Below, piece by piece: positions 1 to 64,000 of a DNA stretch of 64,000 bases. Source of the stretch: Oscillospiraceae bacterium (GTDB lineage Bacteria; Bacillota; Clostridia; Oscillospirales; Oscillospiraceae); the NCBI GenBank assembly GCA_017619715.1, contig JAFZRS010000002.1, forward strand, positions 62,001 to 126,000, in the 5' to 3' direction. Position 1 is the first letter of the stretch; each line of letters begins with the position of its first letter. The notes below the pieces were generated by a model that was not told where the DNA came from, ran no database searches, and was given only the letters and a program-made list of their open reading frames with translations. The position numbers and the translations under genes are program-made.

Positions 1-486
1 AGTGCGACCCTCGCCTGAGTTTATGTAGTGCGTAAACGCTTCCGTATAATCAGCATAGCGCGAAACACACCTTTCAATAGGGTTTTTGCAGTATGAATAG
101 GGGCGCTTAAACCCAAAATGCTCCGTGGCGACAACGCTGTCCCAAATCGGTTGACAATCGTCAAAGGTATGTAACATTTTACTGCAAAAAGAGATCTCCA
201 TTGATGAATTAAGCTGATACACTTTTTCAAACAGCACCGCAAAAGAAGTGATTTCCCGCCGCTTTTCTTGCTCCATACATTCAAAAAAACGGCGCAAAAA
301 ATCACGAGAACGAAAACGTTTCATTCTATAAAATGTGGAAAACATATCTTGAAAGGCTTCATCCTTGGAAATATCCACCGCATACCGCCGCGCCATAAGA
401 TACTTATAGGATTGGATTCCTTCCTTCACTTGCGGGCGCTTTACGATTTCTTGTGCAACGTGCAGATCAATCAAATGCTTTTCCAT
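1..486 (-). CDS. Hypothetical protein, 3' end beyond the window edge
   Basis: An open frame of 162 codons starts at the ATG at 484-486 and runs off the left edge without a stop. An in-frame stop lies five codons upstream of the ATG, which fixes the start, although the ribosome site is weak (GGAAAC). The product is basic and mostly helical, rich in Arg, Phe and Lys in its first 90 residues (for example RMKRFRSRDFLRRFF), with a few Cys later; no signal peptide or membrane span is visible. I do not recognise the family. It lies downstream of the DUF2089 gene on the same strand, with about 120 bp between them, and could be cotranscribed. Function unknown; coding status rests on the long open frame and protein-like composition. 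Confidence 0.6.
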   Translation of the reverse strand, partial: MEKHLIDLHVAQEIVKRPQVKEGIQSYKYLMARRYAVDISKDEAFQDMFSTFYRMKRFRSRDFLRRFFECMEQEKRREITSFAVLFEKVYQLNSSMEISFCSKMLHTFDDCQPIWDSVVATEHFGFKRPYSYCKNPIERCVSRYADYTEAFTHYINSGEGRT

Positions 487-534
487 GTTTCCATTATCTT
501 TCTACTTGTTCTTCTCCAAAGAAAAAATAATGTC

Positions 535-606
535 TCAATAGTGATTGTCTTTCCACAGGAGGTGATAGAGGAACGACGCTATGATCAAAAGGATCATGCT
601 TATCAT
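535..606 (-). CDS. Small membrane peptide (23 aa)
   Basis: A 23-codon ORF begins with ATG one base after the TGA of the DUF2089 gene. A near-ideal Shine-Dalgarno GAGGAGG sits seven bases upstream, inside the last codons of that gene, which argues for translational coupling. The peptide is a single hydrophobic stretch (begins MISMILLIIASFLYHLLW) followed by a short polar tail ending KDNHY, the form of a one-pass membrane peptide. No homologue is known to me. The very strong ribosome site and the length of hydrophobic sequence support translation; chance is the main alternative. Confidence 0.55.
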   Translation of the reverse strand: MISMILLIIASFLYHLLWKDNHY

Positions 607-607
607 A

Positions 608-1348
608 TCACAGCCTCCTCAAATAGTCGGCGGTCAGCGACAGATACCCGCGCTCGTTGTGGGCGATCCCCGCCCACTCCAGAACGGCGGCAAGGATAAA
701 AACCGGATCCAACCCGGATTCTCCCGGCTTTTTTCCCAAAAACAGAAGAACGGCACCGGCAACGGTATTTTCCTCGCAGCCCGGCTCGCCCAGCCTGGCA
801 TTGCGCGCGTTTCCCTTCTTGGCTCGATAGCCGGGACTGGAAAGCAGCAACGCTACGATTGCATCAAATATCTCGAAAGAATAGGGAAGCAACTGCGGAC
901 AGAGAAACCCCTCTCCGCTTTGTGTAACGGAAATCTCGCGCAGCAAGCCGTCATACGTGCGCACGTTCACCCGCCCGCCGGCCTCTTTCAGCTTTGTTTT
1001 TACAATTTCCGACGCCAATGTGCTTTTCGCGTTTGTCACCCAGTTTTTCATGTCGATTTCTCCCATTTCTCCGTCTTGTTTTTCTTCGCCTCCAAGTCCC
1101 AACGCCGCCAAAAGAGAGGACAGTCTCTTTTTTGCCGCCGGATAGGACAGCCGCATTTCGTCCTGCACCAAACTCAAATTGCCGCGACAACGCAGAAAGC
1201 ACGTCAAAAACGCCGTTTGCTCCGCGTCCAACCTGTCAAACGCGCTCGTCTCAAACTCGTTGCGCAGCTCCAAGCCGCAACCGCAGCATTGCAGCGAACG
1301 GATCGTCAACGCGCCGCCGCAGGCAGGACAGCTTTTTAAAATTTTCAT
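608..1348 (-). CDS. DUF2089 family zinc-ribbon/HTH protein
   Basis: This 246-residue protein opens with a zinc ribbon (CPACGG near residue 7 and CCGCG near residue 22), then the DUF2089 core of about residues 30-85, whose end (YPAAKKRLSSLL) looks like a helix-turn-helix recognition segment. Such proteins are thought to be DNA-binding regulators, but no target is established here. The part after residue 90 is longer than in the minimal family and has no domain I recognise. The start is set by a GGAGGTGATC ribosome site just before ATG 1348; an upstream in-frame ATG at 1381 lacks one. A strong promoter lies immediately upstream, and a 23-codon membrane peptide follows directly. Confidence 0.75.
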   Translation of the reverse strand: MKILKSCPACGGALTIRSLQCCGCGLELRNEFETSAFDRLDAEQTAFLTCFLRCRGNLSLVQDEMRLSYPAAKKRLSSLLAALGLGGEEKQDGEMGEIDMKNWVTNAKSTLASEIVKTKLKEAGGRVNVRTYDGLLREISVTQSGEGFLCPQLLPYSFEIFDAIVALLLSSPGYRAKKGNARNARLGEPGCEENTVAGAVLLFLGKKPGESGLDPVFILAAVLEWAGIAHNERGYLSLTADYLRRL

Positions 1349-1369
1349 ATTAGGATCACCTCCATCTGC

Positions 1370-1398
1370 AAGATAACACATATTTTTCCTCTTGTCAA
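1370..1398 (-). promoter_or_regulatory. Sigma-A promoter of the DUF2089 gene
   Basis: On the minus strand TTGACA (1393-1398) is separated by 17 bp from TATCTT (1370-1375). The start site should fall about 15 bases before the ATG, so the leader is little more than the ribosome site. Confidence 0.75.
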
Positions 1399-1493
1399 TA
1401 CTAGAATTAAAATTGTTTATACTAATTTTTTATAGTCCGTCATTTTTTGTTTATCGTTCGACGGGAAAAACGGCTTCTGTCCCCGACGCCGAA

Positions 1494-1547
1494 AAAATAC
1501 CGCCGTCAGAGAAAGGGGCGCTTCCCTTTTCCTGACGGCGGTATTTT
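1494..1547 (-). terminator. Terminator of the sufC-sufB operon
   Basis: A perfect 16-bp inverted repeat (arms 1494-1509 and 1532-1547, core TACCGCCGTCAG) is followed on the minus strand by a run of Ts. It lies 24 bases after the sufB-like stop codon. Confidence 0.85.
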
Positions 1548-1571
1548 AGTAAATTATGCGCTATGCGTTTC

Positions 1572-2498
1572 TCACGCCAGAAAGCCCTTCAAAATCGTCT
1601 CCTCCGCCTCCTCCGGCGTAAGACCCAGCGTTTCCAGCTTCAGTAGCTGGTCGCCGGCGATCTTGCCGATGGCGGCCTCGTGAACCAGTTGAGCGTCCGT
1701 GCAGTTGGCGGAGATGGCGGGAATGGACTGCACCTTTGCCTCGCCCATGATGATGGAGTCGCACTGGACGTGTCCGAAGCAGGCGGCGTTGCCCACCATT
1801 TTCGGGTAGAACACCTGCCGGGACTGATCCTGCGCCACAGACCGGGAGATCACGCGGCCCTTTGCGTCCGCACCGTTCAGCTCGATCTCCATTTCGCTCT
1901 CGGCGCTCTGGCTGCCGTGGGTCAGCAGACGCTCGGTAACCACCACCTCGCTGCCCTCTTCGCAGACAAATTTCGTATAGCGCCGGGTGGAGTCGATGCC
2001 GCGAATCTGCACGGTATCCATCTGCATGGTGGAATCCTCACCCAGATAGACGATGGTTTGGGGGTTCATCACGTTCTGCCCGGTCTGGTTGGGCGCGTTC
2101 TCGCCGTAGTGCTTTTCCGAATAATGCACACGGGAGCGTTTGCCGATATAAAAAGTGTGTACGCCGTCGTGACGGCTCTCATCGCACCCGGAATTGTGGA
2201 TACCGCAGCCGGCGACGATCTCCACGTCGCAATCATCGCCCACATAGAAATCGTTATAGACCAGCTCACTCAACCCTGTTTTGCTGATAATCACGGGGAT
2301 ATAACACTTCTCGCCGCGGGTACCGTCCTTGATGCGGATATCGATACCGGGCTTGTCCTCCTTGCCGGTGATAGTGATATGCTCGGTAGACTGGCGCGCC
2401 TCACAGCCGCTGTCTTTGCGGATATTCAGCGCGGCGTCCGGCTTGCCGGTGAGATCGGCGATCTTCTCCAGCAAAGCGGCGTCGATATCGGTAATCAT
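1572..2498 (-). CDS. sufB: SufB-like Fe-S scaffold (SufBD family, minimal SUF type)
   Basis: A 308-residue SufBD-family protein that probably forms an Fe-S assembly scaffold with the SufC-like ATPase encoded just upstream. It is much shorter than SufB of the full SUF system (about 460 residues) and keeps only the right-handed beta-helix core with the family's C-terminal helical end (TPEEAEETILKGFLA). Several Cys and His are present (for example CGIHNSGCDESRHDG near residue 95). The start is the ATG overlapping the sufC stop (TGATG) with an AAAGGAGG site; a further-upstream ATG would overlap sufC more. SufSUDE genes are absent nearby, so this pair matches the two-gene SmsCB/SufCB type of anaerobes. 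Whether to call it SufB or SufD is uncertain. Confidence 0.8.
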   Translation of the reverse strand: MITDIDAALLEKIADLTGKPDAALNIRKDSGCEARQSTEHITITGKEDKPGIDIRIKDGTRGEKCYIPVIISKTGLSELVYNDFYVGDDCDVEIVAGCGIHNSGCDESRHDGVHTFYIGKRSRVHYSEKHYGENAPNQTGQNVMNPQTIVYLGEDSTMQMDTVQIRGIDSTRRYTKFVCEEGSEVVVTERLLTHGSQSAESEMEIELNGADAKGRVISRSVAQDQSRQVFYPKMVGNAACFGHVQCDSIIMGEAKVQSIPAISANCTDAQLVHEAAIGKIAGDQLLKLETLGLTPEEAEETILKGFLA

Positions 2499-3235
2499 CA
2501 GCGCGCCTCCTTTCTGCCGATCACGGGACACGATCCCAGCGTATCGGCGAGGATCAGGGGAAATATCTCCTCCGTGCCGCCCCGGTGGGCGATCTCGCCG
2601 CCCGCCACCACGATAATCTCGTCCGCCAAACGAATGATCCGCTCCTGGTGGGAGATGATGACCATGGTGGCGCTCTTTTGGCGGTGGAGCGCCTCAAATG
2701 TTTCCGTCAAGCGGGCGAAAGACCACAGGTCGATGCCCGCCTCCGGCTCGTCAAAGATCATAAACTCGCCGCCGCGCGCCAGCACGGTGGCGATCTCGAT
2801 GCGCTTGACCTCGCCGCCGGAGAGGGAGGCGTCCACCTCCCGATCCAGATAGTCGTTGGCACAAAGCCCCACCTGGGTCAGATAATTGCAACAGCGATCC
2901 TTGCTGAGCTTCTCTCCGCCTGCGGCAAGGCGCAATAGATCTTGCACGGTAATACCCTTGAATCGCGGAGGCTGTTGAAAGCCGTAGCTGATGCCGCGGC
3001 GCGAGCGCTCCGTGATGTCCAGCTCCGTGATGTCCTCGCCGTTATAGACCACCTGCCCCGAGGTAGGACGCGCCAGACCCATGATGATCTTCGCCAGCGT
3101 GGTCTTGCCGCCGCCGTTGGGTCCGGTAAACACCGCCAGCTCCCGGTCCGGGATGGTCAAATTGATGTCCCGCAGAATATCCAGCTCCCCCTCCGGGGTG
3201 GATACGCGGTAGGAAATGTGTTTGAGTTCCAGCAT
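2498..3235 (-). CDS. sufC: SufC-like ABC ATPase for Fe-S cluster assembly
   Basis: A 245-residue soluble ABC ATPase. Walker A GPNGGGKTT is at residues 38-46, the signature LSGGEVKR near 140, and Walker B MIFDEPEAGIDL near 160; the EAGID form after Walker B is typical of SufC rather than transporters. It should drive the scaffold encoded by the overlapping downstream gene. AAGGAG precedes the ATG. No membrane permease is adjacent, which supports an assembly role. Confidence 0.9.
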   Translation of the reverse strand: MLELKHISYRVSTPEGELDILRDINLTIPDRELAVFTGPNGGGKTTLAKIIMGLARPTSGQVVYNGEDITELDITERSRRGISYGFQQPPRFKGITVQDLLRLAAGGEKLSKDRCCNYLTQVGLCANDYLDREVDASLSGGEVKRIEIATVLARGGEFMIFDEPEAGIDLWSFARLTETFEALHRQKSATMVIISHQERIIRLADEIIVVAGGEIAHRGGTEEIFPLILADTLGSCPVIGRKEAR

Positions 3236-3305
3236 ACTGCCGCTCCTTGGGCGCGGTGCGCCGCTCCATAGTGTATAAGGTTATTATGCCAATAACTTTG
3301 TGACT

Positions 3306-3334
3306 ATTATAACAAGGCAGGCACAAAAAAGCAA
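3306..3334 (-). promoter_or_regulatory. Promoter of the sufC-sufB operon
   Basis: The minus strand reads TTGCTT (3329-3334), 17 bp, TATAAT (3306-3311). The leader to the sufC ATG is about 65 bases and shows no recognised regulator site by eye. Confidence 0.6.
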
Positions 3335-3394
3335 TAGCGGGCACGTTTGACGAAGGCGGCGCATACATTGATGAGGAGAAGGAGGCGTTGCTAT

Positions 3395-3976
3395 ATGGCA
3401 CAGTATGAGATGCCGGACGACCGCCGCGCCGACGCGGTTTGGCGGCGTGTATCGCCCGATCTGGACCCCTATCCCGATGCGCGGCGGCAATCGCAGGAGG
3501 AATCCGCCCGGCGGCAGGATCCGCCTTTTGTTCGCCCTCCCGCCGCCGATTCGCCGCGCCGTCCCACCAAGGATATTACGCAGGCGGAGGCAATCACCGC
3601 CGCCATTGCCCGGGAGTTGGAGGAGCGCAGAACGTATCAGACCGTTGCCCGCCGTGTGCCGCAACCTCTGCGCCGCGCTGTGGAACAGCTCGCCGCCGAT
3701 GCTTTGCGCGGCGCCAGACGTCTGATGGCGGCATACTTCGTGCTGACCGGCGAGCGGTACCGACCGGAACCTGTCCGCCCGCGCTCCTCCGGCGGAAACT
3801 GGCTGACGGAGCTGCGGCAGGTCTACCGCCAGTGCCTCTCCGCCGCAGAGCAGTACGCCCGGTGGGCGGAGAACACCGATGATCCGATACTGGCAGACGC
3901 GCTGCGGGATCTATCGGGTGAAAAAAAACGGCAGGCGCGGACGCTCATGGGAATTTGGGAAAACGCGCTGGCATAG
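3395..3976 (+). CDS. Hypothetical helical protein
   Basis: A 193-residue protein of unknown function. The first 65 residues are Pro/Arg/Asp-rich and look disordered. From about residue 70 a long helical region follows (for example LRRAVEQLAADALRGARRLM and LRDLSGEKKRQARTLMGIWE) whose pattern could form a four-helix, ferritin-like bundle, but I see no metal-binding ExxH pair. GGAGAAGGAGG eight bases before ATG 3395 sets the start; an upstream in-frame start at 3347 lacks a site. The gene stands alone on the plus strand, divergent from sufC and convergent with cysS. Very high GC third positions match the neighbours. Confidence 0.7.
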   Translation: MAQYEMPDDRRADAVWRRVSPDLDPYPDARRQSQEESARRQDPPFVRPPAADSPRRPTKDITQAEAITAAIARELEERRTYQTVARRVPQPLRRAVEQLAADALRGARRLMAAYFVLTGERYRPEPVRPRSSGGNWLTELRQVYRQCLSAAEQYARWAENTDDPILADALRDLSGEKKRQARTLMGIWENALA

Positions 3977-3997
3977 GTTTTCTCGGGCAGGCGCAAG

Positions 3998-4038
3998 AAG
4001 AGAGCGGACACCGCGTTTTACGCGGTGTCCGCTCTCTT
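3998..4038. terminator. Bidirectional terminator between the unknown gene and cysS
   Basis: An 18-bp perfect inverted repeat (core AGAGCGGACACCGCG) with a five-base loop at 4016-4020 sits between the two convergent stop codons. The T-tracts are short and interrupted on both sides. Confidence 0.75.
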
Positions 4039-4048
4039 CTGCATTCCT

Positions 4049-5500
4049 TTATACGCGCCGCCATTTGACGCCGCCGGACATATCGGTGATCTCCACGCCC
4101 TGCTCCTTCAGCGCATCACGAATTCGATCCGCCTCGGCAAAGTCCCGGGATTTCTTTGCCTCGGCGCGGCGGCGGAGTAAATCTTCTATCTGGGCGCTTT
4201 TCTCCCCGTCCTCGCACACGACAAAGAAACCGTCCGCCGCACCCGCCGTCTCCGCCTGTTTGGCGCGTTTTGCGGCGGCTTTTTCCGCCAGCTTGATACC
4301 CAGCACGCTGTCCATCGCCTCGATCGCCGCCCATTTGGTAGCGCCGTTCGCCGTTGCTTTCAACACGCCGTAGAGCGCCGTGACGGCGTTGGGCGTGTTC
4401 AGATCGTTATCCATGGCGGCGCGGAACGGTTCCGTGAGCGCCGCCGCGGCCGCCTCGTCCACCGCGCCGTCTTCGGGGTCAACGGAAGATAGGCGAGCGA
4501 GGAGCTTATCGTACGCCGCCACGGCGTTGTCCAGATTCTCCCAGGTGAACACCAGATTCTTCCGGTAGTGACTCTGTAGGCAGAAGAAGCGATAGGCGAT
4601 GGGATCGTAGCCCTTCTCCTCCAGAAGAGAGACGGTCAAAAACTCGCCCTTGGACTTGCTCATCTTGCCGTCGGTGGTGTTCAGGTGCGCTACATGACAC
4701 CAGTGTGTGCACCAGGGGTGTCCTAAATAGCTCTCCGACTGGGCAATCTCATTGGTGTGGTGTGGAAAGGCGTTGTCCACGCCGCCGCAGTGGAGATCCA
4801 GATACTCGCCGTTATATTTCATGGAAATGCCGGAGCATTCGATGTGCCAGCCGGGATAGCCCACGCCCCACGGGGAATCCCATTTGAGCGCCTGATCTTC
4901 AAACTTGGACTTGGTAAACCACAGCACAAAATCGTTCTTGCTGCGCTTGTTGGTATCCTCCTCCACGCCCTCCCGGACGCCCACCGCCAGATCCTCCTCC
5001 TTGTGGTCGTTGAACACGTAGTAGCGCGGCAGCTTACCGGTGTCGAAATACACGTTGCCGCCGGCAACATAGGCAAATCCCTTGTTCAAGAGCGTCTCCA
5101 CGATATGAATATAGTCGTCGATCAGTCCCGTTGCAGGCTGTACCACGTCGGGGGTCTTGATATTCAGCTTGCGGCAGTCGGCAAAAAACGCATCGGTATA
5201 ATACTGCGCGATTTCCATGACGGTCTTGTGTTCCCGGCGCGCGCCTTTGAGCATCTTGTCCTCGCCCTCGTCGGCGTCGGAGGTCAGGTGTCCCACGTCG
5301 GTGATGTTCATGACGCGGTTCACGTCGTACCCGGCAAAGCGCAGATACTTCTCCAGCACGTCCTCCATAATGTAGGAGCGCAAATTGCCGATATGGGCAA
5401 AGTGATACACCGTCGGTCCGCAGGTGTACATCTCCACGTGGTCGGGTGTGTGGGTGGTGAACAGCTCTTTTTTGTGGGTGGCGGAATTATAGAGATACAT
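4049..5500 (-). CDS. cysS: Cysteinyl-tRNA synthetase
   Basis: A 483-residue class I synthetase that charges tRNA-Cys. The HIGH-type motif is FAHIGN near residue 34, the zinc-site Cys/His residues are present (CGPTVY at 27-32 and WHIECSGIS in the middle), and KMSKSKG lies near residue 275. The C-terminal DALR-type helical and anticodon-binding parts are complete. The length is about 15 residues above many bacterial homologues because of a loop around residues 165-190. AGGAGCG precedes the ATG. It is second in a transcript that begins with a cysteine T-box and a small zinc-ribbon gene 16 bp upstream. Confidence 0.97.
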   Translation of the reverse strand: MYLYNSATHKKELFTTHTPDHVEMYTCGPTVYHFAHIGNLRSYIMEDVLEKYLRFAGYDVNRVMNITDVGHLTSDADEGEDKMLKGARREHKTVMEIAQYYTDAFFADCRKLNIKTPDVVQPATGLIDDYIHIVETLLNKGFAYVAGGNVYFDTGKLPRYYVFNDHKEEDLAVGVREGVEEDTNKRSKNDFVLWFTKSKFEDQALKWDSPWGVGYPGWHIECSGISMKYNGEYLDLHCGGVDNAFPHHTNEIAQSESYLGHPWCTHWCHVAHLNTTDGKMSKSKGEFLTVSLLEEKGYDPIAYRFFCLQSHYRKNLVFTWENLDNAVAAYDKLLARLSSVDPEDGAVDEAAAAALTEPFRAAMDNDLNTPNAVTALYGVLKATANGATKWAAIEAMDSVLGIKLAEKAAAKRAKQAETAGAADGFFVVCEDGEKSAQIEDLLRRRAEAKKSRDFAEADRIRDALKEQGVEITDMSGGVKWRRV

Positions 5501-5516
5501 ATCATGCGCTCCTTTT

Positions 5517-5735
5517 CTATTCTGGATACGTGTCGTTTACTTCATACAGCATGTGGATCGTGCGAAAGATCTCCCCGCAGGAAGGACAGCGCCAGTCGGT
5601 GTTGCTTTTTTTCGCGCCGCGGTGGAGAAACGTCAGCGCGGCTGCGCGGCACTTGGGACAGACGGTCTCCTGCTCCGCCCAGAGCCGCTTGAGAAATGAT
5701 AAATTTTCGCGCCGGGTCGAAAAGTACAGCGCCAT
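5517..5735 (-). CDS. Small zinc-ribbon protein in the cysS transcript
   Basis: A 72-residue protein with two Cys pairs (CPKC near residue 26 and CPSC near residue 50), the layout of a treble-clef or rubredoxin-like zinc ribbon. A strong site (GCAGGAGGCAGT) precedes the ATG just after the T-box terminator. Its place between the Cys T-box and cysS means it should be made when tRNA-Cys is uncharged. I know no named family; a metal- or nucleic-acid-binding role is only inferred. Confidence 0.75.
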   Translation of the reverse strand: MALYFSTRRENLSFLKRLWAEQETVCPKCRAAALTFLHRGAKKSNTDWRCPSCGEIFRTIHMLYEVNDTYPE

Positions 5736-5748
5736 ACTGCCTCCTGCA

Positions 5749-5983
5749 AAAAACGCCTCCCATGCCCACAGGCATGAGAGGCGAGTATTGCTCGCGGTTC
5801 CACTCTCGTTTATCGCTCATCTGCCGCCTTGACGGCGCGGCTGCCGGAGGGCGTCCAGATCCCCCGCGCTCCCGGACGCACTTTCGGTCTGCTTCGATGG
5901 GCGATCTTACAGCCGACGGATCCCCCTCTCTGGGTCGAAGCATCAAAACCTACTCTTTCCGATCATCACGCTATGCGCTTGTG
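5749..5983 (-). promoter_or_regulatory. T-box riboswitch, cysteine type
   Basis: The minus-strand leader carries the T-box core AGAGTGGAACCGCG (5794-5807), followed by a terminator hairpin with arms CGCCTCCCATGCC and GGCATGAGAGGCG (5755-5784) and six Ts (5749-5754). Further upstream are an AG bulge (AGAGAG) and a GGCTGTAAG element expected of Stem I. A TGC triplet at 5880-5878 sits where the specifier loop should be and matches cysteine, in keeping with cysS downstream. Uncharged tRNA-Cys should favour readthrough into the zinc-ribbon gene and cysS. Confidence 0.88.
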
Positions 5984-5989
5984 TTGGTT

Positions 5990-6018
5990 ATTGTAACAGG
6001 GTTGCGGCGGCGTGTCAA
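5990..6018 (-). promoter_or_regulatory. Promoter of the cysS T-box transcript
   Basis: Minus-strand TTGACA (6013-6018), 17 bp, TACAAT (5990-5995). The -35 box contains the TGA stop codon of the upstream XRE gene. Confidence 0.8.
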
Positions 6019-6239
6019 CGGGTCTTCGGGGGATAGGGCGTTTTTTCATCTGTTCTCCCTAAAAGATAATCGGTGCTGACATGGTAAAAATCCGCCAGAC
6101 GGATCAATACGTCGGTAGGAATATCTCGCTTTCCCAGCTCATACTGCGAATAGCAGACCTGTGTGCATTGAAGAAGCCGGGCAATGTCCTTTTGAAATAG
6201 ATCCGCATCTTCCCGCAAATCACGCAGTCGCTGATACAT
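6015..6239 (-). CDS. XRE-family helix-turn-helix regulator
   Basis: A 74-residue single-domain Cro/CI-type repressor: LRDLREDADLFQKDIARLL, then the recognition helix (QVCYSQYELGKRDIPT) and the typical end (LADFYHVSTDYLLGRTD). The start at ATG 6239 is preferred because the HTH family begins there and AGGGGG lies upstream; a longer frame to 6332 would run through the operators. It is divergent from a lipoprotein/membrane-protein pair, and two identical palindromes lie in the shared control region, so autoregulation and repression of the pair are likely. Confidence 0.85.
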   Translation of the reverse strand: MYQRLRDLREDADLFQKDIARLLQCTQVCYSQYELGKRDIPTDVLIRLADFYHVSTDYLLGRTDEKTPYPPKTR

Positions 6240-6280
6240 ATAACTTTCATACCCCCTGTGTGGGATATAAAAATTATATG

Positions 6281-6297
6281 TAAAACATTTTGTTTTA
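6281..6297. promoter_or_regulatory. Operator 1, inverted repeat TAAAAC-N5-GTTTTA
   Basis: A 17-bp palindrome immediately upstream of the plus-strand -35 box. It is repeated with the same half-sites 25 bp downstream. It is probably a dimer site for the adjacent XRE repressor. Confidence 0.65.
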
Positions 6298-6326
6298 TTG
6301 ACATATAAAACAAAACGTTTTATAAT
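6298..6326 (+). promoter_or_regulatory. Consensus promoter of the lipoprotein operon
   Basis: TTGACA (6298-6303), 17 bp, TATAAT (6321-6326): a perfect match to the sigma-A consensus, as expected of a promoter held down by a repressor. Operator 2 covers the spacer and first -10 bases. Confidence 0.85.
6306..6322. promoter_or_regulatory. Operator 2, inverted repeat TAAAAC-N5-GTTTTA
   Basis: The second copy of the palindrome occupies the spacer between -35 and -10 of the plus-strand promoter, so bound protein would block RNA polymerase directly. Confidence 0.65.
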
Positions 6327-6358
6327 GGGCAATATTTATAAAAAGGAGAGAGAACCCC

Positions 6359-6859
6359 ATGAAAAAATTTTTGTCGCTTTTCCTTGTTGTCTTGACGTGC
6401 TTTATGCTGGTTGCTTGCGGTGAATCTTCCACGCCTGCGCAAGGAGAAAGCTCTTCTCCCACTGAAACTGATTCTACTGCCGCGGAAAATACGGGAGAAG
6501 GTGATCTGGGTGATTATCATGTTCGTGTGACGGGATATCACCTTGCAAAGAGCTATGACGACAAAGACGTCATTATTCTCGATTATGAGTTTACCAACAA
6601 CGATGAAGACGCAACTTCGGCGGAGACCGCTCTGTACATTAAGATGTTCCAGGACGGAATCCAGTTGGAAAGCGCGATTGTCATAGATGACAGTTACGAC
6701 AGCGACAACGGATTCAAGGATATCAAAACCGGCGTAACCTTGCCCTGCCAGTGTGCCTATGAGCTTGAAAACACGACTTCCCCGGTAGAGGTGGAAATCA
6801 GCAAGCTTTTCAGCTTTTCCGACGCCACGGTTACGTACGTCATCAATCTGTCGGAGTAA
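6359..6859 (+). CDS. Lipoprotein with DUF5067-like domain
   Basis: A 166-residue exported lipoprotein. The signal peptide (KKFLSLFLVVLTCFMLVAC) ends in a lipobox LVAC, so Cys20 should be lipidated and anchor the protein outside the membrane. A Ser/Thr/Glu-rich linker (residues 21-48) precedes a beta-sandwich domain (residues 50-166) containing the pattern VIILDYEFTNNDEDATS, typical of DUF5067-like domains. Function is not established; such domains are found in surface and immunity-like lipoproteins. AAGGAGAG precedes the ATG. The 6872-7264 membrane gene follows 12 bp later, making a two-gene operon behind the XRE-controlled promoter. Confidence 0.85.
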   Translation: MKKFLSLFLVVLTCFMLVACGESSTPAQGESSSPTETDSTAAENTGEGDLGDYHVRVTGYHLAKSYDDKDVIILDYEFTNNDEDATSAETALYIKMFQDGIQLESAIVIDDSYDSDNGFKDIKTGVTLPCQCAYELENTTSPVEVEISKLFSFSDATVTYVINLSE

Positions 6860-6871
6860 GGAGGTTCGACG

Positions 6872-7264
6872 ATGAAAACGTGGAAGATGGTGTCCGGCAT
6901 TCTCTCTATGGTGCTGTTCGTTGTGATTACACTGCAGTCCTGCGCAGCCGGTGTTGCGGAAGCTTTTTCTCAAGAGGACGCGAACAGCGGAACGGGCGTT
7001 CTGGTCGCCTTTTTGCTGTTGGCTGCCGGAATTGTGTCCGTCGTGACCCGGCAGGGGAAAAAGGGCGGAAATATCGCGCTGATCGTACTCTTTGCGCTGG
7101 CAGCGGTGCTGGGATTTTCCGCGACGGTATTCAAAGATTTGCAAGTTTACGCTGTATGGTGTCTGGTCTGCCTTGCCATCGCCTGCGTCGATCTGGCGCG
7201 GCGCAAACCGCCCAAGGCTGATACAGAGAAAAACTCCCCAGCGGAACCGGAAACCGAGGCATAA
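6872..7264 (+). CDS. Small integral membrane protein
   Basis: A 130-residue protein with four predicted membrane helices (about residues 7-27, 43-60, 66-84 and 88-104) and a polar, acidic tail (about 108-130). It follows the lipoprotein gene by 12 bp with its own AAGGAGG site and shares its terminator. No enzyme motif is seen. I do not recognise a named family; the pair probably acts together at the membrane. Confidence 0.75.
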   Translation: MKTWKMVSGILSMVLFVVITLQSCAAGVAEAFSQEDANSGTGVLVAFLLLAAGIVSVVTRQGKKGGNIALIVLFALAAVLGFSATVFKDLQVYAVWCLVCLAIACVDLARRKPPKADTEKNSPAEPETEA

Positions 7265-7294
7265 AAAAGAGCGGCTACTCGCCGCTCTTTTTTT
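7264..7294. terminator. Bidirectional terminator between the membrane gene and pgsA
   Basis: AAAAAAGAGCGGC and GCCGCTCTTTTTTT pair around a TACTC loop. The T-run on each side serves the two convergent genes; the last codons of pgsA overlap it. Confidence 0.9.
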
Positions 7295-7823
7295 ACGTCT
7301 TCTCCCGGAACACGTCCCGATTTTTTACGAAGTACTCGATGCCCGAATAGACGGTGGTGAGCAGTATAATGCCCTGACACGTCAGGTTCAGCCAGCCGGG
7401 GACGCCAAAGATCAGCAAACAAATGCACACCATGGTAGCGGCTGTTTTCACCTTGCCGGAGAGAGCGGCGGCAATGACGCGACCCTTTTCCACCGCCACC
7501 AGGCGCATACCCGATACGGCAAACTCCCGCAGCAGTACGATCGCCAGCAGCCAGCCGAAAAACTCTCCGCCGTCCACCAAGACGCACAGCGCCGCCATCA
7601 CCAGGCACTTATCCGCCAGGGGATCTGCAAACTTGCCGAAGTCGGAGATCTGGTTATAATGGCGGGCGATGTAGCCGTCCAGCAGATCGGTGAGACTGGC
7701 GAGGATGAACACACCCAGCGCCGCGTAGCGGTGACCGGGGAAGTCCCAATACGCCATCACCAGAAACACCGGGATCAGCGCGATACGAAACAGTGTCAGC
7801 TTATTGGCAGTCGTCATGGGCAT
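7293..7823 (-). CDS. pgsA: CDP-diacylglycerol-glycerol-3-phosphate 3-phosphatidyltransferase
   Basis: A 176-residue membrane enzyme that makes phosphatidylglycerophosphate, the first committed step to phosphatidylglycerol. The CDP-alcohol phosphatidyltransferase motif DG-x2-AR-x8-G-x3-D-x3-D is intact (DGYIAR ... DFGKFADPLAD, residues about 48-70), with several membrane helices. The start is the first of two close ATGs, next to GGAGGAA. It lies three bases after rimO, as the last gene of the rimO-pgsA unit. Confidence 0.95.
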   Translation of the reverse strand: MPMTTANKLTLFRIALIPVFLVMAYWDFPGHRYAALGVFILASLTDLLDGYIARHYNQISDFGKFADPLADKCLVMAALCVLVDGGEFFGWLLAIVLLREFAVSGMRLVAVEKGRVIAAALSGKVKTAATMVCICLLIFGVPGWLNLTCQGIILLTTVYSGIEYFVKNRDVFREKT

Positions 7824-7826
7824 GGC

Positions 7827-9146
7827 TCATTCCTCCAGCTCTCCCGTCATCTCGCCGTCCATCACGCCGGTAAGACGCACGAGGACAAACTCACCCGGGG
7901 CAACGTCGCGCCCGGCGGTAAAATAGATACGTCCGTCGATCTCGGGACTTTCCGCGAAGCTGCGTCCGGTGTAGCACATGGACTGACCGTCAAACCCGTC
8001 GCACAGCACCTCTACCGTGCTGCCCAGACGGCCGGCGTTGAAATCGTCCATGATCTCCGATTGCACGTCCACCACCAGCTCCGCACGGCGTTCCGCCTCG
8101 GCGGTATCCACCCGGTTGAGCATTTTGGCGGCGGCGGTACCCTCCTCCGGCGAATAGGGAAATACGCCCGTGCGCTCGATGCGCACCTGACGCAAAAAAT
8201 CGCACAGCTCATCAAACGCCGCCTCGTCCTCGTAGGGCAGGCCCGTGATCACCGTGGTGCGCAGTACCAATCCGGGAATTTTGCGGCGCAAACGGTCAAA
8301 TATCTCCATTAGCGCCGCCTTGTTGTCACGGCGGTTCATGGCGGTAAGTACCCGGTCGTTGCAGTGCTGAATCGGCAGGTCGATATACTTCAAAATCTTC
8401 GGCTCGGAGGCGATCGTGTCGATCAGCTCGTCGGTGATCTCATCGGGGTATAGATAATGAAGCCGGATCCAATGGAAATCCAGACGGCAAAGCGCACGCA
8501 GCAGCGCCGAGAGTTTCCGTTCGCCGTAGAGGTCGATCCCGTAGCGGGTGATATCCTGGGCGATGACGATGCACTCTTTTACCCCGGCGTCCGCCAGCTT
8601 CTGCGCCTCGCGAAGCACGTCCTCCATGCGGCGGCTGCGGTATTTTCCCCGCAGGGCAGGGATGATACAGTAGGCGCAGTGGTTATCACAGCCCTCGGCG
8701 ATACGCAAAAACGCGTAGTGGGAGGGCGTGGTCACCACGCGATCCAGTTCCTCCACCGGCGCGTTGATACTGCCGAAGCGTGACACGGTGCGCCCCTGCA
8801 CCAGCTCACGCAGCGCCGAAACGATCTCGCCGTAGCTGCCGGTGCCCATCAAGCCGTCCACCTCGGGCATTTCTTCGATGATCTCCTGCTGATACCGCTG
8901 GCTCAGACAGCCGGTAACCAGTATCTTTCCCACCTGACCCTGCGCCTTCAGCTCCGCCATGGACAAAATGGTGTCGATCGCCTCGCTTTTAGCGCTGTCA
9001 ATGAAGCCGCAGGTGTTGATGACCACCGCGTCGGCGCCTGTCGGCTCGGGTAGAAGCTCCATGCCTGCGTCGCGGCACAGCGCCATCATCTGTTCCGTAT
9101 TTACCAGATTTTTCGCGCAACCCAAAGAAATAAACGAAACCTTCAC
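7827..9146 (-). CDS. rimO: Ribosomal protein uS12 methylthiotransferase
   Basis: A 439-residue radical-SAM enzyme that adds a methylthio group to an aspartate of ribosomal protein S12. The N-terminal MTTase domain (SLGCAKNLVNTE) carries three cluster Cys; the radical-SAM motif is CDNHCAYC near residue 148, and a TRAM-like end follows. The NLVNTE sequence after the first Cys points to RimO rather than MiaB. The start is a GTG with AAAGGATAA upstream. It follows recX by 12 bp. Confidence 0.93.
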   Translation of the reverse strand: MKVSFISLGCAKNLVNTEQMMALCRDAGMELLPEPTGADAVVINTCGFIDSAKSEAIDTILSMAELKAQGQVGKILVTGCLSQRYQQEIIEEMPEVDGLMGTGSYGEIVSALRELVQGRTVSRFGSINAPVEELDRVVTTPSHYAFLRIAEGCDNHCAYCIIPALRGKYRSRRMEDVLREAQKLADAGVKECIVIAQDITRYGIDLYGERKLSALLRALCRLDFHWIRLHYLYPDEITDELIDTIASEPKILKYIDLPIQHCNDRVLTAMNRRDNKAALMEIFDRLRRKIPGLVLRTTVITGLPYEDEAAFDELCDFLRQVRIERTGVFPYSPEEGTAAAKMLNRVDTAEAERRAELVVDVQSEIMDDFNAGRLGSTVEVLCDGFDGQSMCYTGRSFAESPEIDGRIYFTAGRDVAPGEFVLVRLTGVMDGEMTGELEE

Positions 9147-9158
9147 GTTGATTATCCT

Positions 9159-9791
9159 TTACTCGTCTTCTGTAATCTCTCCGTCCGCCTCCGCCAAACG
9201 GTTGATTGCCGGGCGAATTTCCTCCCAGGAAAAGCCCCGACGCAGCAGCGCGCCTGCGAGCCTTTTCCGTTCGGCACGATCCACCGTACGTCCGGCGCAT
9301 TTGCTTCTCAAAAAGCGGTCGATCTCTTCCCGGCTGTCAGGCAATTCCGCCAGCGCACGTTCCCACAGCTCCTTGGGGATTCCCCGGCGAAAAAGCTCCT
9401 GTTCCACCCGGGCGCGTCCGTAGCCCATGGCGGCGTAATGGCGCGCCACCACGCCCGCGTAGACATCGTCGTCAACAGCGCCCAGCTCTGCCGTGCGTCC
9501 GGCGATTTCCGCCGCCTCGTCAGGCTCGGCGCCGCGGCGGCGGAGACGGTCGGTCAATTCCTTTTGGCTGAGCATACGAGCGGAGGCAATATGCGCCGCC
9601 AACTGCTCTGTCTCAGAGCGGCGCGCAGAGCACAGCAGGGCATCTATCTCCTGCTGTGTCAGCTCCCGACCCGGATAGAGGTCAAATGACAACAGTTCCT
9701 TTTCCGTGACCCGGACAAGTTCGCCCTCCTCCGGGATCAGCAAAATTCGCCCGCGCTTATGCTTGGATACTTCGATCCGCTTGATCTTCAT
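9159..9791 (-). CDS. recX: RecA regulator RecX
   Basis: A 210-residue RecX-family protein built from three-helix repeats (for example [15 protein letters not shown] and [19 protein letters not shown]). RecX binds RecA filaments and tunes recombination. Its ATG overlaps the recA stop (ATGA), so the two are translationally coupled. An N-terminal 50-residue extension ([20 protein letters not shown]) is typical of Firmicutes RecX. Confidence 0.92.
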
Positions 9792-10897
9792 TCGGCGCTG
9801 TCGTCAAAATCATCGGCGGACACGTCCACCGCCCGACCGGCGGCACGCGCCGCCACACGGGACTGCGCGCCCATCAGCTTGTGGAAGTTGTCGCGCACCT
9901 GCTTTTCCAGCGCCTCCGCCTCCTCGGGGTGATCCCGGAAGTACTGCTTGGCGGCGTCCTTGCCCTGTCCCAGACGCAGTTCGCCCATATTGAACCAACT
10001 GCCGCTCTTTTGCACCAGATCCAGACGAACCGCCAGGTCAATCAGCTCACCCAAATGGCTGATGCCTTCGCCGTACATGATATCGAACTCCGCCTCGCGG
10101 AACGGTGGCGCGACCTTGTTCTTGACTACCTTCGCCTTCACATGGTTGCCCACCACTTCGCCGCCGGATTTCAGCGTCTCCACACGGCGCACATCGATGC
10201 GGACGGAAGCGTAGAACTTCAACGCCCGGCCGCCGGTGGTAACCTCGGGGTTTCCGTACATCACACCCACCTTCTCGCGAAGCTGGTTGATAAAGATAAC
10301 GATGGTGTTGGTCTTGTTGATGATGCCTGTGAGCTTGCGCAGCGCCTGACTCATAAGCCGGGCGTGCAGACCCACGAAGCTGTCGCCCATCTCTCCTTCG
10401 ATCTCGGCGCGAGGTACCAGCGCCGCCACGGAGTCCACCACCACCACGTCGATGGCGCCGGAGCGCACCAGCGCTTCGGTGATCTCCAGCGCCTGCTCGC
10501 CAGTATCCGGTTGGGAGATGAGCATATCCTCCACATTCACGCCCAATGCCCGGGCGTACGTGGGATCAAGGGCATGTTCGGCATCCACAAATGCCACCTC
10601 GCCGCCAAGACGCTGTGCCTCCGCCAGCACGTGCAGCGCCAACGTGGTCTTACCGGAGGATTCCGGTCCGTAGATCTCCACTACGCGACCCCGGGGCAGT
10701 CCGCCGATGCCCAACGCCAGATCCAGCGCCAGCGATCCGGTGGGGATCGTCTCCACGTTGGCTACCTGCTCGGCGCCATAGCGCATGATGGAACCTTTGC
10801 CGTACATTTTCTCGATCTGCTGCATGGCGGTTTCCAACGCCTTTTTCTTATCGGAAATCACGGGTGCAGCGGGAATCGGATCTCTTTTCACTGCCAT
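9788..10897 (-). CDS. recA: Recombinase RecA
   Basis: A 369-residue RecA: Walker [10 protein letters not shown] at residues 77-85, Walker B-like [12 protein letters not shown] near 155, the central signature with loop L1 and L2 regions, and a C-terminal acidic end. It catalyses strand exchange and activates LexA cleavage. AAAGGAGG precedes the ATG. The 46 bp between prmC and recA hold only a weak promoter candidate (TTGAAA, 17 bp, TAAGCA) and no LexA-type box by eye, so expression may depend on readthrough from prmC. Confidence 0.98.
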
Positions 10898-10943
10898 GTA
10901 TATGTCCTCCTTTATGATTGCTTATCCGGTTAATAACGCTATT

Positions 10944-11810
10944 TCAAAGCTCGTCACACAAGACGCCGTATACCACCCGGGGAATCCCTGCGGTGTCCGG
11001 CACGATCTGGATATCGCCGAAGCCCACGGCGCGCATGATCCGCAGTACCGGATCCGCCTGACCGATCCCCACCTCAAAGTAGAGCCGTCCGCCCACGTGC
11101 AGACAGTCGCGCCACTTGTCGCACACGGCGCGGTAGAAATCCAGACCGTCCGCGCCGCCGCACAGCGCTAAATGCGGCTCATAATCCCGGACGGAGCGAT
11201 CTAACTTCTCCATTTCTCCGGTGGGGATATAGGGGGGATTACAGACCACGCAGTCAAATTCCCCCAAGTTGGCAGGCGGCTTGCCCAGTGCGTCCATCTG
11301 GCACGGCAGCACACGCCCGGTAAGTCCGTTGCGGCGGACGTTCTGGCGGCAGATACGCAGCGCGCCCTCGTCGATCTCGCCGAGAACCACGTGGCAGTTT
11401 TCCGTCTGCGCCGCCACCGCCAGTCCCACACAGCCGCTGCCGGCACAAAGATCCAGCACCCGGGGCGAATCCAGCGTTTTCACGTACGCAATCGCCTCTG
11501 CCGCCAGCACCTCGGTATCGGTGCGGGGAATCAGCACGCGCTGGTCGATGTCCAGCGGCAGACCGTAAAACTCCCACTCGCCGATCAGGTACGCCACCGG
11601 CTCACCCGCCAGATGGCGCGCCACCAGCTCCCGCGTCAGCTTCTCTACCGATTGCGGTACGTAGAGCCGCGCGTCCCGGCTCAATTCCTCCCGGGTCTTG
11701 CCGGCGGCAAAACACACCAGCTCCCGCGCTTCCAGCGTGGCGGCATCTACGCCGCTGCTGCGAAAAAGCTGGCGGATATCCATATAGAGGTTGTTATACG
11801 TGATCGCCAT
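10944..11810 (-). CDS. prmC: Release factor glutamine N5-methyltransferase
   Basis: A 288-residue SAM methyltransferase that modifies the GGQ glutamine of peptide-chain release factors. The SAM motif LDLCAGSGCVGLAVA is near residue 115, and the catalytic NPPYIP near residue 182. The start is ATG 11810, with GAGGAT six bases upstream; a TTG eight codons earlier has no site. It is 27 bp downstream of yqhQ and runs on to recA. Confidence 0.93.
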   Translation of the reverse strand: MAITYNNLYMDIRQLFRSSGVDAATLEARELVCFAAGKTREELSRDARLYVPQSVEKLTRELVARHLAGEPVAYLIGEWEFYGLPLDIDQRVLIPRTDTEVLAAEAIAYVKTLDSPRVLDLCAGSGCVGLAVAAQTENCHVVLGEIDEGALRICRQNVRRNGLTGRVLPCQMDALGKPPANLGEFDCVVCNPPYIPTGEMEKLDRSVRDYEPHLALCGGADGLDFYRAVCDKWRDCLHVGGRLYFEVGIGQADPVLRIMRAVGFGDIQIVPDTAGIPRVVYGVLCDEL

Positions 11811-11837
11811 ATTGATATCCTCTGTAAACAGCAAATA

Positions 11838-12797
11838 TTACCACTTGTCCTCGCCCTTTTCCTCCGGCGAAACCAACTTCAAAGCCTCGATCGCCACCTC
11901 CAGCATGGAGTCGTCCGGTTCGTTGGTGGTAAAGTTCTGCATCCACATGCCGGGAGCAGACAGTATCCGCGTGAGCGCGTTGTCGTGGCGTCCCACCCAG
12001 CGGTTGAACTCGTACGTCACGCCCACCACAGGGATCAGCAGCAACAAATGTACCGCCACGCGCACCCACAGCACCTTCCACTCCACGTAACTGAGAACGA
12101 GACTGGAAAAAAGAATGGAAACAATGATGACCACGAACAAAAAGCTGGTGCCGCAGCGGGGGTGGTGCTTGGGCTGACGGCGGGCATTTTCCACCGTCAA
12201 CTCCAGCCCTGCCTCATAGCAGAAAATGGTTTTATGCTCCGCGCCGTGGTATTGAAATACCCGCGCCACGTCCTTTTGCCGGGATATGAGGATCATATAG
12301 CCCATAAATATGACGATCTTCACCACGCCCTCTATGAGGTTGTGGATCGCCGCGGAGTGGATATAGGGATCCGCCAGCCCCGCCAGAAACGTGGGCAACA
12401 GCAGGAAAAGTCCCACCGTCAGACCCAGTGACAGCAGTACGGACAGCCACAGCAGTACCGACTGCATTTTTTCGGCGGGAATATGCTCTTCCAGCCACTT
12501 ATCCAGTTTGCCCGGTTGGACGGACTCATCCTCGGGGAAATAATCCGCGGAGAACATCAGCGCCCGGACGCCGTTGACCATGGAGCTGATAAACGTCACC
12601 GCGCCGCGAATCACCGGCAGCCCCAGTACGGGATATTTGCTGCTGATCAGCGTCAGCTCCTCGACCTTCGTTACAAGCCCCTCCGGTGAGCGCACCACAA
12701 TCGCCTGCCGCCGCGGACCGCGCATCAAGATTCCCTCGATCAGCGCCTGTCCGCCGATAGACGTGCGGAACGCACGATCTTCCTTTCCCTTTTTCAT
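11838..12797 (-). CDS. yqhQ: DUF1385 membrane protein (YqhQ family)
   Basis: A 319-residue member of the DUF1385 family. The N-terminal signature GGQALIEGILMRGP (residues 15-28) and the central YHGAEHKTIFCYE (near residue 183) are diagnostic. Four or five hydrophobic helices lie between residues 110 and 250. It is widespread in Firmicutes, and its biochemical role is not settled. It shares an operon with prmC and has its own promoter. Confidence 0.9.
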   Translation of the reverse strand: MKKGKEDRAFRTSIGGQALIEGILMRGPRRQAIVVRSPEGLVTKVEELTLISSKYPVLGLPVIRGAVTFISSMVNGVRALMFSADYFPEDESVQPGKLDKWLEEHIPAEKMQSVLLWLSVLLSLGLTVGLFLLLPTFLAGLADPYIHSAAIHNLIEGVVKIVIFMGYMILISRQKDVARVFQYHGAEHKTIFCYEAGLELTVENARRQPKHHPRCGTSFLFVVIIVSILFSSLVLSYVEWKVLWVRVAVHLLLLIPVVGVTYEFNRWVGRHDNALTRILSAPGMWMQNFTTNEPDDSMLEVAIEALKLVSPEEKGEDKW

Positions 12798-12821
12798 AGA
12801 CAGGAATTCCTTTCACTGATG

Positions 12822-12850
12822 AGAATAACACAGCGTTTTCAAAAATGCAA
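12822..12850 (-). promoter_or_regulatory. Promoter of yqhQ-prmC
   Basis: Minus-strand TTGCAT (12845-12850), 17 bp, TATTCT (12822-12827), about 18 bases from the likely start of transcription to the coding start. Confidence 0.65.
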
Positions 12851-12861
12851 CACTTGTTCGA

Positions 12862-14295
12862 TCATTTTTCTTCCGGCTCTATAGGAAGGCAGATGGTCAC
12901 CACGGCGCCGCCGCCTTCGGCGTTGCCGATCTCAAACGTACCGCCGTGGCGCTGGACGATCTCGTCGCACACCGCCAGACCGATACCGCTGCCCCGCGCC
13001 TTGGAAGACCCCTTATAAAATTTCTGCTTCACATAGGGAAGCTCCGCCTCGGGAATACCGGGACCGTAGTCGCGGACGGTGATCCGGTACTGATCCTCCT
13101 CCTGCCGCATGGCGGCGACGATATGCTTACCCGATCCGCCATGCTTGGCGGCATTGTCCAGTACGTTGCAAAAGACCTGCTTGAGCCTCTCCGGATCGCC
13201 GGCAATGGGGCGCTCGTAGACCTGACCGCCTTCATCGTATTCCAGCGCGATACCCTCCTGCCGGAAGATCTCCCGGTAGGTGTAGATAGCGTCTTCAAAC
13301 TCTGCCTGCAGATCCACCGGCTCTATTTGCAGCGTAAACCTGCCGTCCTGCATTTTAGAGAATTCCAACAGCTCCTCCACCATATTGCTCAAGCGGCGGG
13401 ATTCCTTGAGAATAATGCCCAATCCCCTGTGTAGCTGCCTCGTGTCGTTGCCGTCGTCCGCCAGCAGCGTCTCCACCCAGCCGTTGATGGCGGTGAGGGG
13501 GGTACGCAGCTCGTGGGAGACTGATGAGATAAACTCCGTCTGCATCTTGTCGCTCTGGCTGATTTTCAGCGACATATCGTTGATATTGTCCACCAACTCG
13601 CCGATCTCGTCGGAGTAACGGTTGGGGATCTGAATGCCGTAGCTGCCGCCGGAGATGCGTTTGGCCGCCTCGCTGACCTCCGCCACCGGCGCCACCACGT
13701 TGTTGATGAAGATCAAGCTGGAAAATACCACCAGCAGCAGTACGCCCAGCAGCGCCGCCACCAGCGAAAGAATGGTAAAAAGCACCTGCCGGTCGATCTG
13801 GCGAGTGGAGGTAACATAACGCATGATCCCCACCACGGCGCCGTTGAACACCAGCGGACTGCTGACCGCCATGATCCGCTCTCCGGTGACGGGGTCGAGC
13901 CCCGTAAAGTGGGAGATATTGCCGCTCTCCAGCGCCTGCGCGATCTCCGGCGTGCCGGGAGACGTGCCTGCGGTCAGCCCTCGAGTAGACGTTACGGTCT
14001 TGCCGGAGGTGTTGAGAAATTGCAGCTCGATCACGTCGCTCTCATCGAAGCTCGCCACATACAGTGAAGCGGTGCGGTAGTATTCGTTGTAGCTGTTCAT
14101 GGTGTAGGTGTTAAAATAATCCGCGCCCGCCTTTGCCTTTGCCTCCAGAGAGGATTGCGCGCTGCCGAAGTAGATGTTGTTCACCGCGCCGGCTGCCAAA
14201 GAACCGATCAGGACCATGATGATCACCACCGGTCCGATGCTGTTGAGGATCCACCGTTTCCTTAGACCCCGTACCGCAAGTTTCCGTTTGAGCAA
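12862..14295 (-). CDS. Two-component sensor histidine kinase
   Basis: A 477-residue membrane kinase. One helix near residues 17-37 and another near 167-190 bracket an extracellular sensor region; a HAMP linker follows (about 192-245). The phospho-acceptor box SHELRTPLTAINGW lies near residue 260 and the ATPase has N (NVLDNAAKHG), G1 (DYGPGIPE) and G2 (GSGIGLAV) boxes. The start is a TTG with GGAGG nine bases upstream. It is 39 bp behind its response regulator. The signal is unknown; the sensor domain looks Cache-like but was not matched. Confidence 0.93.
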   Translation of the reverse strand: MLKRKLAVRGLRKRWILNSIGPVVIIMVLIGSLAAGAVNNIYFGSAQSSLEAKAKAGADYFNTYTMNSYNEYYRTASLYVASFDESDVIELQFLNTSGKTVTSTRGLTAGTSPGTPEIAQALESGNISHFTGLDPVTGERIMAVSSPLVFNGAVVGIMRYVTSTRQIDRQVLFTILSLVAALLGVLLLVVFSSLIFINNVVAPVAEVSEAAKRISGGSYGIQIPNRYSDEIGELVDNINDMSLKISQSDKMQTEFISSVSHELRTPLTAINGWVETLLADDGNDTRQLHRGLGIILKESRRLSNMVEELLEFSKMQDGRFTLQIEPVDLQAEFEDAIYTYREIFRQEGIALEYDEGGQVYERPIAGDPERLKQVFCNVLDNAAKHGGSGKHIVAAMRQEEDQYRITVRDYGPGIPEAELPYVKQKFYKGSSKARGSGIGLAVCDEIVQRHGGTFEIGNAEGGGAVVTICLPIEPEEK

Positions 14296-14334
14296 CGCGT
14301 TTTCGCCTCCCTTTTCAAGTATTGGTTCGTTCGA

Positions 14335-15018
14335 TCAGAAGCCCCATTTGTATCCGTAGCCCCAGACGGTGGTAATGTAGGACGGATTCGTGGGATTGTC
14401 CTCAATCTTCAAGCGCAGGCGGCGGATATTCACATCTACGATCTTCAACTCGCCGAAGTAGTCCTTACCCCAGACGGTGTCCAGAATCTCCTCCCGGGAC
14501 AGCGCCCGGCCGGAACTCTCCATAAACATCTTGATAATGGCGTATTCCACCTGGGTCAGCTTGATGCGCTGACCGTTCTTCTCCAGCGTCCGGTTGCGGG
14601 TATTGAGCAGAAACGGCGGCTGACGAATCTCGCCGTCGGGAATCTCCGCCGCGCCGCTGCGCCGCATCAGGGCGTCCACCCGCGCCGTCAGCTCCGCCGG
14701 GGAGAAGGGCTTGGTCACGTAATCATCGGCGCCGGTCATCAAGCCGGTCACCTTATCCATCTCCTGCGACCGTGCTGTCAGCATAATAATCCCGATATGG
14801 GTGTTGCCGGCGCGAATACGGCGGCACACCTCAAACCCGTCGATCCCCGGCAGCATGATGTCCAACAGCGCCACCCGAACGTCGCGGTGCTGCTGCAGTT
14901 TTTCCAACGCCTCTTCGCCGGTGGCCGCCTCCACTACCTCGTAGCCCGCGCGGCTGAGATTGATGACGATAAAACTCCGGATATTCGCCTCGTCTTCCAG
15001 TACCAGTACTTTTTTCAT
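14335..15018 (-). CDS. OmpR/PhoB-type response regulator
   Basis: A 227-residue regulator: receiver domain with phosphorylation Asp in ALLDIMLPGIDGFE (about residue 53) and Lys in VTKPFSP (about 103), then a winged-helix domain (residues 130-227) ending in a VWGYGYKW signature. It is partnered with the downstream kinase and lies 19 bp after the lipoprotein gene. Confidence 0.95.
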   Translation of the reverse strand: MKKVLVLEDEANIRSFIVINLSRAGYEVVEAATGEEALEKLQQHRDVRVALLDIMLPGIDGFEVCRRIRAGNTHIGIIMLTARSQEMDKVTGLMTGADDYVTKPFSPAELTARVDALMRRSGAAEIPDGEIRQPPFLLNTRNRTLEKNGQRIKLTQVEYAIIKMFMESSGRALSREEILDTVWGKDYFGELKIVDVNIRRLRLKIEDNPTNPSYITTVWGYGYKWGF

Positions 15019-15037
15019 TCGTCCGGACCGTCCTTTC

Positions 15038-16348
15038 CTATGTCAAATTCGTCCACTGCTGGACGACCAGATGAAAGCTATGCCGCAAGAAATCCTCCGT
15101 CAGACCCAGCTCCTGCCCCGCGCTCAACAGCTCGCCGGCGTAGATGGTGCCGGTCTGGCGTTCGAGGATCAGCCGATTGCCGCGCAGTGCGCGGTTTTCC
15201 CGGTTCTCGCCCGTGAGCATATAAATGCTGATTGCCGCGCGCCCGTCTACCAACAGCGTGGTCTGCGCCTCATTGCTGATATTCTCCGCCATCGCCACGT
15301 CTATCCGGCTTCGCCACTCCTGCGGCAACGTAAAATACCAGCCGCCGGAAGGGCTGTGATAGGTGTACAGCACCGGCGTGTACTGTCCGTTGCCGTTATA
15401 TTGCCGCCACATGACAAGCCCGTCCCCCTGAACGCCCGAAGTGTCGAGAGGAGACGGCACCTCGATCACGCCGTCGCCGTTGATGTCCTGCGGGCGAAGC
15501 TGCATATAGGGAAAGACTATGCCGGATCTGCCGGTGCGTCTGTCCGCCGCCACGTTGACAAGCCCCGATCCCTTCCGGCAGATCAGAATATCCGTGGTTG
15601 CCACCGCCTCTTCACTGACCCCGGTAACAAATACCGCCGGCGTCTCATCGTCCAGCTTGCCGGAGACTACGCTGCCTCGGGTCAGATCCGCCATGGTGTT
15701 GGAGAGAGTCACAGAATAGGATACCGCCATGCTCTCCCCGTGCCAGCTATAGAATTCCGCCACGTTGTTTTCACGGCTGTCCACCCGCAGCAGCAACAGG
15801 CTGGGAATGCCGTCGCCGTCCAGCTCCTCTATGCTGCAGCGGACGTAGCTGCTCTGCATCAGCACCGTGGGCTCGGCTTCGGCGGTGTAGACCGCCACCG
15901 TCTGTACGTCGGAGCTGATGCGCCAGCCCACTACCAGCTCCAGTATGCCGTCGCCGGTCAGGTCCCGGTAGTAAACGCTGTCCACCGCCGTACCGCTGCT
16001 TTCAATGACACACAGTTGATCATAGATCTCACCCCTGGCGCGGAAAATAAACACCTTCAGCGGACGCTCATCGCTGCTGCGACGGAAAAAGGCAACGGCT
16101 TCCTCGTCGCCGTCGCCGTCCAGATCCACCATCTGCACGGACTGGATATTCCGTCCGCTGGACGGCGAGGCGTATTCATACCCCTCGGCAATGAGCTCGT
16201 TGATCTGGCGGGACAGATCCGTGTACTCAATGGGGAGCTGCGGCAGCGTGAAAAGTCTTTCAGATGTGGGACCGTATGAGCAGCCGCACAGCACCGCCGC
16301 CAACACCAGCGCGCCGACCAGCAGTCCTGCGGTTCTCCCCTTTTGCAT
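15038..16348 (-). CDS. Lipoprotein with FG-GAP/VCBS-like repeats
   Basis: A 436-residue exported protein. The signal peptide (AGLLVGALVLAAVLCGC) has a lipobox; Cys23 should be lipidated. The mature part has repeated Asp-rich motifs such as VDLDGDGDEEAV (near residue 70), RDLTGDGILELVV, EELDGDGIPSLLLL and QDINGDGVIEVPS, spaced roughly 50-130 residues apart, like calcium-binding FG-GAP/VCBS blades. The start at ATG 16348 follows AGGAGGAG. An extended -10 (TGcTATGAT at about 16395-16403) is the best promoter candidate. It heads an operon with the response regulator and kinase and may supply the sensed input. Precise function is unknown. Confidence 0.8.
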   Translation of the reverse strand: MQKGRTAGLLVGALVLAAVLCGCSYGPTSERLFTLPQLPIEYTDLSRQINELIAEGYEYASPSSGRNIQSVQMVDLDGDGDEEAVAFFRRSSDERPLKVFIFRARGEIYDQLCVIESSGTAVDSVYYRDLTGDGILELVVGWRISSDVQTVAVYTAEAEPTVLMQSSYVRCSIEELDGDGIPSLLLLRVDSRENNVAEFYSWHGESMAVSYSVTLSNTMADLTRGSVVSGKLDDETPAVFVTGVSEEAVATTDILICRKGSGLVNVAADRRTGRSGIVFPYMQLRPQDINGDGVIEVPSPLDTSGVQGDGLVMWRQYNGNGQYTPVLYTYHSPSGGWYFTLPQEWRSRIDVAMAENISNEAQTTLLVDGRAAISIYMLTGENRENRALRGNRLILERQTGTIYAGELLSAGQELGLTEDFLRHSFHLVVQQWTNLT

Positions 16349-16494
16349 ACCCGTCTCCTCCTTTTTCGGCAACTGCCGATTTTTGCTCATTCATATCATA
16401 GCACATCTTCCTCCGTTTTGGTAGTGCAACTTTTTTCTTCCATTTTATGATCCTATGTGTCAATATGCGGGGGTGAAATTTCTCCCTTTTGCGG

Positions 16495-16534
16495 AAAAAA
16501 CGGTGCGGTCTCTCTTGAGACTGCACCGTTTTTT
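16495..16534 (-). terminator. Terminator after ppdK
   Basis: An AAAAAACGGTGC-type stem with GCACCGTTTTTT lies about 45 bases beyond the ppdK stop. A-runs and T-runs flank it on both sides, so it could work in either direction. Confidence 0.75.
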
Positions 16535-16580
16535 AAAAAAATCGTGTCCTTATCACGCCGTCCTTTTCCGTGCGGCGACC

Positions 16581-19412
16581 TTATTTGCTGCGTTCCTCGC
16601 CAAAGGTTTTCTTTGCCTCTTCCCAACCGGCTTTCAGGCTCTTCAGCGCGGCAGAGGCGGCGTCCTTCACCTCATCGGTGGCGTCGCCGGCAACCGCCTG
16701 CAATCTGCCCGCGGCGTCCAGCAGCGCCGCCTTGGCGGCGGCAACCTTTTCCTCGATCTCGGTCTGCGCGGCAGTCTTGCCGCACTGGCTCTCCTTAATA
16801 GCTGCCTGTGCTGCGGCAAGACGGGCAATGGGTACGCGGAAGGGAGAGCAGGACACATAGTCCAGTCCCACCTTGTGGCAGAACTCCACGCTGCCGGGAT
16901 CGCCGCCGTGTTCACCGCAGATGCCCAGGTGGATATCCGGACGTGTCCGGCGACCCAACTGCGCCGCCATCTCGATCAGCTTGCCCACACCCGTCTGATC
17001 CAGGCGGGCGAAGGGATCGTTCTCGTAAATCTTCTTGTCATAATAGGCGCCCAGGAACTTGCCCGCGTCGTCGCGGCTGAAGCCGAACGTCATCTGTGTC
17101 AGGTCATTGGTACCGAAGGAGAAAAATTCGGCTTCTTTGGCGATCTCGTCGGCGGTCAATGCGGCGCGGGGAATCTCGATCATGGTGCCCACCTTGTATT
17201 TCATCCGGACACCTGCCGCCGCCAGTTCCTCGTCAGCGGTCTTAGTAACCACACTCTTGACGAATCCCAGCTCTTTCGCCTCGCCCACCAGAGGGATCAT
17301 GATCTCGGGAACCATGTTCCAGTCGGGGTGTCTCTTCTGCACGTTGATGGCGGCGCGGATCACAGCGCGCGTCTGCATGGCGGCGATTTCCGGATAGGTG
17401 ACCGCCAGACGGCATCCGCGATGACCCATCATGGGGTTGAACTCGTGGAGACCGGAGATAATATCCTTGATCTGTGCCACCGTCTTGCCCTGGGTCTTTG
17501 CCAGCAGCTTGATATCGGCTTCTTCGGTAGGAACAAACTCATGCAGCGGCGGGTCCAGGAACCGAATGGTGACCGGGTTGCCTTCCATCGCCTCATAGAT
17601 GCCCTCAAAGTCGCCTTGCTGCATGGGCATGATCTTGGCAAGCGCCGCCTCGCGCTCCTCGGCGGTGTCGGAGCAGATCATCTCCCGGATCGCCGCAATA
17701 CGGTCGCCCTCAAAGAACATATGCTCGGTACGGCACAAACCGATGCCCTCCGCGCCCAGTTCCCGGGCATTTGCGGCGTCGGCAGGGGTGTCGGCGTTGG
17801 TACGCACTTTCAGGCGGCGGAACTTGTCCGCCCACTCCATCACGGTCTCGAAGTTGCCGGATATGGTTGCCTCCACCGTGGGAAGCGCGCCGTCATAGAT
17901 TTTGCCGGTAGAGCCGTCCAGACTCAGCCAGTCTCCCTCGCGGTATGTCTTACCTGCCAGCTTAAAGCGCTTGTGCTCCTCGTCCATGGTGATATCCGAA
18001 CAGCCGCACACGCAGCACTTGCCCATGCCCCGGGCGACTACCGCCGCGTGGGAGGTCATGCCGCCGCGGACGGTCAGGATCCCCTGTGCCGCCTTCATGC
18101 CCTCGATGTCCTCGGGGGAGGTCTCCAAGCGGACCAGAATCACCTTCTCGCCGCGATCCGCCCAAGCCTTGGCGTCCTCGGCGGTAAAGACAATCTTACC
18201 GCAGGCTGCGCCGGGGGACGCCGGAAGCGCCTTGCCCACCGGCTCAACAGATTTAAGCGCCTTGGGATCAAACTGGGGATGGAGCAGGGTGTCCAGATTC
18301 CGGGGATCGATCATCGCCACCGCCTGCTGCTCGGTAATCATGCCCTCTTTCACCAGATCGCACGCGATCTGCAGAGCGGCAGGCGCGGTGCGCTTACCGT
18401 TGCGGCACTGGAGCATATAGAGATCGCCGTGTTCCACAGTGAACTCCATATCCTGCATGTCGCGGTAATGCTCCTCCAAAATGCCGCAGACCCTTACGAA
18501 GTCCTCATACGCCTTGGGGAACTTGTCCGCCATCTCGGAGATTGGCATGGGGGTACGCACGCCTGCCACCACGTCCTCGCCCTGGGCGTTGGTCAAAAAC
18601 TCGCCCATCAGCTTCTTCTCGCCGGTGGCGGGGTCGCGGGTAAACGCCACGCCCGTGCCGCAATCGTCGCCCATATTGCCGAATGCCATGGACTGCACGT
18701 TGACCGCCGTGCCCCAAGAGTAGGGAATGTCGTTGTCGCGGCGGTAAATATTGGCGCGGGGATTGTCCCAGGAACGGAACACCGCCTTGATGGCACCGAT
18801 GAGCTGCTCTTTGGGATCGGACGGGAAATCGGTTCCGATTTTTGACTTATACTCCGCCTTAAACTGCATAGCAAGCTCTTTGAGATCCCCGGCAGTCAGC
18901 TCCACGTCCTGCGTGACGCCGCGATCTGCCTTCATCTGATCAATGAGCGTTTCAAAATGCTTTTTGCCCACTTCCATGACTACGTCGGAATACATCTGAA
19001 TGAAACGGCGATAGCAGTCCCACGCCCAACGGGGATTGCCCGACTTGGCGGCAATCACGTCCACCACGTCCTCGTTCAGACCCAGGTTCAAAATGGTGTC
19101 CATCATGCCGGGCATGGAGGCACGGGCGCCGGAACGGACGGAAACCAGCAGCGGATTTTCCCGGTCACCGAACTTCTTGCCGGTAATCTGCTCCATCTTC
19201 TCAATATAAACCATGATCTCCGCCATGATCTCATCGTTGATCTGGCGGCCGTCCTCGTAATATTGGGTGCACGCCTCCGTGGTGATGGTAAAGCCCTGGG
19301 GCACAGGCAGACCGATGTTGGTCATCTCTGCCAGATTGGCGCCCTTTCCGCCCAACAGTTCGCGCATTTTGGCGTTGCCTTCGGTGAACAGATAACAATA
19401 CTTCTTGCTCAT
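16581..19412 (-). CDS. ppdK: Pyruvate, phosphate dikinase
   Basis: A 943-residue enzyme interconverting pyruvate, ATP and phosphate with PEP, AMP and pyrophosphate. The N-terminal ATP-grasp begins at KGANLAEM (about residue 25); the phosphohistidine segment is GGMTSHAAVVARGMGKCCV (near 450), and the C-terminal PEP/pyruvate domain has the catalytic-Cys motif LGICGEHGGDP (near 825). The start at ATG 19412 follows GGAGGGAAACGA; the open frame continues 57 codons upstream through the promoter. The normal end (about 870 residues) is followed by 71 extra Ala/Lys/Glu-rich helical residues. Confidence 0.96.
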   Translation of the reverse strand: MSKKYCYLFTEGNAKMRELLGGKGANLAEMTNIGLPVPQGFTITTEACTQYYEDGRQINDEIMAEIMVYIEKMEQITGKKFGDRENPLLVSVRSGARASMPGMMDTILNLGLNEDVVDVIAAKSGNPRWAWDCYRRFIQMYSDVVMEVGKKHFETLIDQMKADRGVTQDVELTAGDLKELAMQFKAEYKSKIGTDFPSDPKEQLIGAIKAVFRSWDNPRANIYRRDNDIPYSWGTAVNVQSMAFGNMGDDCGTGVAFTRDPATGEKKLMGEFLTNAQGEDVVAGVRTPMPISEMADKFPKAYEDFVRVCGILEEHYRDMQDMEFTVEHGDLYMLQCRNGKRTAPAALQIACDLVKEGMITEQQAVAMIDPRNLDTLLHPQFDPKALKSVEPVGKALPASPGAACGKIVFTAEDAKAWADRGEKVILVRLETSPEDIEGMKAAQGILTVRGGMTSHAAVVARGMGKCCVCGCSDITMDEEHKRFKLAGKTYREGDWLSLDGSTGKIYDGALPTVEATISGNFETVMEWADKFRRLKVRTNADTPADAANARELGAEGIGLCRTEHMFFEGDRIAAIREMICSDTAEEREAALAKIMPMQQGDFEGIYEAMEGNPVTIRFLDPPLHEFVPTEEADIKLLAKTQGKTVAQIKDIISGLHEFNPMMGHRGCRLAVTYPEIAAMQTRAVIRAAINVQKRHPDWNMVPEIMIPLVGEAKELGFVKSVVTKTADEELAAAGVRMKYKVGTMIEIPRAALTADEIAKEAEFFSFGTNDLTQMTFGFSRDDAGKFLGAYYDKKIYENDPFARLDQTGVGKLIEMAAQLGRRTRPDIHLGICGEHGGDPGSVEFCHKVGLDYVSCSPFRVPIARLAAAQAAIKESQCGKTAAQTEIEEKVAAAKAALLDAAGRLQAVAGDATDEVKDAASAALKSLKAGWEEAKKTFGEERSK

Positions 19413-19475
19413 TCGTTTCCCTCCGTATATAAAACATTCTTTTTGTGTTACTGCTTTATTAAAATCCAACAACCT

Positions 19476-19504
19476 ATTATAGGCATATTTTATGGCAAAA
19501 GCAA
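19476..19504 (-). promoter_or_regulatory. Promoter of ppdK
   Basis: Minus-strand TTGCTT (19499-19504), 17 bp, TATAAT (19476-19481), with a leader of about 57 bases. Confidence 0.75.
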
Positions 19505-19591
19505 GGGTTAATTGAAAAACAGGCTTGCTATGCCGCAAAAAGCTCAACATTACGCCGGAAAAAACATTTTCCCAAAAAACCAACGGAAATC

Positions 19592-19621
19592 TTGCGGCAT
19601 TGGCGTGTTTTGTGCTATACT
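19592..19621 (+). promoter_or_regulatory. Promoter of the holB-ricT operon
   Basis: TTGCGG (19592-19597), 18 bp, TATACT (19616-19621), about 35 bases before holB. Confidence 0.6.
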
Positions 19622-19664
19622 ACACAATGAATAGGAATCGGGTCGGTTGACCGGGAGGTGGCGC

Positions 19665-20555
19665 ATGGCACAGGCGGCAAAAAGAACGGACTTCCTGCAT
19701 ACGCAGGTGCGTGCCATGGCGCGGCGGGGCGCGATACCCCACGCAGTCATTCTCTCCGGCTCCGGTGACCGGGAGGACGCCGCCCGTTTTTTGGCGGCGG
19801 CCGCACTGTGCCGCAGCGAATCGGATAAACCCTGTCTCCAGTGTCCCGCCTGTCGGAAAGTGCTCGGCGGCATTCATCCCGACGTGCGTTTTGTTCGGGA
19901 TACCGAGCATCGGGAGCTGCCTATGGATCTGGTGCGCTCGCTTCGGCAGGACGTCTATATCCGTCCCAACGAAGAGGAGCGGAAAGTGTACGTCTTTCCC
20001 GATTGTGAACAGCTCAATGAGCGCGATCAGAACGTGCTGCTGAAGGTCGTGGAAGAGGGTCCGCCCTACGCCGTTTTTGTCTTTTGCACCGCCACCGCCG
20101 CGGCACTGCTGCCCACCGTTCGCTCCCGGTGCGTGGAGTGGAAGCTCCGGGGCGACGAGGTATCTCCCGCGGACGAGCTGTCCGATACGCTGTGCCGTTT
20201 GTTTGCGCGCCGCGAATTGCTGCCGGCGGCGGAGTTCCTGGTGGAGCAGGAAAACCGTCACGTCAAGCGGGAACGGCTGGAGCTTTTGCTGGAAAACGCA
20301 TGGCAGATCTGCGCCGCAGCGCTGCTGTCGGCGGGAAAAGACGCCCCTTCCGTTCCCGACACGGATGCCGCCGCACTGCTTCGCCGCAATTTGTCCCCGG
20401 CAACGCTGCAAAAGCTGGCCGACCGACTGCGTTATTATGCCGCACAGTGCCGCTATAACGTGGGTGTCGGACACATACTCGGCGCGCTGTGCGCCGATTG
20501 GGACGCCCTTTTACATGAGGGCGGCAAACGAAGAAAGGATTGTTCAAGTCTATGA
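19665..20555 (+). CDS. holB: DNA polymerase III delta' subunit
   Basis: A 296-residue clamp-loader subunit. The Walker-A position is degenerate (SGSGDREDAARFL), as expected of delta', and the Cys-rich zinc module CRSESDKPCLQCPACRKV lies at about residues 50-65. The AAA+ lid and collar helices follow. The start is ATG 19665 with GGGAGG six bases upstream. It overlaps ricT by four bases, the usual holB-ricT arrangement. Confidence 0.88.
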   Translation: MAQAAKRTDFLHTQVRAMARRGAIPHAVILSGSGDREDAARFLAAAALCRSESDKPCLQCPACRKVLGGIHPDVRFVRDTEHRELPMDLVRSLRQDVYIRPNEEERKVYVFPDCEQLNERDQNVLLKVVEEGPPYAVFVFCTATAAALLPTVRSRCVEWKLRGDEVSPADELSDTLCRLFARRELLPAAEFLVEQENRHVKRERLELLLENAWQICAAALLSAGKDAPSVPDTDAAALLRRNLSPATLQKLADRLRYYAAQCRYNVGVGHILGALCADWDALLHEGGKRRKDCSSL

Positions 20556-21787
20556 CCACTGTTATTTCCGTGCGTTTTCGCAACGGAACAAAAACCTATT
20601 ATTTTGATCCCCGGGATCTGACCGTCTCCACCGGAGACGACGTGATCGTGGAGACGGCGCAAGGGCCGGAGTTTGCCCGATGCGTCCGCGGCAATCACCA
20701 GGTGGAGGATACGCAGGTGGTATCGCCGCTGCGCGGCGTGCTCCGTCTCGCCACGGAAAATGACCGCAATACCGATGCCTATAACCGCACCCGGGAGAAA
20801 GAGGCGTTTGACGTCTGCCAGAAAAAGATTGCCGCCCATCAGCTGGACATGAAGCTGGTGCGGGTGGAGTGCAGCTTTGACGGCAGCAAAATCCTCTTTT
20901 TCTTCACCGCCGACGGGCGTGTGGATTTTCGGGAGCTGGTCAAGGATTTGGCAGGTATTTTGCGCAGCCGCATCGAGCTAAGGCAGATCGGCGTACGGGA
21001 CGAGGCAAAGCTGCTGGGCGGTCTGGGCGTGTGCGGCCGTCCCTTCTGCTGCGCGCAGTATATGGACGACTTTGTGCCCGTGTCCATCAAAATGGCAAAG
21101 ACGCAGAATCTCAGTCTGAACCCCACCAAAATTTCCGGCACTTGCGGACGGCTTATGTGCTGTCTCAACTATGAGCAAACCGCCTATGAGGACGCGCTCA
21201 AACGCCTTCCCAAAAACGATTCCTTCGTCCTTACGCCCGATGGACCCGGCAACGTGACAGACGTAAACGTACTGCGCGAATCGGTGCGTGTGAAGCTGGA
21301 CGAGCGCCAGGAGCCGCCGCGCTGCTACCACAACTGCGAGGTGTGCGTGCTGCGCAACGGAAAAGGCAGCCGGGAGGGTATCGCCGTTCCTGCCAAGCGT
21401 CCGGAACGGTATGTCGCGCCGCAAAAAGAGCCGTTTGACTCCGATTTCTCCGATCTCACCGATTTCTCCGGCGTTTCCGACCCCGCGCCGCAGGAGCCGG
21501 CACCGGTCGACAAGGGCGGTGAAAGAAGCCGCCGCCGTCGCGGCGGACGGAATCGCAAGCCCTCCGGCGCCCAACCGCGCCCGGACGCCGCCGAGGAGCA
21601 AAAAGCCGTCCCGCCGGCGGAGAAGTCCGGTGACGGCGGTCACCGCCGTCACCGCGGCGGCAAACAAGACGCCGTCGAAAATACTCCCCGCCCCGCCTCC
21701 GCAAATGAAAGCGCCCCGAAAAACCGCGCCTTTCGCGCAAGACGCCGTCATCGCGGCGGCGGAGACAAGCCGAAAAACGAGGCGTGA
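20552..21787 (+). CDS. ricT: PSP1-domain regulator RicT (YaaT)
   Basis: A 411-residue protein with the PSP1 domain at residues 1-270; the Cys motifs CGRPFCC (near 158) and CGRLMCC (near 195) match RicT. In Bacillus RicT works with RicA and RicF in an Fe-S complex that promotes RNase Y processing and sporulation or biofilm; those partners are not nearby. The last 130 residues are low-complexity and Arg/Gly/Pro-rich with three RRRHRGG-type blocks, an unusual extension. The ATG overlaps the holB stop (ATGA). Confidence 0.9.
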   Translation: MTTVISVRFRNGTKTYYFDPRDLTVSTGDDVIVETAQGPEFARCVRGNHQVEDTQVVSPLRGVLRLATENDRNTDAYNRTREKEAFDVCQKKIAAHQLDMKLVRVECSFDGSKILFFFTADGRVDFRELVKDLAGILRSRIELRQIGVRDEAKLLGGLGVCGRPFCCAQYMDDFVPVSIKMAKTQNLSLNPTKISGTCGRLMCCLNYEQTAYEDALKRLPKNDSFVLTPDGPGNVTDVNVLRESVRVKLDERQEPPRCYHNCEVCVLRNGKGSREGIAVPAKRPERYVAPQKEPFDSDFSDLTDFSGVSDPAPQEPAPVDKGGERSRRRRGGRNRKPSGAQPRPDAAEEQKAVPPAEKSGDGGHRRHRGGKQDAVENTPRPASANESAPKNRAFRARRRHRGGGDKPKNEA

Positions 21788-21790
21788 GCT

Positions 21791-22639
21791 ATGGGTAAAT
21801 TTTCCGGCGTGCTGATTGCCAGCGACTATGATAACACCATCGCCTATACCCAACCGTCCCTGATAAACGGGACGCCTCCGCCGCCCGTCTCGGAGGAGAA
21901 TCGCGCCGCCATCTCCTATTTTATAAGCGAGGGCGGCACGTTTTCCGTGGCGACAGGACGCGCCCTGTCCTCTTTTGACACGGTGCGCGGAGGTATTCCC
22001 TGCAACGGTCCTACTATTCTTTTTAACGGTGCGGCAATCTACGACTATGCCGCGCATACATATCTTTGCACTGCGTTTTTGCCGCCCCGCGCCGCCGATT
22101 GTGCCCAGCAGGTGCTCGATCGCTTCCCGGCGCTGGCGTTGGAGGTGTATCACGACGGCAACACGGTTCACACGGTACATGCCAACGCTCTTTCTCGCCG
22201 CCGTCTGCGCCTGACCCGCGCCGCGGTGGACGAGGCGGCGTCTGTGCCGGAAGTGCCGCAGCCTTTCAGCAAGATGGTGTTCCCTTCGGAGAACGCTGCC
22301 GCACTGGACGAGGCGGAATCGTTTATAGCGGCACAATCTTGGAGCAAAGATTTTTCTGTGATGCGCTCGGCAGAGCTGCTGCTGGAGTTTACCGCCTTTG
22401 GCGCCGATAAGGGCAGCATGGTGGACCGTCTTTCCGCGCTTGTTCATATCGCACCGGAAAACCTCTACTGCGTGGGCGATCAAGCCAACGATATCTCTAT
22501 GCTGCGCCGCGCCCGGATCCCTTTCGCCCCTGCCAACGCCATTGACGCCGTGAAGGCGCTGCCCGGGATCCATATACTCCCCGACTGCACGGAAAACGCC
22601 ATCGCTGCCATGATTGCGGAACTGGATAAGCTATATTGA
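21791..22639 (+). CDS. HAD-superfamily (Cof-type) hydrolase
   Basis: A 282-residue phosphatase-like protein. The nucleophile motif is ASDYDNTIAYT near residue 11 (DxDNT in place of the common DxDGT), a C2-type cap lies in the middle, and the final metal motif is VGDQANDISML near residue 232. Substrate unknown; Cof-type enzymes act on sugar phosphates or flavin intermediates. It begins three bases after ricT. Confidence 0.85.
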   Translation: MGKFSGVLIASDYDNTIAYTQPSLINGTPPPPVSEENRAAISYFISEGGTFSVATGRALSSFDTVRGGIPCNGPTILFNGAAIYDYAAHTYLCTAFLPPRAADCAQQVLDRFPALALEVYHDGNTVHTVHANALSRRRLRLTRAAVDEAASVPEVPQPFSKMVFPSENAAALDEAESFIAAQSWSKDFSVMRSAELLLEFTAFGADKGSMVDRLSALVHIAPENLYCVGDQANDISMLRRARIPFAPANAIDAVKALPGIHILPDCTENAIAAMIAELDKLY

Positions 22640-22690
22640 CTTGCCCGGTAAAACAGGTCCTGCGCATATTGCAGGAGAAGGAGGAATAAA

Positions 22691-23392
22691 ATGGCTCTTC
22701 TGGAATGCAAGCAACTGACAAAGTATTACGGTAGTACACCGGCGCTGGATCACGTGGATCTGGCAGTGGAGCCGGGTCGTATTGTGGGACTGCTCGGTCC
22801 CAACGGCAGCGGAAAGACCACGCTGCTTAAAATTGCCAACGGATTGCTGGTACCCACCTCCGGCACGCTGACCATTGACGGCACGGCGCCCGGCGCGGAC
22901 ACCAAGAAGATTGTCTCGTATCTTCCGGAGCGTACGTATCTTTCCCGGTGGATGAACGTGGTGCAGCTTCTGGATTTCTTCTGCGATTTCTATCCCGACT
23001 TTGACCGCGACACCGCCGAACGCATGCTGACCACGCTGGAGATTTCGCCCGATCAGCGGATCCGGCAGATGAGCAAGGGCACGCAGGAGAAGGTACAGCT
23101 CATTCTGGTGATGAGCCGGCGCGCCAAGCTCTTTTTGCTGGACGAACCCATCGGCGGCGTGGATCCCGCCACCCGGGACTATATCATTCGCACGATCCTC
23201 ACCAACTATAACAGCGACGCGTCCGTGGTGATCTCCACCCATCTGATTGCCGACGTGGAAAACGTGTTGGACGACGTAATCTTCATCAACAAAGGGCATG
23301 TGGCGCTGCAATCTTCCGTGGCGGATATCCGCGCGGAGAAAAACTGCAGCGTAGACGAGCTGTTTCGGGAGGTGTTTCGCTATGTTGGGTAA
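22691..23392 (+). CDS. ABC transporter ATP-binding protein
   Basis: A 233-residue ATPase: Walker A GPNGSGKTT near residue 36, signature MSKGTQEKVQLIL near 132, Walker B LFLLDEPIGGVDP near 150 and the His switch ISTH. The signature (SKGTQ) and length resemble exporters of the YtrB/EcsA type. GGAGG precedes the ATG. It overlaps the permease gene by 11 bases, so the pair forms one exporter. The substrate is unknown. Confidence 0.93.
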   Translation: MALLECKQLTKYYGSTPALDHVDLAVEPGRIVGLLGPNGSGKTTLLKIANGLLVPTSGTLTIDGTAPGADTKKIVSYLPERTYLSRWMNVVQLLDFFCDFYPDFDRDTAERMLTTLEISPDQRIRQMSKGTQEKVQLILVMSRRAKLFLLDEPIGGVDPATRDYIIRTILTNYNSDASVVISTHLIADVENVLDDVIFINKGHVALQSSVADIRAEKNCSVDELFREVFRYVG

Positions 23393-24185
23393 GCTGCTGA
23401 AATACGAGCTGCGCGCCACTGCGCGCATCTTGTTGCCGGTCTATCTGCTGCTTATGGTACTGGCAGGACTGTGCCGTCTGTTTTTGGAGCTGTCGGCGCA
23501 GTACGACGCCCCCGCGCTGGGAATTTTCCAGAACATTACCTCCCTCCTCTTTTTCCTCTCCCTCGCCGGCGTAACTGCGCTGTCGGTACTGCTGATGATC
23601 TACCGGTTCTATAAGAACCTCATGACCGATGAGGGCTATCTGATGTTCACCCTGCCGGTAACGGTGGATCAGATTATCTGGTCGAAGCTGCTGGTGGCGG
23701 AGCTGTGGACGGTGGTAACCGTGGCAGTGGATTTCGGCGCGGTGGCGCTGTGCGGCGCGATGAAGGATCTTTCCCTGACGGATCTGTGGGCGGCGGTACA
23801 GGAGATCTGGACGACGCCCGGTTTGCCCCACGGACATCTGATCGGCTGGCTGGCGGAGTGTGCCGTGCTGCTGCTGCTCAGTCCCCTCTCATCCATGCTG
23901 ATGTATTACGCCGCTATCGCCGTGGGACACAGCTTTCCCAACCACAAGATTCTGCTGTCCTTTGCGTTCTATTTTGCCTTTTCCGTTGGCGTGCAGATCG
24001 TCGGCTCTTTTGCCAGTATGTACGGTCTCATCGCTCTGGGCAGCGATTGGATCATCACGGAAACCTTCACGCCGGACATACCCCACGCGTTCCTGATATC
24101 CATGATCTGCTCCTCGTTGGTGCTGTGCGCCGCGTTCTATCTCACCACGCGCCTGACACTGAAAAAGCGGCTGAATCTCCAGTAA
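23382..24185 (+). CDS. ABC transporter permease
   Basis: A 267-residue membrane protein with about six hydrophobic helices (roughly residues 15-38, 50-75, 105-125, 155-175, 185-210 and 235-258), partner of the upstream ATPase. Its start (ATGTTG) is behind GGGAGGTG inside the ATPase gene. No extracellular domain of note; substrate unknown. Confidence 0.88.
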   Translation: MLGKLLKYELRATARILLPVYLLLMVLAGLCRLFLELSAQYDAPALGIFQNITSLLFFLSLAGVTALSVLLMIYRFYKNLMTDEGYLMFTLPVTVDQIIWSKLLVAELWTVVTVAVDFGAVALCGAMKDLSLTDLWAAVQEIWTTPGLPHGHLIGWLAECAVLLLLSPLSSMLMYYAAIAVGHSFPNHKILLSFAFYFAFSVGVQIVGSFASMYGLIALGSDWIITETFTPDIPHAFLISMICSSLVLCAAFYLTTRLTLKKRLNLQ

Positions 24186-24193
24186 ACCCAAAT

Positions 24194-24236
24194 AAAAACG
24201 CCCGAACGGAGACTGTGTTTCCGTTCGGGTGTTTTT
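24194..24236. terminator. Bidirectional terminator between the ABC operon and tatD
   Basis: AAAAACGCCCGAACGGA pairs with TCCGTTCGGGTGTTTTT. It serves the permease and the convergent tatD gene, whose stop overlaps it. Confidence 0.85.
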
Positions 24237-25000
24237 CATTGTATGCCGAAAAAGCGTTTTCCGTTTTCCCATGTGATCCGCTCCACCTCGCCGGGTGAGA
24301 TACCTTTGATAGCGGCGATCTTCTCCGCCACCAGATAGACGTAGCCGGAGTCGTTGCGCCGTCCGCGATACGGCTCGGGCGCGAGAAACGGCGCGTCTGT
24401 CTCGATCATGATACGATCCAGGGGAATTTCCGCCACCACCTCCGGCGCACGCCGGGCGTTTTTGAAGGTGAGTGCGCCGTTGAACGAAAGCATCCAGCCC
24501 ATTTTCAGAAGCTGACGCGCCGTCTCCACGCTGCCGGAGTAGCAGTGGAAAACGCCGCGCACGTCGGGGAACGCTTGCACTGCCTCCATGGCGTCGGCAT
24601 GGGCGTCCCGGTCATGGATAATGACCGGCAATTTCAGCTCCCGCGCCAGCGACAGTTGGGCGCGCAGCGCCTCCTTCTGTTTCTCCCGGGAGGGATTTTC
24701 CTGCCAGTAGTAGTCCAGTCCGATCTCCCCGATCGCCACCGCCTTCGGGTGCGCCGCCAACTCGCGCAGCTCTTGAAGCGCACGGTCGCCAAAATCGCCG
24801 CAATCTTGAGGGTGTACGCCTACGGCGGCGTACACGTGGGGGAATTTTTCCGCCAATTCCACCGCCTGTCTCGACGTATCCACCGTACAACCCGGGATAA
24901 CCACCAGCCCCACTCCCTTGTCGATGAGCGCCGACAGCACCGCGTCGCGGTCCGCGTCAAAGGCGGGATCGTCATAATGCGCGTGGGTATCAAACAGCAT
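24236..25000 (-). CDS. tatD: TatD-family deoxyribonuclease
   Basis: A 254-residue metal-dependent hydrolase. The amidohydrolase motifs DTHAHYDD (residues 4-11), GEIGLDYYW, IHDRDAHAD, HCYSGS and ETDAPFL are all present. TatD-type proteins act on DNA 3' ends and D-aminoacyl bonds. The gene follows metG by 33 bp, a common pairing in Firmicutes. GGAGCAGG precedes the ATG. Confidence 0.93.
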   Translation of the reverse strand: MLFDTHAHYDDPAFDADRDAVLSALIDKGVGLVVIPGCTVDTSRQAVELAEKFPHVYAAVGVHPQDCGDFGDRALQELRELAAHPKAVAIGEIGLDYYWQENPSREKQKEALRAQLSLARELKLPVIIHDRDAHADAMEAVQAFPDVRGVFHCYSGSVETARQLLKMGWMLSFNGALTFKNARRAPEVVAEIPLDRIMIETDAPFLAPEPYRGRRNDSGYVYLVAEKIAAIKGISPGEVERITWENGKRFFGIQ

Positions 25001-25033
25001 AACCTGCTCCTCTTTTCCTCGAGATCGCGCCCG

Positions 25034-27004
25034 TCAGCACAGCTTCGCGCCGGCGGGAATGCTGTCGTCCACCAGCATCAGGTGGAGCTTCTCCTCGCCG
25101 CCCTCTTTGTGTACGGCGGAGAGCAGCATACCGCACGATTCGATCCCCATCATCTTCCGGGGCGGCAGGTTCACGATGGCCACCGCCGTCTTGCCGATGA
25201 GATCTTCCGGCTCATAATATTTGTGGATACCGGAGAGAATCGTCCGATCCGTGCCGGTGCCGTCGTCCAGCGTAAACTGCAGCAGCTTTTCGCTCTTTTT
25301 CACCGCCACGCAGTTTTTGATCTTCACTGCCCGCATATCCGAGCGGCAGAAGGTGTCAAAATCCACACTCTCCTCTGCCGGCGGCTCGACCTCCACCGCG
25401 GGAGCGGCTGGCGCATTGGCGGCGGCAAGCAGTTTCTCCAGCTCCGCCAGCTCTTTGGCGGCGTCGATGCGGGGGAACAGCGCCTCGCCCTTGGATACGG
25501 TCACGTCCGGACGCAGTGCGCCCCACACGTTCGCCTCGTCCCAGCCGCGGCAATCCTCACACCCGCCGAGGCTGGCAAATATCTTTTCACAACTCTCGGG
25601 AATAAACGGTGTGAGCAGTGTGGCGCAGATGCGCACCGTCTCCAAAAGGGTATACATCACCGTGGCAAGACGCGCCTTGTTCGCCTCGTCCTTCGCCAGC
25701 TTCCACGGCTCGTTCTCGTCAATATACTTGTTCGCACGGTCGATGACGCGGAAAATCTCGGAAAGCGCGTTTTGGAACTGGAAGTGTTCCATCTCCGCCT
25801 CGTACCGGTCGCGCAAGGACACCGCCATCGCTTTCAGCTCGCCGTCGGCGTCCGAATCCTGCCGCGAAACGGGCAGCGTGCCGCCGAAATACTTCTCCAC
25901 CATGGCGGTGGTGCGGCTGACCAGATTGCCCAGATCGTTGGCAAGATCCACGTTGATGGTATTGATGAGCAGCTCGTTGGAAAAGCTGCCGTCCGAGCCG
26001 AAGGGGAATGTGCGCAGCAGGAAAAAGCGCAGCGTGTCTACGCCGTAGCGCTCCGCCAGCACGTAGGGATCCACCACATTGCCGAAGCTCTTGCCCATCT
26101 TGCCGCCGTTGAAGAGAAGCCAGCCGTGACCGTAGACGTGCTTGGGCAGCGGCAGATCGAGACTCATCAAAAACGCCGGCCAGTAGATGGCGTGGAAACG
26201 GACGATCTCCTTGCCTACAAAATGCACGTCCGCCGGCCAGAACTTGTTAAGATCGTCGTGAGCGTTGTTCTCATAGCCCAACGCCGTCATATAGTTGAAA
26301 AGCGCGTCCAGCCACACGTACACCACGTGACCGGGGTCGAAGTCCACCGGCACACCCCAGGTAAAGCTGGTGCGGCTGACACACAGATCCTGCAAGCCGC
26401 CCTCGCAGTCAATAAAATTGTTCACCATCTCGTTGACACGGGACGCAGGCTGCAAAAAGTCGGTGTCCGTCAGCAGATGGCGCACACGGTCGGCATACTT
26501 GGAGGCGCGGAAGAAATACGCCTCCTCCGAGGCGCGAACCACCTCGCGGCCGCAGTCGGGACAGCGGCCGTTGACAAGCTGGCTCTCCGTCCAGAACGAC
26601 TCGTCCGGCGTGCAGTACCAGCCCTCGTACTTTCCTTTATATATATCGCCGTTTTCATACATCTTGCGGAAGATCCGCTGTATGGCGGCGACGTGATAGC
26701 CGTCGGTGGTACGGATAAACCGGTCGTGAGAGATGTTCATCAAACGCCACAGATCCTGCACGCCGCGCTCACCTTCCACGATATCGTCCACGAACTGCTG
26801 GGGCGTCACGCCGGCCTCCTTCGCCTTGTTCTCAATCTTCTGACCGTGCTCGTCCGTGCCTGTGAGGAACATGACCTCACAGCCCTGCAGTCGCTTATAG
26901 CGCGCCATGGCGTCGGTGGCAACGGTGCAGTAGGCGTGGCCGATGTGCAGTTTGGCGGAGGGATAATAGATCGGCGTGGTGATATAAAAACGCTTCTTGT
27001 CCAT
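25034..27004 (-). CDS. metG: Methionyl-tRNA synthetase
   Basis: A 656-residue class I synthetase with HIGH (LHIGHAY near residue 17), one zinc knuckle (CPDCGREV near 145) and a KMSKS loop in the KMGKS form (GGKMGKSFGN near 300). A C-terminal trbp111-type tRNA-binding domain (about residues 555-656) is fused, which is typical of Firmicutes. The start is ATG 27004 behind GGAGAAGCAC; the frame is open 29 codons further but without a site. No T-box is visible in the 60-base leader, which has only a seven-base-pair hairpin. Confidence 0.96.
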   Translation of the reverse strand: MDKKRFYITTPIYYPSAKLHIGHAYCTVATDAMARYKRLQGCEVMFLTGTDEHGQKIENKAKEAGVTPQQFVDDIVEGERGVQDLWRLMNISHDRFIRTTDGYHVAAIQRIFRKMYENGDIYKGKYEGWYCTPDESFWTESQLVNGRCPDCGREVVRASEEAYFFRASKYADRVRHLLTDTDFLQPASRVNEMVNNFIDCEGGLQDLCVSRTSFTWGVPVDFDPGHVVYVWLDALFNYMTALGYENNAHDDLNKFWPADVHFVGKEIVRFHAIYWPAFLMSLDLPLPKHVYGHGWLLFNGGKMGKSFGNVVDPYVLAERYGVDTLRFFLLRTFPFGSDGSFSNELLINTINVDLANDLGNLVSRTTAMVEKYFGGTLPVSRQDSDADGELKAMAVSLRDRYEAEMEHFQFQNALSEIFRVIDRANKYIDENEPWKLAKDEANKARLATVMYTLLETVRICATLLTPFIPESCEKIFASLGGCEDCRGWDEANVWGALRPDVTVSKGEALFPRIDAAKELAELEKLLAAANAPAAPAVEVEPPAEESVDFDTFCRSDMRAVKIKNCVAVKKSEKLLQFTLDDGTGTDRTILSGIHKYYEPEDLIGKTAVAIVNLPPRKMMGIESCGMLLSAVHKEGGEEKLHLMLVDDSIPAGAKLC

Positions 27005-27062
27005 GTGCTTCTCCTGTTCCGCCGCCCCGAATGGAAGGGCGGCATTTAATGTTCCGCTCTTT

Positions 27063-27091
27063 ACTGTAACCCGACAGCGCGGTTTTGTCAA
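27063..27091 (-). promoter_or_regulatory. Promoter of metG-tatD
   Basis: Minus-strand TTGACA (27086-27091), 17 bp, TACAGT (27063-27068). Confidence 0.7.
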
Positions 27092-27132
27092 TCAAAGGGT
27101 GGGAAAAACCGCATTTTCCTGCGCTTCCCCCC

Positions 27133-27161
27133 TTGCAAAAACGGCGCCGGGCTTTTATACT
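27133..27161 (+). promoter_or_regulatory. Promoter of ackA
   Basis: TTGCAA (27133-27138), 17 bp, TATACT (27156-27161), with a leader of about 33 bases. Confidence 0.7.
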
Positions 27162-27200
27162 GTATCTATCAATATTTACGGAAAAAGAGGGTAGTATCCA

Positions 27201-28400
27201 ATGAAAATTCTTGTGATCAACTGCGGCTCCTCGTCCCTGAAATACCAGCTGCTGGATATGGAGGGCGAAAAGCTCCTTGCCAAGGGTCTGTGTGAGCGGA
27301 TCGGCATTGACGGTCATCTGACCCATAAGCCCCAAAACGGCAAGCCTACCTTTAATGAAGACGTCGCCATGCCCACCCACACCGAGGCAATCGCCGCCGT
27401 GCTGGATAAGCTGACAAGCGCGCAATACGGCGTGGTGGACAGCATGAGCGAGATCGGTGCGGTGGGACACCGGGTGGTGCACGGCGGCGAAAAGTTTGCC
27501 GCCTCCGTTCGGATCGACGACGCCGTGCTCTCGGCGATCTCCGAGTGCATTCCGCTGGCACCGCTCCATAATCCAGCCAATATCACCGGCATTGAGGCGT
27601 GTAAGGCCGTTATGGGCGATGTGCCGCAGGTGGCGGTATTTGATACCGCTTTTCATCAGTCCATGCCGGGCAAGGCGTTCATGTACGCCATCCCCTATGA
27701 ATACTACACCGATTTGAAGGTGCGCCGCTACGGTTTCCACGGCACCAGCCACCGCTACGTCGCCAAGCGCGCCGCCGAAATGTTAGGTAAGCCTCTGGAG
27801 GAGCTGAAGCTCATCTCCTGCCACATGGGCAACGGCAGTTCCATCTGCGCCATCGACGGCGGCAGAAGCGTGGACACTTCCATGGGCTTCACCCCCATTG
27901 CAGGTCTCCCCATGGGTACGCGCTGCGGCGATATCGACGTATCAATTCTGGAATATCTCGCCGCCAACACGGGAAAAGACGTGAAGGAGCTGACCAATAT
28001 TCTCAATAAGAAGTCCGGCGTGCTGGGTGTGTCCGGCATTTCCTCCGACTTCCGCGATTTAGACAACGCCGCGCAGGAGGGCAACGACCGCGCCGCGCTG
28101 GCGCTGGAGATGTTCTGCTATGCCGTCGCCAAGACGGTGGGCGGTTACGTCGCCGCCATGAACGGCGTGGACGGCATTATCTTTACCGCCGGTATCGGCG
28201 AAAACAGCGCCGACACCCGTGCCGGTATCTGCGAATATCTGGGCTATCTGGGCATCTCCATCTGCTCCGAGCGCAACGCTAAGCGCGGCGAGGATACTTT
28301 CATCTCCACCGACGACAGCCGTGTTCGCGTGATGGTCATTCCCACCAACGAGGAACTCGTCATTGCCCGGGACACCCGGGACATCGTGCTGGGCAAGTAA
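27201..28400 (+). CDS. ackA: Acetate kinase
   Basis: A 399-residue ASKHA-fold kinase that makes ATP and acetate from acetyl phosphate. The family signatures VINCGSSSLKYQLLD (residues 4-18) and GFHGTSHRYVA (near 178), with the nucleotide-binding HMGNGSS, are intact. No phosphotransacetylase gene is adjacent. The gene stands alone between a promoter and a bidirectional terminator. Confidence 0.97.
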   Translation: MKILVINCGSSSLKYQLLDMEGEKLLAKGLCERIGIDGHLTHKPQNGKPTFNEDVAMPTHTEAIAAVLDKLTSAQYGVVDSMSEIGAVGHRVVHGGEKFAASVRIDDAVLSAISECIPLAPLHNPANITGIEACKAVMGDVPQVAVFDTAFHQSMPGKAFMYAIPYEYYTDLKVRRYGFHGTSHRYVAKRAAEMLGKPLEELKLISCHMGNGSSICAIDGGRSVDTSMGFTPIAGLPMGTRCGDIDVSILEYLAANTGKDVKELTNILNKKSGVLGVSGISSDFRDLDNAAQEGNDRAALALEMFCYAVAKTVGGYVAAMNGVDGIIFTAGIGENSADTRAGICEYLGYLGISICSERNAKRGEDTFISTDDSRVRVMVIPTNEELVIARDTRDIVLGK

Positions 28401-28409
28401 TAACTACTA

Positions 28410-28451
28410 AAAAAATGAGGGAGAACACCGCGGTGTTCTCCCTTATTTTTT
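28410..28451. terminator. Bidirectional terminator between ackA and jag
   Basis: AAAAAATGAGGGAGAACACCG pairs perfectly apart from the ends with its complement, followed by T-runs in both directions. Confidence 0.88.
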
Positions 28452-28458
28452 GTGCATT

Positions 28459-29232
28459 TTACTTCTCGTATGCCACGACCACGCGGCGGTTCGGCTCGGT
28501 GCCGATGGAGTAGGTATTAATATTGGCGGTTTCCTGCAGCGCAGTGTGGATCACATGGCGCTCGTAGGCGTTCATGGGCTCCAGCGTGACGCTGCGGCGG
28601 TAGCGGACCGCCTTTTCCGCCGTCTTGGCGGCGAGGCTCTCCAAACTCTGCTCCCGCTTTTTGCGGTAGTTCTCCGCGTCTACCTGCACGCGGATACGCT
28701 TCTCGCTGCCGCTGTTGACGGCGTAATTGGTGAGCTGCTGAATGGCGTCCAGCGTCTCGCCGCGGCGACCGATGAGCTGTCCCATCTTCGCACCTTCCAG
28801 GATCACACGGTAGCGACCCTTTTCCACTTCATACACCTTCACCTGAGACTGACTTTCCAAATGGGTCAGCAGTCCCTCCAAAAACGCGGTAATACGTCGG
28901 GCGTTATCGTCTTCACACAGGGGAAGCTCCTCCGCCGCCGGAGCCGGTGTATTTTCCGCCGGAGGCGCGGCGCGGCGCGGCTTTTTCTCCTTTGGCGGTT
29001 GTTCCTTTTTCGCCGCCGGCTCCTGCCGGGCAGATTCTGCAGGGATTACCTCCGACTCCTCCGGTCCGTAGCTCACGCGGACTTTGGCGGGACTGCCGCC
29101 CAATCCCAAAAACCCGGTCTTGGGCATTTCCAGGATCTCCACGGTCACATCGTCCCGCTCCATGCCCAGCTGCTCCAGCGCCTTTTCAACGGCGGCTTCG
29201 GCGGTTTTTCCCGTTACATCAATATAGCTCAT
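28459..29232 (-). CDS. jag: RNA-binding protein Jag (KhpB)
   Basis: A 257-residue protein with the Jag N-terminal domain (VTGKTAEAAVEKALEQLG, then FLGLGGSPAKVRV), a Pro/Lys/Ala-rich linker (residues about 60-105), a KH domain with GRRGETLDAIQQL near residue 158, and an R3H domain ending MNAYERHVIH. It binds RNA and influences cell shape and division. It lies last in the rpmH-rnpA-yidD-yidC-jag unit, 14 bp after yidC. Confidence 0.95.
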   Translation of the reverse strand: MSYIDVTGKTAEAAVEKALEQLGMERDDVTVEILEMPKTGFLGLGGSPAKVRVSYGPEESEVIPAESARQEPAAKKEQPPKEKKPRRAAPPAENTPAPAAEELPLCEDDNARRITAFLEGLLTHLESQSQVKVYEVEKGRYRVILEGAKMGQLIGRRGETLDAIQQLTNYAVNSGSEKRIRVQVDAENYRKKREQSLESLAAKTAEKAVRYRRSVTLEPMNAYERHVIHTALQETANINTYSIGTEPNRRVVVAYEK

Positions 29233-29246
29233 GGCTCTCGCTCCTT

Positions 29247-30344
29247 TTATTCTCCGTAATGATCTTCGCTGAATGCACGTCCCCGGGCATAGGGGCGCTG
29301 ACCGATGCGTCCGTTTTCATTGGTACCGCTGCCCTGTTCGCGCTTTTTTTGCTGCTGCGGCTTGCTTTGCTGCGGCTTCTTCTTGCCGCTTTGCTCGCGC
29401 GCGGTGTTATACTGCTCCATCATGGCGCGCTGCTTTTCGTATCTGGCGTAGCGTTTTTCGCGCTTTTCCCGTTCCTTGTCCGTCTCCTCCCTGTCGAGGA
29501 TTTCGTTATAGTGCTTGTTGAGCACCATCTCCTGTACCACGGAGAATGCGGCGTTGGCAATCCAGTAGACGCACAGCGCCGCCGGAAGCGTATAGCCCAT
29601 CCAAACGGTGATCAGGGGCATCATGTACATCATCATCTTGCCCTGTCCCGCGCTCTCCGCCGCGCTGTTGGCGCGCATGGAGACAAGGGACATCGCCAGC
29701 TGTACCGCCGCGGCAATGACAGGCAGCAGCATGACGCCCCATACCGCCCAGCCGCCGCCGGGGAATTGACCGAAAAGATCCTTGGCGACCGCCGCCAGAT
29801 CCATACCAAGGAAATTATAGTTCAGGTCAATCAGACCCTCCAACTTTCCGGCAAAGCTGCTCCAGTTCTCGTGGATAAACTTCGCCAGATAAATCTGATC
29901 GTAAGCACCGGTGCGTTCCGTGGTGACATAGCCCAATCCCGTCGCCAGCTCGGTCACTTTGGCAATCGTGTCATCGGAGAGCATCATCAGATAGCGCAGC
30001 GGCAGACGGATAATGGAATAGAGCGCGATCAGAACCGGGAACGGCAGCAGCGACCACAGACAGCCGGACATGGGGTTGATGCCCTCTTTGGCATAGAGAT
30101 CCGCCATCTCCTGCTGCTGTTTCTCCTTATTGTTTGCATAGCGTGTCTGGATATCCTTGATCTTGCCCTGCATGCGGTTCATGCGCAGCATGCTCTTTTT
30201 ACTTTTGAGCTGGAAGGGCAGAAAAACCAGCTTCACTACCAGCGTAAAGAGAATAATCGCCAGACCGTATGAGCCGGTAATACTGTAAAAAAGCCGGGTC
30301 AGCCAGGCAAAGGGTACGCAGATATAAAATCCGAGTTGTCCCAT
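29247..30344 (-). CDS. yidC: Membrane protein insertase YidC
   Basis: A 365-residue YidC/Oxa1 insertase. Membrane helices fall near residues 15-40, 85-110, 175-200, 220-240 and 245-265; the conserved hydrophilic hairpin and CLWSLLPFPVLIALY segment are present. Unlike SpoIIIJ-type proteins it shows no lipobox at the N-terminus. The C-terminal 90 residues are strongly basic (KKPQQSKPQQQKK), as expected for ribosome binding. GGAGG precedes the ATG. Confidence 0.95.
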   Translation of the reverse strand: MGQLGFYICVPFAWLTRLFYSITGSYGLAIILFTLVVKLVFLPFQLKSKKSMLRMNRMQGKIKDIQTRYANNKEKQQQEMADLYAKEGINPMSGCLWSLLPFPVLIALYSIIRLPLRYLMMLSDDTIAKVTELATGLGYVTTERTGAYDQIYLAKFIHENWSSFAGKLEGLIDLNYNFLGMDLAAVAKDLFGQFPGGGWAVWGVMLLPVIAAAVQLAMSLVSMRANSAAESAGQGKMMMYMMPLITVWMGYTLPAALCVYWIANAAFSVVQEMVLNKHYNEILDREETDKEREKREKRYARYEKQRAMMEQYNTAREQSGKKKPQQSKPQQQKKREQGSGTNENGRIGQRPYARGRAFSEDHYGE

Positions 30345-30401
30345 AAAACAGTTCCTCCGTAGATGTGTGTGATAATCGTCGCTATAAGAGCGGCGTGCCG
30401 C

Positions 30402-30611
30402 TCACGGGACGGGATCGTACCCGCCCTTGTGAAAGGGATGACAGCGCAACAACCGCCGACATGCCAGCCACCCGCCTTTGACCGCGCCGTATTTCTCCAC
30501 CGCCTGCGCGGCATATTCCGAACAGGTGGGGATAAAGCGGCAACGGGGCGGCGAGAGCGGTGAAATCTGCCGCTGATAAAACCGGATCGCCCGGAGCAGC
30601 GCGTTTTTCAT
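30402..30611 (-). CDS. yidD: Membrane protein insertion efficiency factor YidD
   Basis: A 69-residue YidD protein: an N-terminal amphipathic helix ([20 protein letters not shown]), then the Cys-rich core [11 protein letters not shown] and [16 protein letters not shown]. It assists YidC-dependent insertion. Its ATG overlaps the rnpA stop by four bases. Confidence 0.95.
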
Positions 30612-30952
30612 GCCGTCTCCTCCGCCAGAATACCCAGTTTTTGCAGCAGTGAAAGATACGCCTCCTCCAGTTTCCGGTACGGGGTAAAGGCGGCGCGGCT
30701 TCGTGCCACCAGAATCACGTCGTACCCGGGGTGAAGCTTTTCCCGGTTAAGCCGGTAAATCTCCCGCAACCGGCGGCGCACCTTGTTGCGCACCACGGCT
30801 TTTCCCACTTTGGTGCTCACCGTAACGCCTAAACGGTTCCCTGCGCCGTTGCGGCGGCAATAGACCACCAGAAACGGAGACACCGCCGACCGGCCCTTGC
30901 GGTAGATCCGGCGGAATTCACGGTTCTCTTTTACCGTTCCTTCTGCGCGCAT
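30608..30952 (-). CDS. rnpA: Ribonuclease P protein component
   Basis: A 114-residue basic protein of RNase P, which matures tRNA 5' ends. The RNR signature appears as [14 protein letters not shown] (about residues 55-68). The start is ATG 30952 behind GGGAGGAGAG; the longer open frame upstream overlaps the rpmH region and lacks a site. Confidence 0.94.
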
Positions 30953-31065
30953 GGCTGTCTCTCTCCTCCCGGGAGTTCCCCGATGGGAACGACTGCAAGG
31001 GACGGCAGGTCTTCTGGTAACCACCGTCCCTATTTCTTCTGCTTATCGCCTCACTGTCAATCCTC

Positions 31066-31200
31066 TCAATGGGACAGACGGATACGACCCTTGGCGCGAC
31101 GGCGCGCGAGCACCTTGCGACCGTTCGCGGTGGACATTCTCTTGCGGAAACCGTGCTCCTTGGAGCGCTGGCGCTTTTTGGGCTGATAGGTACGGAACAT
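31066..31200 (-). CDS. rpmH: Ribosomal protein bL34
   Basis: The 44-codon frame reads [18 protein letters not shown] at the start and ends [12 protein letters not shown], an intact L34. GGAGGTG lies upstream of the ATG. It is first gene of the unit that includes rnpA, yidD, yidC and jag. Confidence 0.97.
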
Positions 31201-31330
31201 TTGCACTACACCTCCATCTTTTCTAAATGGAACGCGGAGGATCTCTTCGTCCGCGTTTACTCGACAGCAGACGGATTTTTTCCTGTCTGCCGCAGTCGAT
31301 CATTAAAACCGCCGTCGCTAAGGCGGCGTA
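31201..31330 (-). promoter_or_regulatory. Structured rpmH leader
   Basis: The 130-base leader holds three stem-loops: CCGCC/GGCGG at 31309-31326, a long interrupted stem with GCAGAC/GTCTGC at 31262-31298, and AACGCGGA/TCCGCGTT at 31231-31257. No known riboswitch pattern was matched. Confidence 0.5.
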
Positions 31331-31336
31331 AGAAGT

Positions 31337-31365
31337 ATTATACCGACTCGCCGTGTTTCTGTCAA
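31337..31365 (-). promoter_or_regulatory. Consensus promoter of the rpmH-rnpA-yidC unit
   Basis: Minus-strand TTGACA (31360-31365), 17 bp, TATAAT (31337-31342): a perfect sigma-A consensus. Confidence 0.9.
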
Positions 31366-31626
31366 CTAAAACTTTTTATCGGTTTTTTCCTGCGTTCGGC
31401 GTCTTTTTTCGTCCTTTGGTACACAAAATATTGTATTTTATAATCTATTTTATCTCTATATGTGGTATGTATCAGGTTGATGGAAACCATACAATTATTT
31501 AATAATAAGCAAATCAAATTTTCGGCGGTTTTGCTGGACTTTTCCACAATCTTTTGCTATAATAAGGAAAAGCCTTCGCGTTGTGCGACAGGAGAAAGAA
31601 ACGATTGCGGGAAAGGGGGCTTACCC
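31366..31626 (+). promoter_or_regulatory. dnaA upstream region with promoter and DnaA box
   Basis: Part of the 427-base rpmH-dnaA gap. It is AT-rich, and contains an extended -10 TGCTATAAT (31556-31563 core TATAAT 31558-31563) about 60 bases before dnaA, and a DnaA-box-like TTTTCCACA (31540-31548) overlapping the -35 zone, suggesting autoregulation by DnaA. No other gene is seen. Confidence 0.6.
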
Positions 31627-32955
31627 TTGAATTCATATTCCGATGTTTGGAAGCTTGTACTGGAGCGGCTGCGTACCAAACTGTCCGAAACGACGGTGAA
31701 TACCTGGTTCGATGAAGTGGACGTGGTGACCATGGAGGATTCCGCCTTCGTGCTCCATTGCGGCAATACATTTAAAAGAGATATCATCGAAACGCGGTTT
31801 GCCAAGGAAATAAAGTCCTCCCTGAAGGATATTTTTACCGCTGATCTGGAGGTAAAAATTCTCGACGATGATCAGCTCTCCGCCTACCACGGTGTGCGTC
31901 CCGACCGGCCGGACGATCCCCAGGGCAGCGATGGGTTTACCTTCGAGACCTTTGTGATCGGTCCGCAGAATAAGCTCGCCTACGCCGCCGCCCGTGCGGT
32001 GGCGGAATCTCCCGCCGCCGGCAAAAAGCAGCGCAATCCCCTTTTAATCTACGGCGACAGCGGTCTGGGCAAGACACATCTGCTCTACGCCATTTATAAT
32101 CTGCACCGCAAGCTCTTTCCGGAACAGAAGATCGTCTATATCAAAGGTGACGATTTTATCAATGACTACGTGGCGCTGGTACGCACCCAGCGGGGTGAGG
32201 AACTGCGCGCCAAATACCGCGACGCCAATCTCCTGCTGGTGGACGATATTCAGTTCCTTTCTAATACAGATCACGCGCAGGTGGAGTTTTTTCATACTTT
32301 CAATGCCTTGCACGAGGTGGGCAATCAGATCGTGCTGACCTCCGACCGTCCGCCGCAGGAGATGACGATGCTCCATGACCGGCTTCGTTCCCGCTTTATG
32401 GGCGGTTTGATGGTGGACGTGAAACAGCCCGACTATGAGACACGGCTGGCGATCATCAAGAATCGCGCCGCTTTTCTGGGACTGAACCTCTCCGAGCGCA
32501 ACAGCATCTATATTGCCGAAAACGTTACCTCTAACGTCCGGCAGATTGAGGGCGCTCTCAATAAGATCGCCGCCTTCCGCGACCTGGAAGTCACCGACGA
32601 TATGGACGAGGAGGCCATCAGCCGCGCCATTGAGGATATGTTGAAGCGGGACAACGACTTTATTCCCTCGCCTGCGGTGATTATCCGTCAGGTATGCAAG
32701 TACTACGGCGTGGACGAGGATACCGTTCGCGGTAAGAACCAGGGGCGGGATGCAACCAATGCCCGGCAGGTATCTATGTACCTGATCCGCCGCATGACGC
32801 CTCTTTCCATGGAAGATATCGGTAAGGAGTTTGGCGACAGGGATCACTCTACGGTACACTATTCGCTCCAGAAAGTAGAGAAACAAATGCGTACGGATAC
32901 TGCCTTTGCCGAAACGGTAAAATCCCTAACCACCAATATCAATGCCCGACAATAG
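31627..32955 (+). CDS. dnaA: Chromosomal replication initiator DnaA
   Basis: A 442-residue initiator starting at TTG 31627 (LNSYSDVWKLVLERL), with AAAGGGGG upstream; upstream in-frame ATGs lack ribosome sites. Domain I (1-80), short linker, AAA+ core with Walker A GDSGLGKT (143-150) and Walker B LLLVDDIQF, and the C-terminal DNA-binding domain with the signature DRDHSTVHYSLQKVE (near 410). It binds the DnaA boxes in the flanking gaps. Confidence 0.97.
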   Translation: MNSYSDVWKLVLERLRTKLSETTVNTWFDEVDVVTMEDSAFVLHCGNTFKRDIIETRFAKEIKSSLKDIFTADLEVKILDDDQLSAYHGVRPDRPDDPQGSDGFTFETFVIGPQNKLAYAAARAVAESPAAGKKQRNPLLIYGDSGLGKTHLLYAIYNLHRKLFPEQKIVYIKGDDFINDYVALVRTQRGEELRAKYRDANLLLVDDIQFLSNTDHAQVEFFHTFNALHEVGNQIVLTSDRPPQEMTMLHDRLRSRFMGGLMVDVKQPDYETRLAIIKNRAAFLGLNLSERNSIYIAENVTSNVRQIEGALNKIAAFRDLEVTDDMDEEAISRAIEDMLKRDNDFIPSPAVIIRQVCKYYGVDEDTVRGKNQGRDATNARQVSMYLIRRMTPLSMEDIGKEFGDRDHSTVHYSLQKVEKQMRTDTAFAETVKSLTTNINARQ

Positions 32956-33211
32956 GCGCCGTTTTTCCACACTTTCCCGTGTAATCCACAAGCTTACTTA
33001 TTTTACGTTTCTTTATTTATTTTATTGTGTGGAAAAACAACGAAATTTTTAACATTGTCCCGTTAAAAAAAATTCCTTTTCTTTCGGGCTTTTTTCCGCT
33101 TTTCCACTACTCTTTCCCCCTACTGCTACTATTTCTGAATTAATTAGTTTATGTTTTCTTTATAGAAATTATGCATTTCATTTTTTAATGTGAGAAAGGA
33201 ACGTGATTATT
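32956..33211. other. Chromosomal origin oriC (dnaA-dnaN gap)
   Basis: Four DnaA-box-like nonamers occur: TTTTCCACA (32963-32971), TAATCCACA (32982-32990), TGTGGAAAA (33028-33036, reverse) and TTTTCCACT (33100-33108). The last is followed by a pyrimidine stretch, then a trinucleotide run at 33120-33137 and an AT-rich segment to about 33200. This is the layout of a Firmicutes origin core. Confidence 0.75.
33100..33137 (+). promoter_or_regulatory. DnaA-trio element (basal unwinding site)
   Basis: Downstream of the DnaA box at 33100-33108 and a C-rich spacer, the top strand runs CTA-CTG-CTA-CTA-TTT-CTG (33120-33137). The complement gives 3'-GAT-type triplets as described for DnaA-trios in Bacillus. 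AT-rich DNA follows at once. Confidence 0.6.
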
Positions 33212-34321
33212 ATGCTGCGTTTTTCCTGCGAAAAAGCATTGTTGCAAAGTGCTGTCGCCACGGTTTCCCGTGCGGTATCTGCAAAGAGCTCTATTCCTGC
33301 ACTGGAAGGAATTTTATTGGAAGGTGACACGGCACTGACGTTGTCCGGCTACAATATGCAAACAGGAATCCGCACCACGATGGGCGCGGAGGTACATGAG
33401 GCGGGAAGTATCGTATTAAGTGCGCGGCTGTTTGGCGAAATTATAAGGAAAATGCCTGATGATATTGTGGTATTCGCGGCAGATGAGAAACTGCAGGTGA
33501 GCCTTTCCTGCGGTGATGCCAGCTTTGAAATCCCCGGGTTGAGCGCAGAGGATTTTCCGGAGCTGCCGGAAGTGGACGAGGATAACTGTATCGCTATGGA
33601 ACAGCGAACACTCAAAGCCATGATTGGTGAAACGGCGTTTGCCGTGTCCACTAACGAGAGTAGGCCGGTGCATACCGGGTCGCTCTTCGAAATAACGGAT
33701 AAAGGTTTGACAGTGGTGTCGGTGGACGGATTCCGTCTGGCACTGCGGCGCGAACCGCTTGAAAAAATGGAAGGCGGCGCATTTAGTTTTGTGGCGCCGG
33801 GCAACGCGCTCAAGGAAGTGGAGAACATCTGTGCCGACAGCGACGAGCTTATCACCGTGGTCCGCGGTAAGAGACATCTTCTATTCCGCGCGGGAGACAC
33901 ACAGCTTATCTGCCGGCGCCTCGAAGGCGAGTTTCTGGACTATAAGAATGCGATACCCACCTCCAATCCCATTGCGTTGGAAGTAGAGACGAAGGCGCTG
34001 TTGGAGAGTTTGGATCGAGTGAGCGTGGTGATCAGTGAAAAACTGAAAAGCCCGGTGCGGTGCGAATTCGATTTGGACCGCGTCCGGCTGTGGGCAAAGA
34101 GCGGCACAGGTGAAGCAAAGGATGCGTGTCCTTTGCAGGGAGACGGTAAAGGTCTGGAGATCGGGTTTAATAACAGATATCTGATGGACGCGCTGCGCTA
34201 TGCGCCGGCGGAAAAAGTGCGGCTGGAGATGAATACGGGAATCTCTCCTTGCATTATCCGCCCGGTGGACGGGGGAGATAACTTCCTTTATATGGTGCTT
34301 CCGGTGCGATTGAAGGCGTAA
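33212..34321 (+). CDS. dnaN: DNA polymerase III beta clamp
   Basis: A 369-residue sliding clamp with three repeated domains (about 1-120, 128-245, 250-369) and the typical C-terminal end YMVLPVRL. The start is ATG 33212; a GTG three codons earlier is only two bases from AAAGGA. It lies downstream of dnaA, past oriC. Confidence 0.95.
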   Translation: MLRFSCEKALLQSAVATVSRAVSAKSSIPALEGILLEGDTALTLSGYNMQTGIRTTMGAEVHEAGSIVLSARLFGEIIRKMPDDIVVFAADEKLQVSLSCGDASFEIPGLSAEDFPELPEVDEDNCIAMEQRTLKAMIGETAFAVSTNESRPVHTGSLFEITDKGLTVVSVDGFRLALRREPLEKMEGGAFSFVAPGNALKEVENICADSDELITVVRGKRHLLFRAGDTQLICRRLEGEFLDYKNAIPTSNPIALEVETKALLESLDRVSVVISEKLKSPVRCEFDLDRVRLWAKSGTGEAKDACPLQGDGKGLEIGFNNRYLMDALRYAPAEKVRLEMNTGISPCIIRPVDGGDNFLYMVLPVRLKA

Positions 34322-34328
34322 TAGAAAA

Positions 34329-34547
34329 ATGGTGACGGTAGAAATCACAACGGAATATATCAAGCTGCAGGATCTATTGAAGCTGGCGGCCGCCGTACCC
34401 ACCGGCGGTGCGGCGAAGCTGGCGATACAAGACGGTTTGGTTTTGGTCAATGGAGAGGTTTGCACCCAACGGGGCAAAAAGATACGTCCCGGCGACGATG
34501 TATTATTTGAGAACAAGCATTATGCGGTGACCTATGCGGATCAATGA
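34329..34547 (+). CDS. yaaA: S4-domain RNA-binding protein (YaaA type)
   Basis: A 72-residue S4 domain (IKLQDLLKLAAAVPTGGAAKL ... NGEVCTQRGKKIRPGDDV). Between dnaN and recF this small protein is standard in Firmicutes; it may bind ribosomal RNA. It begins seven bases after dnaN with a weak ribosome site and overlaps recF by 14 bases. Confidence 0.9.
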   Translation: MVTVEITTEYIKLQDLLKLAAAVPTGGAAKLAIQDGLVLVNGEVCTQRGKKIRPGDDVLFENKHYAVTYADQ

Positions 34548-35637
34548 ACTGACGCTGGAGGGCTTTCGCAACTACGGCTGCCAGACGCTCTCTTTTGATG
34601 AGAAAAATAACGTGATCTACGGGGAAAATGCTCAGGGGAAAACAAATCTTCTGGAAGCGATTGTCTATTTGAGCTGCGGCAGATCACCCCGGACGCGTAT
34701 GGATCGTGAGCTGATCGGCTTTGAGAGGGACTTTGCGCGCCTTCGCGGCGTGATTGAAAGCCGCGATAGGGATTTTGTCACCGAGATTCTCCTTCAGCGC
34801 CGACAGCGGCGAAAAATGACTGTCAACGGCGTGAGCGCCAAAAACGGCTCGGCGCTGTCGGACGTACTGCACACGGTCTTTTTTGCCCCGGAGGATCTGT
34901 TCCTCATACGGGACGGCGCCTCCGCCCGGCGGCGGTTTATGGACGCATCTTTGTGTCAGCTCCGTCCCCGGTATGCCGAGGCGCTGGCGGAATATAGCCG
35001 CCTCTACGAGCACAAAACGAGGATTTTGCGCGACAGCGCCGAGTATCCTCATCTTCTATCCACACTGCCGGATTTCAATGCTCGGCTCTGCCAGGTGGGC
35101 GCGGTGCTGATCCATTACCGGGCGCGGTTTTGTGATGAGCTGGCGCTCCACGCGCGGCAAGCCCACGGAGAGTGCTCCGGCGGCAGGGAAACATTGGATA
35201 TACAATATAAAACAGTGTCCGGCATCGCTGATCCCTTTACCGACCACGCCGCGCTGGTAGAAGCGTTGAGCGCGCATCAGCAAGATCATTATGAGGCGGA
35301 GCTTGCCAGCCGTATGTGCTTGAGCGGTCCCCACAAGGACGATATTGAAGTAGCAATCAACGGACGCAGCGCACGGCAGTTTTGCTCCCAGGGACAGGTT
35401 CGCACGGCGGCGCTGGCACTGAAGCTGGCAGAGCGGGAGATCCATAAAAACACGTTTGGAGAGTACCCAGTCATGTTGCTGGACGACGTACTCAGCGAGC
35501 TGGATCCCCGGCGGCAGGAATACGTACTCAACCGCATTTCCGAGGGGCAGGTATTTATCACGTGCTGCGAGGGAGACAGATTAGACACTTTATTACATGG
35601 CAAGGTCTTTGAGGTAAGAGAAGGTATCGTCACGTGA
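34534..35637 (+). CDS. recF: Recombination protein RecF
   Basis: A 367-residue SMC-like ATPase that loads RecA at gaps. Walker A is YGENAQGKTNLLEA (about 28-41), the signature is LSGPHKDDIE near 268 and Walker B MLLDDVLSELDPRR near 310. Its last 26 codons (from 35557) are repeated, diverged, 156 bp downstream. The repeat begins in codon-frame, so the recorded stop may reflect a recombination event at the gene's end. Confidence 0.94.
   Translation: MRINELTLEGFRNYGCQTLSFDEKNNVIYGENAQGKTNLLEAIVYLSCGRSPRTRMDRELIGFERDFARLRGVIESRDRDFVTEILLQRRQRRKMTVNGVSAKNGSALSDVLHTVFFAPEDLFLIRDGASARRRFMDASLCQLRPRYAEALAEYSRLYEHKTRILRDSAEYPHLLSTLPDFNARLCQVGAVLIHYRARFCDELALHARQAHGECSGGRETLDIQYKTVSGIADPFTDHAALVEALSAHQQDHYEAELASRMCLSGPHKDDIEVAINGRSARQFCSQGQVRTAALALKLAEREIHKNTFGEYPVMLLDDVLSELDPRRQEYVLNRISEGQVFITCCEGDRLDTLLHGKVFEVREGIVT
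35557..35632 (+). repeat. recF 3' repeat, copy 1 (inside recF)
   Basis: This 76-bp stretch encodes the RecF tail ITCCEGDRLDTLLHGKVF onward. It recurs at 35713-35788 with eight mismatches by eye, nearly all silent. Confidence 0.9.
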
Positions 35638-35692
35638 TAAATGCGACGGCGCACCGCGCCGGAGCCGCGCGCAAGCGCGTATATGAAATAAA

Positions 35693-35715
35693 GATATGCG
35701 GCTTTGCCGCATATC
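35693..35715. repeat. Perfect palindrome next to the second recF tail
   Basis: GATATGCGGC, TTT, GCCGCATATC: a 10-bp perfect stem with a three-base loop. Its right arm overlaps the first bases of the second recF tail. Confidence 0.85.
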
Positions 35716-35788
35716 ACGTGCTGCGAGGGAGATCGTTTAGATACGTTATTGCGTGGCAAGGTTTTTGAGGTAAGAGAAGGTATCGTCA
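35713..35788 (+). pseudogene. Detached recF 3' fragment, copy 2
   Basis: An open 25-codon stretch translating to ITCCEGDRLDTLLRGKVF and ending in TAA, lacking a start. It is the counterpart of the recF tail, one amino acid different apart from the final residue. Confidence 0.85.
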
Positions 35789-35812
35789 AATAAGAGCAAG
35801 GAGACGCGGCGA

Positions 35813-36106
35813 ATGGGTTTTCTGCACGTGGGAAACAGCGTGATGCTGCCGGATCGGCGGATCATCGGTATATTTGATTTGGATAACACCACCACTTCGC
35901 CGCGCACCCGGGCTTTTTTACAGCGTGCGGAGGCAAGCGGCGTGGTGGTAGATGCCTGCGAGGATATTCCACGGGCGTTCCTTGTGTGCGATCACCCCTA
36001 TCATCGACAGATTGTATATCTGTCGCAGTTGACGCCGCAGACACTTTTAAAACGTTCGCAGGAGACGGTTGTAACCCAGGTAGAAGGAGAGAAAGAACAT
36101 GTCTGA
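35813..36106 (+). CDS. remB: Extracellular matrix regulator RemB (DUF370)
   Basis: A 97-residue DUF370 protein ([21 protein letters not shown]). RemB/YaaB lies between recF and gyrB in Firmicutes; with RemA it is linked to matrix control, and here its partners are not seen. AAGGAGA precedes the ATG. It overlaps gyrB by eight bases. Confidence 0.88.
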
Positions 36107-38036
36107 ACTGGAAAAGGTAACACAGGTAGAAACGGAATACGATGCCTCGGAAATTCAGGTTCTGGAGGGCTTGGAAGCCGTCCGTAAGCGTCCGGGCATG
36201 TATATCGGTTCCACCAGTGCCAGCGGATTGCATCATCTGGTCTATGAGATCGTGGACAACTCCATAGATGAGGCGTTGGCGGGGTACTGCACGGAGATCA
36301 ACGTGACGATCAACGAGGGAAATACCGTCACCGTGTCTGACAACGGACGCGGTATCCCCGTGGATATCCAGCAACAGACGGGTCGCCCGGCGCTGGAGGT
36401 GGTGTTCACCGTACTGCACGCCGGCGGAAAGTTCGGCGGCGGCGGCTATAAGGTATCAGGCGGCCTACACGGCGTGGGCGCCAGCGTGGTGAACGCGCTC
36501 TCGGAATGGCTGACGGTACAGGTGCATAAGGACGGCAAGATTCACGAGATGCACTTCTCCCGCGGCGCTATCACCCGGGAGATGACCGTGGTGGGCGAAA
36601 CGGATCGAACCGGCACCACCGTCACCTTTAAGCCGGACGGCGAGATGTTCGACACGCTGGAATACGATTATGAGACGCTCCACACCCGCATGCGGGAGCA
36701 AGCATTTCTCAACGCGGGACTGCGTATCACCATTCAAGACGCGCGATCCGGCAAGGAGCGCTCCGATACCATGTGCTATGAGGGCGGTATCCGGGAGTTT
36801 GTCACCTACATCAACCGCAACAAGACCGCACTGCACAGTGAGGTCATCTACATGGCAGGCGCAAAAGGCGACAGTACCGCCGAGATCGCGCTGCAGTACA
36901 ACGAGGATTACAACGAGGCGCTGGTGAGCTTCGCCAACGATATCCGCACGCCGGAAGGCGGCATGCATGAGACGGGCTTCAAAGCGGCGCTCACCCGGGT
37001 GCTCAACGCCTACGGCTTGAAATACGGCATGATTAAGGGCGACGACAAGGTCTCCGGTGAGGATTGCCGGGAGGGACTGACAGCGGTGATCTCCGTCAAG
37101 CTCACAGAGGCGCAGTTCGAGGGTCAGACCAAGGCGAAGCTGGGCAATGCCCATATCCGCACGCTGGTAGATCAGCTGGTGAGCGATCAGCTGGCGGTGT
37201 ATCTGGAGGAACACCCCGCCGTTGCCCGGACGATCCTCGATAAAGCCATGACCGCCAACCGCGCCCGGGAAGCCGCCCGGAAAGCCCGGGAGTCCATTCG
37301 CCGCAAGACGGCGCTGGGCGGCGCGGCAATGCCGGATAAGCTCCGGGACTGCAACGAAAACAACCCGGAACTGACCGAGCTTTACATCGTGGAGGGCGAC
37401 AGCGCAGGCGGCTCCGCTACGCAGGGACGGGACAGCCGGTTCCAGGCGATCCTGCCGCTGTGGGGCAAGATGCTGAACGTGGAGAAGGCGCGCGCCGACA
37501 AGGTATACGGCAACGACAAGCTCCAGCCGGTCATCACTGCGCTGGGCGCGGGCATCGGTGAGGAGTTCGACGCCGACAAGCTGCGCTATCACAAGATCAT
37601 CATCATGGCAGATGCCGACGTGGACGGCGCCCATATCCGTACGCTTCTATTGACGTTTTTCTTCCGCTTTATGCGTCCGCTGATTGAGCAGGGCTACGTT
37701 TATTCCGCCGTGCCGCCGCTTTATAAGCTCACCCGCGGAAAGCAGCAGCGCGTTGCCTATTCCGACGAGGAGCGTGATCAGGTGAGCTCCGAGATGCGCG
37801 CCGACAACCCCAACGCCAAGATTGACATCAGCCGCTTCAAAGGCTTGGGCGAGATGAACCCCCACGAGCTGTGGGAAACCACTATGGATCCCACCACCCG
37901 TACGCTGCGCCGCATCACGCTGGACGACGCCGTGGCGGCGGACGCCACCTTCACCGTGCTGATGGGCGAGAAGGTGGAGCCGCGCAAGGAGTTTATCGAG
38001 CGCAACGCCAAGTATGCCGTAAATCTCGATTATTAA
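36099..38036 (+). CDS. gyrB: DNA gyrase subunit B
   Basis: A 645-residue GHKL ATPase subunit: ATP site motifs ([33 protein letters not shown]), transducer, and TOPRIM with EGDSAGGSA (near 430) and DADVDGAH (near 508). It introduces negative supercoils together with GyrA. GGAGAGAAAG precedes the ATG. Confidence 0.97.
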
Positions 38037-38265
38037 AGAAGCCTTCCCGTAAGGCGTGAGACTGTCAAAAAACGGCTATGCCGTTTTTTGACAAAGAGCT
38101 TGCAGCCTACTGCGCGCACTCGTTGTGCTCCTACGGCGCACAATTCGCACACTTCGTAGCCTGAACGGTGTAATTTGCCACGTGCGCGCCGCGGCAAATT
38201 ACGATTTAATTTCTTCGCGTCTGCGGACGCGAACTCTGCGAGGCTTTTTTGACAAGCTGTAAGGA
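38037..38265. repeat. Hairpin-rich intergenic element between gyrB and gyrA
   Basis: Holds several inverted repeats: GTCAAAAAACGGC/GCCGTTTTTTGAC (38064-38092), CTACG/CGTAG (38131-38159), GTAATTTGCC/GGCAAATTAC (38170-38202) and TTCGCGTC/GACGCGAA (38214-38233). The first is terminator-like in both directions. No coding frame or known riboswitch was recognised. Confidence 0.7.
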
Positions 38266-38274
38266 GTGTATTAT

Positions 38275-40758
38275 ATGTCCAAAAAACCGCAATACGATCC
38301 CGAGGAGATCCGGTATCCCCAGCAGCATATCGTGGAGTCGCCCCTGGTGCCGGAAATGGAAAAGTCCTATATCGAGTATGCCATGTCCGTCATCGTCGGC
38401 CGCGCTCTGCCGGACGTGCGAGACGGTTTGAAACCGGTGCACCGCCGCATTCTCTACGCCATGTACGAGGACGGTCTGACCGCCGATAAGCCGTTCAAAA
38501 AATCCGCCACCTGCGTGGGCGACGTGCTGGGCCGCTATCACCCTCACGGCGATGCGTCCGTGTACGACGCGCTGGTGCGTCTGGCACAGGATTTCTCTGT
38601 GCGTTACATGCTGGTGGACGGCCACGGAAACTTCGGCTCCGTGGACGGCGATCCCCCGGCGGCATACCGCTATACCGAGGCGCGGCTGAGCAAGATCGCC
38701 GGGGAGATGCTCCGGGACATCGAGAAGGACACCGTGGACTGGGATCCCAACTTCGACGAGAGCCGCAAAGAACCCCGCGTACTGCCCGCCCGGTTCCCCA
38801 ATTTGCTGGTGAACGGATCGAGCGGTATCGCCGTAGGTATGGCGACCAATATTCCGCCCCACAATCTGCGGGAGGTCATCGGTGCGTGTATCTGCGTGCT
38901 GAACGACCCGGAGGCGACGCTCTCGGACCTCATGGAGCATATCAAGGGACCGGATTTCCCCACCCGAGGCATTATCATGGGCCGCAGCGGGATTCGCGCC
39001 GCCTATGCCACGGGACGGGGACGTCTTGTGGTGCGCGCCCGCCACGAGTTTGAGGAGTTCAGTAAGGACCGCACCCGCATCGTCATCACGGAGCTTCCCT
39101 ATCAGGTGAATAAGCGCATGCTCATTAAAAGCATGGCCGAGCAGGTGGAGGACAAGCGTTTAGAGGGGATCAGCGATATCCGCGATGAGTCTGACCGTAA
39201 CGGTATGCGGGTAGTGATCGAGCTCAAGCGCGACGCCAATCCCCAGGTGGTACTCAACCGCCTCTTTGCCCAGACACAGCTCCAGACCACCTTTGCCATC
39301 AATATGCTGGCGCTGGTGGATAACCAGTCCCAGCCCCGCATTCTGTCGCTGCGGCACATGATCGACGAGTATTTGAAGTTCCAGGAGGAGATCATCGTCC
39401 GGCGGACGCGGTATGAGCTCAAAAAGGCGATGGAACGCGCCCACCTGTTGGAAGGTCTGCTGATCGCGCAGGACAACATCGACGAGGTCATTCGCATTAT
39501 TCGCGCCAGCTACGACGACGCCCGGGAGAACCTGATGTCCCGGTTCGGACTGGACGAGGTGCAAGCGCAGGCGATTTTGGATATGCGCCTCAAGGCGCTG
39601 CAGGGTCTCGACCGGGAGAAACTGCAAAACGAATACGACGAGCTGGAGGAGAAGATTGCGTGGTATCGCCGTGTGCTCGGCGACAACGGGCTGGTAAAGC
39701 AGATTCTCAAGGAGGAGCTGCAGGCGATCTCCGACAAATACGGCGATGAGCGCGTCACCGAGATTCAGGACGTGGAGGACGAGATCGACATCGAGGATCT
39801 CATTGAGGAGGAGGCGTGCGTCTACACCCTCACCCGAAACGGCTACATCAAGCGCACCCCCGTCAGCGAGTACAGCGCCCAGAGCAAGGGCGGCATGGGG
39901 AAGAAAGGGATCACCACCCGGGACGAGGACTGCGTGGTGGACGTGTTCACCGCCTCCACCCACGATACGCTGCTGTTTTTCACCAATACCGGCAAGGTGT
40001 ACCGCAAGAAGGGCTATCAGATCCCGGAGTCCGGCAAGGCGGCAAAGGGTATCGCACTGGTGAACGTGCTGCAGATCGCCACGGACGAGCGGGTGCAGGC
40101 GATGCTTCACTTCCGCCCGAAGGATGAGGAGGAGCTGGACAGGTATCAGCTTACCATGGTCACCAAGCAGGGAACGTGCAAGCGTGTGGCGGTTTCGGCA
40201 ATGAAGAATATCCGCCAGAGCGGTCTTCGCGCGCTGAACCTCAACGAGGGCGACGAGCTGGTCTCCGTCATCGAGACGGACGGCAGCGCCAATATCCTCA
40301 TTGCCACCCACAGCGGCATGGCGTGCTGCTTTGAGGAAAACGACGTGCGCACCATGGGCCGCGAGGCGGTGGGCGTGCGCGGTATCCGCCTGCGCCCGGG
40401 TGACTGGGTGATCGGCGCCGCCCGCGCCGATAGCGACAAGACAGTGCTTTCCATCACCGAACGCGGCTACGGCAAGCGCACACCGGTGGCGGAATACCGC
40501 ATCACCGGCCGCGGCGGTCTGGGCGTGAAGAACTATGAGGTTACGGAAAAGACCGGCAGCGTGGTGGGTATGAAGGTCGTCAGCGGCGAGGAGGATCTCC
40601 TGCTGGTGACGGAAAAGGGTATCCTGATCCGCACCGGCGTGGACAGTATCCGCACCGCCGGACGCGCTACCCAGGGCGTGATAGTGATGCGCTTCAAGGA
40701 GGAGGGTGACCGTGTCATCTCCATGGCGCTGACGGAGAAAGAGCCGGAAGAAGAATAA
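38275..40758 (+). CDS. gyrA: DNA gyrase subunit A
   Basis: An 827-residue subunit: breakage-reunion domain with the catalytic Tyr in AAYRYTEAR (residue 133), then six-bladed C-terminal beta-pinwheel with a GyrA-box of form [10 protein letters not shown]. The quinolone region reads [10 protein letters not shown], with Ala at the position equal to E. coli Ser83. The start at ATG 38275 follows AAGGAG; a GTG three codons earlier lies too close. Confidence 0.97.
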
Positions 40759-40769
40759 GGAGCGCCGCA

Positions 40770-41435
40770 ATGGAAGTGATCGCCCGTATTCGTTCCCCCT
40801 TTGCAGAAAAGTTCGGCGTACCGCGCCAGAGCGGTATAGTGGAGGAGCTGCGCGCCACGGTGGTGTTCGAGCCGCCCTACCGCAACCCCGACGCCGTGCG
40901 GGGACTGGAGGGCTTCAGCCACATCTGGCTGATCTGGCAGTTTGACCGTGCAGTGCGGGAGGGCTGGTCGCCTACGGTACGACCGCCGCGTCTGGGCGGC
41001 AACCGCCGGTTGGGCGTGTTTGCCACCCGTTCGCCGTTTCGTCCCAACGCTTTGGGGCTATCCAGCGTACGGCTGGAGCGGATCGAGCTTGATTCGGCGT
41101 TGGGTCCCGTGCTACATGTGCAGGGCGCGGATCTGGTGGACGGCACGCCGATCTTCGATATAAAGCCGTATCTTTCCTATACCGACAGCCACCCTGATGC
41201 GAGAGGCGGCTTTACAGACGATACCGCCATGGAGCGTCTGGCGGTAGAGATTCCTCCGGTACTGCTGGACAAGATTCCCCAAGCACAGCGCCCGGGACTG
41301 ATCGGCGTGCTGGAAAACGATCCGCGCCCGAGATATCAGGACGATGAAAGCCGCGTTTACGGACTTCGTTTTGCTGAGCGCAACGTGCGTTTCACCGTCA
41401 GCGATCGGGTTTTGACGGTGGTGGACGTTCAATAG
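40770..41435 (+). CDS. trmO: tRNA (N6-threonylcarbamoyladenosine-37)-N6-methyltransferase
   Basis: A 221-residue TsaA/TrmO-family beta-barrel methyltransferase, N-methylating t6A37 in some tRNA-Thr. The family signature LEGFSHIWLIWQF and RSPFRPNALGLSSVRLERIE are both intact. It begins 11 bp after gyrA with AAGGAGCG, so it probably reads through from the gyrase transcript. Confidence 0.92.
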   Translation: MEVIARIRSPFAEKFGVPRQSGIVEELRATVVFEPPYRNPDAVRGLEGFSHIWLIWQFDRAVREGWSPTVRPPRLGGNRRLGVFATRSPFRPNALGLSSVRLERIELDSALGPVLHVQGADLVDGTPIFDIKPYLSYTDSHPDARGGFTDDTAMERLAVEIPPVLLDKIPQAQRPGLIGVLENDPRPRYQDDESRVYGLRFAERNVRFTVSDRVLTVVDVQ

Positions 41436-41444
41436 GAGCAGGGC

Positions 41445-41879
41445 ATGAAAAAAGTAAACATCTACACCGACGGCGCTTGCAGCGGCAACCCCGGACCGGG
41501 GGGCTGGGGCGCGATTCTGGAATACAACGGCACGGAAAAGGAAATCTCCGGCGGCGAGGCGGAGACCACCAACAACCGCATGGAGCTTACAGCGGTGATC
41601 CGCGCACTCTCGTTGCTGAAAGAGCCGTGTCAAGTGGAGCTGTGGTCCGACTCCAAATACGTGATCGACGCGCTGGAAAAGGGTTGGGTCTACGGCTGGA
41701 AAAAGAAAGGCTGGATCAAGTCCGACAAAAAGCCTGCGCTGAACGTTGATCTGTGGGAACAGCTCTTAAAATTGACAGCGCGTAATGAGATGCACTACCA
41801 CTGGATCAAGGGACACGCGGAGAACGAGAAGAACAACCGGTGCGATCAGTTGGCGGTGGCGGAGAGCAAGAAGTTTTGA
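41445..41879 (+). CDS. rnhA: Ribonuclease HI
   Basis: A 144-residue enzyme that removes RNA from RNA-DNA hybrids. The catalytic D-E-D-D set is in place: YTDGACSGNPGPGGWG (Asp at 7), the MEL glutamate near 50, LWSDSKYVI, and HWIKGHAENEKNNRCDQLA. AGGAGCAGGG precedes the ATG. Confidence 0.95.
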   Translation: MKKVNIYTDGACSGNPGPGGWGAILEYNGTEKEISGGEAETTNNRMELTAVIRALSLLKEPCQVELWSDSKYVIDALEKGWVYGWKKKGWIKSDKKPALNVDLWEQLLKLTARNEMHYHWIKGHAENEKNNRCDQLAVAESKKF

Positions 41880-41882
41880 GAG

Positions 41883-41938
41883 TTTACAAACCGTTCACGA
41901 TGCTTTCACGATTCGGACATTTTTGTAAGATATATTAT
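41883..41938 (+). promoter_or_regulatory. Candidate Pho-box promoter
   Basis: Direct repeats TTTACA (41883), TTCACG (41894) and TTCACG (41905) lie 11 bp apart, with a weaker GACATT at 41916. They end about 20 bp upstream of a -10-like TATATTAT (41931-41938) that has no -35 match. In Bacillus PhoP binds TTAACA-type repeats with the same 11-bp period at -60 to -20. No gene follows on this strand. Confidence 0.55.
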
Positions 41939-41987
41939 AGAGGCACCAAGGAAACAGTTTCCGGTGTGATTTTCTCTCTCCTAACAC

Positions 41988-42030
41988 AATAGGGAAACAC
42001 CCCGCCGAGAAGGCGGGGCGTTTCCCTATT
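41988..42030 (+). terminator. Strong GC-rich hairpin, possible terminator without T-tract
   Basis: AATAGGGAAACACCCCGCC pairs with GGCGGGGCGTTTCCCTATT around a GAGAA loop. It lies after rnhA and the Pho-box promoter, but neither strand has a proper T-run. Confidence 0.55.
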
Positions 42031-42052
42031 CCAATTAAGAAACGGCACAAGA

Positions 42053-42078
42053 AAAAGGACACCCGTTTAGGGTGTCCT
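42053..42078 (-). terminator. Terminator of rpsT
   Basis: AAGGACACCC and GGGTGTCCTT pair around GTTTA, followed on the minus strand by TTTTTC. It is 14 bases beyond the rpsT stop codon. Confidence 0.85.
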
Positions 42079-42091
42079 TCAGTTTGGTTTA

Positions 42092-42355
42092 TCAACCAAC
42101 CTGGTTCAGCTTCAGCGTCAGCGCGCTCTTCTTGTGCGCGGCGTTGTTCTTGTGCAGCAGACCCTTGGCGGCGGCCTTGTCGATCGCCTTCACCGCCACT
42201 TTGTAAGTGCCCTCGGCCTCGGTGCGATTGCCTTCAACGGCAGCAGCCTCGAACTTCTTGATAGCGGTTTTGAGTGCGGACTTGTTGGCCTTGTTGCGAG
42301 CATTGCGAGCCTCTGCCACGAGAACGCGCTTTTTAGCAGACTTGATATTCGGCAA
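42092..42355 (-). CDS. rpsT: Ribosomal protein bS20
   Basis: An 87-residue S20 (PNIKSAKKRVLVAEARNARN ... LKTAIKKF), rich in Ala and Lys. The start is TTG 42355 with GGGGAGGTG five bases upstream; no ATG is suitable. S20 in E. coli also starts at UUG and represses its own translation, so the unusual codon may matter. Single gene with its own promoter and terminator. Confidence 0.95.
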   Translation of the reverse strand: MPNIKSAKKRVLVAEARNARNKANKSALKTAIKKFEAAAVEGNRTEAEGTYKVAVKAIDKAAAKGLLHKNNAAHKKSALTLKLNQVG

Positions 42356-42419
42356 ACCAAACACCTCCCCGGCATACAAATTTGCAGGTGGGACGCATAA
42401 TGCGCCCACGCAGGTTCAT

Positions 42420-42448
42420 ATTTTAGCATTCCCGCATCAAAATTGCAA
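42420..42448 (-). promoter_or_regulatory. Promoter of rpsT
   Basis: Minus-strand TTGCAA (42443-42448), 17 bp, TAAAAT (42420-42425), with a leader of about 60 bases. Confidence 0.65.
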
Positions 42449-42541
42449 GCATTTTTTTCGCCTTTTCCGCTTTTTTTGCATGATTGCAAGGTGTTGCGGT
42501 TTTGTTAAATATGAGCACTACATTTTGTGGTGCGTCTGCGG

Positions 42542-43324
42542 TCATTTTTTGTCGGGTCGATAGAAATCGGTGGCGTCGGGGATCACGATGGGGAGGCCGT
42601 TTTGATAGAGGGGAAGCGTTTGGAACTTGAAGCGGCTGACGTCGTGCTTGCGGTCGATCTGCTCCTTGATGGCGGGATCAACGACGCCGCGGCGGATATA
42701 CTCGTTGACGGCGTGGTAGGTGAAGCCCAGATTGTCCTCATCGGTCAGTCCCGTCAAGCCGTCGGAGGGCGGCTTAATAAGGAACTTTTCAGGTAGACCC
42801 AGCTCTCGACCCAACGCGATGACCTCCTCCGTGGTATACATGCCCAGCGGCGAAAAGGCGCCGGCGCTGTCGCCGTAGATGGTGCAGTAGCCCACCCAGT
42901 CCTCACTGAGATTGGAGGTGTTGATGACGATCCCGCCCGGCAGCGTCTGCGCCACGGCGTAGAGCGTGGACATACGGATCCGGGAGGGGAGATTGACGGT
43001 GGTCTGGCGGCTGGGCGCCATGCCGGCGGACTTCAGCTCGCCCAAAACTCCCTGCACGGCGGCGTGAATATTGACGGTGCAGTGGGGCACTTGCAAAAAC
43101 TCCACCAGATCGCGGCTGTAGTCGATATCGGGCTGTACGCCGTCGGGCATCAGCACGCCGAACACGTGATCGCGGCCGTACGCCGCCGCCGACAGCGCCG
43201 CCACCACGGAACTGTCCTTGCCGCCGGAGATCCCGATCACGGCGGTCTGACCGCCGCACGCGCGCATCTGGGTGCGCATCCACTCCAGCAGTCCCGCCAA
43301 CTGCGCTTTTGCGTCAAACTCCAT
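42542..43324 (-). CDS. nadE: NAD synthetase (ammonia-dependent)
   Basis: A 260-residue enzyme that amidates deamido-NAD. The PP-loop SGGKDSSVVAAL is near residue 35, and the family's NTSNLSEDWVGYCT follows. No glutaminase domain is present, so ammonia is the amine donor. The start at ATG 43324 follows AAGGAGG; the upstream open frame would cross the promoter. It is divergent from glyS. Confidence 0.93.
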   Translation of the reverse strand: MEFDAKAQLAGLLEWMRTQMRACGGQTAVIGISGGKDSSVVAALSAAAYGRDHVFGVLMPDGVQPDIDYSRDLVEFLQVPHCTVNIHAAVQGVLGELKSAGMAPSRQTTVNLPSRIRMSTLYAVAQTLPGGIVINTSNLSEDWVGYCTIYGDSAGAFSPLGMYTTEEVIALGRELGLPEKFLIKPPSDGLTGLTDEDNLGFTYHAVNEYIRRGVVDPAIKEQIDRKHDVSRFKFQTLPLYQNGLPIVIPDATDFYRPDKK

Positions 43325-43358
43325 GGCATGAGCCTCCTTGTTCGTTTGATATAAGAGT

Positions 43359-43387
43359 ATTTTACCCCGATAGGAGGTGTTTTGCAA
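43359..43387 (-). promoter_or_regulatory. Promoter of nadE
   Basis: Minus-strand TTGCAA (43382-43387), 17 bp, TAAAAT (43359-43364). Confidence 0.65.
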
Positions 43388-43409
43388 GAAACCGGCGGAG
43401 ATTTTCCCC

Positions 43410-43438
43410 TTGACGGCGCGGAGAAACCGTGCTATTCT
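43410..43438 (+). promoter_or_regulatory. Promoter of the glyS T-box transcript
   Basis: TTGACG (43410-43415), 17 bp, TATTCT (43433-43438). Confidence 0.75.
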
Positions 43439-43445
43439 TTCAAGG

Positions 43446-43608
43446 TGCAAAGGCGAAGAGGGGAGTGGCGTCCCGGAGCCGCGGGAAGGAAATGTCCCGC
43501 CGCATAAGCCCCGTTACCGGCTGACGAGTGTGGGCGTTTACGCCCGAATTCAGGTGGAACCACGGGTCAGACGATCCGCCCTGAGCAGATGGCTCGGGGC
43601 GTTTTTTG
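43446..43608 (+). promoter_or_regulatory. T-box riboswitch upstream of glyS
   Basis: The T-box core AGGTGGAACCACGGG (43552-43566) precedes a terminator hairpin (CGCCCTGAGC/GCTCGGGGCG, 43577-43601) with a T-run (43602-43607). The part upstream is short, about 100 bases, with a compact stem I; I could not assign the specifier by eye, though GGC triplets are present. Uncharged tRNA-Gly should favour antitermination. Confidence 0.82.
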
Positions 43609-43640
43609 TTGTCCGAGAATAAAGAACAAGGAGAGATCAT

Positions 43641-45062
43641 ATGAAAAACACCGAAAAAACCATGGAAAAAATCGTGGCGCTGTGCAAAAACCGCGGATTC
43701 ATTTTTGCCGGCAGTGAGATCTACGGCGGACTTGCCAACACGTGGGACTACGGTCCTTTGGGTGTGGAACTGAAAAACAACGTGAAAAAGGCGTGGTGGA
43801 AGAAATTTGTGCAGGAAAATCCCTACAACGTGGGACAGGACGCCGCCATTTTGATGAATCCCCAGACGTGGGTGGCAAGCGGACACCTGGGCGGATTCAG
43901 CGATCCGCTGATGGACTGCCGCGAGTGCCACGAACGTTTCCGCGCCGACAAGTTGATCGAGGACTGGTGCGCCGAAAACGGCGTCACGCCGGAAAAGCCC
44001 GTGGACGCGCTCTCCCAGCAGGAGATGAGCGCGTTTATCGCGGACAACAAGATCCCCTGTCCCTCCTGCGGCAAGCACAACTTTACCGATATTCGCCAGT
44101 TCAATCTGATGTTCAAGACGTTCCAGGGCGTGACAGAGGACGCCAAGAACACGGTGTATCTCCGGCCCGAGACGGCGCAGGGTATTTTCGTGAACTTCAA
44201 CAACGTCCAGCGTACCACCCGGCGCAAGCTGCCCTTCGGCGTGTGCCAGATCGGTAAATCCTTCCGCAACGAGATCACACCGGGCAACTTCACCTTCCGC
44301 ACGAGGGAGTTCGAGCAGATGGAGCTGGAGTTCTTCTGCAAGCCGGACACCGATTTAGAATGGTTTGCCTACTGGCGCGAGTTCTGCCACCAGTGGCTGT
44401 TGGGGCTCAACATGCGCGATGAGGATTTGCGCTTGCGGGATCATGAGCCGGAGGAGCTGAGCTTTTATTCCAAGGCGACCACGGACTTCGAGTATCTGTT
44501 CCCCTTCGGCTGGGGCGAGCTGTGGGGCGTGGCGGATCGCACCAACTACGATCTGAGCCGCCATCAGGAAACCTCCGGCGTGGATCTGACCTATTTTGAC
44601 CCGGAGACTAACGAGCGGTATATTCCCTACGTGGTCGAGCCGTCCCTGGGCGCAGACCGCGTGGTGCTGGCGTTTTTGGTGGAGGCGTACGATGAAGAGG
44701 TTGTGGACGCGGAGAAGAACGACACACGGGTGGTGCTGCATTTCCACCCGGCGCTGGCGCCCTTCAAGGCGGCGGTACTGCCGTTGAGCAAGAAGCTCAG
44801 TGAGAAAGCACGGGAAGTCTATGCGGAGCTCGCCAAGGAGTTCATGGTGGACTTCGATGAGACGGGTTCTATCGGCAAGCGCTATCGCCGGCAGGACGAG
44901 ATCGGCACGCCCTACTGCGTGACCGTGGACTTCGACACCGTGGGCGACGCGGAAAACGCAGGCGACGGCTGTGTCACCGTCCGGGAGCGGGATTCCATGG
45001 AGCAGGTGCGCATGCCCATCGGCGAGCTGCGCGACTATCTGCGCGAGAAGATGGCGTACTGA
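43641..45062 (+). CDS. glyS: Glycyl-tRNA synthetase (dimeric type)
   Basis: A 473-residue class II synthetase of the homodimeric kind, not the alpha/beta form of E. coli. It has the N-terminal [21 protein letters not shown] (near 18), motif 2 with [21 protein letters not shown] (near 210), motif 3 [10 protein letters not shown] (near 335) and the anticodon domain at 370-473. AAGGAGAGATC precedes the ATG. Confidence 0.96.
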
Positions 45063-45072
45063 GCCTATATAG

Positions 45073-46014
45073 ATGGAAAGCTTTTGGGTTTGTTTCAACG
45101 CGGTAGCGCCGATTTTCCTGCTGATGGCGATGGGTTACGCGGCACAGCGCACGGGAGCGATCCGGCGGGAGGACGAGGTACCGCGCTTTAATAAGCTGGT
45201 CTTCTGTTGGTTCATGTCGGTCACCATGTTTTGCAGTCTCTACGACGCCGATCCCACGCAGGTGATCCGTCCGAAGCTGCTCTTGTTCGGCGTGGGCGGC
45301 TCACTGGCGGTCTACGCCGCCAGCGTGGGCTGGGTACTGCTGACGGAGCGGTCGCCGGACAAGCGCGGCGTGAAGATACAGGGCATGTACCGCAGCAACT
45401 TTCTGCTGCTGGGACTGCCGCTGGCATCGTCGCTGGTGACGGGGCAGGACATGGGCGCGGTGGTGGCGCTGGTGGCGATCATTATTTCCCTGGACAACGT
45501 ACTGGCGGTCATCACACTGGAAGCGTGCCGGGGCGGAAAGATCCGCCCGGGGAAGCTGGCGATGAACGTGCTGAAAAATCCCATGATCGTCGGCGCGTTG
45601 GCAGGTCTGGTGTTCCTGCTGACCGGTGTGCGTCTGCCGTCTATGCCGGACGCACTGGCGCATCAGATTTCCTCGCTGTCCAGTCCCCTGATGCTGTTTC
45701 TGCTGGGCGCCTTTTTCCGCTTTGAGGGATTGCGCCGCTATGGTCGGGATCTTTTGGGCGTATGTCTGGCGCGGCTTGTGGTGATCCCCGGCGTCATGCT
45801 GACAGTGGCATACTGGCTGGGGTTTCGCGGCGTGGAGTTTGCGGGGCTCATCGGTCTATTCGGCGCGCCCACGGCGGTGGCGTCCTTTCCCATGGTGCAG
45901 CAGATCGGCGGCGACAGCGAGTTGGCGGGGGATATCGTGGTATCCACCAGCGCGCTGTGCGTGGTCACGCTGTTTCTGTGGTCGTGGCTGTTCCGCTCCA
46001 TGGGAGCATTTTAG
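45073..46014 (+). CDS. AEC-family transporter (auxin efflux carrier type)
   Basis: A 313-residue membrane protein with about ten helices, two similar five-helix halves, as in the AEC family (for example VAPIFLLMAMGYAAQRTG at the start and FGAPTAVASFPMVQQIGGD near residue 260). Substrates of bacterial members are organic anions such as malate; here unknown. It starts 10 bp after glyS with a weak ribosome site and may depend on glyS readthrough. Confidence 0.88.
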   Translation: MESFWVCFNAVAPIFLLMAMGYAAQRTGAIRREDEVPRFNKLVFCWFMSVTMFCSLYDADPTQVIRPKLLLFGVGGSLAVYAASVGWVLLTERSPDKRGVKIQGMYRSNFLLLGLPLASSLVTGQDMGAVVALVAIIISLDNVLAVITLEACRGGKIRPGKLAMNVLKNPMIVGALAGLVFLLTGVRLPSMPDALAHQISSLSSPLMLFLLGAFFRFEGLRRYGRDLLGVCLARLVVIPGVMLTVAYWLGFRGVEFAGLIGLFGAPTAVASFPMVQQIGGDSELAGDIVVSTSALCVVTLFLWSWLFRSMGAF

Positions 46015-46027
46015 GAGAGAAAAACAA

Positions 46028-46062
46028 ACACGCCCGGGAAGCACAATGCTTCCCGGGCGTGT
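46028..46062. terminator. Bidirectional terminator between the AEC gene and the MATE gene
   Basis: ACACGCCCGGGAAGCA and TGCTTCCCGGGCGTGT form a perfect 16-bp stem around CAA, between two convergent genes. Confidence 0.85.
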
Positions 46063-46066
46063 CTTC

Positions 46067-47443
46067 TTATGCATCGTGTTCCCCGTGTTCCGGCAGCGGC
46101 AAGATCAGCGTGCGGTAGACGCGGCGGAAGAAAAACGACGTTACGAGCAAGGAGGCGATCTCGGCAATGGGGAACGACCACCAGACCAGATCGCTGTTGC
46201 CGACAGCGGTACCGTAGCGCGCCAGCAGGTAGGCGGAGGGGAGTAAAAACACCAACTGCCGCACGATGGAGTTAATCATGGAATAGACGGATTTGCCAAG
46301 CGCCTGGAAAGAACTGCCCAGTGCGATACACGCGCCGGCAAAGGAGAAGCTCAGCGCAATGATCCGCAGACACGGCACGCCCACGGCGAGCAGCGTATCC
46401 GTGGCGCTGAAAAGCCGCAGCAGCAGATGGGGGATCAGCTCAAATATGGCAATACCCGCCAGCATGATAGCGGAGGCGTAGAGTACGCTGCGGCGGATCG
46501 TCTCGGTGAGCCGCGCGCGGTTGCGCGCACCGTAGTTATACGCCACGATAGGCACGACGCCGTTGTTAAGCCCGAAGATCGGCATAAAAATGAAGCTGTT
46601 GAGCTTAAAATACACGCCGAAAGCGGTGGCGGCGGTCTCCCGGGCGGCGTGGTAGGTGATGAGGATCTTGTTCATAAGGAATGTCATCAGCGAACCCACC
46701 GCCATCATGATGACCGAGGGCAGACCGATGGCGTAAATGTTGCCGATCAGCCGCCAGTCGGGGCAAAAGCCGCGAAACCGCAGGTGGATATCCTCGTTCT
46801 TGGTCTTATTAAAATAGATTGCCAGAGCGCAGGCACAGCACTGTCCGATCACGGTGGCGATGGCGGCGCCCGCTACGCCCAAGCCCAACACGAAGATGAA
46901 CACCGGGTCGAGAATTGTGTTGACGATCGCGCCCAGCCCTTGGGTATACATGGAGTAGCGGGAGCGTCCCGTACCCTGCAAAAGCCGCTCGAACATCACC
47001 TGCCCGAATAGACCGAAGGAACAGCCGGTGACGATGCGCAAATAGCTCTCGCCCTGCACGATGATGCTCTGTTCGGCGGTCTGTGCGCGGAAAAAAACGC
47101 CGCCCAGACTCAAGCCCAGCGCGGCGGTCACCATAAAGCCCACCAGCGCCAGAAATACGCCGTTCATTGCCACCGCGTCGGCGCGCGATTGCTGCCGCGC
47201 ACCCAGCGAGCGACCCATCAGCGCATTTACGCCCACCGCCGTGCCGGTGGCAAGTCCGATCATGAGCTGCTGGGCAGGGAAGGCAAGCGAAACGGCGGTC
47301 AGCGACTGCTCGCTGACCATGGACACGAACACGCTGTCCACGATGTTGTAGAGCGCCTGCATCAGCATAGAGGCGATGATGGGCAGCGACATATTCCAGA
47401 TCAATTTGGAAACGGGCATCACGCCCAATTTGTTTTCCTGCAT
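46067..47443 (-). CDS. MATE-family efflux transporter
   Basis: A 458-residue multidrug/toxin-extrusion-type exporter with 12 helices in two halves (SLPIIASMLMQALYNIVDSVF in the first, GLPSVIMMAVGSLMTFLMNK in the second). It should expel cationic compounds using an ion gradient; substrate unknown. The start at ATG 47443 is chosen because the family begins there; the SD AAGGAAG is rather far. A weak promoter (TTTCCT, 17 bp, TAAAAT at 47488-47516) lies upstream. Confidence 0.92.
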   Translation of the reverse strand: MQENKLGVMPVSKLIWNMSLPIIASMLMQALYNIVDSVFVSMVSEQSLTAVSLAFPAQQLMIGLATGTAVGVNALMGRSLGARQQSRADAVAMNGVFLALVGFMVTAALGLSLGGVFFRAQTAEQSIIVQGESYLRIVTGCSFGLFGQVMFERLLQGTGRSRYSMYTQGLGAIVNTILDPVFIFVLGLGVAGAAIATVIGQCCACALAIYFNKTKNEDIHLRFRGFCPDWRLIGNIYAIGLPSVIMMAVGSLMTFLMNKILITYHAARETAATAFGVYFKLNSFIFMPIFGLNNGVVPIVAYNYGARNRARLTETIRRSVLYASAIMLAGIAIFELIPHLLLRLFSATDTLLAVGVPCLRIIALSFSFAGACIALGSSFQALGKSVYSMINSIVRQLVFLLPSAYLLARYGTAVGNSDLVWWSFPIAEIASLLVTSFFFRRVYRTLILPLPEHGEHDA

Positions 47444-47515
47444 AACGGGTCTTGCTTCCTTCCTGCGCGTTTTCTTCACAATGCAGTATTTTACCACGCT
47501 TTTCCCCAAAAGGAA

Positions 47516-47553
47516 ACCCCGGAAATACCCCAAACAAGGGGCGCTTCCGGGGT
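47516..47553 (-). terminator. Terminator after the UPF0145 gene
   Basis: ACCCCGGAA and TTCCGGGGT arms with an inner CCCC/GGGG pair, followed by TTTCCTTTT on the minus strand, end the aspS unit 20 bases beyond the UPF0145 stop codon. Confidence 0.7.
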
Positions 47554-47571
47554 AGGTTTTGTCAAATATAC

Positions 47572-47883
47572 TTACTTCACCTTGACCGCCGTGCCGTATG
47601 CCAGCACCTCGGCAGCGCCGCTCATAATAGAGCTGCTGCTGTAGCGGACGTTCACAATCGCGTCCGCGCCCAGCGCCTCCGCCTCGTCCACCATGCGCTT
47701 GGTGGCAATCTGACGCGCCTCGGTGAGCATCTCAGTATAGCCCTTCAGCTCGCCGCCGACAAGCGTCTTGAAGCTCGCCATGAGATCCTTGCCCACGTGC
47801 TTACTCTGCACCACCGCGCCGCGCACCAGTCCCAAAGCCTCGATCTCCGCGCCGGGGATACGGTCAATATTGTATAGCTTCAT
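47572..47883 (-). CDS. UPF0145 (YbjQ) family protein
   Basis: A 103-residue protein of the DUF74/YbjQ family, forming a pentamer-like beta barrel in solved members. The hallmark GADAIVNVRY lies near residue 75 and VQSKHVGKDL near 25. Role unknown, sometimes linked to metal binding. It overlaps the upstream small membrane gene by 20 bases; GGAGGAGAAG precedes the ATG. Confidence 0.88.
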   Translation of the reverse strand: MKLYNIDRIPGAEIEALGLVRGAVVQSKHVGKDLMASFKTLVGGELKGYTEMLTEARQIATKRMVDEAEALGADAIVNVRYSSSSIMSGAAEVLAYGTAVKVK

Positions 47884-48109
47884 CTTCTTCTCCTCCGTTG
47901 ATTTCTTTGATTCGTTGTATCAGCGCGATCACCAGACCCACGATCGCGCCGGCGTATGCGCCTGCGTACAGGATCACGAAAAAGAGGGGGATCGGCGTCT
48001 GCACGGCAATCCATACCACGAGGGCAATGACCGCGCCGAATATCACGCAAAGCACCAGCGCGCACACGACAGGGGCTACGCGGCGGCGCGCTTTGGAGGG
48101 CGTTGCCAT
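47864..48109 (-). CDS. Small two-helix membrane protein
   Basis: An 81-residue protein with a basic start (ATPSKARRR), two hydrophobic helices (about 11-36 and 42-65) and an acidic tail. It begins one base after aspS with GGAGGCG and overlaps the UPF0145 gene, implying coupled translation. No known family. Confidence 0.75.
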   Translation of the reverse strand: MATPSKARRRVAPVVCALVLCVIFGAVIALVVWIAVQTPIPLFFVILYAGAYAGAIVGLVIALIQRIKEINGGEEDEAIQY

Positions 48110-48110
48110 G

Positions 48111-49895
48111 TCAGTCCGCCTCCACGTCGCCCACGAGGGCGATGTGCAGCTCGTCCAGCTGTTTCTGCTCCACCGTGGACGGCGCGCCCATCATCACGTC
48201 CTGGGCGTTTTTGTTCATGGGGAAGGGAATGATCTCGCGAATGGAGGTCTCGCCCGCCAGCAGCATGACCATGCGATCCACACCGGGAGCGATGCCCGCG
48301 TGGGGCGGCGCGCCGTAGCAGAAGGCGTTGTACATGGCGGGGAACTTCTTTTTCACATCCTCCTCGCCCAGACGAACCAGCTCAAACGCCTTGACCATGA
48401 TCTCCGGGTCGTGGTTACGCACCGCGCCGGAGGACAGCTCCACGCCGTTGCAAACCAGATCGTACTGATTGGCGTAGATATCCAGCGGGTCGATCTCGCC
48501 GCGCTCGGCGCGCAGCAGCACGTCCAAGCCGCCGCTGGGCATGGAGAAGGGGTTGTGGCAGAACTCCAGCTCGCCGGATTCCTCGCCGATCTCGTACATG
48601 GGGAAATCCACGATCCAGCAGAACTCGTATTTTTCCGCGTCCATATGTCCTTCGCAGGCAGCGCCCAGCTTGTTGCGCAGCACGCCGGCGATCTTCTGGG
48701 CGGCGACTTTCTTGCCTGCCGCCACACCCACAAAGGAGCCGGGGGTCAGAGAGAGCTGTGCGGTCAATGCGTCCTTGCAGGGGGCGAGGAATTTGGCGAT
48801 GCCGCCGGTAAGCTCGCCGTTTTCGTCCAGCTTGAACCAGTAGGGCTTGCTGCCGGACTGCACCTCCACCTCGGCGCAGAGCTTGTCGATGGCTTTGCGC
48901 GTCAAGGTGCAATCCTTGACCACCACCGCCTTGACCGTCTGACCGTCTATCGGCTCGAAGCCGCAGCCCGTCACGGCATCGCTGATGTCCTGACAGATTA
49001 AGTCGATACGCAAATCCGGCTTATCCGAGCCGTAGGTCTCCATGGCGTCGTTGTAGGCGATGCGGCGGAAGGGGGCGGAGGAGGCGACGTTATAGGTGCC
49101 GTATTTGGCAAAAATGGGCGGCAGCACGTCCTCCAAAACGGCGAACACGTCGTCCTGTGTGGCAAAAGCCATTTCCATATCGAGCTGATAGAACTCGCCG
49201 GGTGAACGGTCGCCCCGGGCGTCCTCGTCCCGGAAGCAGGGGGCGATCTGGAAATAGCGGTCGAAGCCCGATGTCATCAGAAGCTGCTTGAACTGCTGGG
49301 GCGCTTGCGGCAGCGCGTAGAACTTGCCGGGGTGCTTCCGCGCAGGCACCAGATAGTCCCGGGCGCCCTCGGGGGAGCTGGCGGTCAGGATAGGGGTGGT
49401 GATCTCCAAAAAGCCGTGCTCTGTCATGGCGGCACGCAGCGCTGACACCACCTGACAGCGCAGGATAATGTTGTTCTTCACTTCCGGATTGCGCAGGTCG
49501 AGATAACGGTATTTCAGCCGCGCCGTTTCGTCCGCCTCCCGACTGCGGTTGATCTCAAAGGGCAGACTGTTGTAGCGGCAGCGACCCAGCACCTCTATCT
49601 TGTCGGGGACGACCTCAATATCGCCGGTGGGCAGCTTGGGGTTCTTGCTGGAACGCTCCCGCACCGTGCCTTCCACCGAGAGGGTGGACTCCTTGTTCAC
49701 GTCGCGGATCGCCGCCATCATGTCCTCCGACTCGATGACCACCTGCGTGGTGCCGTAAAAATCCCGCAATACCAAAAAGGCAAAGTTGCTGCCCACAATC
49801 CGAACGTTCTCCATCCAACCCACGATCTTCACCTGTTTGCCCACGTCGCCCAGACGCAGTTCGTTGCAGGTGTGGGTACGCATTTGCATCATCAT
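48111..49895 (-). CDS. aspS: Aspartyl-tRNA synthetase
   Basis: A 594-residue bacterial-type class II synthetase: N-terminal OB anticodon domain (1-110), motif 2 with FRDEDARGDRSPGEFYQLDME (near 218), inserted GAD domain (about 290-410), and motif 3 GIAPGVDRMVML (near 535). The first of several ATGs is used, with GGAGCGAGG upstream. It follows hisS, a frequent pairing. Confidence 0.96.
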   Translation of the reverse strand: MMMQMRTHTCNELRLGDVGKQVKIVGWMENVRIVGSNFAFLVLRDFYGTTQVVIESEDMMAAIRDVNKESTLSVEGTVRERSSKNPKLPTGDIEVVPDKIEVLGRCRYNSLPFEINRSREADETARLKYRYLDLRNPEVKNNIILRCQVVSALRAAMTEHGFLEITTPILTASSPEGARDYLVPARKHPGKFYALPQAPQQFKQLLMTSGFDRYFQIAPCFRDEDARGDRSPGEFYQLDMEMAFATQDDVFAVLEDVLPPIFAKYGTYNVASSAPFRRIAYNDAMETYGSDKPDLRIDLICQDISDAVTGCGFEPIDGQTVKAVVVKDCTLTRKAIDKLCAEVEVQSGSKPYWFKLDENGELTGGIAKFLAPCKDALTAQLSLTPGSFVGVAAGKKVAAQKIAGVLRNKLGAACEGHMDAEKYEFCWIVDFPMYEIGEESGELEFCHNPFSMPSGGLDVLLRAERGEIDPLDIYANQYDLVCNGVELSSGAVRNHDPEIMVKAFELVRLGEEDVKKKFPAMYNAFCYGAPPHAGIAPGVDRMVMLLAGETSIREIIPFPMNKNAQDVMMGAPSTVEQKQLDELHIALVGDVEAD

Positions 49896-49952
49896 GCCTC
49901 GCTCCTTTTGAAAACAAAAAGTATATTTATAATAATATATTACGAAATGTTT

Positions 49953-51311
49953 TTATTTTTCCAGAATAATCGAGCCGGAACACCGCTCCTCAAGACCGGC
50001 TTTGATCCGCGCAAGAGTCTGGGAGAAGGGAAGGGCAGTCTGTTCGCCGCTGGACATATCCTTGCAGGAAATGAGATTTTGGGCGACCTCGTCCTCGCCC
50101 AGAAAAACCACGTAGGGGACACCCAACTTGTCGGCATAGGACATTTTTGCCTTGAACTTCTTTGCCTCCGTATAGAGCTGCACACGAAGGCCCTCGCTTC
50201 GCAGCGCCGTGGCGAGAGCAATAGCGGGAGCGGGATCGGCGGTCATGGGCAAAATCAGCACGTCGGCAGGTGCGGTGGGCGCGTCGGGGTTGAGGAGACC
50301 CTGCTCCTGCAGTACGTAAAAAAGACGGGTCAGACCGATGGAAATGCCCACGCCGGGCAAATGGCGGTCGGTATAGTACGCCGCCAGATCGTCGTACCGT
50401 CCGCCGGAGCAGACGGAGCCGATCTCCGGGTAATCCAACAGGGCGGTTTCGTAGACGGTGCCGGTGTAGTAATCCAGACCCCGGGCGATGGTCAGATCCA
50501 CGGCGAAGTTCTCCTCCGGCACGCCGAAGGCGGCGAGGTATCCGGTGACAGCGCGCAGTTCCGACAAGCCATTGTCAAAGACGGCGCTTTGTCCGGCGTA
50601 GCCGGATAGCGCGGCGAGGACGTCCTCGTTGGAGCCGCGAATGGAGATGAAACGCAGAATCTCGTCTGCCTGTTGTGCCGACAGGGCGCAATCGTCAATA
50701 AGAAGGGTGCGCACCTTGTCCGCGCCGATCTTATCCAGCTTGTCCACGGTGCGCATGATCTCCGCGCCGCGGTCAGAAAGACCCAAAAGCGCATAGAAGC
50801 CGTTGAGAATCTTGCGGTTGTTGACCCGGATCTGAAAACGGCGCAGACCCAGAGCGGTAAAGGTGCGGTAGATGATGGCGGGGATCTCCGCCTCGTTGAT
50901 AATATCCAGCGTCCCGTCGCCGATCACGTCAATATCCGCCTGATAAAACTCGCGAAACCGTCCGCGTTGGGCGCGTTCGCCCCGGTAGACCTTGCCGATC
51001 TGATAGCGGCGGAAGGGAAACGCCAGCTCGTTTCCGTGGAGCGCCACATATTTGGCAAGCGGCACGGTCAGGTCAAAACGCAGGCTCAAATCGGCGTCGC
51101 CTTTGGTAAAGCGATAGATCTGCTTCTCCGTGTCGCCGCCGCCCTTGGCAAGCAAAACCTCGCTGGCTTCCATAAGCGGCGTATCCAGCGGCGTAAAGCC
51201 ATAGAGCGCGTACGTATTTCGCAACACGTCCATCATACGCTCCATCTGCTGCTGCTGAGGCGGCAGCAGCTCCATAAAACCGGACAGCGTCCGGGGTTTG
51301 ATCCGTTCCAT
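49953..51311 (-). CDS. hisS: Histidyl-tRNA synthetase
   Basis: A 452-residue class II synthetase: motif 2 YRGERAQRGRFREFYQADID (near 110), HisA-type motif ARGLDYYTGTVYE (near 265) and a C-terminal anticodon domain (330-425). It is about 25 residues longer than many homologues at the C-terminus. Its leader does not carry a T-box; the gene is 29 bp downstream of mgsA. Confidence 0.95.
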   Translation of the reverse strand: MERIKPRTLSGFMELLPPQQQQMERMMDVLRNTYALYGFTPLDTPLMEASEVLLAKGGGDTEKQIYRFTKGDADLSLRFDLTVPLAKYVALHGNELAFPFRRYQIGKVYRGERAQRGRFREFYQADIDVIGDGTLDIINEAEIPAIIYRTFTALGLRRFQIRVNNRKILNGFYALLGLSDRGAEIMRTVDKLDKIGADKVRTLLIDDCALSAQQADEILRFISIRGSNEDVLAALSGYAGQSAVFDNGLSELRAVTGYLAAFGVPEENFAVDLTIARGLDYYTGTVYETALLDYPEIGSVCSGGRYDDLAAYYTDRHLPGVGISIGLTRLFYVLQEQGLLNPDAPTAPADVLILPMTADPAPAIALATALRSEGLRVQLYTEAKKFKAKMSYADKLGVPYVVFLGEDEVAQNLISCKDMSSGEQTALPFSQTLARIKAGLEERCSGSIILEK

Positions 51312-51340
51312 ATGTTACGACTCCTGTAAAGTGGATACTC

Positions 51341-51757
51341 TTATGCCAGAAACGGCTTAGTCTTGGGGTTGACAATATCGCGCCAATCCAAATCGCCGCG
51401 CTGCAGACCCAGAATCAGCATTTCGGCGGTTGCCACGTTGGTTGCCAGCGGAATGTTGTTCTGATCGCACAGGTGGGCAATATACAGCGCGTCCTCATGG
51501 GGGGTCTTGGCGTTGGGATCGTTAAAGCACAGCACCAAATCAATCTCATTGTAGGCAATGCGGGCGGCAATCTGCTGTCCGCCGCCCCGATCAAAGGGCA
51601 AAAAGCGATGGACAGTCAAGCCGGTGGCTTCGGCAATCTGGCTTCCTGTGCCGGCGGTGGCGCAGACGGTATGCTGCGCCAGAATGCCGCAGTAGGCGGT
51701 ACAAAATTGCACCATCAGCTCTTTTCGGTTGTCATGGGCAGTAATGGCGATGTTCAT
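51341..51757 (-). CDS. mgsA: Methylglyoxal synthase
   Basis: A 138-residue enzyme turning dihydroxyacetone phosphate into methylglyoxal, a bypass of glycolysis under phosphate shortage. Catalytic features are intact: TAGTGSQI, PFDRGGGQQIAARIA, and LCFNDPN. AAAGGAA precedes the ATG. Adjacent to the minD-like gene, as in many Clostridia. Confidence 0.95.
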   Translation of the reverse strand: MNIAITAHDNRKELMVQFCTAYCGILAQHTVCATAGTGSQIAEATGLTVHRFLPFDRGGGQQIAARIAYNEIDLVLCFNDPNAKTPHEDALYIAHLCDQNNIPLATNVATAEMLILGLQRGDLDWRDIVNPKTKPFLA

Positions 51758-51772
51758 AGGGTTCCTTTCTCA

Positions 51773-52510
51773 TCAGAGCTTCATCAAGGGTACTTTCCGT
51801 CCGGCAAGGCGCCGGGCAATGTTCTCATAGGCACGTGCGGCGTAGCTGTTGATCTCTCGCAGGGGAACGCCGCGGTTCAAAGCGTAGGGCATATCTCCGT
51901 CCTCCGGAATCACACCCAGCAGGGGAAGCCCTGCTGAATCAATGGCGTCATCAATAGTGGTGTGCAGAGACCGGAGCATACGGGGCTTGACCCGACCCAC
52001 CACCAGATGAATATGTCCGGCGGGGAAGCGATCCAACTCCATCACGGTGCGTTGTGCGTCCCGCAGAGCGGTCTGGTCGGTGGTGGTCACCACCACGGCG
52101 CTGTCGGCGTAGTCGGCGGCAAGATGAAAGCCCGGTCCCAGCCCGGCAGGGGAATCCACCAGGCAGTAGTCGTATGAACCGCGAATCTGCCGGTACAGTG
52201 ACGCCATCTGCGTCGCGTCGGCGACGCGCCAGGACGCGGAAGCGGGGGCGGACAGCAGATGCAGCGTCGGATATTTCCGGTGCGGCACCACCGCATCCTC
52301 CAGCGAACAGCGACCCTCCACCACGTCGGAAAAGTCCATGAGAGCGCAGTCGCTCAAACCCAGCGCCAGATCCAGATTACGCAGGGGAAAATCGCAGTCC
52401 AGACACAGCACGCGATAACCAAGCGCCGCCAACGCAAGACCTGTATTGGCGGTAAAAGATGTCTTACCGGTGCCTCCTTTGCCGGAAACCACCGCAATGA
52501 TCTTACCCAT
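51773..52510 (-). CDS. minD: MinD/ParA-family ATPase, probable MinD
   Basis: A 245-residue deviant-Walker ATPase: KGGTGKTSF near residue 11, DCDFPLRNLDLALG near 38 and DSPAGLGPGF near 115. The MinD-type spacing and short C-terminal basic amphipathic stretch (IARRLAGRKVPLMKL) suggest membrane binding. MinC, MinE and DivIVA genes are not seen nearby. The start is ATG 52510 after GAGGGAG. Another ParA-like protein cannot be ruled out. Confidence 0.75.
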   Translation of the reverse strand: MGKIIAVVSGKGGTGKTSFTANTGLALAALGYRVLCLDCDFPLRNLDLALGLSDCALMDFSDVVEGRCSLEDAVVPHRKYPTLHLLSAPASASWRVADATQMASLYRQIRGSYDYCLVDSPAGLGPGFHLAADYADSAVVVTTTDQTALRDAQRTVMELDRFPAGHIHLVVGRVKPRMLRSLHTTIDDAIDSAGLPLLGVIPEDGDMPYALNRGVPLREINSYAARAYENIARRLAGRKVPLMKL

Positions 52511-52537
52511 ACGGGCTCCCTCTTTCAAAAATGTGTG

Positions 52538-53233
52538 TTACAGCGGACGCTTCTTGATCCGCGCAAACGTCCGGGGATACGCACTCGGCGTGGGGTGTAT
52601 CTTGTCAATGACAATCACCCGGTGCGTCACGTCTGTGCCGGGTACGGTATAGTCCCGGATCCGGCGGATCTGACCGCCCAACTGACCGATGGCGCACAGC
52701 GCGCCGTCAATCTCATCATCGGAGGATACGGATTTCATGGCGAGAAAACAGCCGCCCACTTTCACCAGCGGAAGCGCCAACTCGCACAGCACGTTCAGCG
52801 ACGCTACCGCACGGGATACCGCGATATCGTACTGCTCCCGGCGCGCGGCGGCAAAATCCTCCGCCCGGGCGTGTATCGTCTCTACCCGGCGCAGTTCCAG
52901 CCGCTCGCAGACCTCCTGGAGAAAGTCGATCCGCTTGCCGAGACTATCCAACAGCGTCAGGTCGAAATCCGGCTCGATAATTCGCAGCGGCACGCCGGGA
53001 AACCCGGCGCCCGTACCCACGTCCACTACCGTCTTGCCGCGAAAATCCGCCACAGTCAGCAACGCCGCCGAATCCAGCAGGTGCAGCGCGGCAAATTCCG
53101 CCGGATCGGTGATGGCGGTCAGATTCATCACGCGGTTGCGTTCCAATACCGCGTCCGCAAACTCCGCCAGCCGGGGAGCGGCGTCGGTACGGAGACCGAG
53201 CTGTGCCAACCCGCCGGTCAGTGCGTTGTGCAT
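52538..53233 (-). CDS. rsmG: 16S rRNA G527 N7-methyltransferase
   Basis: A 231-residue GidB/RsmG SAM methyltransferase with DVGTGAGFPGVPLRI (near 70) and the central LDSLGKRIDFLQEVCERL. Its ATG overlaps the mscL stop (TAATG), so translation is coupled. Confidence 0.93.
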   Translation of the reverse strand: MHNALTGGLAQLGLRTDAAPRLAEFADAVLERNRVMNLTAITDPAEFAALHLLDSAALLTVADFRGKTVVDVGTGAGFPGVPLRIIEPDFDLTLLDSLGKRIDFLQEVCERLELRRVETIHARAEDFAAARREQYDIAVSRAVASLNVLCELALPLVKVGGCFLAMKSVSSDDEIDGALCAIGQLGGQIRRIRDYTVPGTDVTHRVIVIDKIHPTPSAYPRTFARIKKRPL

Positions 53234-53652
53234 TATTGGCGATCCTTCAGGAGGTCGCGGATCTCACCGAGCAGCTCCTCGGTAGTGGGACCGGCAGGTT
53301 CGGCGGCCGCTTCCTCCGCGGCTTCTTTTTTCTTCTTCAGCTTGTTCATGCCCTTGACCACCAGGAACATCACAAATGCAATGATAATGAAGTCCAAAAT
53401 CACAGACAGCAAACTGCCGAAGTTCACAGCCACCTCAGCCACCTCGTTGACCTCATCGGCCGCTTTGAGCACCCATTTCCACTGGCTGAAATCCACGCCG
53501 CCGGTGATCATGGAAATGAACGGCATGATAATATCGTTGACCAGCGAGGCGGTAATCTTTCCAAACGCGCCGCCGATCACAACGCCGATCGCCATGTCCA
53601 GTACGTTGCCGCGCATGGCAAAATCCTTGAACTCTCCGAAAAACTTCTTCAT
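53233..53652 (-). CDS. mscL: Large-conductance mechanosensitive channel
   Basis: A 139-residue pentameric channel releasing solutes under osmotic stress. The N-terminal helix (KKFFGEFKDFAMRGNVLDMAIGV), TM1 with AFGKITASLVNDIIMPF, TM2 (LLSVILDFIIIAFVMFLVV) and C-terminal helical bundle with TTEELLGEIRDLL are all there. A long Lys/Glu/Ala linker precedes the bundle. Confidence 0.96.
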   Translation of the reverse strand: MKKFFGEFKDFAMRGNVLDMAIGVVIGGAFGKITASLVNDIIMPFISMITGGVDFSQWKWVLKAADEVNEVAEVAVNFGSLLSVILDFIIIAFVMFLVVKGMNKLKKKKEAAEEAAAEPAGPTTEELLGEIRDLLKDRQ

Positions 53653-53708
53653 AATGTACCTCCTGTGAATACAAATAGTTTATTTTCTATTATAAATAAC
53701 TAAAAGTT

Positions 53709-55031
53709 TTAGTTTTTGGGAACCAAACGCTCACAGCCGCCCATATAGGGCTGCAGCGCGGCGGGAATCAAGACAGAGCCGTCGGACTGCAAATTGTTCT
53801 CCAGAAAGGCAATCAGCATACGGGGCGGCGCCACCACGGTATTGTTGAGGGTATGGGGCAAATACATCCGTCCGTCTTCGCCTTTCACGCGGATTTTCAG
53901 CCGGCGCGCCTGGGCATCGCCCAGGTTGGAACAGGAACAGACCTCAAAGTATTTTTGCTGACGGGGCGACCATGCTTCAATATCACAGCTCTTGCATTTC
54001 AGATCCGCCAGATCGCCGGAACAGCATTCCAACTGCCGTACGGGGATATCCAGCGAACGGAACAGCTCCACGCTGTAACGCCACATCTGCTCGTACCATT
54101 TCATGCTGTCCTCCGGCTTGCAGACCACGATCATCTCCTGCTTTTCAAACTGATGAATCCGGTACACGCCGCGCTCTTCGATGCCGTGAGCGCCTTTCTC
54201 TTTGCGGAAACACGGGGAGTAGGAGGTCAGCGTCTGGGGCAGCTTGCTCTCCGGAAGGATCTGATCAATGAACTTTCCGATCATGGAGTGCTCACTGGTT
54301 CCGATGAGGTAGAGATCCTCGCCCTCAATCTTATACATCATGGCGTCCATCTCCGCAAAGCTCATCACGCCGGTCACCACGTTGCCGCGGATCATGAAGG
54401 GCGGAATGCAGTAGGTGAAGCCTTTGCCGATCATGAAGTCCCGGGCGTAGGCAGTCACGGCGCTGTGGAGGCGGGCGATGTCGCCCATCAGATAGTAAAA
54501 TCCGTTGCCGGAGACACGCCCGGCAGCGTCCATGTCGATGCCGTTGAAACGCTCCATGATGTCCGTATGGTAGGGAACCTCAAAGTCCGGCGTTTTGGGT
54601 TCGCCAAAACGCTGTACCTCTACGTTATGGCTGTCGTCCGGTCCGATGGGGACGCTGGGGTCGATCATCTGAGGAATCACCATCATAATTTGTGTCAGAC
54701 GTTCGGTGACCTCCGCCAGACGGGCGTCCAGTCGCTCCATCTCCTCGGCGTTAGCGCGGACAGCATCATTATTGGACGCAATCTGCGCCTCCAGTTCCGC
54801 CTTTTTTGCGCCGTCGTCACACTTCTTTAACTGCCCGTACAGCGGCCCGTTGGCTTTACTGAGCCGGTTGCGCTCGGCCTTCAAAGCGTCGCCTCGCGCG
54901 ATCGCGTCCCGGCGCTCGGCATCCAGCGCTACCGCCTCGTCCACCAGCGGCAGCTTGGTGTTTTGAAACTTTTTGCGGATATTCTCTTTAACAAGCTCGG
55001 GATTTTCCCTTACAAAACGAATATCAAGCAT
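53709..55031 (-). CDS. serS: Seryl-tRNA synthetase
   Basis: A 440-residue class II synthetase: N-terminal coiled-coil arm (about 25-105), motif 2 with FRKEKGAHGIEERGVYRIHQFEK (near 265) and motif 3 near 370-400. The start is ATG 55031 behind AAAGGAGATC; the open frame extends upstream through a parS site. No T-box is visible. Confidence 0.95.
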   Translation of the reverse strand: MLDIRFVRENPELVKENIRKKFQNTKLPLVDEAVALDAERRDAIARGDALKAERNRLSKANGPLYGQLKKCDDGAKKAELEAQIASNNDAVRANAEEMERLDARLAEVTERLTQIMMVIPQMIDPSVPIGPDDSHNVEVQRFGEPKTPDFEVPYHTDIMERFNGIDMDAAGRVSGNGFYYLMGDIARLHSAVTAYARDFMIGKGFTYCIPPFMIRGNVVTGVMSFAEMDAMMYKIEGEDLYLIGTSEHSMIGKFIDQILPESKLPQTLTSYSPCFRKEKGAHGIEERGVYRIHQFEKQEMIVVCKPEDSMKWYEQMWRYSVELFRSLDIPVRQLECCSGDLADLKCKSCDIEAWSPRQQKYFEVCSCSNLGDAQARRLKIRVKGEDGRMYLPHTLNNTVVAPPRMLIAFLENNLQSDGSVLIPAALQPYMGGCERLVPKN

Positions 55032-55050
55032 AAACGGTGATCTCCTTTGT

Positions 55051-55066
55051 TGTTTCACGTGAAACG
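55051..55066. promoter_or_regulatory. parS site 1
   Basis: TGTTTCACGTGAAACG matches the bacterial parS consensus in 14 of 16 bases by eye. It lies between the serS start and the parB stop codon. Confidence 0.85.
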
Positions 55067-55076
55067 CCCGGAGGCG

Positions 55077-55946
55077 TCAGTTCTTTTTCAGATTAGTCAG
55101 CGCGTCCAACAGCGCGTTCAAGTCGTCCGTGCCGTAGTATTCCAGCTCAATACGACCCTTTTTGCGTCCGGTGATGATCTTACAGCCGCGACCCAGACGG
55201 CTGCTCAGCTCCCGGGCGGCCTCCTGCGCATAGTCCACGGTGAGAGTGGGCGCAATCGCTTTGCGGCTCTTTTTGTCGGCGGAGAGCTTTTTGACCAGCA
55301 GCTCCGTCTGGCGCACCGACAGGCCGTTTTTCACTACCGTTTCGGCGGCGGTCTGCTGCAGCGCAGCGGGGAGGGGCAACAGCGCGCGAGCGTGTCCGGC
55401 GGAGAGGCAACCGTTCTCCACCATGGCGCGCACAGCGTCTGTCAAATGCAGCAAACGCAGTGCGTTAGCAACGGCGGCACGAGATTTGCCCACCCGTTGG
55501 GCGGCCTGTTCCTGGGTTAAACCGTACTGGGCGGTCAGCGTCCGGTAGCCCTCGGCCTCCTCCATGGGGTTGAGATCTTCCCGTTGGAGGTTTTCGATCA
55601 TGGCAAGCTCCATGGTTTCCCGGTCGTCTGCCTCGATGACAATGGCGGGCACTTCCCGCAACCCTGCCAGCCGGGCGGCGCGCCAGCGCCGTTCGCCGGC
55701 GATAATCTGGTAGTAACCGGATTGCAGACGCCGTACGAGCAGGGGCTGCAAAATGCCGTGCTGGCGAATGGAATCCGCCAGATCCTCCAGCGCGTCCGAA
55801 TCAAATTGCTTGCGGGGCTGGGAGGCACAGCTCTCCACCTGGGAGATGGGGAGCAAAAGCCGCTCTTTCTCCGACTGGGCGTCCATAAAATCGTTGCCAA
55901 GTAGAGCGCCCAGACCCTTTCCCAGACCTCGGGACGTATTTGCCAC
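55077..55946 (-). CDS. parB: Chromosome-partitioning protein ParB
   Basis: A 289-residue ParB: ParB/Srx CTPase domain (about 30-115, GYYQIIAGERRWRAARLAG), helix-turn-helix for parS binding (LTQEQAAQRVGKSRAAVANALRLL near 145), and a C-terminal dimer domain (240-289). The start is GTG 55946 behind GAAAGGAGTGATC. It is 15 bp after parA. Confidence 0.96.
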   Translation of the reverse strand: MANTSRGLGKGLGALLGNDFMDAQSEKERLLLPISQVESCASQPRKQFDSDALEDLADSIRQHGILQPLLVRRLQSGYYQIIAGERRWRAARLAGLREVPAIVIEADDRETMELAMIENLQREDLNPMEEAEGYRTLTAQYGLTQEQAAQRVGKSRAAVANALRLLHLTDAVRAMVENGCLSAGHARALLPLPAALQQTAAETVVKNGLSVRQTELLVKKLSADKKSRKAIAPTLTVDYAQEAARELSSRLGRGCKIITGRKKGRIELEYYGTDDLNALLDALTNLKKN

Positions 55947-55961
55947 GACGGATCACTCCTT

Positions 55962-56717
55962 TCAGGGGTTTTTCTTCAAAAACTCCGCGGCCAGCGCGGT
56001 ATAAGCCTCCGCACCGCGACAGGTGCGGTCGTAGGCGGTAATAGGTTTGCCGTGGCTGGGCGCCTCGCTCAGCCGGACGTTGCGGGGCACCACAGTGGAG
56101 TAGACCTTTCCGGGGAAAAACCGCTTGACCTCCTGCGCCACCTGCAGCGCCAGATTGGTGCGTCCGTCGAACATGGTCAGCAAAACGCCCTCCACCTGCA
56201 GCGCCGGATTCATGGATCGGCGCACGATGCGCACGGTGTTCATCAGGTCGCTCAACCCCTCCAGCGCGTAGTATTCACCCTGTACCGGCACCAGCAGAGA
56301 GTCCGCCGCGCATAAGGCGTTGAGGGTCAGCAATTCCAGAGAAGGGGGGCAGTCAATCAGAATGAAATCGTACCGATCCCGCACCTGCTCCAGCGCGGCT
56401 TTGAGCAGGAACTGACGGTGCTCCATCTCGATCATCTCGATTCCGGCTCCCGCCAGCGCTTTGTTGGCAGGCAACACGTCACCGTACCGGGTGGAGACGA
56501 TGGCGTCTTCCGCGCTTTTGCCGTTAATTAACACATCATACACGCCGCCGGAGGTGGATTTGTCCACGCCCATGCCGGAGGTGGCGTTTGCCTGAGGGTC
56601 AAAGTCGCACAGCAGCACCCGGCGTCCCGCCTGGTGCAGTGCGGCGGTCAGGTTGACGCAGGTGGTGGTTTTTCCTACGCCCCCTTTTTGATTGACGATC
56701 GCAACGATCTTTGCCAC
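55962..56717 (-). CDS. parA: Chromosome-partitioning ATPase ParA (Soj)
   Basis: A 251-residue deviant-Walker ATPase: NQKGGVGKTTTCVNL near residue 8, CDFDPQANATSGM near 37, and a C-terminal basic surface. The likely start is GTG 56717 behind GGGGAGGT; an ATG at 56741 lacks a site. Moves ParB-parS complexes on the nucleoid. Confidence 0.95.
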   Translation of the reverse strand: MAKIVAIVNQKGGVGKTTTCVNLTAALHQAGRRVLLCDFDPQANATSGMGVDKSTSGGVYDVLINGKSAEDAIVSTRYGDVLPANKALAGAGIEMIEMEHRQFLLKAALEQVRDRYDFILIDCPPSLELLTLNALCAADSLLVPVQGEYYALEGLSDLMNTVRIVRRSMNPALQVEGVLLTMFDGRTNLALQVAQEVKRFFPGKVYSTVVPRNVRLSEAPSHGKPITAYDRTCRGAEAYTALAAEFLKKNP

Positions 56718-56758
56718 GGCTTGTCCAACCTCCCCACCCATTGTAAAAGGTTAAATAT

Positions 56759-56786
56759 AGTATAGCACAAAGAGCCACGGTTGCAA
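56759..56786 (-). promoter_or_regulatory. Promoter of parA-parB
   Basis: Minus-strand TTGCAA (56781-56786), 16 bp, TATACT (56759-56764). parS site 2 is about 30 bp upstream of the -35. Confidence 0.65.
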
Positions 56787-56815
56787 GAGATACTTGAAAG
56801 TTTTTTCATTCCCGG

Positions 56816-56839
56816 GAGATGTTTCACGTGAAACATCTC
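56816..56839. promoter_or_regulatory. parS site 2
   Basis: A perfect 24-bp palindrome centred on TTTCACGTGAAA. It is the closest of the three to the consensus. Confidence 0.9.
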
Positions 56840-56856
56840 GCCATACAGACACAAAA

Positions 56857-56890
56857 CCCCGTCGATGTTTCACGTGACACATCGACGGGG
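56857..56890 (-). terminator. Amylase terminator containing parS site 3
   Basis: Arms CCCCGTCGATGT and ACATCGACGGGG enclose TTCACGTGAC; together they form a long stem with one mismatch pair (T-C against the symmetric A). On the minus strand, four Ts follow. The centre is a parS variant (TGTTTCACGTGACACA, 56866-56881). It lies four bases after the amylase stop codon. Confidence 0.75.
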
Positions 56891-56894
56891 GCAA

Positions 56895-58766
56895 TCAGAT
56901 CAGCAACAAACCGGAGATGGGCGGGACGGACAGGTGCAGCAGGTGGTCGCGTACAAAAAACTGCTGACCGGAAAGCGCGTCTGCGGCAAGGGTTCCTTGC
57001 CACGGAAGCGTCAGCTCCAGCGGACTGTCGCCGGCGTTGAGAACGACCAGAGATATCTCTTGCGCCGTCTGCCGGCGAAAAACCAAACCGCCGCCCGAAG
57101 CATAGAGATATTCGATATCACCGGCCTGGAGGGAGTCGCGCTGGGCACGCAGCGCACCCAGGCGGCGGAAATGCCGCAGCAAAGAGGGGTCTTCCTCGCC
57201 CCAGGGGAAGGCGCCCCGGTTCAAAGGGTCCTCAAAGCCCTCCATGCCTGCCTCATCGCCGTAAAAGAGGGTGGGGGAGCCGGGGAAGGAGTACAGCAGC
57301 AGCGCGGCAAGCCTCAGCCGCGCCACGCCCCGGATTCGTTCGGCAGGACACAGACGGTAGGCGGCGCGTTGGTCCTTTGTTTCAATAGGGGCGCCGGGCG
57401 CGGCGCCTAACAGCGTTAACACCCGGGGCGTATCGTGGGTGGAGAGAATATTCAGCGCGGAGTAGAAGGCGGCAGGGGGGTAATTTTCCCGCAGCGTCTC
57501 CATCGTTTCCTTAAACTCGGCGGCGTCGCCGCCGCCCAGCCAACTCAGCGCGGCGGTGCGGAAGGGATAATTCATCAGACCGTCCGTCTCCTGTCCCAGC
57601 AGATAGCGGCGGCGACGGGAGTAGGCAATCTTGTTGCTGCCGTCCTCCCAAACCTCTCCCAGCAGAAAGCTGTCGGGCTTTTCCTCGGTCATCACGCGCC
57701 GAATCTCGGCGATGAACGAATCAGGCAGTTCGTCTGCCACGTCCAGCCGCCAGGCATCGGCGCCGCAGCGCATCCAGTGGCGGATCACGCTGTCCTCGCC
57801 GGTGATAATAAAGCGGCGATAATCGGGGTTTTCTTCATTGATAGCCGGTAGGGTTTGAATTCCCCACCAGGCGTCATATTCCTCCGGCCAGCGGTGAAAA
57901 GTATACCATGAATAGTAGGGAGACATGGGACTCTGTGCGGCGCCCAGCTGGGAATAGTATCCTCGGGCGTTGAAATAGCGGCTGTTGGAGCCGGTATGAT
58001 TGAATACGCCGTCCAGCATTACGCGCATACCGCGCTTGTGCGCCTCGGCGCAAAGGGTGCGAAAATCAGCTTCGGAACCCAGCATAGGGTCAATAGCCAT
58101 ATAGTCAGCGGTATTGTAGCGGTGGTTGGAATCCGCCTCAAAAATCGGGCAGAGGTACAGCGTCGTTACACACAGGGACTGCAGATAGTCCAGTTTGGAG
58201 ATAATCCCCGCCAGACTGCCTCCAAAAAAGTCTCTGTTCGTAATCTCGCCGCCGGCTTCGGGACGGTACACGGGCTGATCGCGCCAGTTTTCATGGACAA
58301 GCCGTTCGCCTATCATGCCGGACGGATCCGGCACGGACAAACGACAAAAGCGATCCGGGAAAATCTGGTAGGTGACGCCTCGCCTGAACCAGTCAGGCGA
58401 CAGGCGTGAAGCATCATAGACGGTGAGCTGCCAACGCTGCACGGCGCCGTCTGCACAATAGCCGCCGCGACCGAAGGAGACGGAAGATCCGTCCCGGCGG
58501 GTAAAACGAAAGCTGTACCAAATCAGCTCGGGGCAGTCCGGCACGGTATAGACGCCGGAGAACAGATCGCCGCACTCACCCACACTCGGCAGGACAATTT
58601 GATCGGTGATGCCGGAGAATTCCCGGTATGCCAGCAGTTCACAGGCGGAAAAATTTTCGCCGGACAAGGGGCGGAGAGTAAACGTGACGCCGCTGCCGCA
58701 GGGGACAGCGCCGAAGGGAGACTTATAGCGCGTGTCCCGGGGATTAAAAACAAAAGAGTCTATCAT
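56895..58766 (-). CDS. GH13-family alpha-amylase/neopullulanase-like glucosidase
   Basis: A 623-residue cytoplasmic glycoside hydrolase. An N-terminal beta-sandwich (about 1-120), then the (beta/alpha)8 barrel: DGVFNHTGSNSRYF, nucleophile Asp in WRLDVADE (near 345), acid/base Glu in LLGEVWED (near 373) and HDTPR (near 455), then an all-beta C-terminal domain. No signal peptide. It resembles neopullulanase or cyclomaltodextrinase acting on short maltodextrins. It lies 9 bp after mrdA with a weak ribosome site. Confidence 0.88.
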   Translation of the reverse strand: MIDSFVFNPRDTRYKSPFGAVPCGSGVTFTLRPLSGENFSACELLAYREFSGITDQIVLPSVGECGDLFSGVYTVPDCPELIWYSFRFTRRDGSSVSFGRGGYCADGAVQRWQLTVYDASRLSPDWFRRGVTYQIFPDRFCRLSVPDPSGMIGERLVHENWRDQPVYRPEAGGEITNRDFFGGSLAGIISKLDYLQSLCVTTLYLCPIFEADSNHRYNTADYMAIDPMLGSEADFRTLCAEAHKRGMRVMLDGVFNHTGSNSRYFNARGYYSQLGAAQSPMSPYYSWYTFHRWPEEYDAWWGIQTLPAINEENPDYRRFIITGEDSVIRHWMRCGADAWRLDVADELPDSFIAEIRRVMTEEKPDSFLLGEVWEDGSNKIAYSRRRRYLLGQETDGLMNYPFRTAALSWLGGGDAAEFKETMETLRENYPPAAFYSALNILSTHDTPRVLTLLGAAPGAPIETKDQRAAYRLCPAERIRGVARLRLAALLLYSFPGSPTLFYGDEAGMEGFEDPLNRGAFPWGEEDPSLLRHFRRLGALRAQRDSLQAGDIEYLYASGGGLVFRRQTAQEISLVVLNAGDSPLELTLPWQGTLAADALSGQQFFVRDHLLHLSVPPISGLLLI

Positions 58767-58775
58767 AGTAAAAGC

Positions 58776-60779
58776 TCACTTCAAAAGAGTATTCTCGCCG
58801 GTGACGGCGTCGGAGCCTCCGGCGGCGAAATAAGAATTGATAATAGCCACGGCGGTATCCGCCAGCGCCGCGCCGCTGCCGCCCTTTTCAATAACGACTG
58901 CCACGGCAATCTCGGGGTTTTCATAGGGCGCAAAGGCGACAAATACGCCGTTGTTGATCTCCGTTCCCACCTGTGCTGTGCCGGTTTTGGCGCCGGCGGA
59001 CACCGTGCAGCGGGAAAACTGAGGAGCCACACTGCCGGAGACGGTCAGATCGTGCATGCCGGAGAGAACCGCCTGCACGGTGCTGTCGCTCATAGACACC
59101 ACGTTCAGCGGATCTTCATCGTAGGAGCGAATCAACCGGGTGTTGTCGTAGCTCCGGACGTTTTTGAGAAGGTGTGCGGCGCAGTGCTGTCCGTGGGAGG
59201 CAAGGGTGGCAATATAATTGGCCAGCTGCAGCGGTGTGAAAAGATTGTAGCTCTGTCCGATGGCGGCGGTAATGGTCTGTCCGTCCGACCAGTCCAGTCC
59301 GTGGCTCTCCGCGTAGGCGGGGGATGCCAGCGCGCCGCTGTTGTCGCCGATTTCGATGCCGGTGTGCTGTCCCAGACCAAACTGGGTGGCGTAATCGTCC
59401 AGCACGTCGATGCCCATCAGCCGCCCCACCTCGTAAAAGAAGTAGTTGCATGACTCGGTAATGGCGCGGGAGACATTCAGGTTGCCGTGGGTGCCGCCGC
59501 CTTGACGGTAAATCCAGCACATGGGCTGGGGATAGGCATAGTAGGTATAGATGCCGCGGTCGCGGACGGTGGTGCTGGGAGTAATGATGCCCGACTCCAG
59601 CGCCGCCACCGCGGTACAGGGCTTAAAGGTCGAGCCGGGAGCATAGATGCCGTCTACCGCGCGGTTGAACATGGGAAGTCGGCTGTCATGCAGCAGATCA
59701 TTGTAGTCTTGATCAAAGGTGGAAAGGTTATAGGTGGGGTAAGACGCCAATGCCAACACCTCGCCAGTTCCCACCTGCACTACCGCCGCCGCACCGCCGC
59801 GCTGCTCGCTGTCCTTGTCGATCATGCCCTCAATGGTTTGCGCCAGAATATGCTCGGTATCCTCCTGCAGGTCGATATCCAGCGTCAACTCCACGGTGTG
59901 TCCGGGCTGGGGCGCTTTTGTGTACACCTCGCCGGTAATCTTGCCGCTGTTGTCGGTGGTAATCAGCCGGGTGCCGTTGACGCCGTGCAGATCGGACTCA
60001 AACGCCTGCTCCACGCCGCCCAAACCAACCAGCGCGTCCATGGAATAGCCCAAATCCTTGTATTTATCCCAGTCCTCCGCGTAAATTCGGGAGATACGCC
60101 CTAAAATATGAGCGGCGTAGGGTGTGTTATACGTGCGGGCGGAGGATGTGCCGGGTGTCACACCGGGAAACTGTCCGTCCACGATTTGGCTGATAAGCTC
60201 CACCGGCACATCGTCGGCAAAGAGGTAAGACGGGCGCAGCACCAGCTCATACCGCACGCCCAACAGGGCGCGTGCGTCCTCGGGGGAGAGCGCGGTATCT
60301 ATGCTGAACGCCGTCCGCAACGAAGCAATTAAATCTGCCGCGGCAATAGATTCGGAGAGATTTCGTTTGCGTAAAAAAGACAAAAAATTCTCATTTTCGT
60401 CTATTTTAGAAGTATAGGAAAACGGTGCGCCCAAGGAGACGGGAAAAGAATCATTCCAGACGATCCCATTGTCGCGGCACAGCCGGATCAGTTGTAAAAT
60501 GGCGGCGTTCAGATCTTCGTCGCCGGAAAAATGCTCACGGGAGAAGGTGAGGGTATAGGTCAGGCGATTGCTGACCAGCACCTTGCCGTTGCGGTCGGTG
60601 AGAATGCCGCGGGACGCCTCCACCTCCCGGGCAGTGGCGTTGCTGGTGATAGACCGGGCGAGATATTCTCTGCCGTGGACGATTTGGTAATTATATAGTG
60701 TTCCGAAAAAAAGCAGCAAAAATAAGCCGAACAGAACGGCCAGTCCGATCAATCTCGGTTTTGCGGGATTTTGCTTCAT
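58776..60779 (-). CDS. mrdA: Penicillin-binding protein 2 (elongasome transpeptidase)
   Basis: A 667-residue class B PBP: an N-terminal anchor helix (about 10-30), dimerisation domain, and the transpeptidase with SxxK PGSTFKPCTAV (near 375), SxN SCNYFFYE (near 440) and KTG GAKTGTAQV (near 605). It cross-links peptidoglycan during cell elongation with MreC/MreD. AGGAGTG precedes the ATG. It follows mreD by 22 bp. Confidence 0.95.
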   Translation of the reverse strand: MKQNPAKPRLIGLAVLFGLFLLLFFGTLYNYQIVHGREYLARSITSNATAREVEASRGILTDRNGKVLVSNRLTYTLTFSREHFSGDEDLNAAILQLIRLCRDNGIVWNDSFPVSLGAPFSYTSKIDENENFLSFLRKRNLSESIAAADLIASLRTAFSIDTALSPEDARALLGVRYELVLRPSYLFADDVPVELISQIVDGQFPGVTPGTSSARTYNTPYAAHILGRISRIYAEDWDKYKDLGYSMDALVGLGGVEQAFESDLHGVNGTRLITTDNSGKITGEVYTKAPQPGHTVELTLDIDLQEDTEHILAQTIEGMIDKDSEQRGGAAAVVQVGTGEVLALASYPTYNLSTFDQDYNDLLHDSRLPMFNRAVDGIYAPGSTFKPCTAVAALESGIITPSTTVRDRGIYTYYAYPQPMCWIYRQGGGTHGNLNVSRAITESCNYFFYEVGRLMGIDVLDDYATQFGLGQHTGIEIGDNSGALASPAYAESHGLDWSDGQTITAAIGQSYNLFTPLQLANYIATLASHGQHCAAHLLKNVRSYDNTRLIRSYDEDPLNVVSMSDSTVQAVLSGMHDLTVSGSVAPQFSRCTVSAGAKTGTAQVGTEINNGVFVAFAPYENPEIAVAVVIEKGGSGAALADTAVAIINSYFAAGGSDAVTGENTLLK

Positions 60780-60801
60780 GGGACACTCCTTTATGCCGGG
60801 A

Positions 60802-61308
60802 TCATTCCGCCCGGAAGCGGAGATGAATGGGTCGCAACAGCAGATAGACAGGTAAAATCAGCGGCAGGGAGAGAAGGATCTCTTTGCCGATCAAGCCTGC
60901 CGCCGCCGGAAAGGTCACTATGTGGCTGTAGGAGAGAAACAGGGCGTATAAAACGCCGTGCAGGAGCAGCGCCAGTAGTGCCGAGACGGTGGAGCATAAA
61001 AGTCCGGGCATCATCAGGCGTCTGGCAATCAGTCCTGCCAGCAGTGCCGCCGAGGCAAAGGTGAGCGTGTAAAAACAGGGAATCACCGCGATCATCAGCA
61101 GGTCGCATGCAAGACCGAATATCGCGGCGGCGCACAGACTCTCCTGCCGGTCTTCGCAGGCGGACACCGCACCCACCAGAACCGGCGGCAGAAACGGATG
61201 CACGCCCCAAAGGCGCAAGCCGTTGAGCGCCAGCGATTGCACCGCCATCAGTACGGCGGCGGCAAGCGCGTAAAAGAGCCAGCGGTAAAATAGATCACCT
61301 TGTTTCAT
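60802..61308 (-). CDS. mreD: Rod shape-determining protein MreD
   Basis: A 168-residue membrane protein with five or six helices, placed between mreC and mrdA where MreD belongs. Sequence is divergent, as usual for this family, and includes the GLACDLLM turn after a second helix. Confidence 0.85.
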   Translation of the reverse strand: MKQGDLFYRWLFYALAAAVLMAVQSLALNGLRLWGVHPFLPPVLVGAVSACEDRQESLCAAAIFGLACDLLMIAVIPCFYTLTFASAALLAGLIARRLMMPGLLCSTVSALLALLLHGVLYALFLSYSHIVTFPAAAGLIGKEILLSLPLILPVYLLLRPIHLRFRAE

Positions 61309-61346
61309 GGCACAGATCTCCCTGTGGGAAAGAAATAATAAAAAAA

Positions 61347-62186
61347 TCAGTCCTCCACGGTAAAGGAGGTAATGACAAAGACCTCCTTAACTGTCGGCAC
61401 GTTGGCTTTTGGCGACACAATGGCATAGCGATCCAGACCGCTGTCGTCGGTGAGGATATCCTCCACAGAACCGATCACAAGCCCGGCGGGAAAGTAACCG
61501 CCCAGTCCGGAGGTGACGATTAAGTCCCCGTTGATGAGACTGCTCTCGCTGCTTAAATAGGAAAGCCGCAGTCTGTCTGCGGTAATCAAGCGCAGATCAC
61601 CTGCCGCCACGGCGATCTCGCCGGTGCGAAATACCATGGCGCCCAACTGCGAATCGGTATCCAGCACGGTGGTCACGGTGCTCCAGTTCAACCCCGCGTC
61701 GGTCACCACGCCGACCAGATAGCCGAACTCGTCCACCACGCAGTCACCGATAGAGATATCCTGGGCGGTGCCTTTGCTCAACGTCAGGGTAGATGCCCAG
61801 TTGGAGCTGCTGCGTGAGACCACCCGGGCAGAGGCGAAGGTAAAGTCCCGCCGCTGCTGGCGCAGACCCATGGCGTTTCGCAGACGCTGATTCTCCTCGC
61901 TGTCGGCGCCTGCACGGCGAAGCTGATCCTCCAATTCGGCAACACGCCGCTCCAATTCCTCGTTGCGAGCTTGCAGATCAGATACGCTCTGGAAATGCTC
62001 CGTCACGCCCTGTACCCAGCCGGATACGGCGCCGCCCGCCGCCCGGAACGGGGAGGCGACCACGCCGAGGGCGTTATATAGAAATCCTGTGCCGCTGCTG
62101 ATGGCGGACAGAATACAAAGCCCCACCGCCACCGCGGTAATGGCGGAGAGCAGAATCATTCCGTTTTTGGTAAAAAATCGTTTCAT
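61347..62186 (-). CDS. mreC: Rod shape-determining protein MreC
   Basis: A 279-residue protein: one membrane helix (about 10-32), a coiled coil (65-105, ELERRVAELEDQLRRAGA) and two beta domains with VVSRSSSNWASTLTLSKGT and FPAGLVIGSV. It scaffolds the elongation machinery. Its ATG overlaps the Maf stop by four bases. MreB is not in this window. Confidence 0.93.
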   Translation of the reverse strand: MKRFFTKNGMILLSAITAVAVGLCILSAISSGTGFLYNALGVVASPFRAAGGAVSGWVQGVTEHFQSVSDLQARNEELERRVAELEDQLRRAGADSEENQRLRNAMGLRQQRRDFTFASARVVSRSSSNWASTLTLSKGTAQDISIGDCVVDEFGYLVGVVTDAGLNWSTVTTVLDTDSQLGAMVFRTGEIAVAAGDLRLITADRLRLSYLSSESSLINGDLIVTSGLGGYFPAGLVIGSVEDILTDDSGLDRYAIVSPKANVPTVKEVFVITSFTVED

Positions 62187-62779
62187 GCTTCCCTCACGGT
62201 ATCAGGATTGCCTAAAAGAATTACGCCGAAATGGCGCAGCATTTGAGCCAGAAGCTCCACCGGCAGACCCATTACGTTGAAAAAATCGCCGTCAATCCGC
62301 TCTACCAGCAGCGCACCCTGTCCCTGCACGCCATACGCACCTGCCTTGTCCAGCGGTTCTCCGCCGGCAATATAGGCACGCAGCTCGTCGTCGCCGACGT
62401 GTCGAAACCACACATCGGTGGATCGGGTGCGGCTCACGGCGCAATCTCCCTGCCGCACCGTCACACCGGTGCAGACGGTGTGGCGACGTCCCTGTAAAGC
62501 GCGTAACATGGACAGCGCCTCCGCTTCATCGGCAGGCTTGCCCAGCCGTTTGTTGTCTAAAAAAACCATGGTGTCGGCGGTGATGACGATCTCGTCCGGC
62601 GCCGATTCCACCGCCAGCGATTTTTCCCGGGAAATATGGACCACCGTCTCCTCCGGCGAAAGCCCGGCGGGACAGGTCTCCTCCACCTGCGGCACCCGGA
62701 CGGTAAAATCCGTCAGTCCGATCCGCCGCAGTAACTCCCGGCGCCTGGGTGAGGCGGAAGCCAGTACGATCCGCGTCAT
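62183..62779 (-). CDS. maf: Maf-type nucleoside triphosphate pyrophosphatase
   Basis: A 198-residue house-cleaning pyrophosphatase acting on nucleotides such as dTTP/UTP. Signatures LASASPRRRELL (near 6) and the ITADTMVFLD core are present. ATG 62779 is preferred because the family starts there (MTRIVLASASP); a GTG at 62788, overlapping the dut stop, is an alternative. Confidence 0.93.
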   Translation of the reverse strand: MTRIVLASASPRRRELLRRIGLTDFTVRVPQVEETCPAGLSPEETVVHISREKSLAVESAPDEIVITADTMVFLDNKRLGKPADEAEALSMLRALQGRRHTVCTGVTVRQGDCAVSRTRSTDVWFRHVGDDELRAYIAGGEPLDKAGAYGVQGQGALLVERIDGDFFNVMGLPVELLAQMLRHFGVILLGNPDTVREA

Positions 62780-62784
62780 ATCGC

Positions 62785-63234
62785 TCACCGTCCCGTGGAG
62801 CCGAACCCATCGGCGCCGCGACCGGTTTCGTCCAGCTCTTCCACAAAGGTCAGCGTCGGCTGTACCACAGGCGTGACCATCAACTGAGCAATCCGGTCTC
62901 CCGGCTGTATCGTGTAGGGTTCGTCGCCCAGATTCACCAGTCCGACCCGGATTTCACCGCGGTAATCACTGTCAATGACCCCCACGCCGTTGGAAAGACA
63001 GATACCTTTTTTCACGCCCAATCCGCTGCGGGCAAAGAGCAACGCCACGTAGCCGGCGTCCGGCAACGCAATGGCAATGCCCGTGGGCAACAGCGCACGC
63101 TGACCTGCCTCCAACGTCACCGGCGCATCCATACACGCGCACAAATCCATGGCGGCGGCGCCGTCAGTGGCAAAATGCGGAACGGGAATACTCTGTCCAA
63201 TACGGGGCGAAAGAGCCTTGATCTTCAATTCCAT
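62785..63234 (-). CDS. dut: dUTP pyrophosphatase
   Basis: A 149-residue trimeric dUTPase: motifs AAAMDLCA, RSGLGVKKG, NGVGVIDSDYRGEI, and the C-terminal GADGFGSTGR arm. It keeps uracil out of DNA. GGAGAAAAC precedes the ATG. An extended -10 (TGcTATAAC) about 25 bases upstream may be its promoter. Confidence 0.95.
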   Translation of the reverse strand: MELKIKALSPRIGQSIPVPHFATDGAAAMDLCACMDAPVTLEAGQRALLPTGIAIALPDAGYVALLFARSGLGVKKGICLSNGVGVIDSDYRGEIRVGLVNLGDEPYTIQPGDRIAQLMVTPVVQPTLTFVEELDETGRGADGFGSTGR

Positions 63235-63327
63235 AGAGTGTTTTCTCCTGTTATAGCAAAACTATACGTATAATTCGACAAAATTATTACCAATAGGATT
63301 CGGCTTGCGCAATCAAAAGGGCGCTTT

Positions 63328-64000
63328 TTACTCCACACCCCGGTAGAAAAGACCCCGGGTGTACTCTTCGGGTGTCCAGTCGGATTGCCCGTTATATCGC
63401 CGGGCGGCGGCAAGACATTCCTCGGGTGTCTCGGTGGTGAAGCGCAGGCGCGCATAGGTAAGTCCGCAGGTTTTGTATTCGCCTTTATCCGCCAGAAATA
63501 ACGTGCGGCTGTTTTCAATTTCGCATCGGCAGCCGTAGGCGCACAGCGTGGGGAAAGCTGTCCCGGTACGGTCGTTCAGCACGCCGCCTTTTCCGCCGGA
63601 ACATTGTTTCGCGCTGCGTAAAGGACAGTTCTCCATGATCATCAGCGGCAGTCGGCCGTAGACAATCGCCTCACAGGGCAGGTATTTTTGCAGATCGCGT
63701 ATTTGCTGATGACGCAGCTCAAAGGACACGGTGGCGCTGTGCAGTCCCTGATCGCGCAAAAAAAGCAGCGCACGGGAGTTATATACGTTCAAACCAAAGT
63801 CGCCCCGCACCTCCAGCGGAAGCTGTGACAGGAGCGGAAGATGTCCGGCGTTGCCTACCACCGCGCCGCTTAAATAAGGCGTATTTTCCAACGCGGCGCG
63901 AAACGGTTTTTCGTCGGCGGTGCGAAATACCCGGGGCAGCAGAGCAAATAGACGTGTGCGCCGGGCAAAGGCGGACAGGTCTATTGTATGTAGCAGCTCC
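63328..64000 (-). CDS. U32-family peptidase, 5' end beyond the window edge
   Basis: The frame is open from the right edge down to the stop at 63328 (224 codons). It contains the U32/YegQ-type C-terminal region: a GDFGLNVYNS stretch, CEAIVYGRLPLMIMENCPLR with conserved Cys, then AYGCRCEIENSRTLFLADKGEYKTCGLTYARLRFT. Such proteins are collagenase-like peptidases or tRNA-modifying partners. Only the last half is seen; the N-terminus is missing. Confidence 0.8.
   Translation of the reverse strand, partial: ELLHTIDLSAFARRTRLFALLPRVFRTADEKPFRAALENTPYLSGAVVGNAGHLPLLSQLPLEVRGDFGLNVYNSRALLFLRDQGLHSATVSFELRHQQIRDLQKYLPCEAIVYGRLPLMIMENCPLRSAKQCSGGKGGVLNDRTGTAFPTLCAYGCRCEIENSRTLFLADKGEYKTCGLTYARLRFTTETPEECLAAARRYNGQSDWTPEEYTRGLFYRGVE

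Follow-up and report, generated by a model that had tools for sequence, protein, structure and literature searches.

Judged by comparison among relatives, the locus described here is the gene of a real, previously uncatalogued family of small regulatory RNAs, kept beside the same neighboring gene. Comparative sequence analysis, centered on a window of 64,000 nucleotides (the whole stretch of DNA analyzed), yields the RNA gene, its conservation, its structure, and a promoter box that it has in common with RR1, a response regulator of the OmpR family. The best explanation of these features, and one we consider probable, is that the locus encodes a trans-acting RNA of ~90 nt. RR1 would bind 11-bp repeats that take the place of a -35 element and so switch the RNA promoter on, and it would control its own operon via the same box. 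The RNA itself, in which an unpaired UGUGAUUUUCUCUCUCC stretch lies between a 5' hairpin and a terminator hairpin, would pair with Shine-Dalgarno regions and repress translation, as has been proposed for the csRNAs of streptococci. Transcription, binding by RR1, the signal, and repression of targets are the parts of this scheme that we infer.

The repeats begin at 41883 (TTTACA), 41894 and 41905 (TTCACG in both cases) and 41916 (a weak GACATT), i.e. in steps of 11 bp each. The first-pass annotation had described three such repeats at exact spacing and a weaker fourth, and direct reading bears this out. It had placed the start of transcription near 41945 and the repeats at -62, -51, -40 and -29; the layout holds, with the predicted start shifted to ~41943 and the repeats, consequently, beginning near -60, -49, -38 and -27. 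The good -10 without a -35 is there, too: TATATT follows the repeats, no -35 element is present, and a generic scan for sigma-70 promoters comes up empty on the + strand here. TTYAC-N6-TTYAC-N6-TTYAC has a single occurrence in the window, and 300 first-order Markov random sequences of that length have none. Direct repeats of the TTNACA type, 11 bp apart and upstream of a -10 that has no -35, are the mark of Pho-regulon promoters, and this is the arrangement found. The sequence supports an activator-dependent promoter of the OmpR/PhoB class, then, driving a small RNA with no gene attached. Of the PhoP-promoter geometry originally proposed, the OmpR/PhoB-type repeats survive; PhoP and phosphate lack support, there being neither Pst nor a pst-linked PhoB in the genome.

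Table 1. Predicted features of the small RNA locus and its flanks (positions are those of the window)
Feature	Position	Strand	Basis
rnhA (ribonuclease HI), conserved neighbor of the RNA gene	41445..41879	+	ORF; synteny by tblastn
Operator, predicted RR1 box: 11-bp direct repeats TTTACA-N5-TTCACG-N5-TTCACG-N5-GACATT	41883..41921	+	Sequence, chance count, conservation
-10 element TATATT	41931..41936	+	Distance to the first repeat (48 bp) the same in all other copies
Predicted small RNA, ~90 nt, with predicted ends	41943..42032	+	Distance from -10, conservation, fold z -6.1
5' hairpin: CACC (41944-41947)/GGTG (41963-41966), GGAAA (41950-41954)/TTTCC (41958-41962)	41944..41966	+	Covariation
TGTGATTTTCTCTCTCC, conserved, mostly unpaired anti-Shine-Dalgarno stretch, presumed seed	41965..41981	+	Invariant columns, folds
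Terminator hairpin, 19-nt arms (41988-42006/42012-42030) 95% complementary	41988..42030	+	Folding, relatives
Second short hairpin, which probably ends convergent rpsT and may serve the RNA as a back-up terminator	42055..42079		Sequence
rpsT, convergent; the RNA gene sits between rnhA and rpsT	42092-42409	-	ORF

On the + strand within 41883-42030 there is no ORF of 60 aa or longer, and a coding reading was rejected: in the genus, RTG is followed at once by TGA, and in g30, length changes of 2 nt disrupt the frame. What had been noticed at the outset—about 85 gene-less bases with a pyrimidine-rich, anti-Shine-Dalgarno stretch and a strong hairpin—is what we see, at ~90 bases and with arms of 19 nt. 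As RNA, 41945-42033 folds at -39.9 kcal/mol (z = -6.1), far better than shuffled versions of itself. It opens with a 5' hairpin whose pairs covary; a pyrimidine stretch that hardly varies and an A/C tract follow, and a terminator hairpin of variable sequence closes it. RNAalifold predicts no pairs on the MAFFT alignment because the terminators do not align, and the structure was therefore checked copy by copy; in these folds the terminator sequence is altered in most relatives, and the pairing is retained. At the third basal pair of the 5' hairpin, most of the genus has A-U and most of the other genera have G-C, with G-U here and in g112; the upper stem varies as well, between AAGGA/UCCUU and GGGG/CCCC types, with A-U and G-C pairs. 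Downstream of this short hairpin comes TTTTCTCTCTCC (41970-41981). The pyrimidine (CU) stretch reads UCUCUCUCCU in the genus and CUCCCUCCU in other genera, both forms being complementary to Shine-Dalgarno sequences, and at least 8 of its 10 bases are unpaired in 28 of the 35 copy folds. The copy in this genome is slightly reduced: it lacks one of the CU units, its A/C tract is shortened, and its U-tract is weak. In one relative (L014:1428-1547), the TGTGATTTTTCTCTCTC unit is doubled within a single RNA.

BLASTN detects the element in its own genome and 15 of the 31 congeners, and the 67 genomes from outside the genus gave no match; the aligned genus copies have the promoter repeats and the RNA core TGTGATTTTCTCTCTCTCCTAACAAACACAC in common. 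A profile built from the RNA alone (R2) recovers clear members from four further genera of the family, each with the same 11-bp repeats upstream. Since the promoter was excluded from R2, the repeats at these distant matches amount to an independent test, which the family passed. A second profile, R3, adds one further genus, likewise with the repeats. In these other genera the core is GATGYG(A)TTTYCTCCCTCCTAAAA, followed by the A/C tract and then the terminator. The RNA is represented by 35 distinct copies (identical sequences removed; one genome may recur under a G handle and as a public record) in six genera of one family of Oscillospiraceae-type gut bacteria: g1, to which this genome belongs, g30, g103, g112, g114 and g118. 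All 34 copies for which upstream DNA is available have the first three repeats, with at least 13 of 15 consensus positions, and in all 34 the distance from the first repeat to a -10-like hexamer is exactly 48 bp. Extra copies, in tandem or nearby and each with a box of its own, occur in several genomes (L016, L017/L032 and L023).

Scanning a public genome collection for the core returned 17 records titled Oscillospiraceae, Ruminococcaceae or related clostridial genomes, ‘Candidatus Cacconaster stercorequi’ among them, and, besides these, four chance matches without promoter or terminator. Spread beyond the family (f1) was rejected: the outside R3 matches, among those listed, have neither box nor terminator and look like chance. 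A phage origin was rejected also, the core matching no viral contig. In Rfam, the locus and its relatives find nothing at gathering score, and sub-threshold scores fall far under the cut-offs of the families concerned.

Within the genus, the RNA gene is flanked by rnhA, usually together with trmO, and has gyrA or nadE close by (tblastn); in the other genera, most copies have rnhA or rpsT nearby. The comparative evidence is that the locus is ancestral, with a mobile origin disfavored. It also bears on the suggestion that this is a promoter left behind by a lost operon, i.e. an orphan promoter and terminator with no functional RNA between. That no gene lies between the two is as this suggestion would have it, but the RNA is conserved in sequence and structure in six genera, occurs as tandem duplicates, and holds a common position beside rnhA; the conservation of RNA and 11-bp repeats together argues strongly against a remnant, and we give the idea practically no credence. 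The small-RNA half of the first-pass annotation fares better, for the same repeats and the same RNA recur in the relatives as it hoped; the phosphate-starvation half finds no support, for want of Pst and PhoB.

RR1, the predicted regulator, is encoded at G000:C14:89874-90557, and the gene for a HAMP-type histidine kinase follows it. Upstream of RR1 in this genome stands TTTACAAAATGTTCA, and then TATAAT. Orthologues were gathered from 25 genomes (22 in RNA-bearing genera; 81-100% identical, with paralogues at 49% or less), and in 21 of those 22 the two-repeat box TTHACAnnnnRTTYA lies upstream; its distance from the -10 is 36 bp in 20 genomes and 37 bp in the remaining one. Upstream of RR1 paralogues, this box was found in none of five. 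Because the box is common to the RNA and RR1 promoters, and absent at the paralogues, RR1 is likely to be the activator of the RNA promoter and an autoregulator besides. The sole exception among the 22 is L125 (G148), with the RNA in its genome, yet no box upstream of RR1; there RR1 seems to lie directly behind another gene, and so may be read from another promoter. G018 and G030, both of g1, have RR1 with its box but fall outside the set of genomes found to have the RNA.

Across five genomes, the pattern TTYACANNNNRTTCA has 39 matches and its reversed control has 8. Only four matches fall in this genome, the RNA promoter and the RR1 promoter being two of them. We infer binding of RR1 to the RNA box from the boxes the two promoters share, it being the case that OmpR-family boxes resemble one another. 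Among solved structures, RR1 is similar to RegX3 and MtrA. It scores similarly against models of MtrA, YycF/WalR and PhoB, all below cut-off, and being about equally near to each it is left here without an established name. A second two-component pair, a HAMP kinase and the OmpR-type RR2, is encoded in the window at 12862-15024 (minus strand), with no RR1-type box seen upstream of its regulator gene.

Could the RNA be, as first supposed, a phosphate-starvation RNA activated by PhoB or PhoP? The repeats are of a type that fits promoters of the PhoB class, as do their 11-bp spacing and their placement with respect to the -10, and RegX3 is the best relative of RR1 among full-length solved structures. 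RegX3 is tied to phosphate in actinobacteria, and RR1 itself could sense phosphate on that account. But in this genome, which is 98% complete, no Pst and no pst-type PhoB/PhoR were found. The sole match to PF12849 turned out to be a LysR-type effector domain and was rejected as a PstS, and the genome consequently has no PstS; nor was a true PstS seen in nine RNA-bearing genomes, some of them incomplete. Where relatives do have pst (e.g. L140), a PhoB/PhoR pair with a PAS-containing kinase lies inside the cluster, and no orthologue of that pair was found in this genome. Its OmpR-type regulators number only three, RR1, RR2 and RR3, none of them a pst-linked PhoB. The pst-linked regulator of G004 is 43.6, 34.6 and 31.9% identical to these, respectively, and no counterpart of its PAS kinase adjoins any of the three. 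The partner kinase of RR1 has a HAMP, a HisKA and a HATPase domain and nothing that matches PAS.

The promoters tell a similar story. The pst genes of G007 have no TTYACANNNNRTTCA box, a PWM of the RNA box recovers none of the pstS loci, and the TTTACA-type repeats at several pst promoters of the genus are arranged differently, whereas the RNA box is the one found at RR1. We consider control by phosphate very unlikely, in consequence; the locus shows, rather, that the box of an OmpR-family regulator can be mistaken for a Pho box. The only candidate seen for phosphate uptake is an NptA-like sodium/phosphate cotransporter with PhoU domains (G000:C19:12683-14458; L044 2684-4459, minus).

As to what the RNA does, it most likely blocks translation starts by pairing with Shine-Dalgarno regions. 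We propose this because the unpaired region of CiaR-dependent csRNAs is complementary to Shine-Dalgarno sequences and start codons. Searching for targets of the pyrimidine stretch gave no clear one: a 17-base start-region pattern found none in this genome, nor any single start region with long complementarity, and the start regions of the 51 window genes pair with the seed, on average, no better than with shuffled seeds. The best single candidates here are rnpA (start near 30952, minus strand; duplex -20.7 kcal/mol) and gyrB (-16.2 kcal/mol), and in G007 rnfB, each from one genome. At 30950-30970 of the window (minus strand), the ribosome-binding site of rnpA, GGGAGGAGAGAGACAGCCATG, is strongly complementary to the CU stretch of the RNA.

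The want of a convincing common target lends some weight to a different possibility, namely that the RNA binds a protein, or sequesters another RNA through its pyrimidine tract, instead of blocking ribosome-binding sites. UGUGAUUUUCUC is conserved beyond what mere anti-Shine-Dalgarno pairing would need, and the relative with its TGTGATTTTTCTCTCTC unit duplicated in one RNA (L014) fits as well. That the stretch becomes CUCCCUCCU in other genera with its complementarity to Shine-Dalgarno sequences preserved speaks for the opposite, however, and on balance we rate this possibility as unlikely, preferring translational repression.

Boxes resembling that of RR1 turn up elsewhere. At the hrcA promoters of G002 (L159, near 1501) and G010 (L147, near 1501), GTTTACAAATAATTCA closely precedes the -35, which would fit a boost to the chaperone operon from the same regulator. 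The ctsR promoter of this genome (G000:C28:86634; L083, near 1501) carries TTCACAAATTGTTTACAGAAAGGTCA, an RR1-like variant box that overlaps the apparent CtsR operator; a box-like match in this genome was rejected on proving to be this promoter, with its CtsR-operator-like repeats. Single boxes occur before an alanine dehydrogenase gene and two symporter genes, named from their translations. Protein-quality or envelope stress might be the signal to which RR1 responds, but this stays a guess, because the hrcA and ctsR boxes are not found in all genomes. Broader still, and offered tentatively as something possible rather than probable, is the notion that the RNA family, which has several copies in some species, serves a core two-component system of Oscillospiraceae-type gut bacteria as a dedicated output, tuning translation widely by means of a generic anti-Shine-Dalgarno tract when the envelope or protein folding is under stress.

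Little has been charted of the regulatory RNAs in these gut bacteria, which are abundant and for the most part uncultured, and a targeted literature search on them returned nothing relevant. What emerges here is a well-delimited RNA family, a predicted regulator, and a strict promoter rule, the box lying 48 bp from the -10.

With the Pho-box promoters of PhoB and PhoP, the locus shares TTNACA-like repeats spaced at 11 bp in place of a -35; it differs in that its box recurs at the RR1 promoter, and not at pst promoters, and in that PhoB is absent from this genome. In RsaE/RoxS and IsrR, a pyrimidine-rich stretch is directed toward ribosome-binding sites, and a regulator of a specific stress is in control. 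These are Gram-positive small RNAs with C-rich regions (PMC4409812, PMC9410917). The likeness lies in that stretch and in that kind of regulator; the RNA described here, unlike them, has no Rfam match, has a CU repeat instead of separate C-rich motifs, and would answer to a different regulator.

The closest parallel is with the csRNAs of the CiaRH regulon of streptococci, whose unpaired region complements Shine-Dalgarno sequences and start codons (PMC3091779). The csRNAs belong to other bacteria and to another regulator, and the CiaR box, TTTAAG-N5-TTTAAG, is not the TTYACAAANNGTTCA found here; most of them have an anti-AUG (CAU), moreover, whereas the unpaired stretch of the copies listed here has no CAU. 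In design, nonetheless, the two are alike: similar short RNAs, several per genome, under one OmpR-family regulator (here a predicted one) that acts through a 6-bp direct repeat with N5 spacing (PMC3091779), and in both, two stem-loops flank an unpaired anti-Shine-Dalgarno region.
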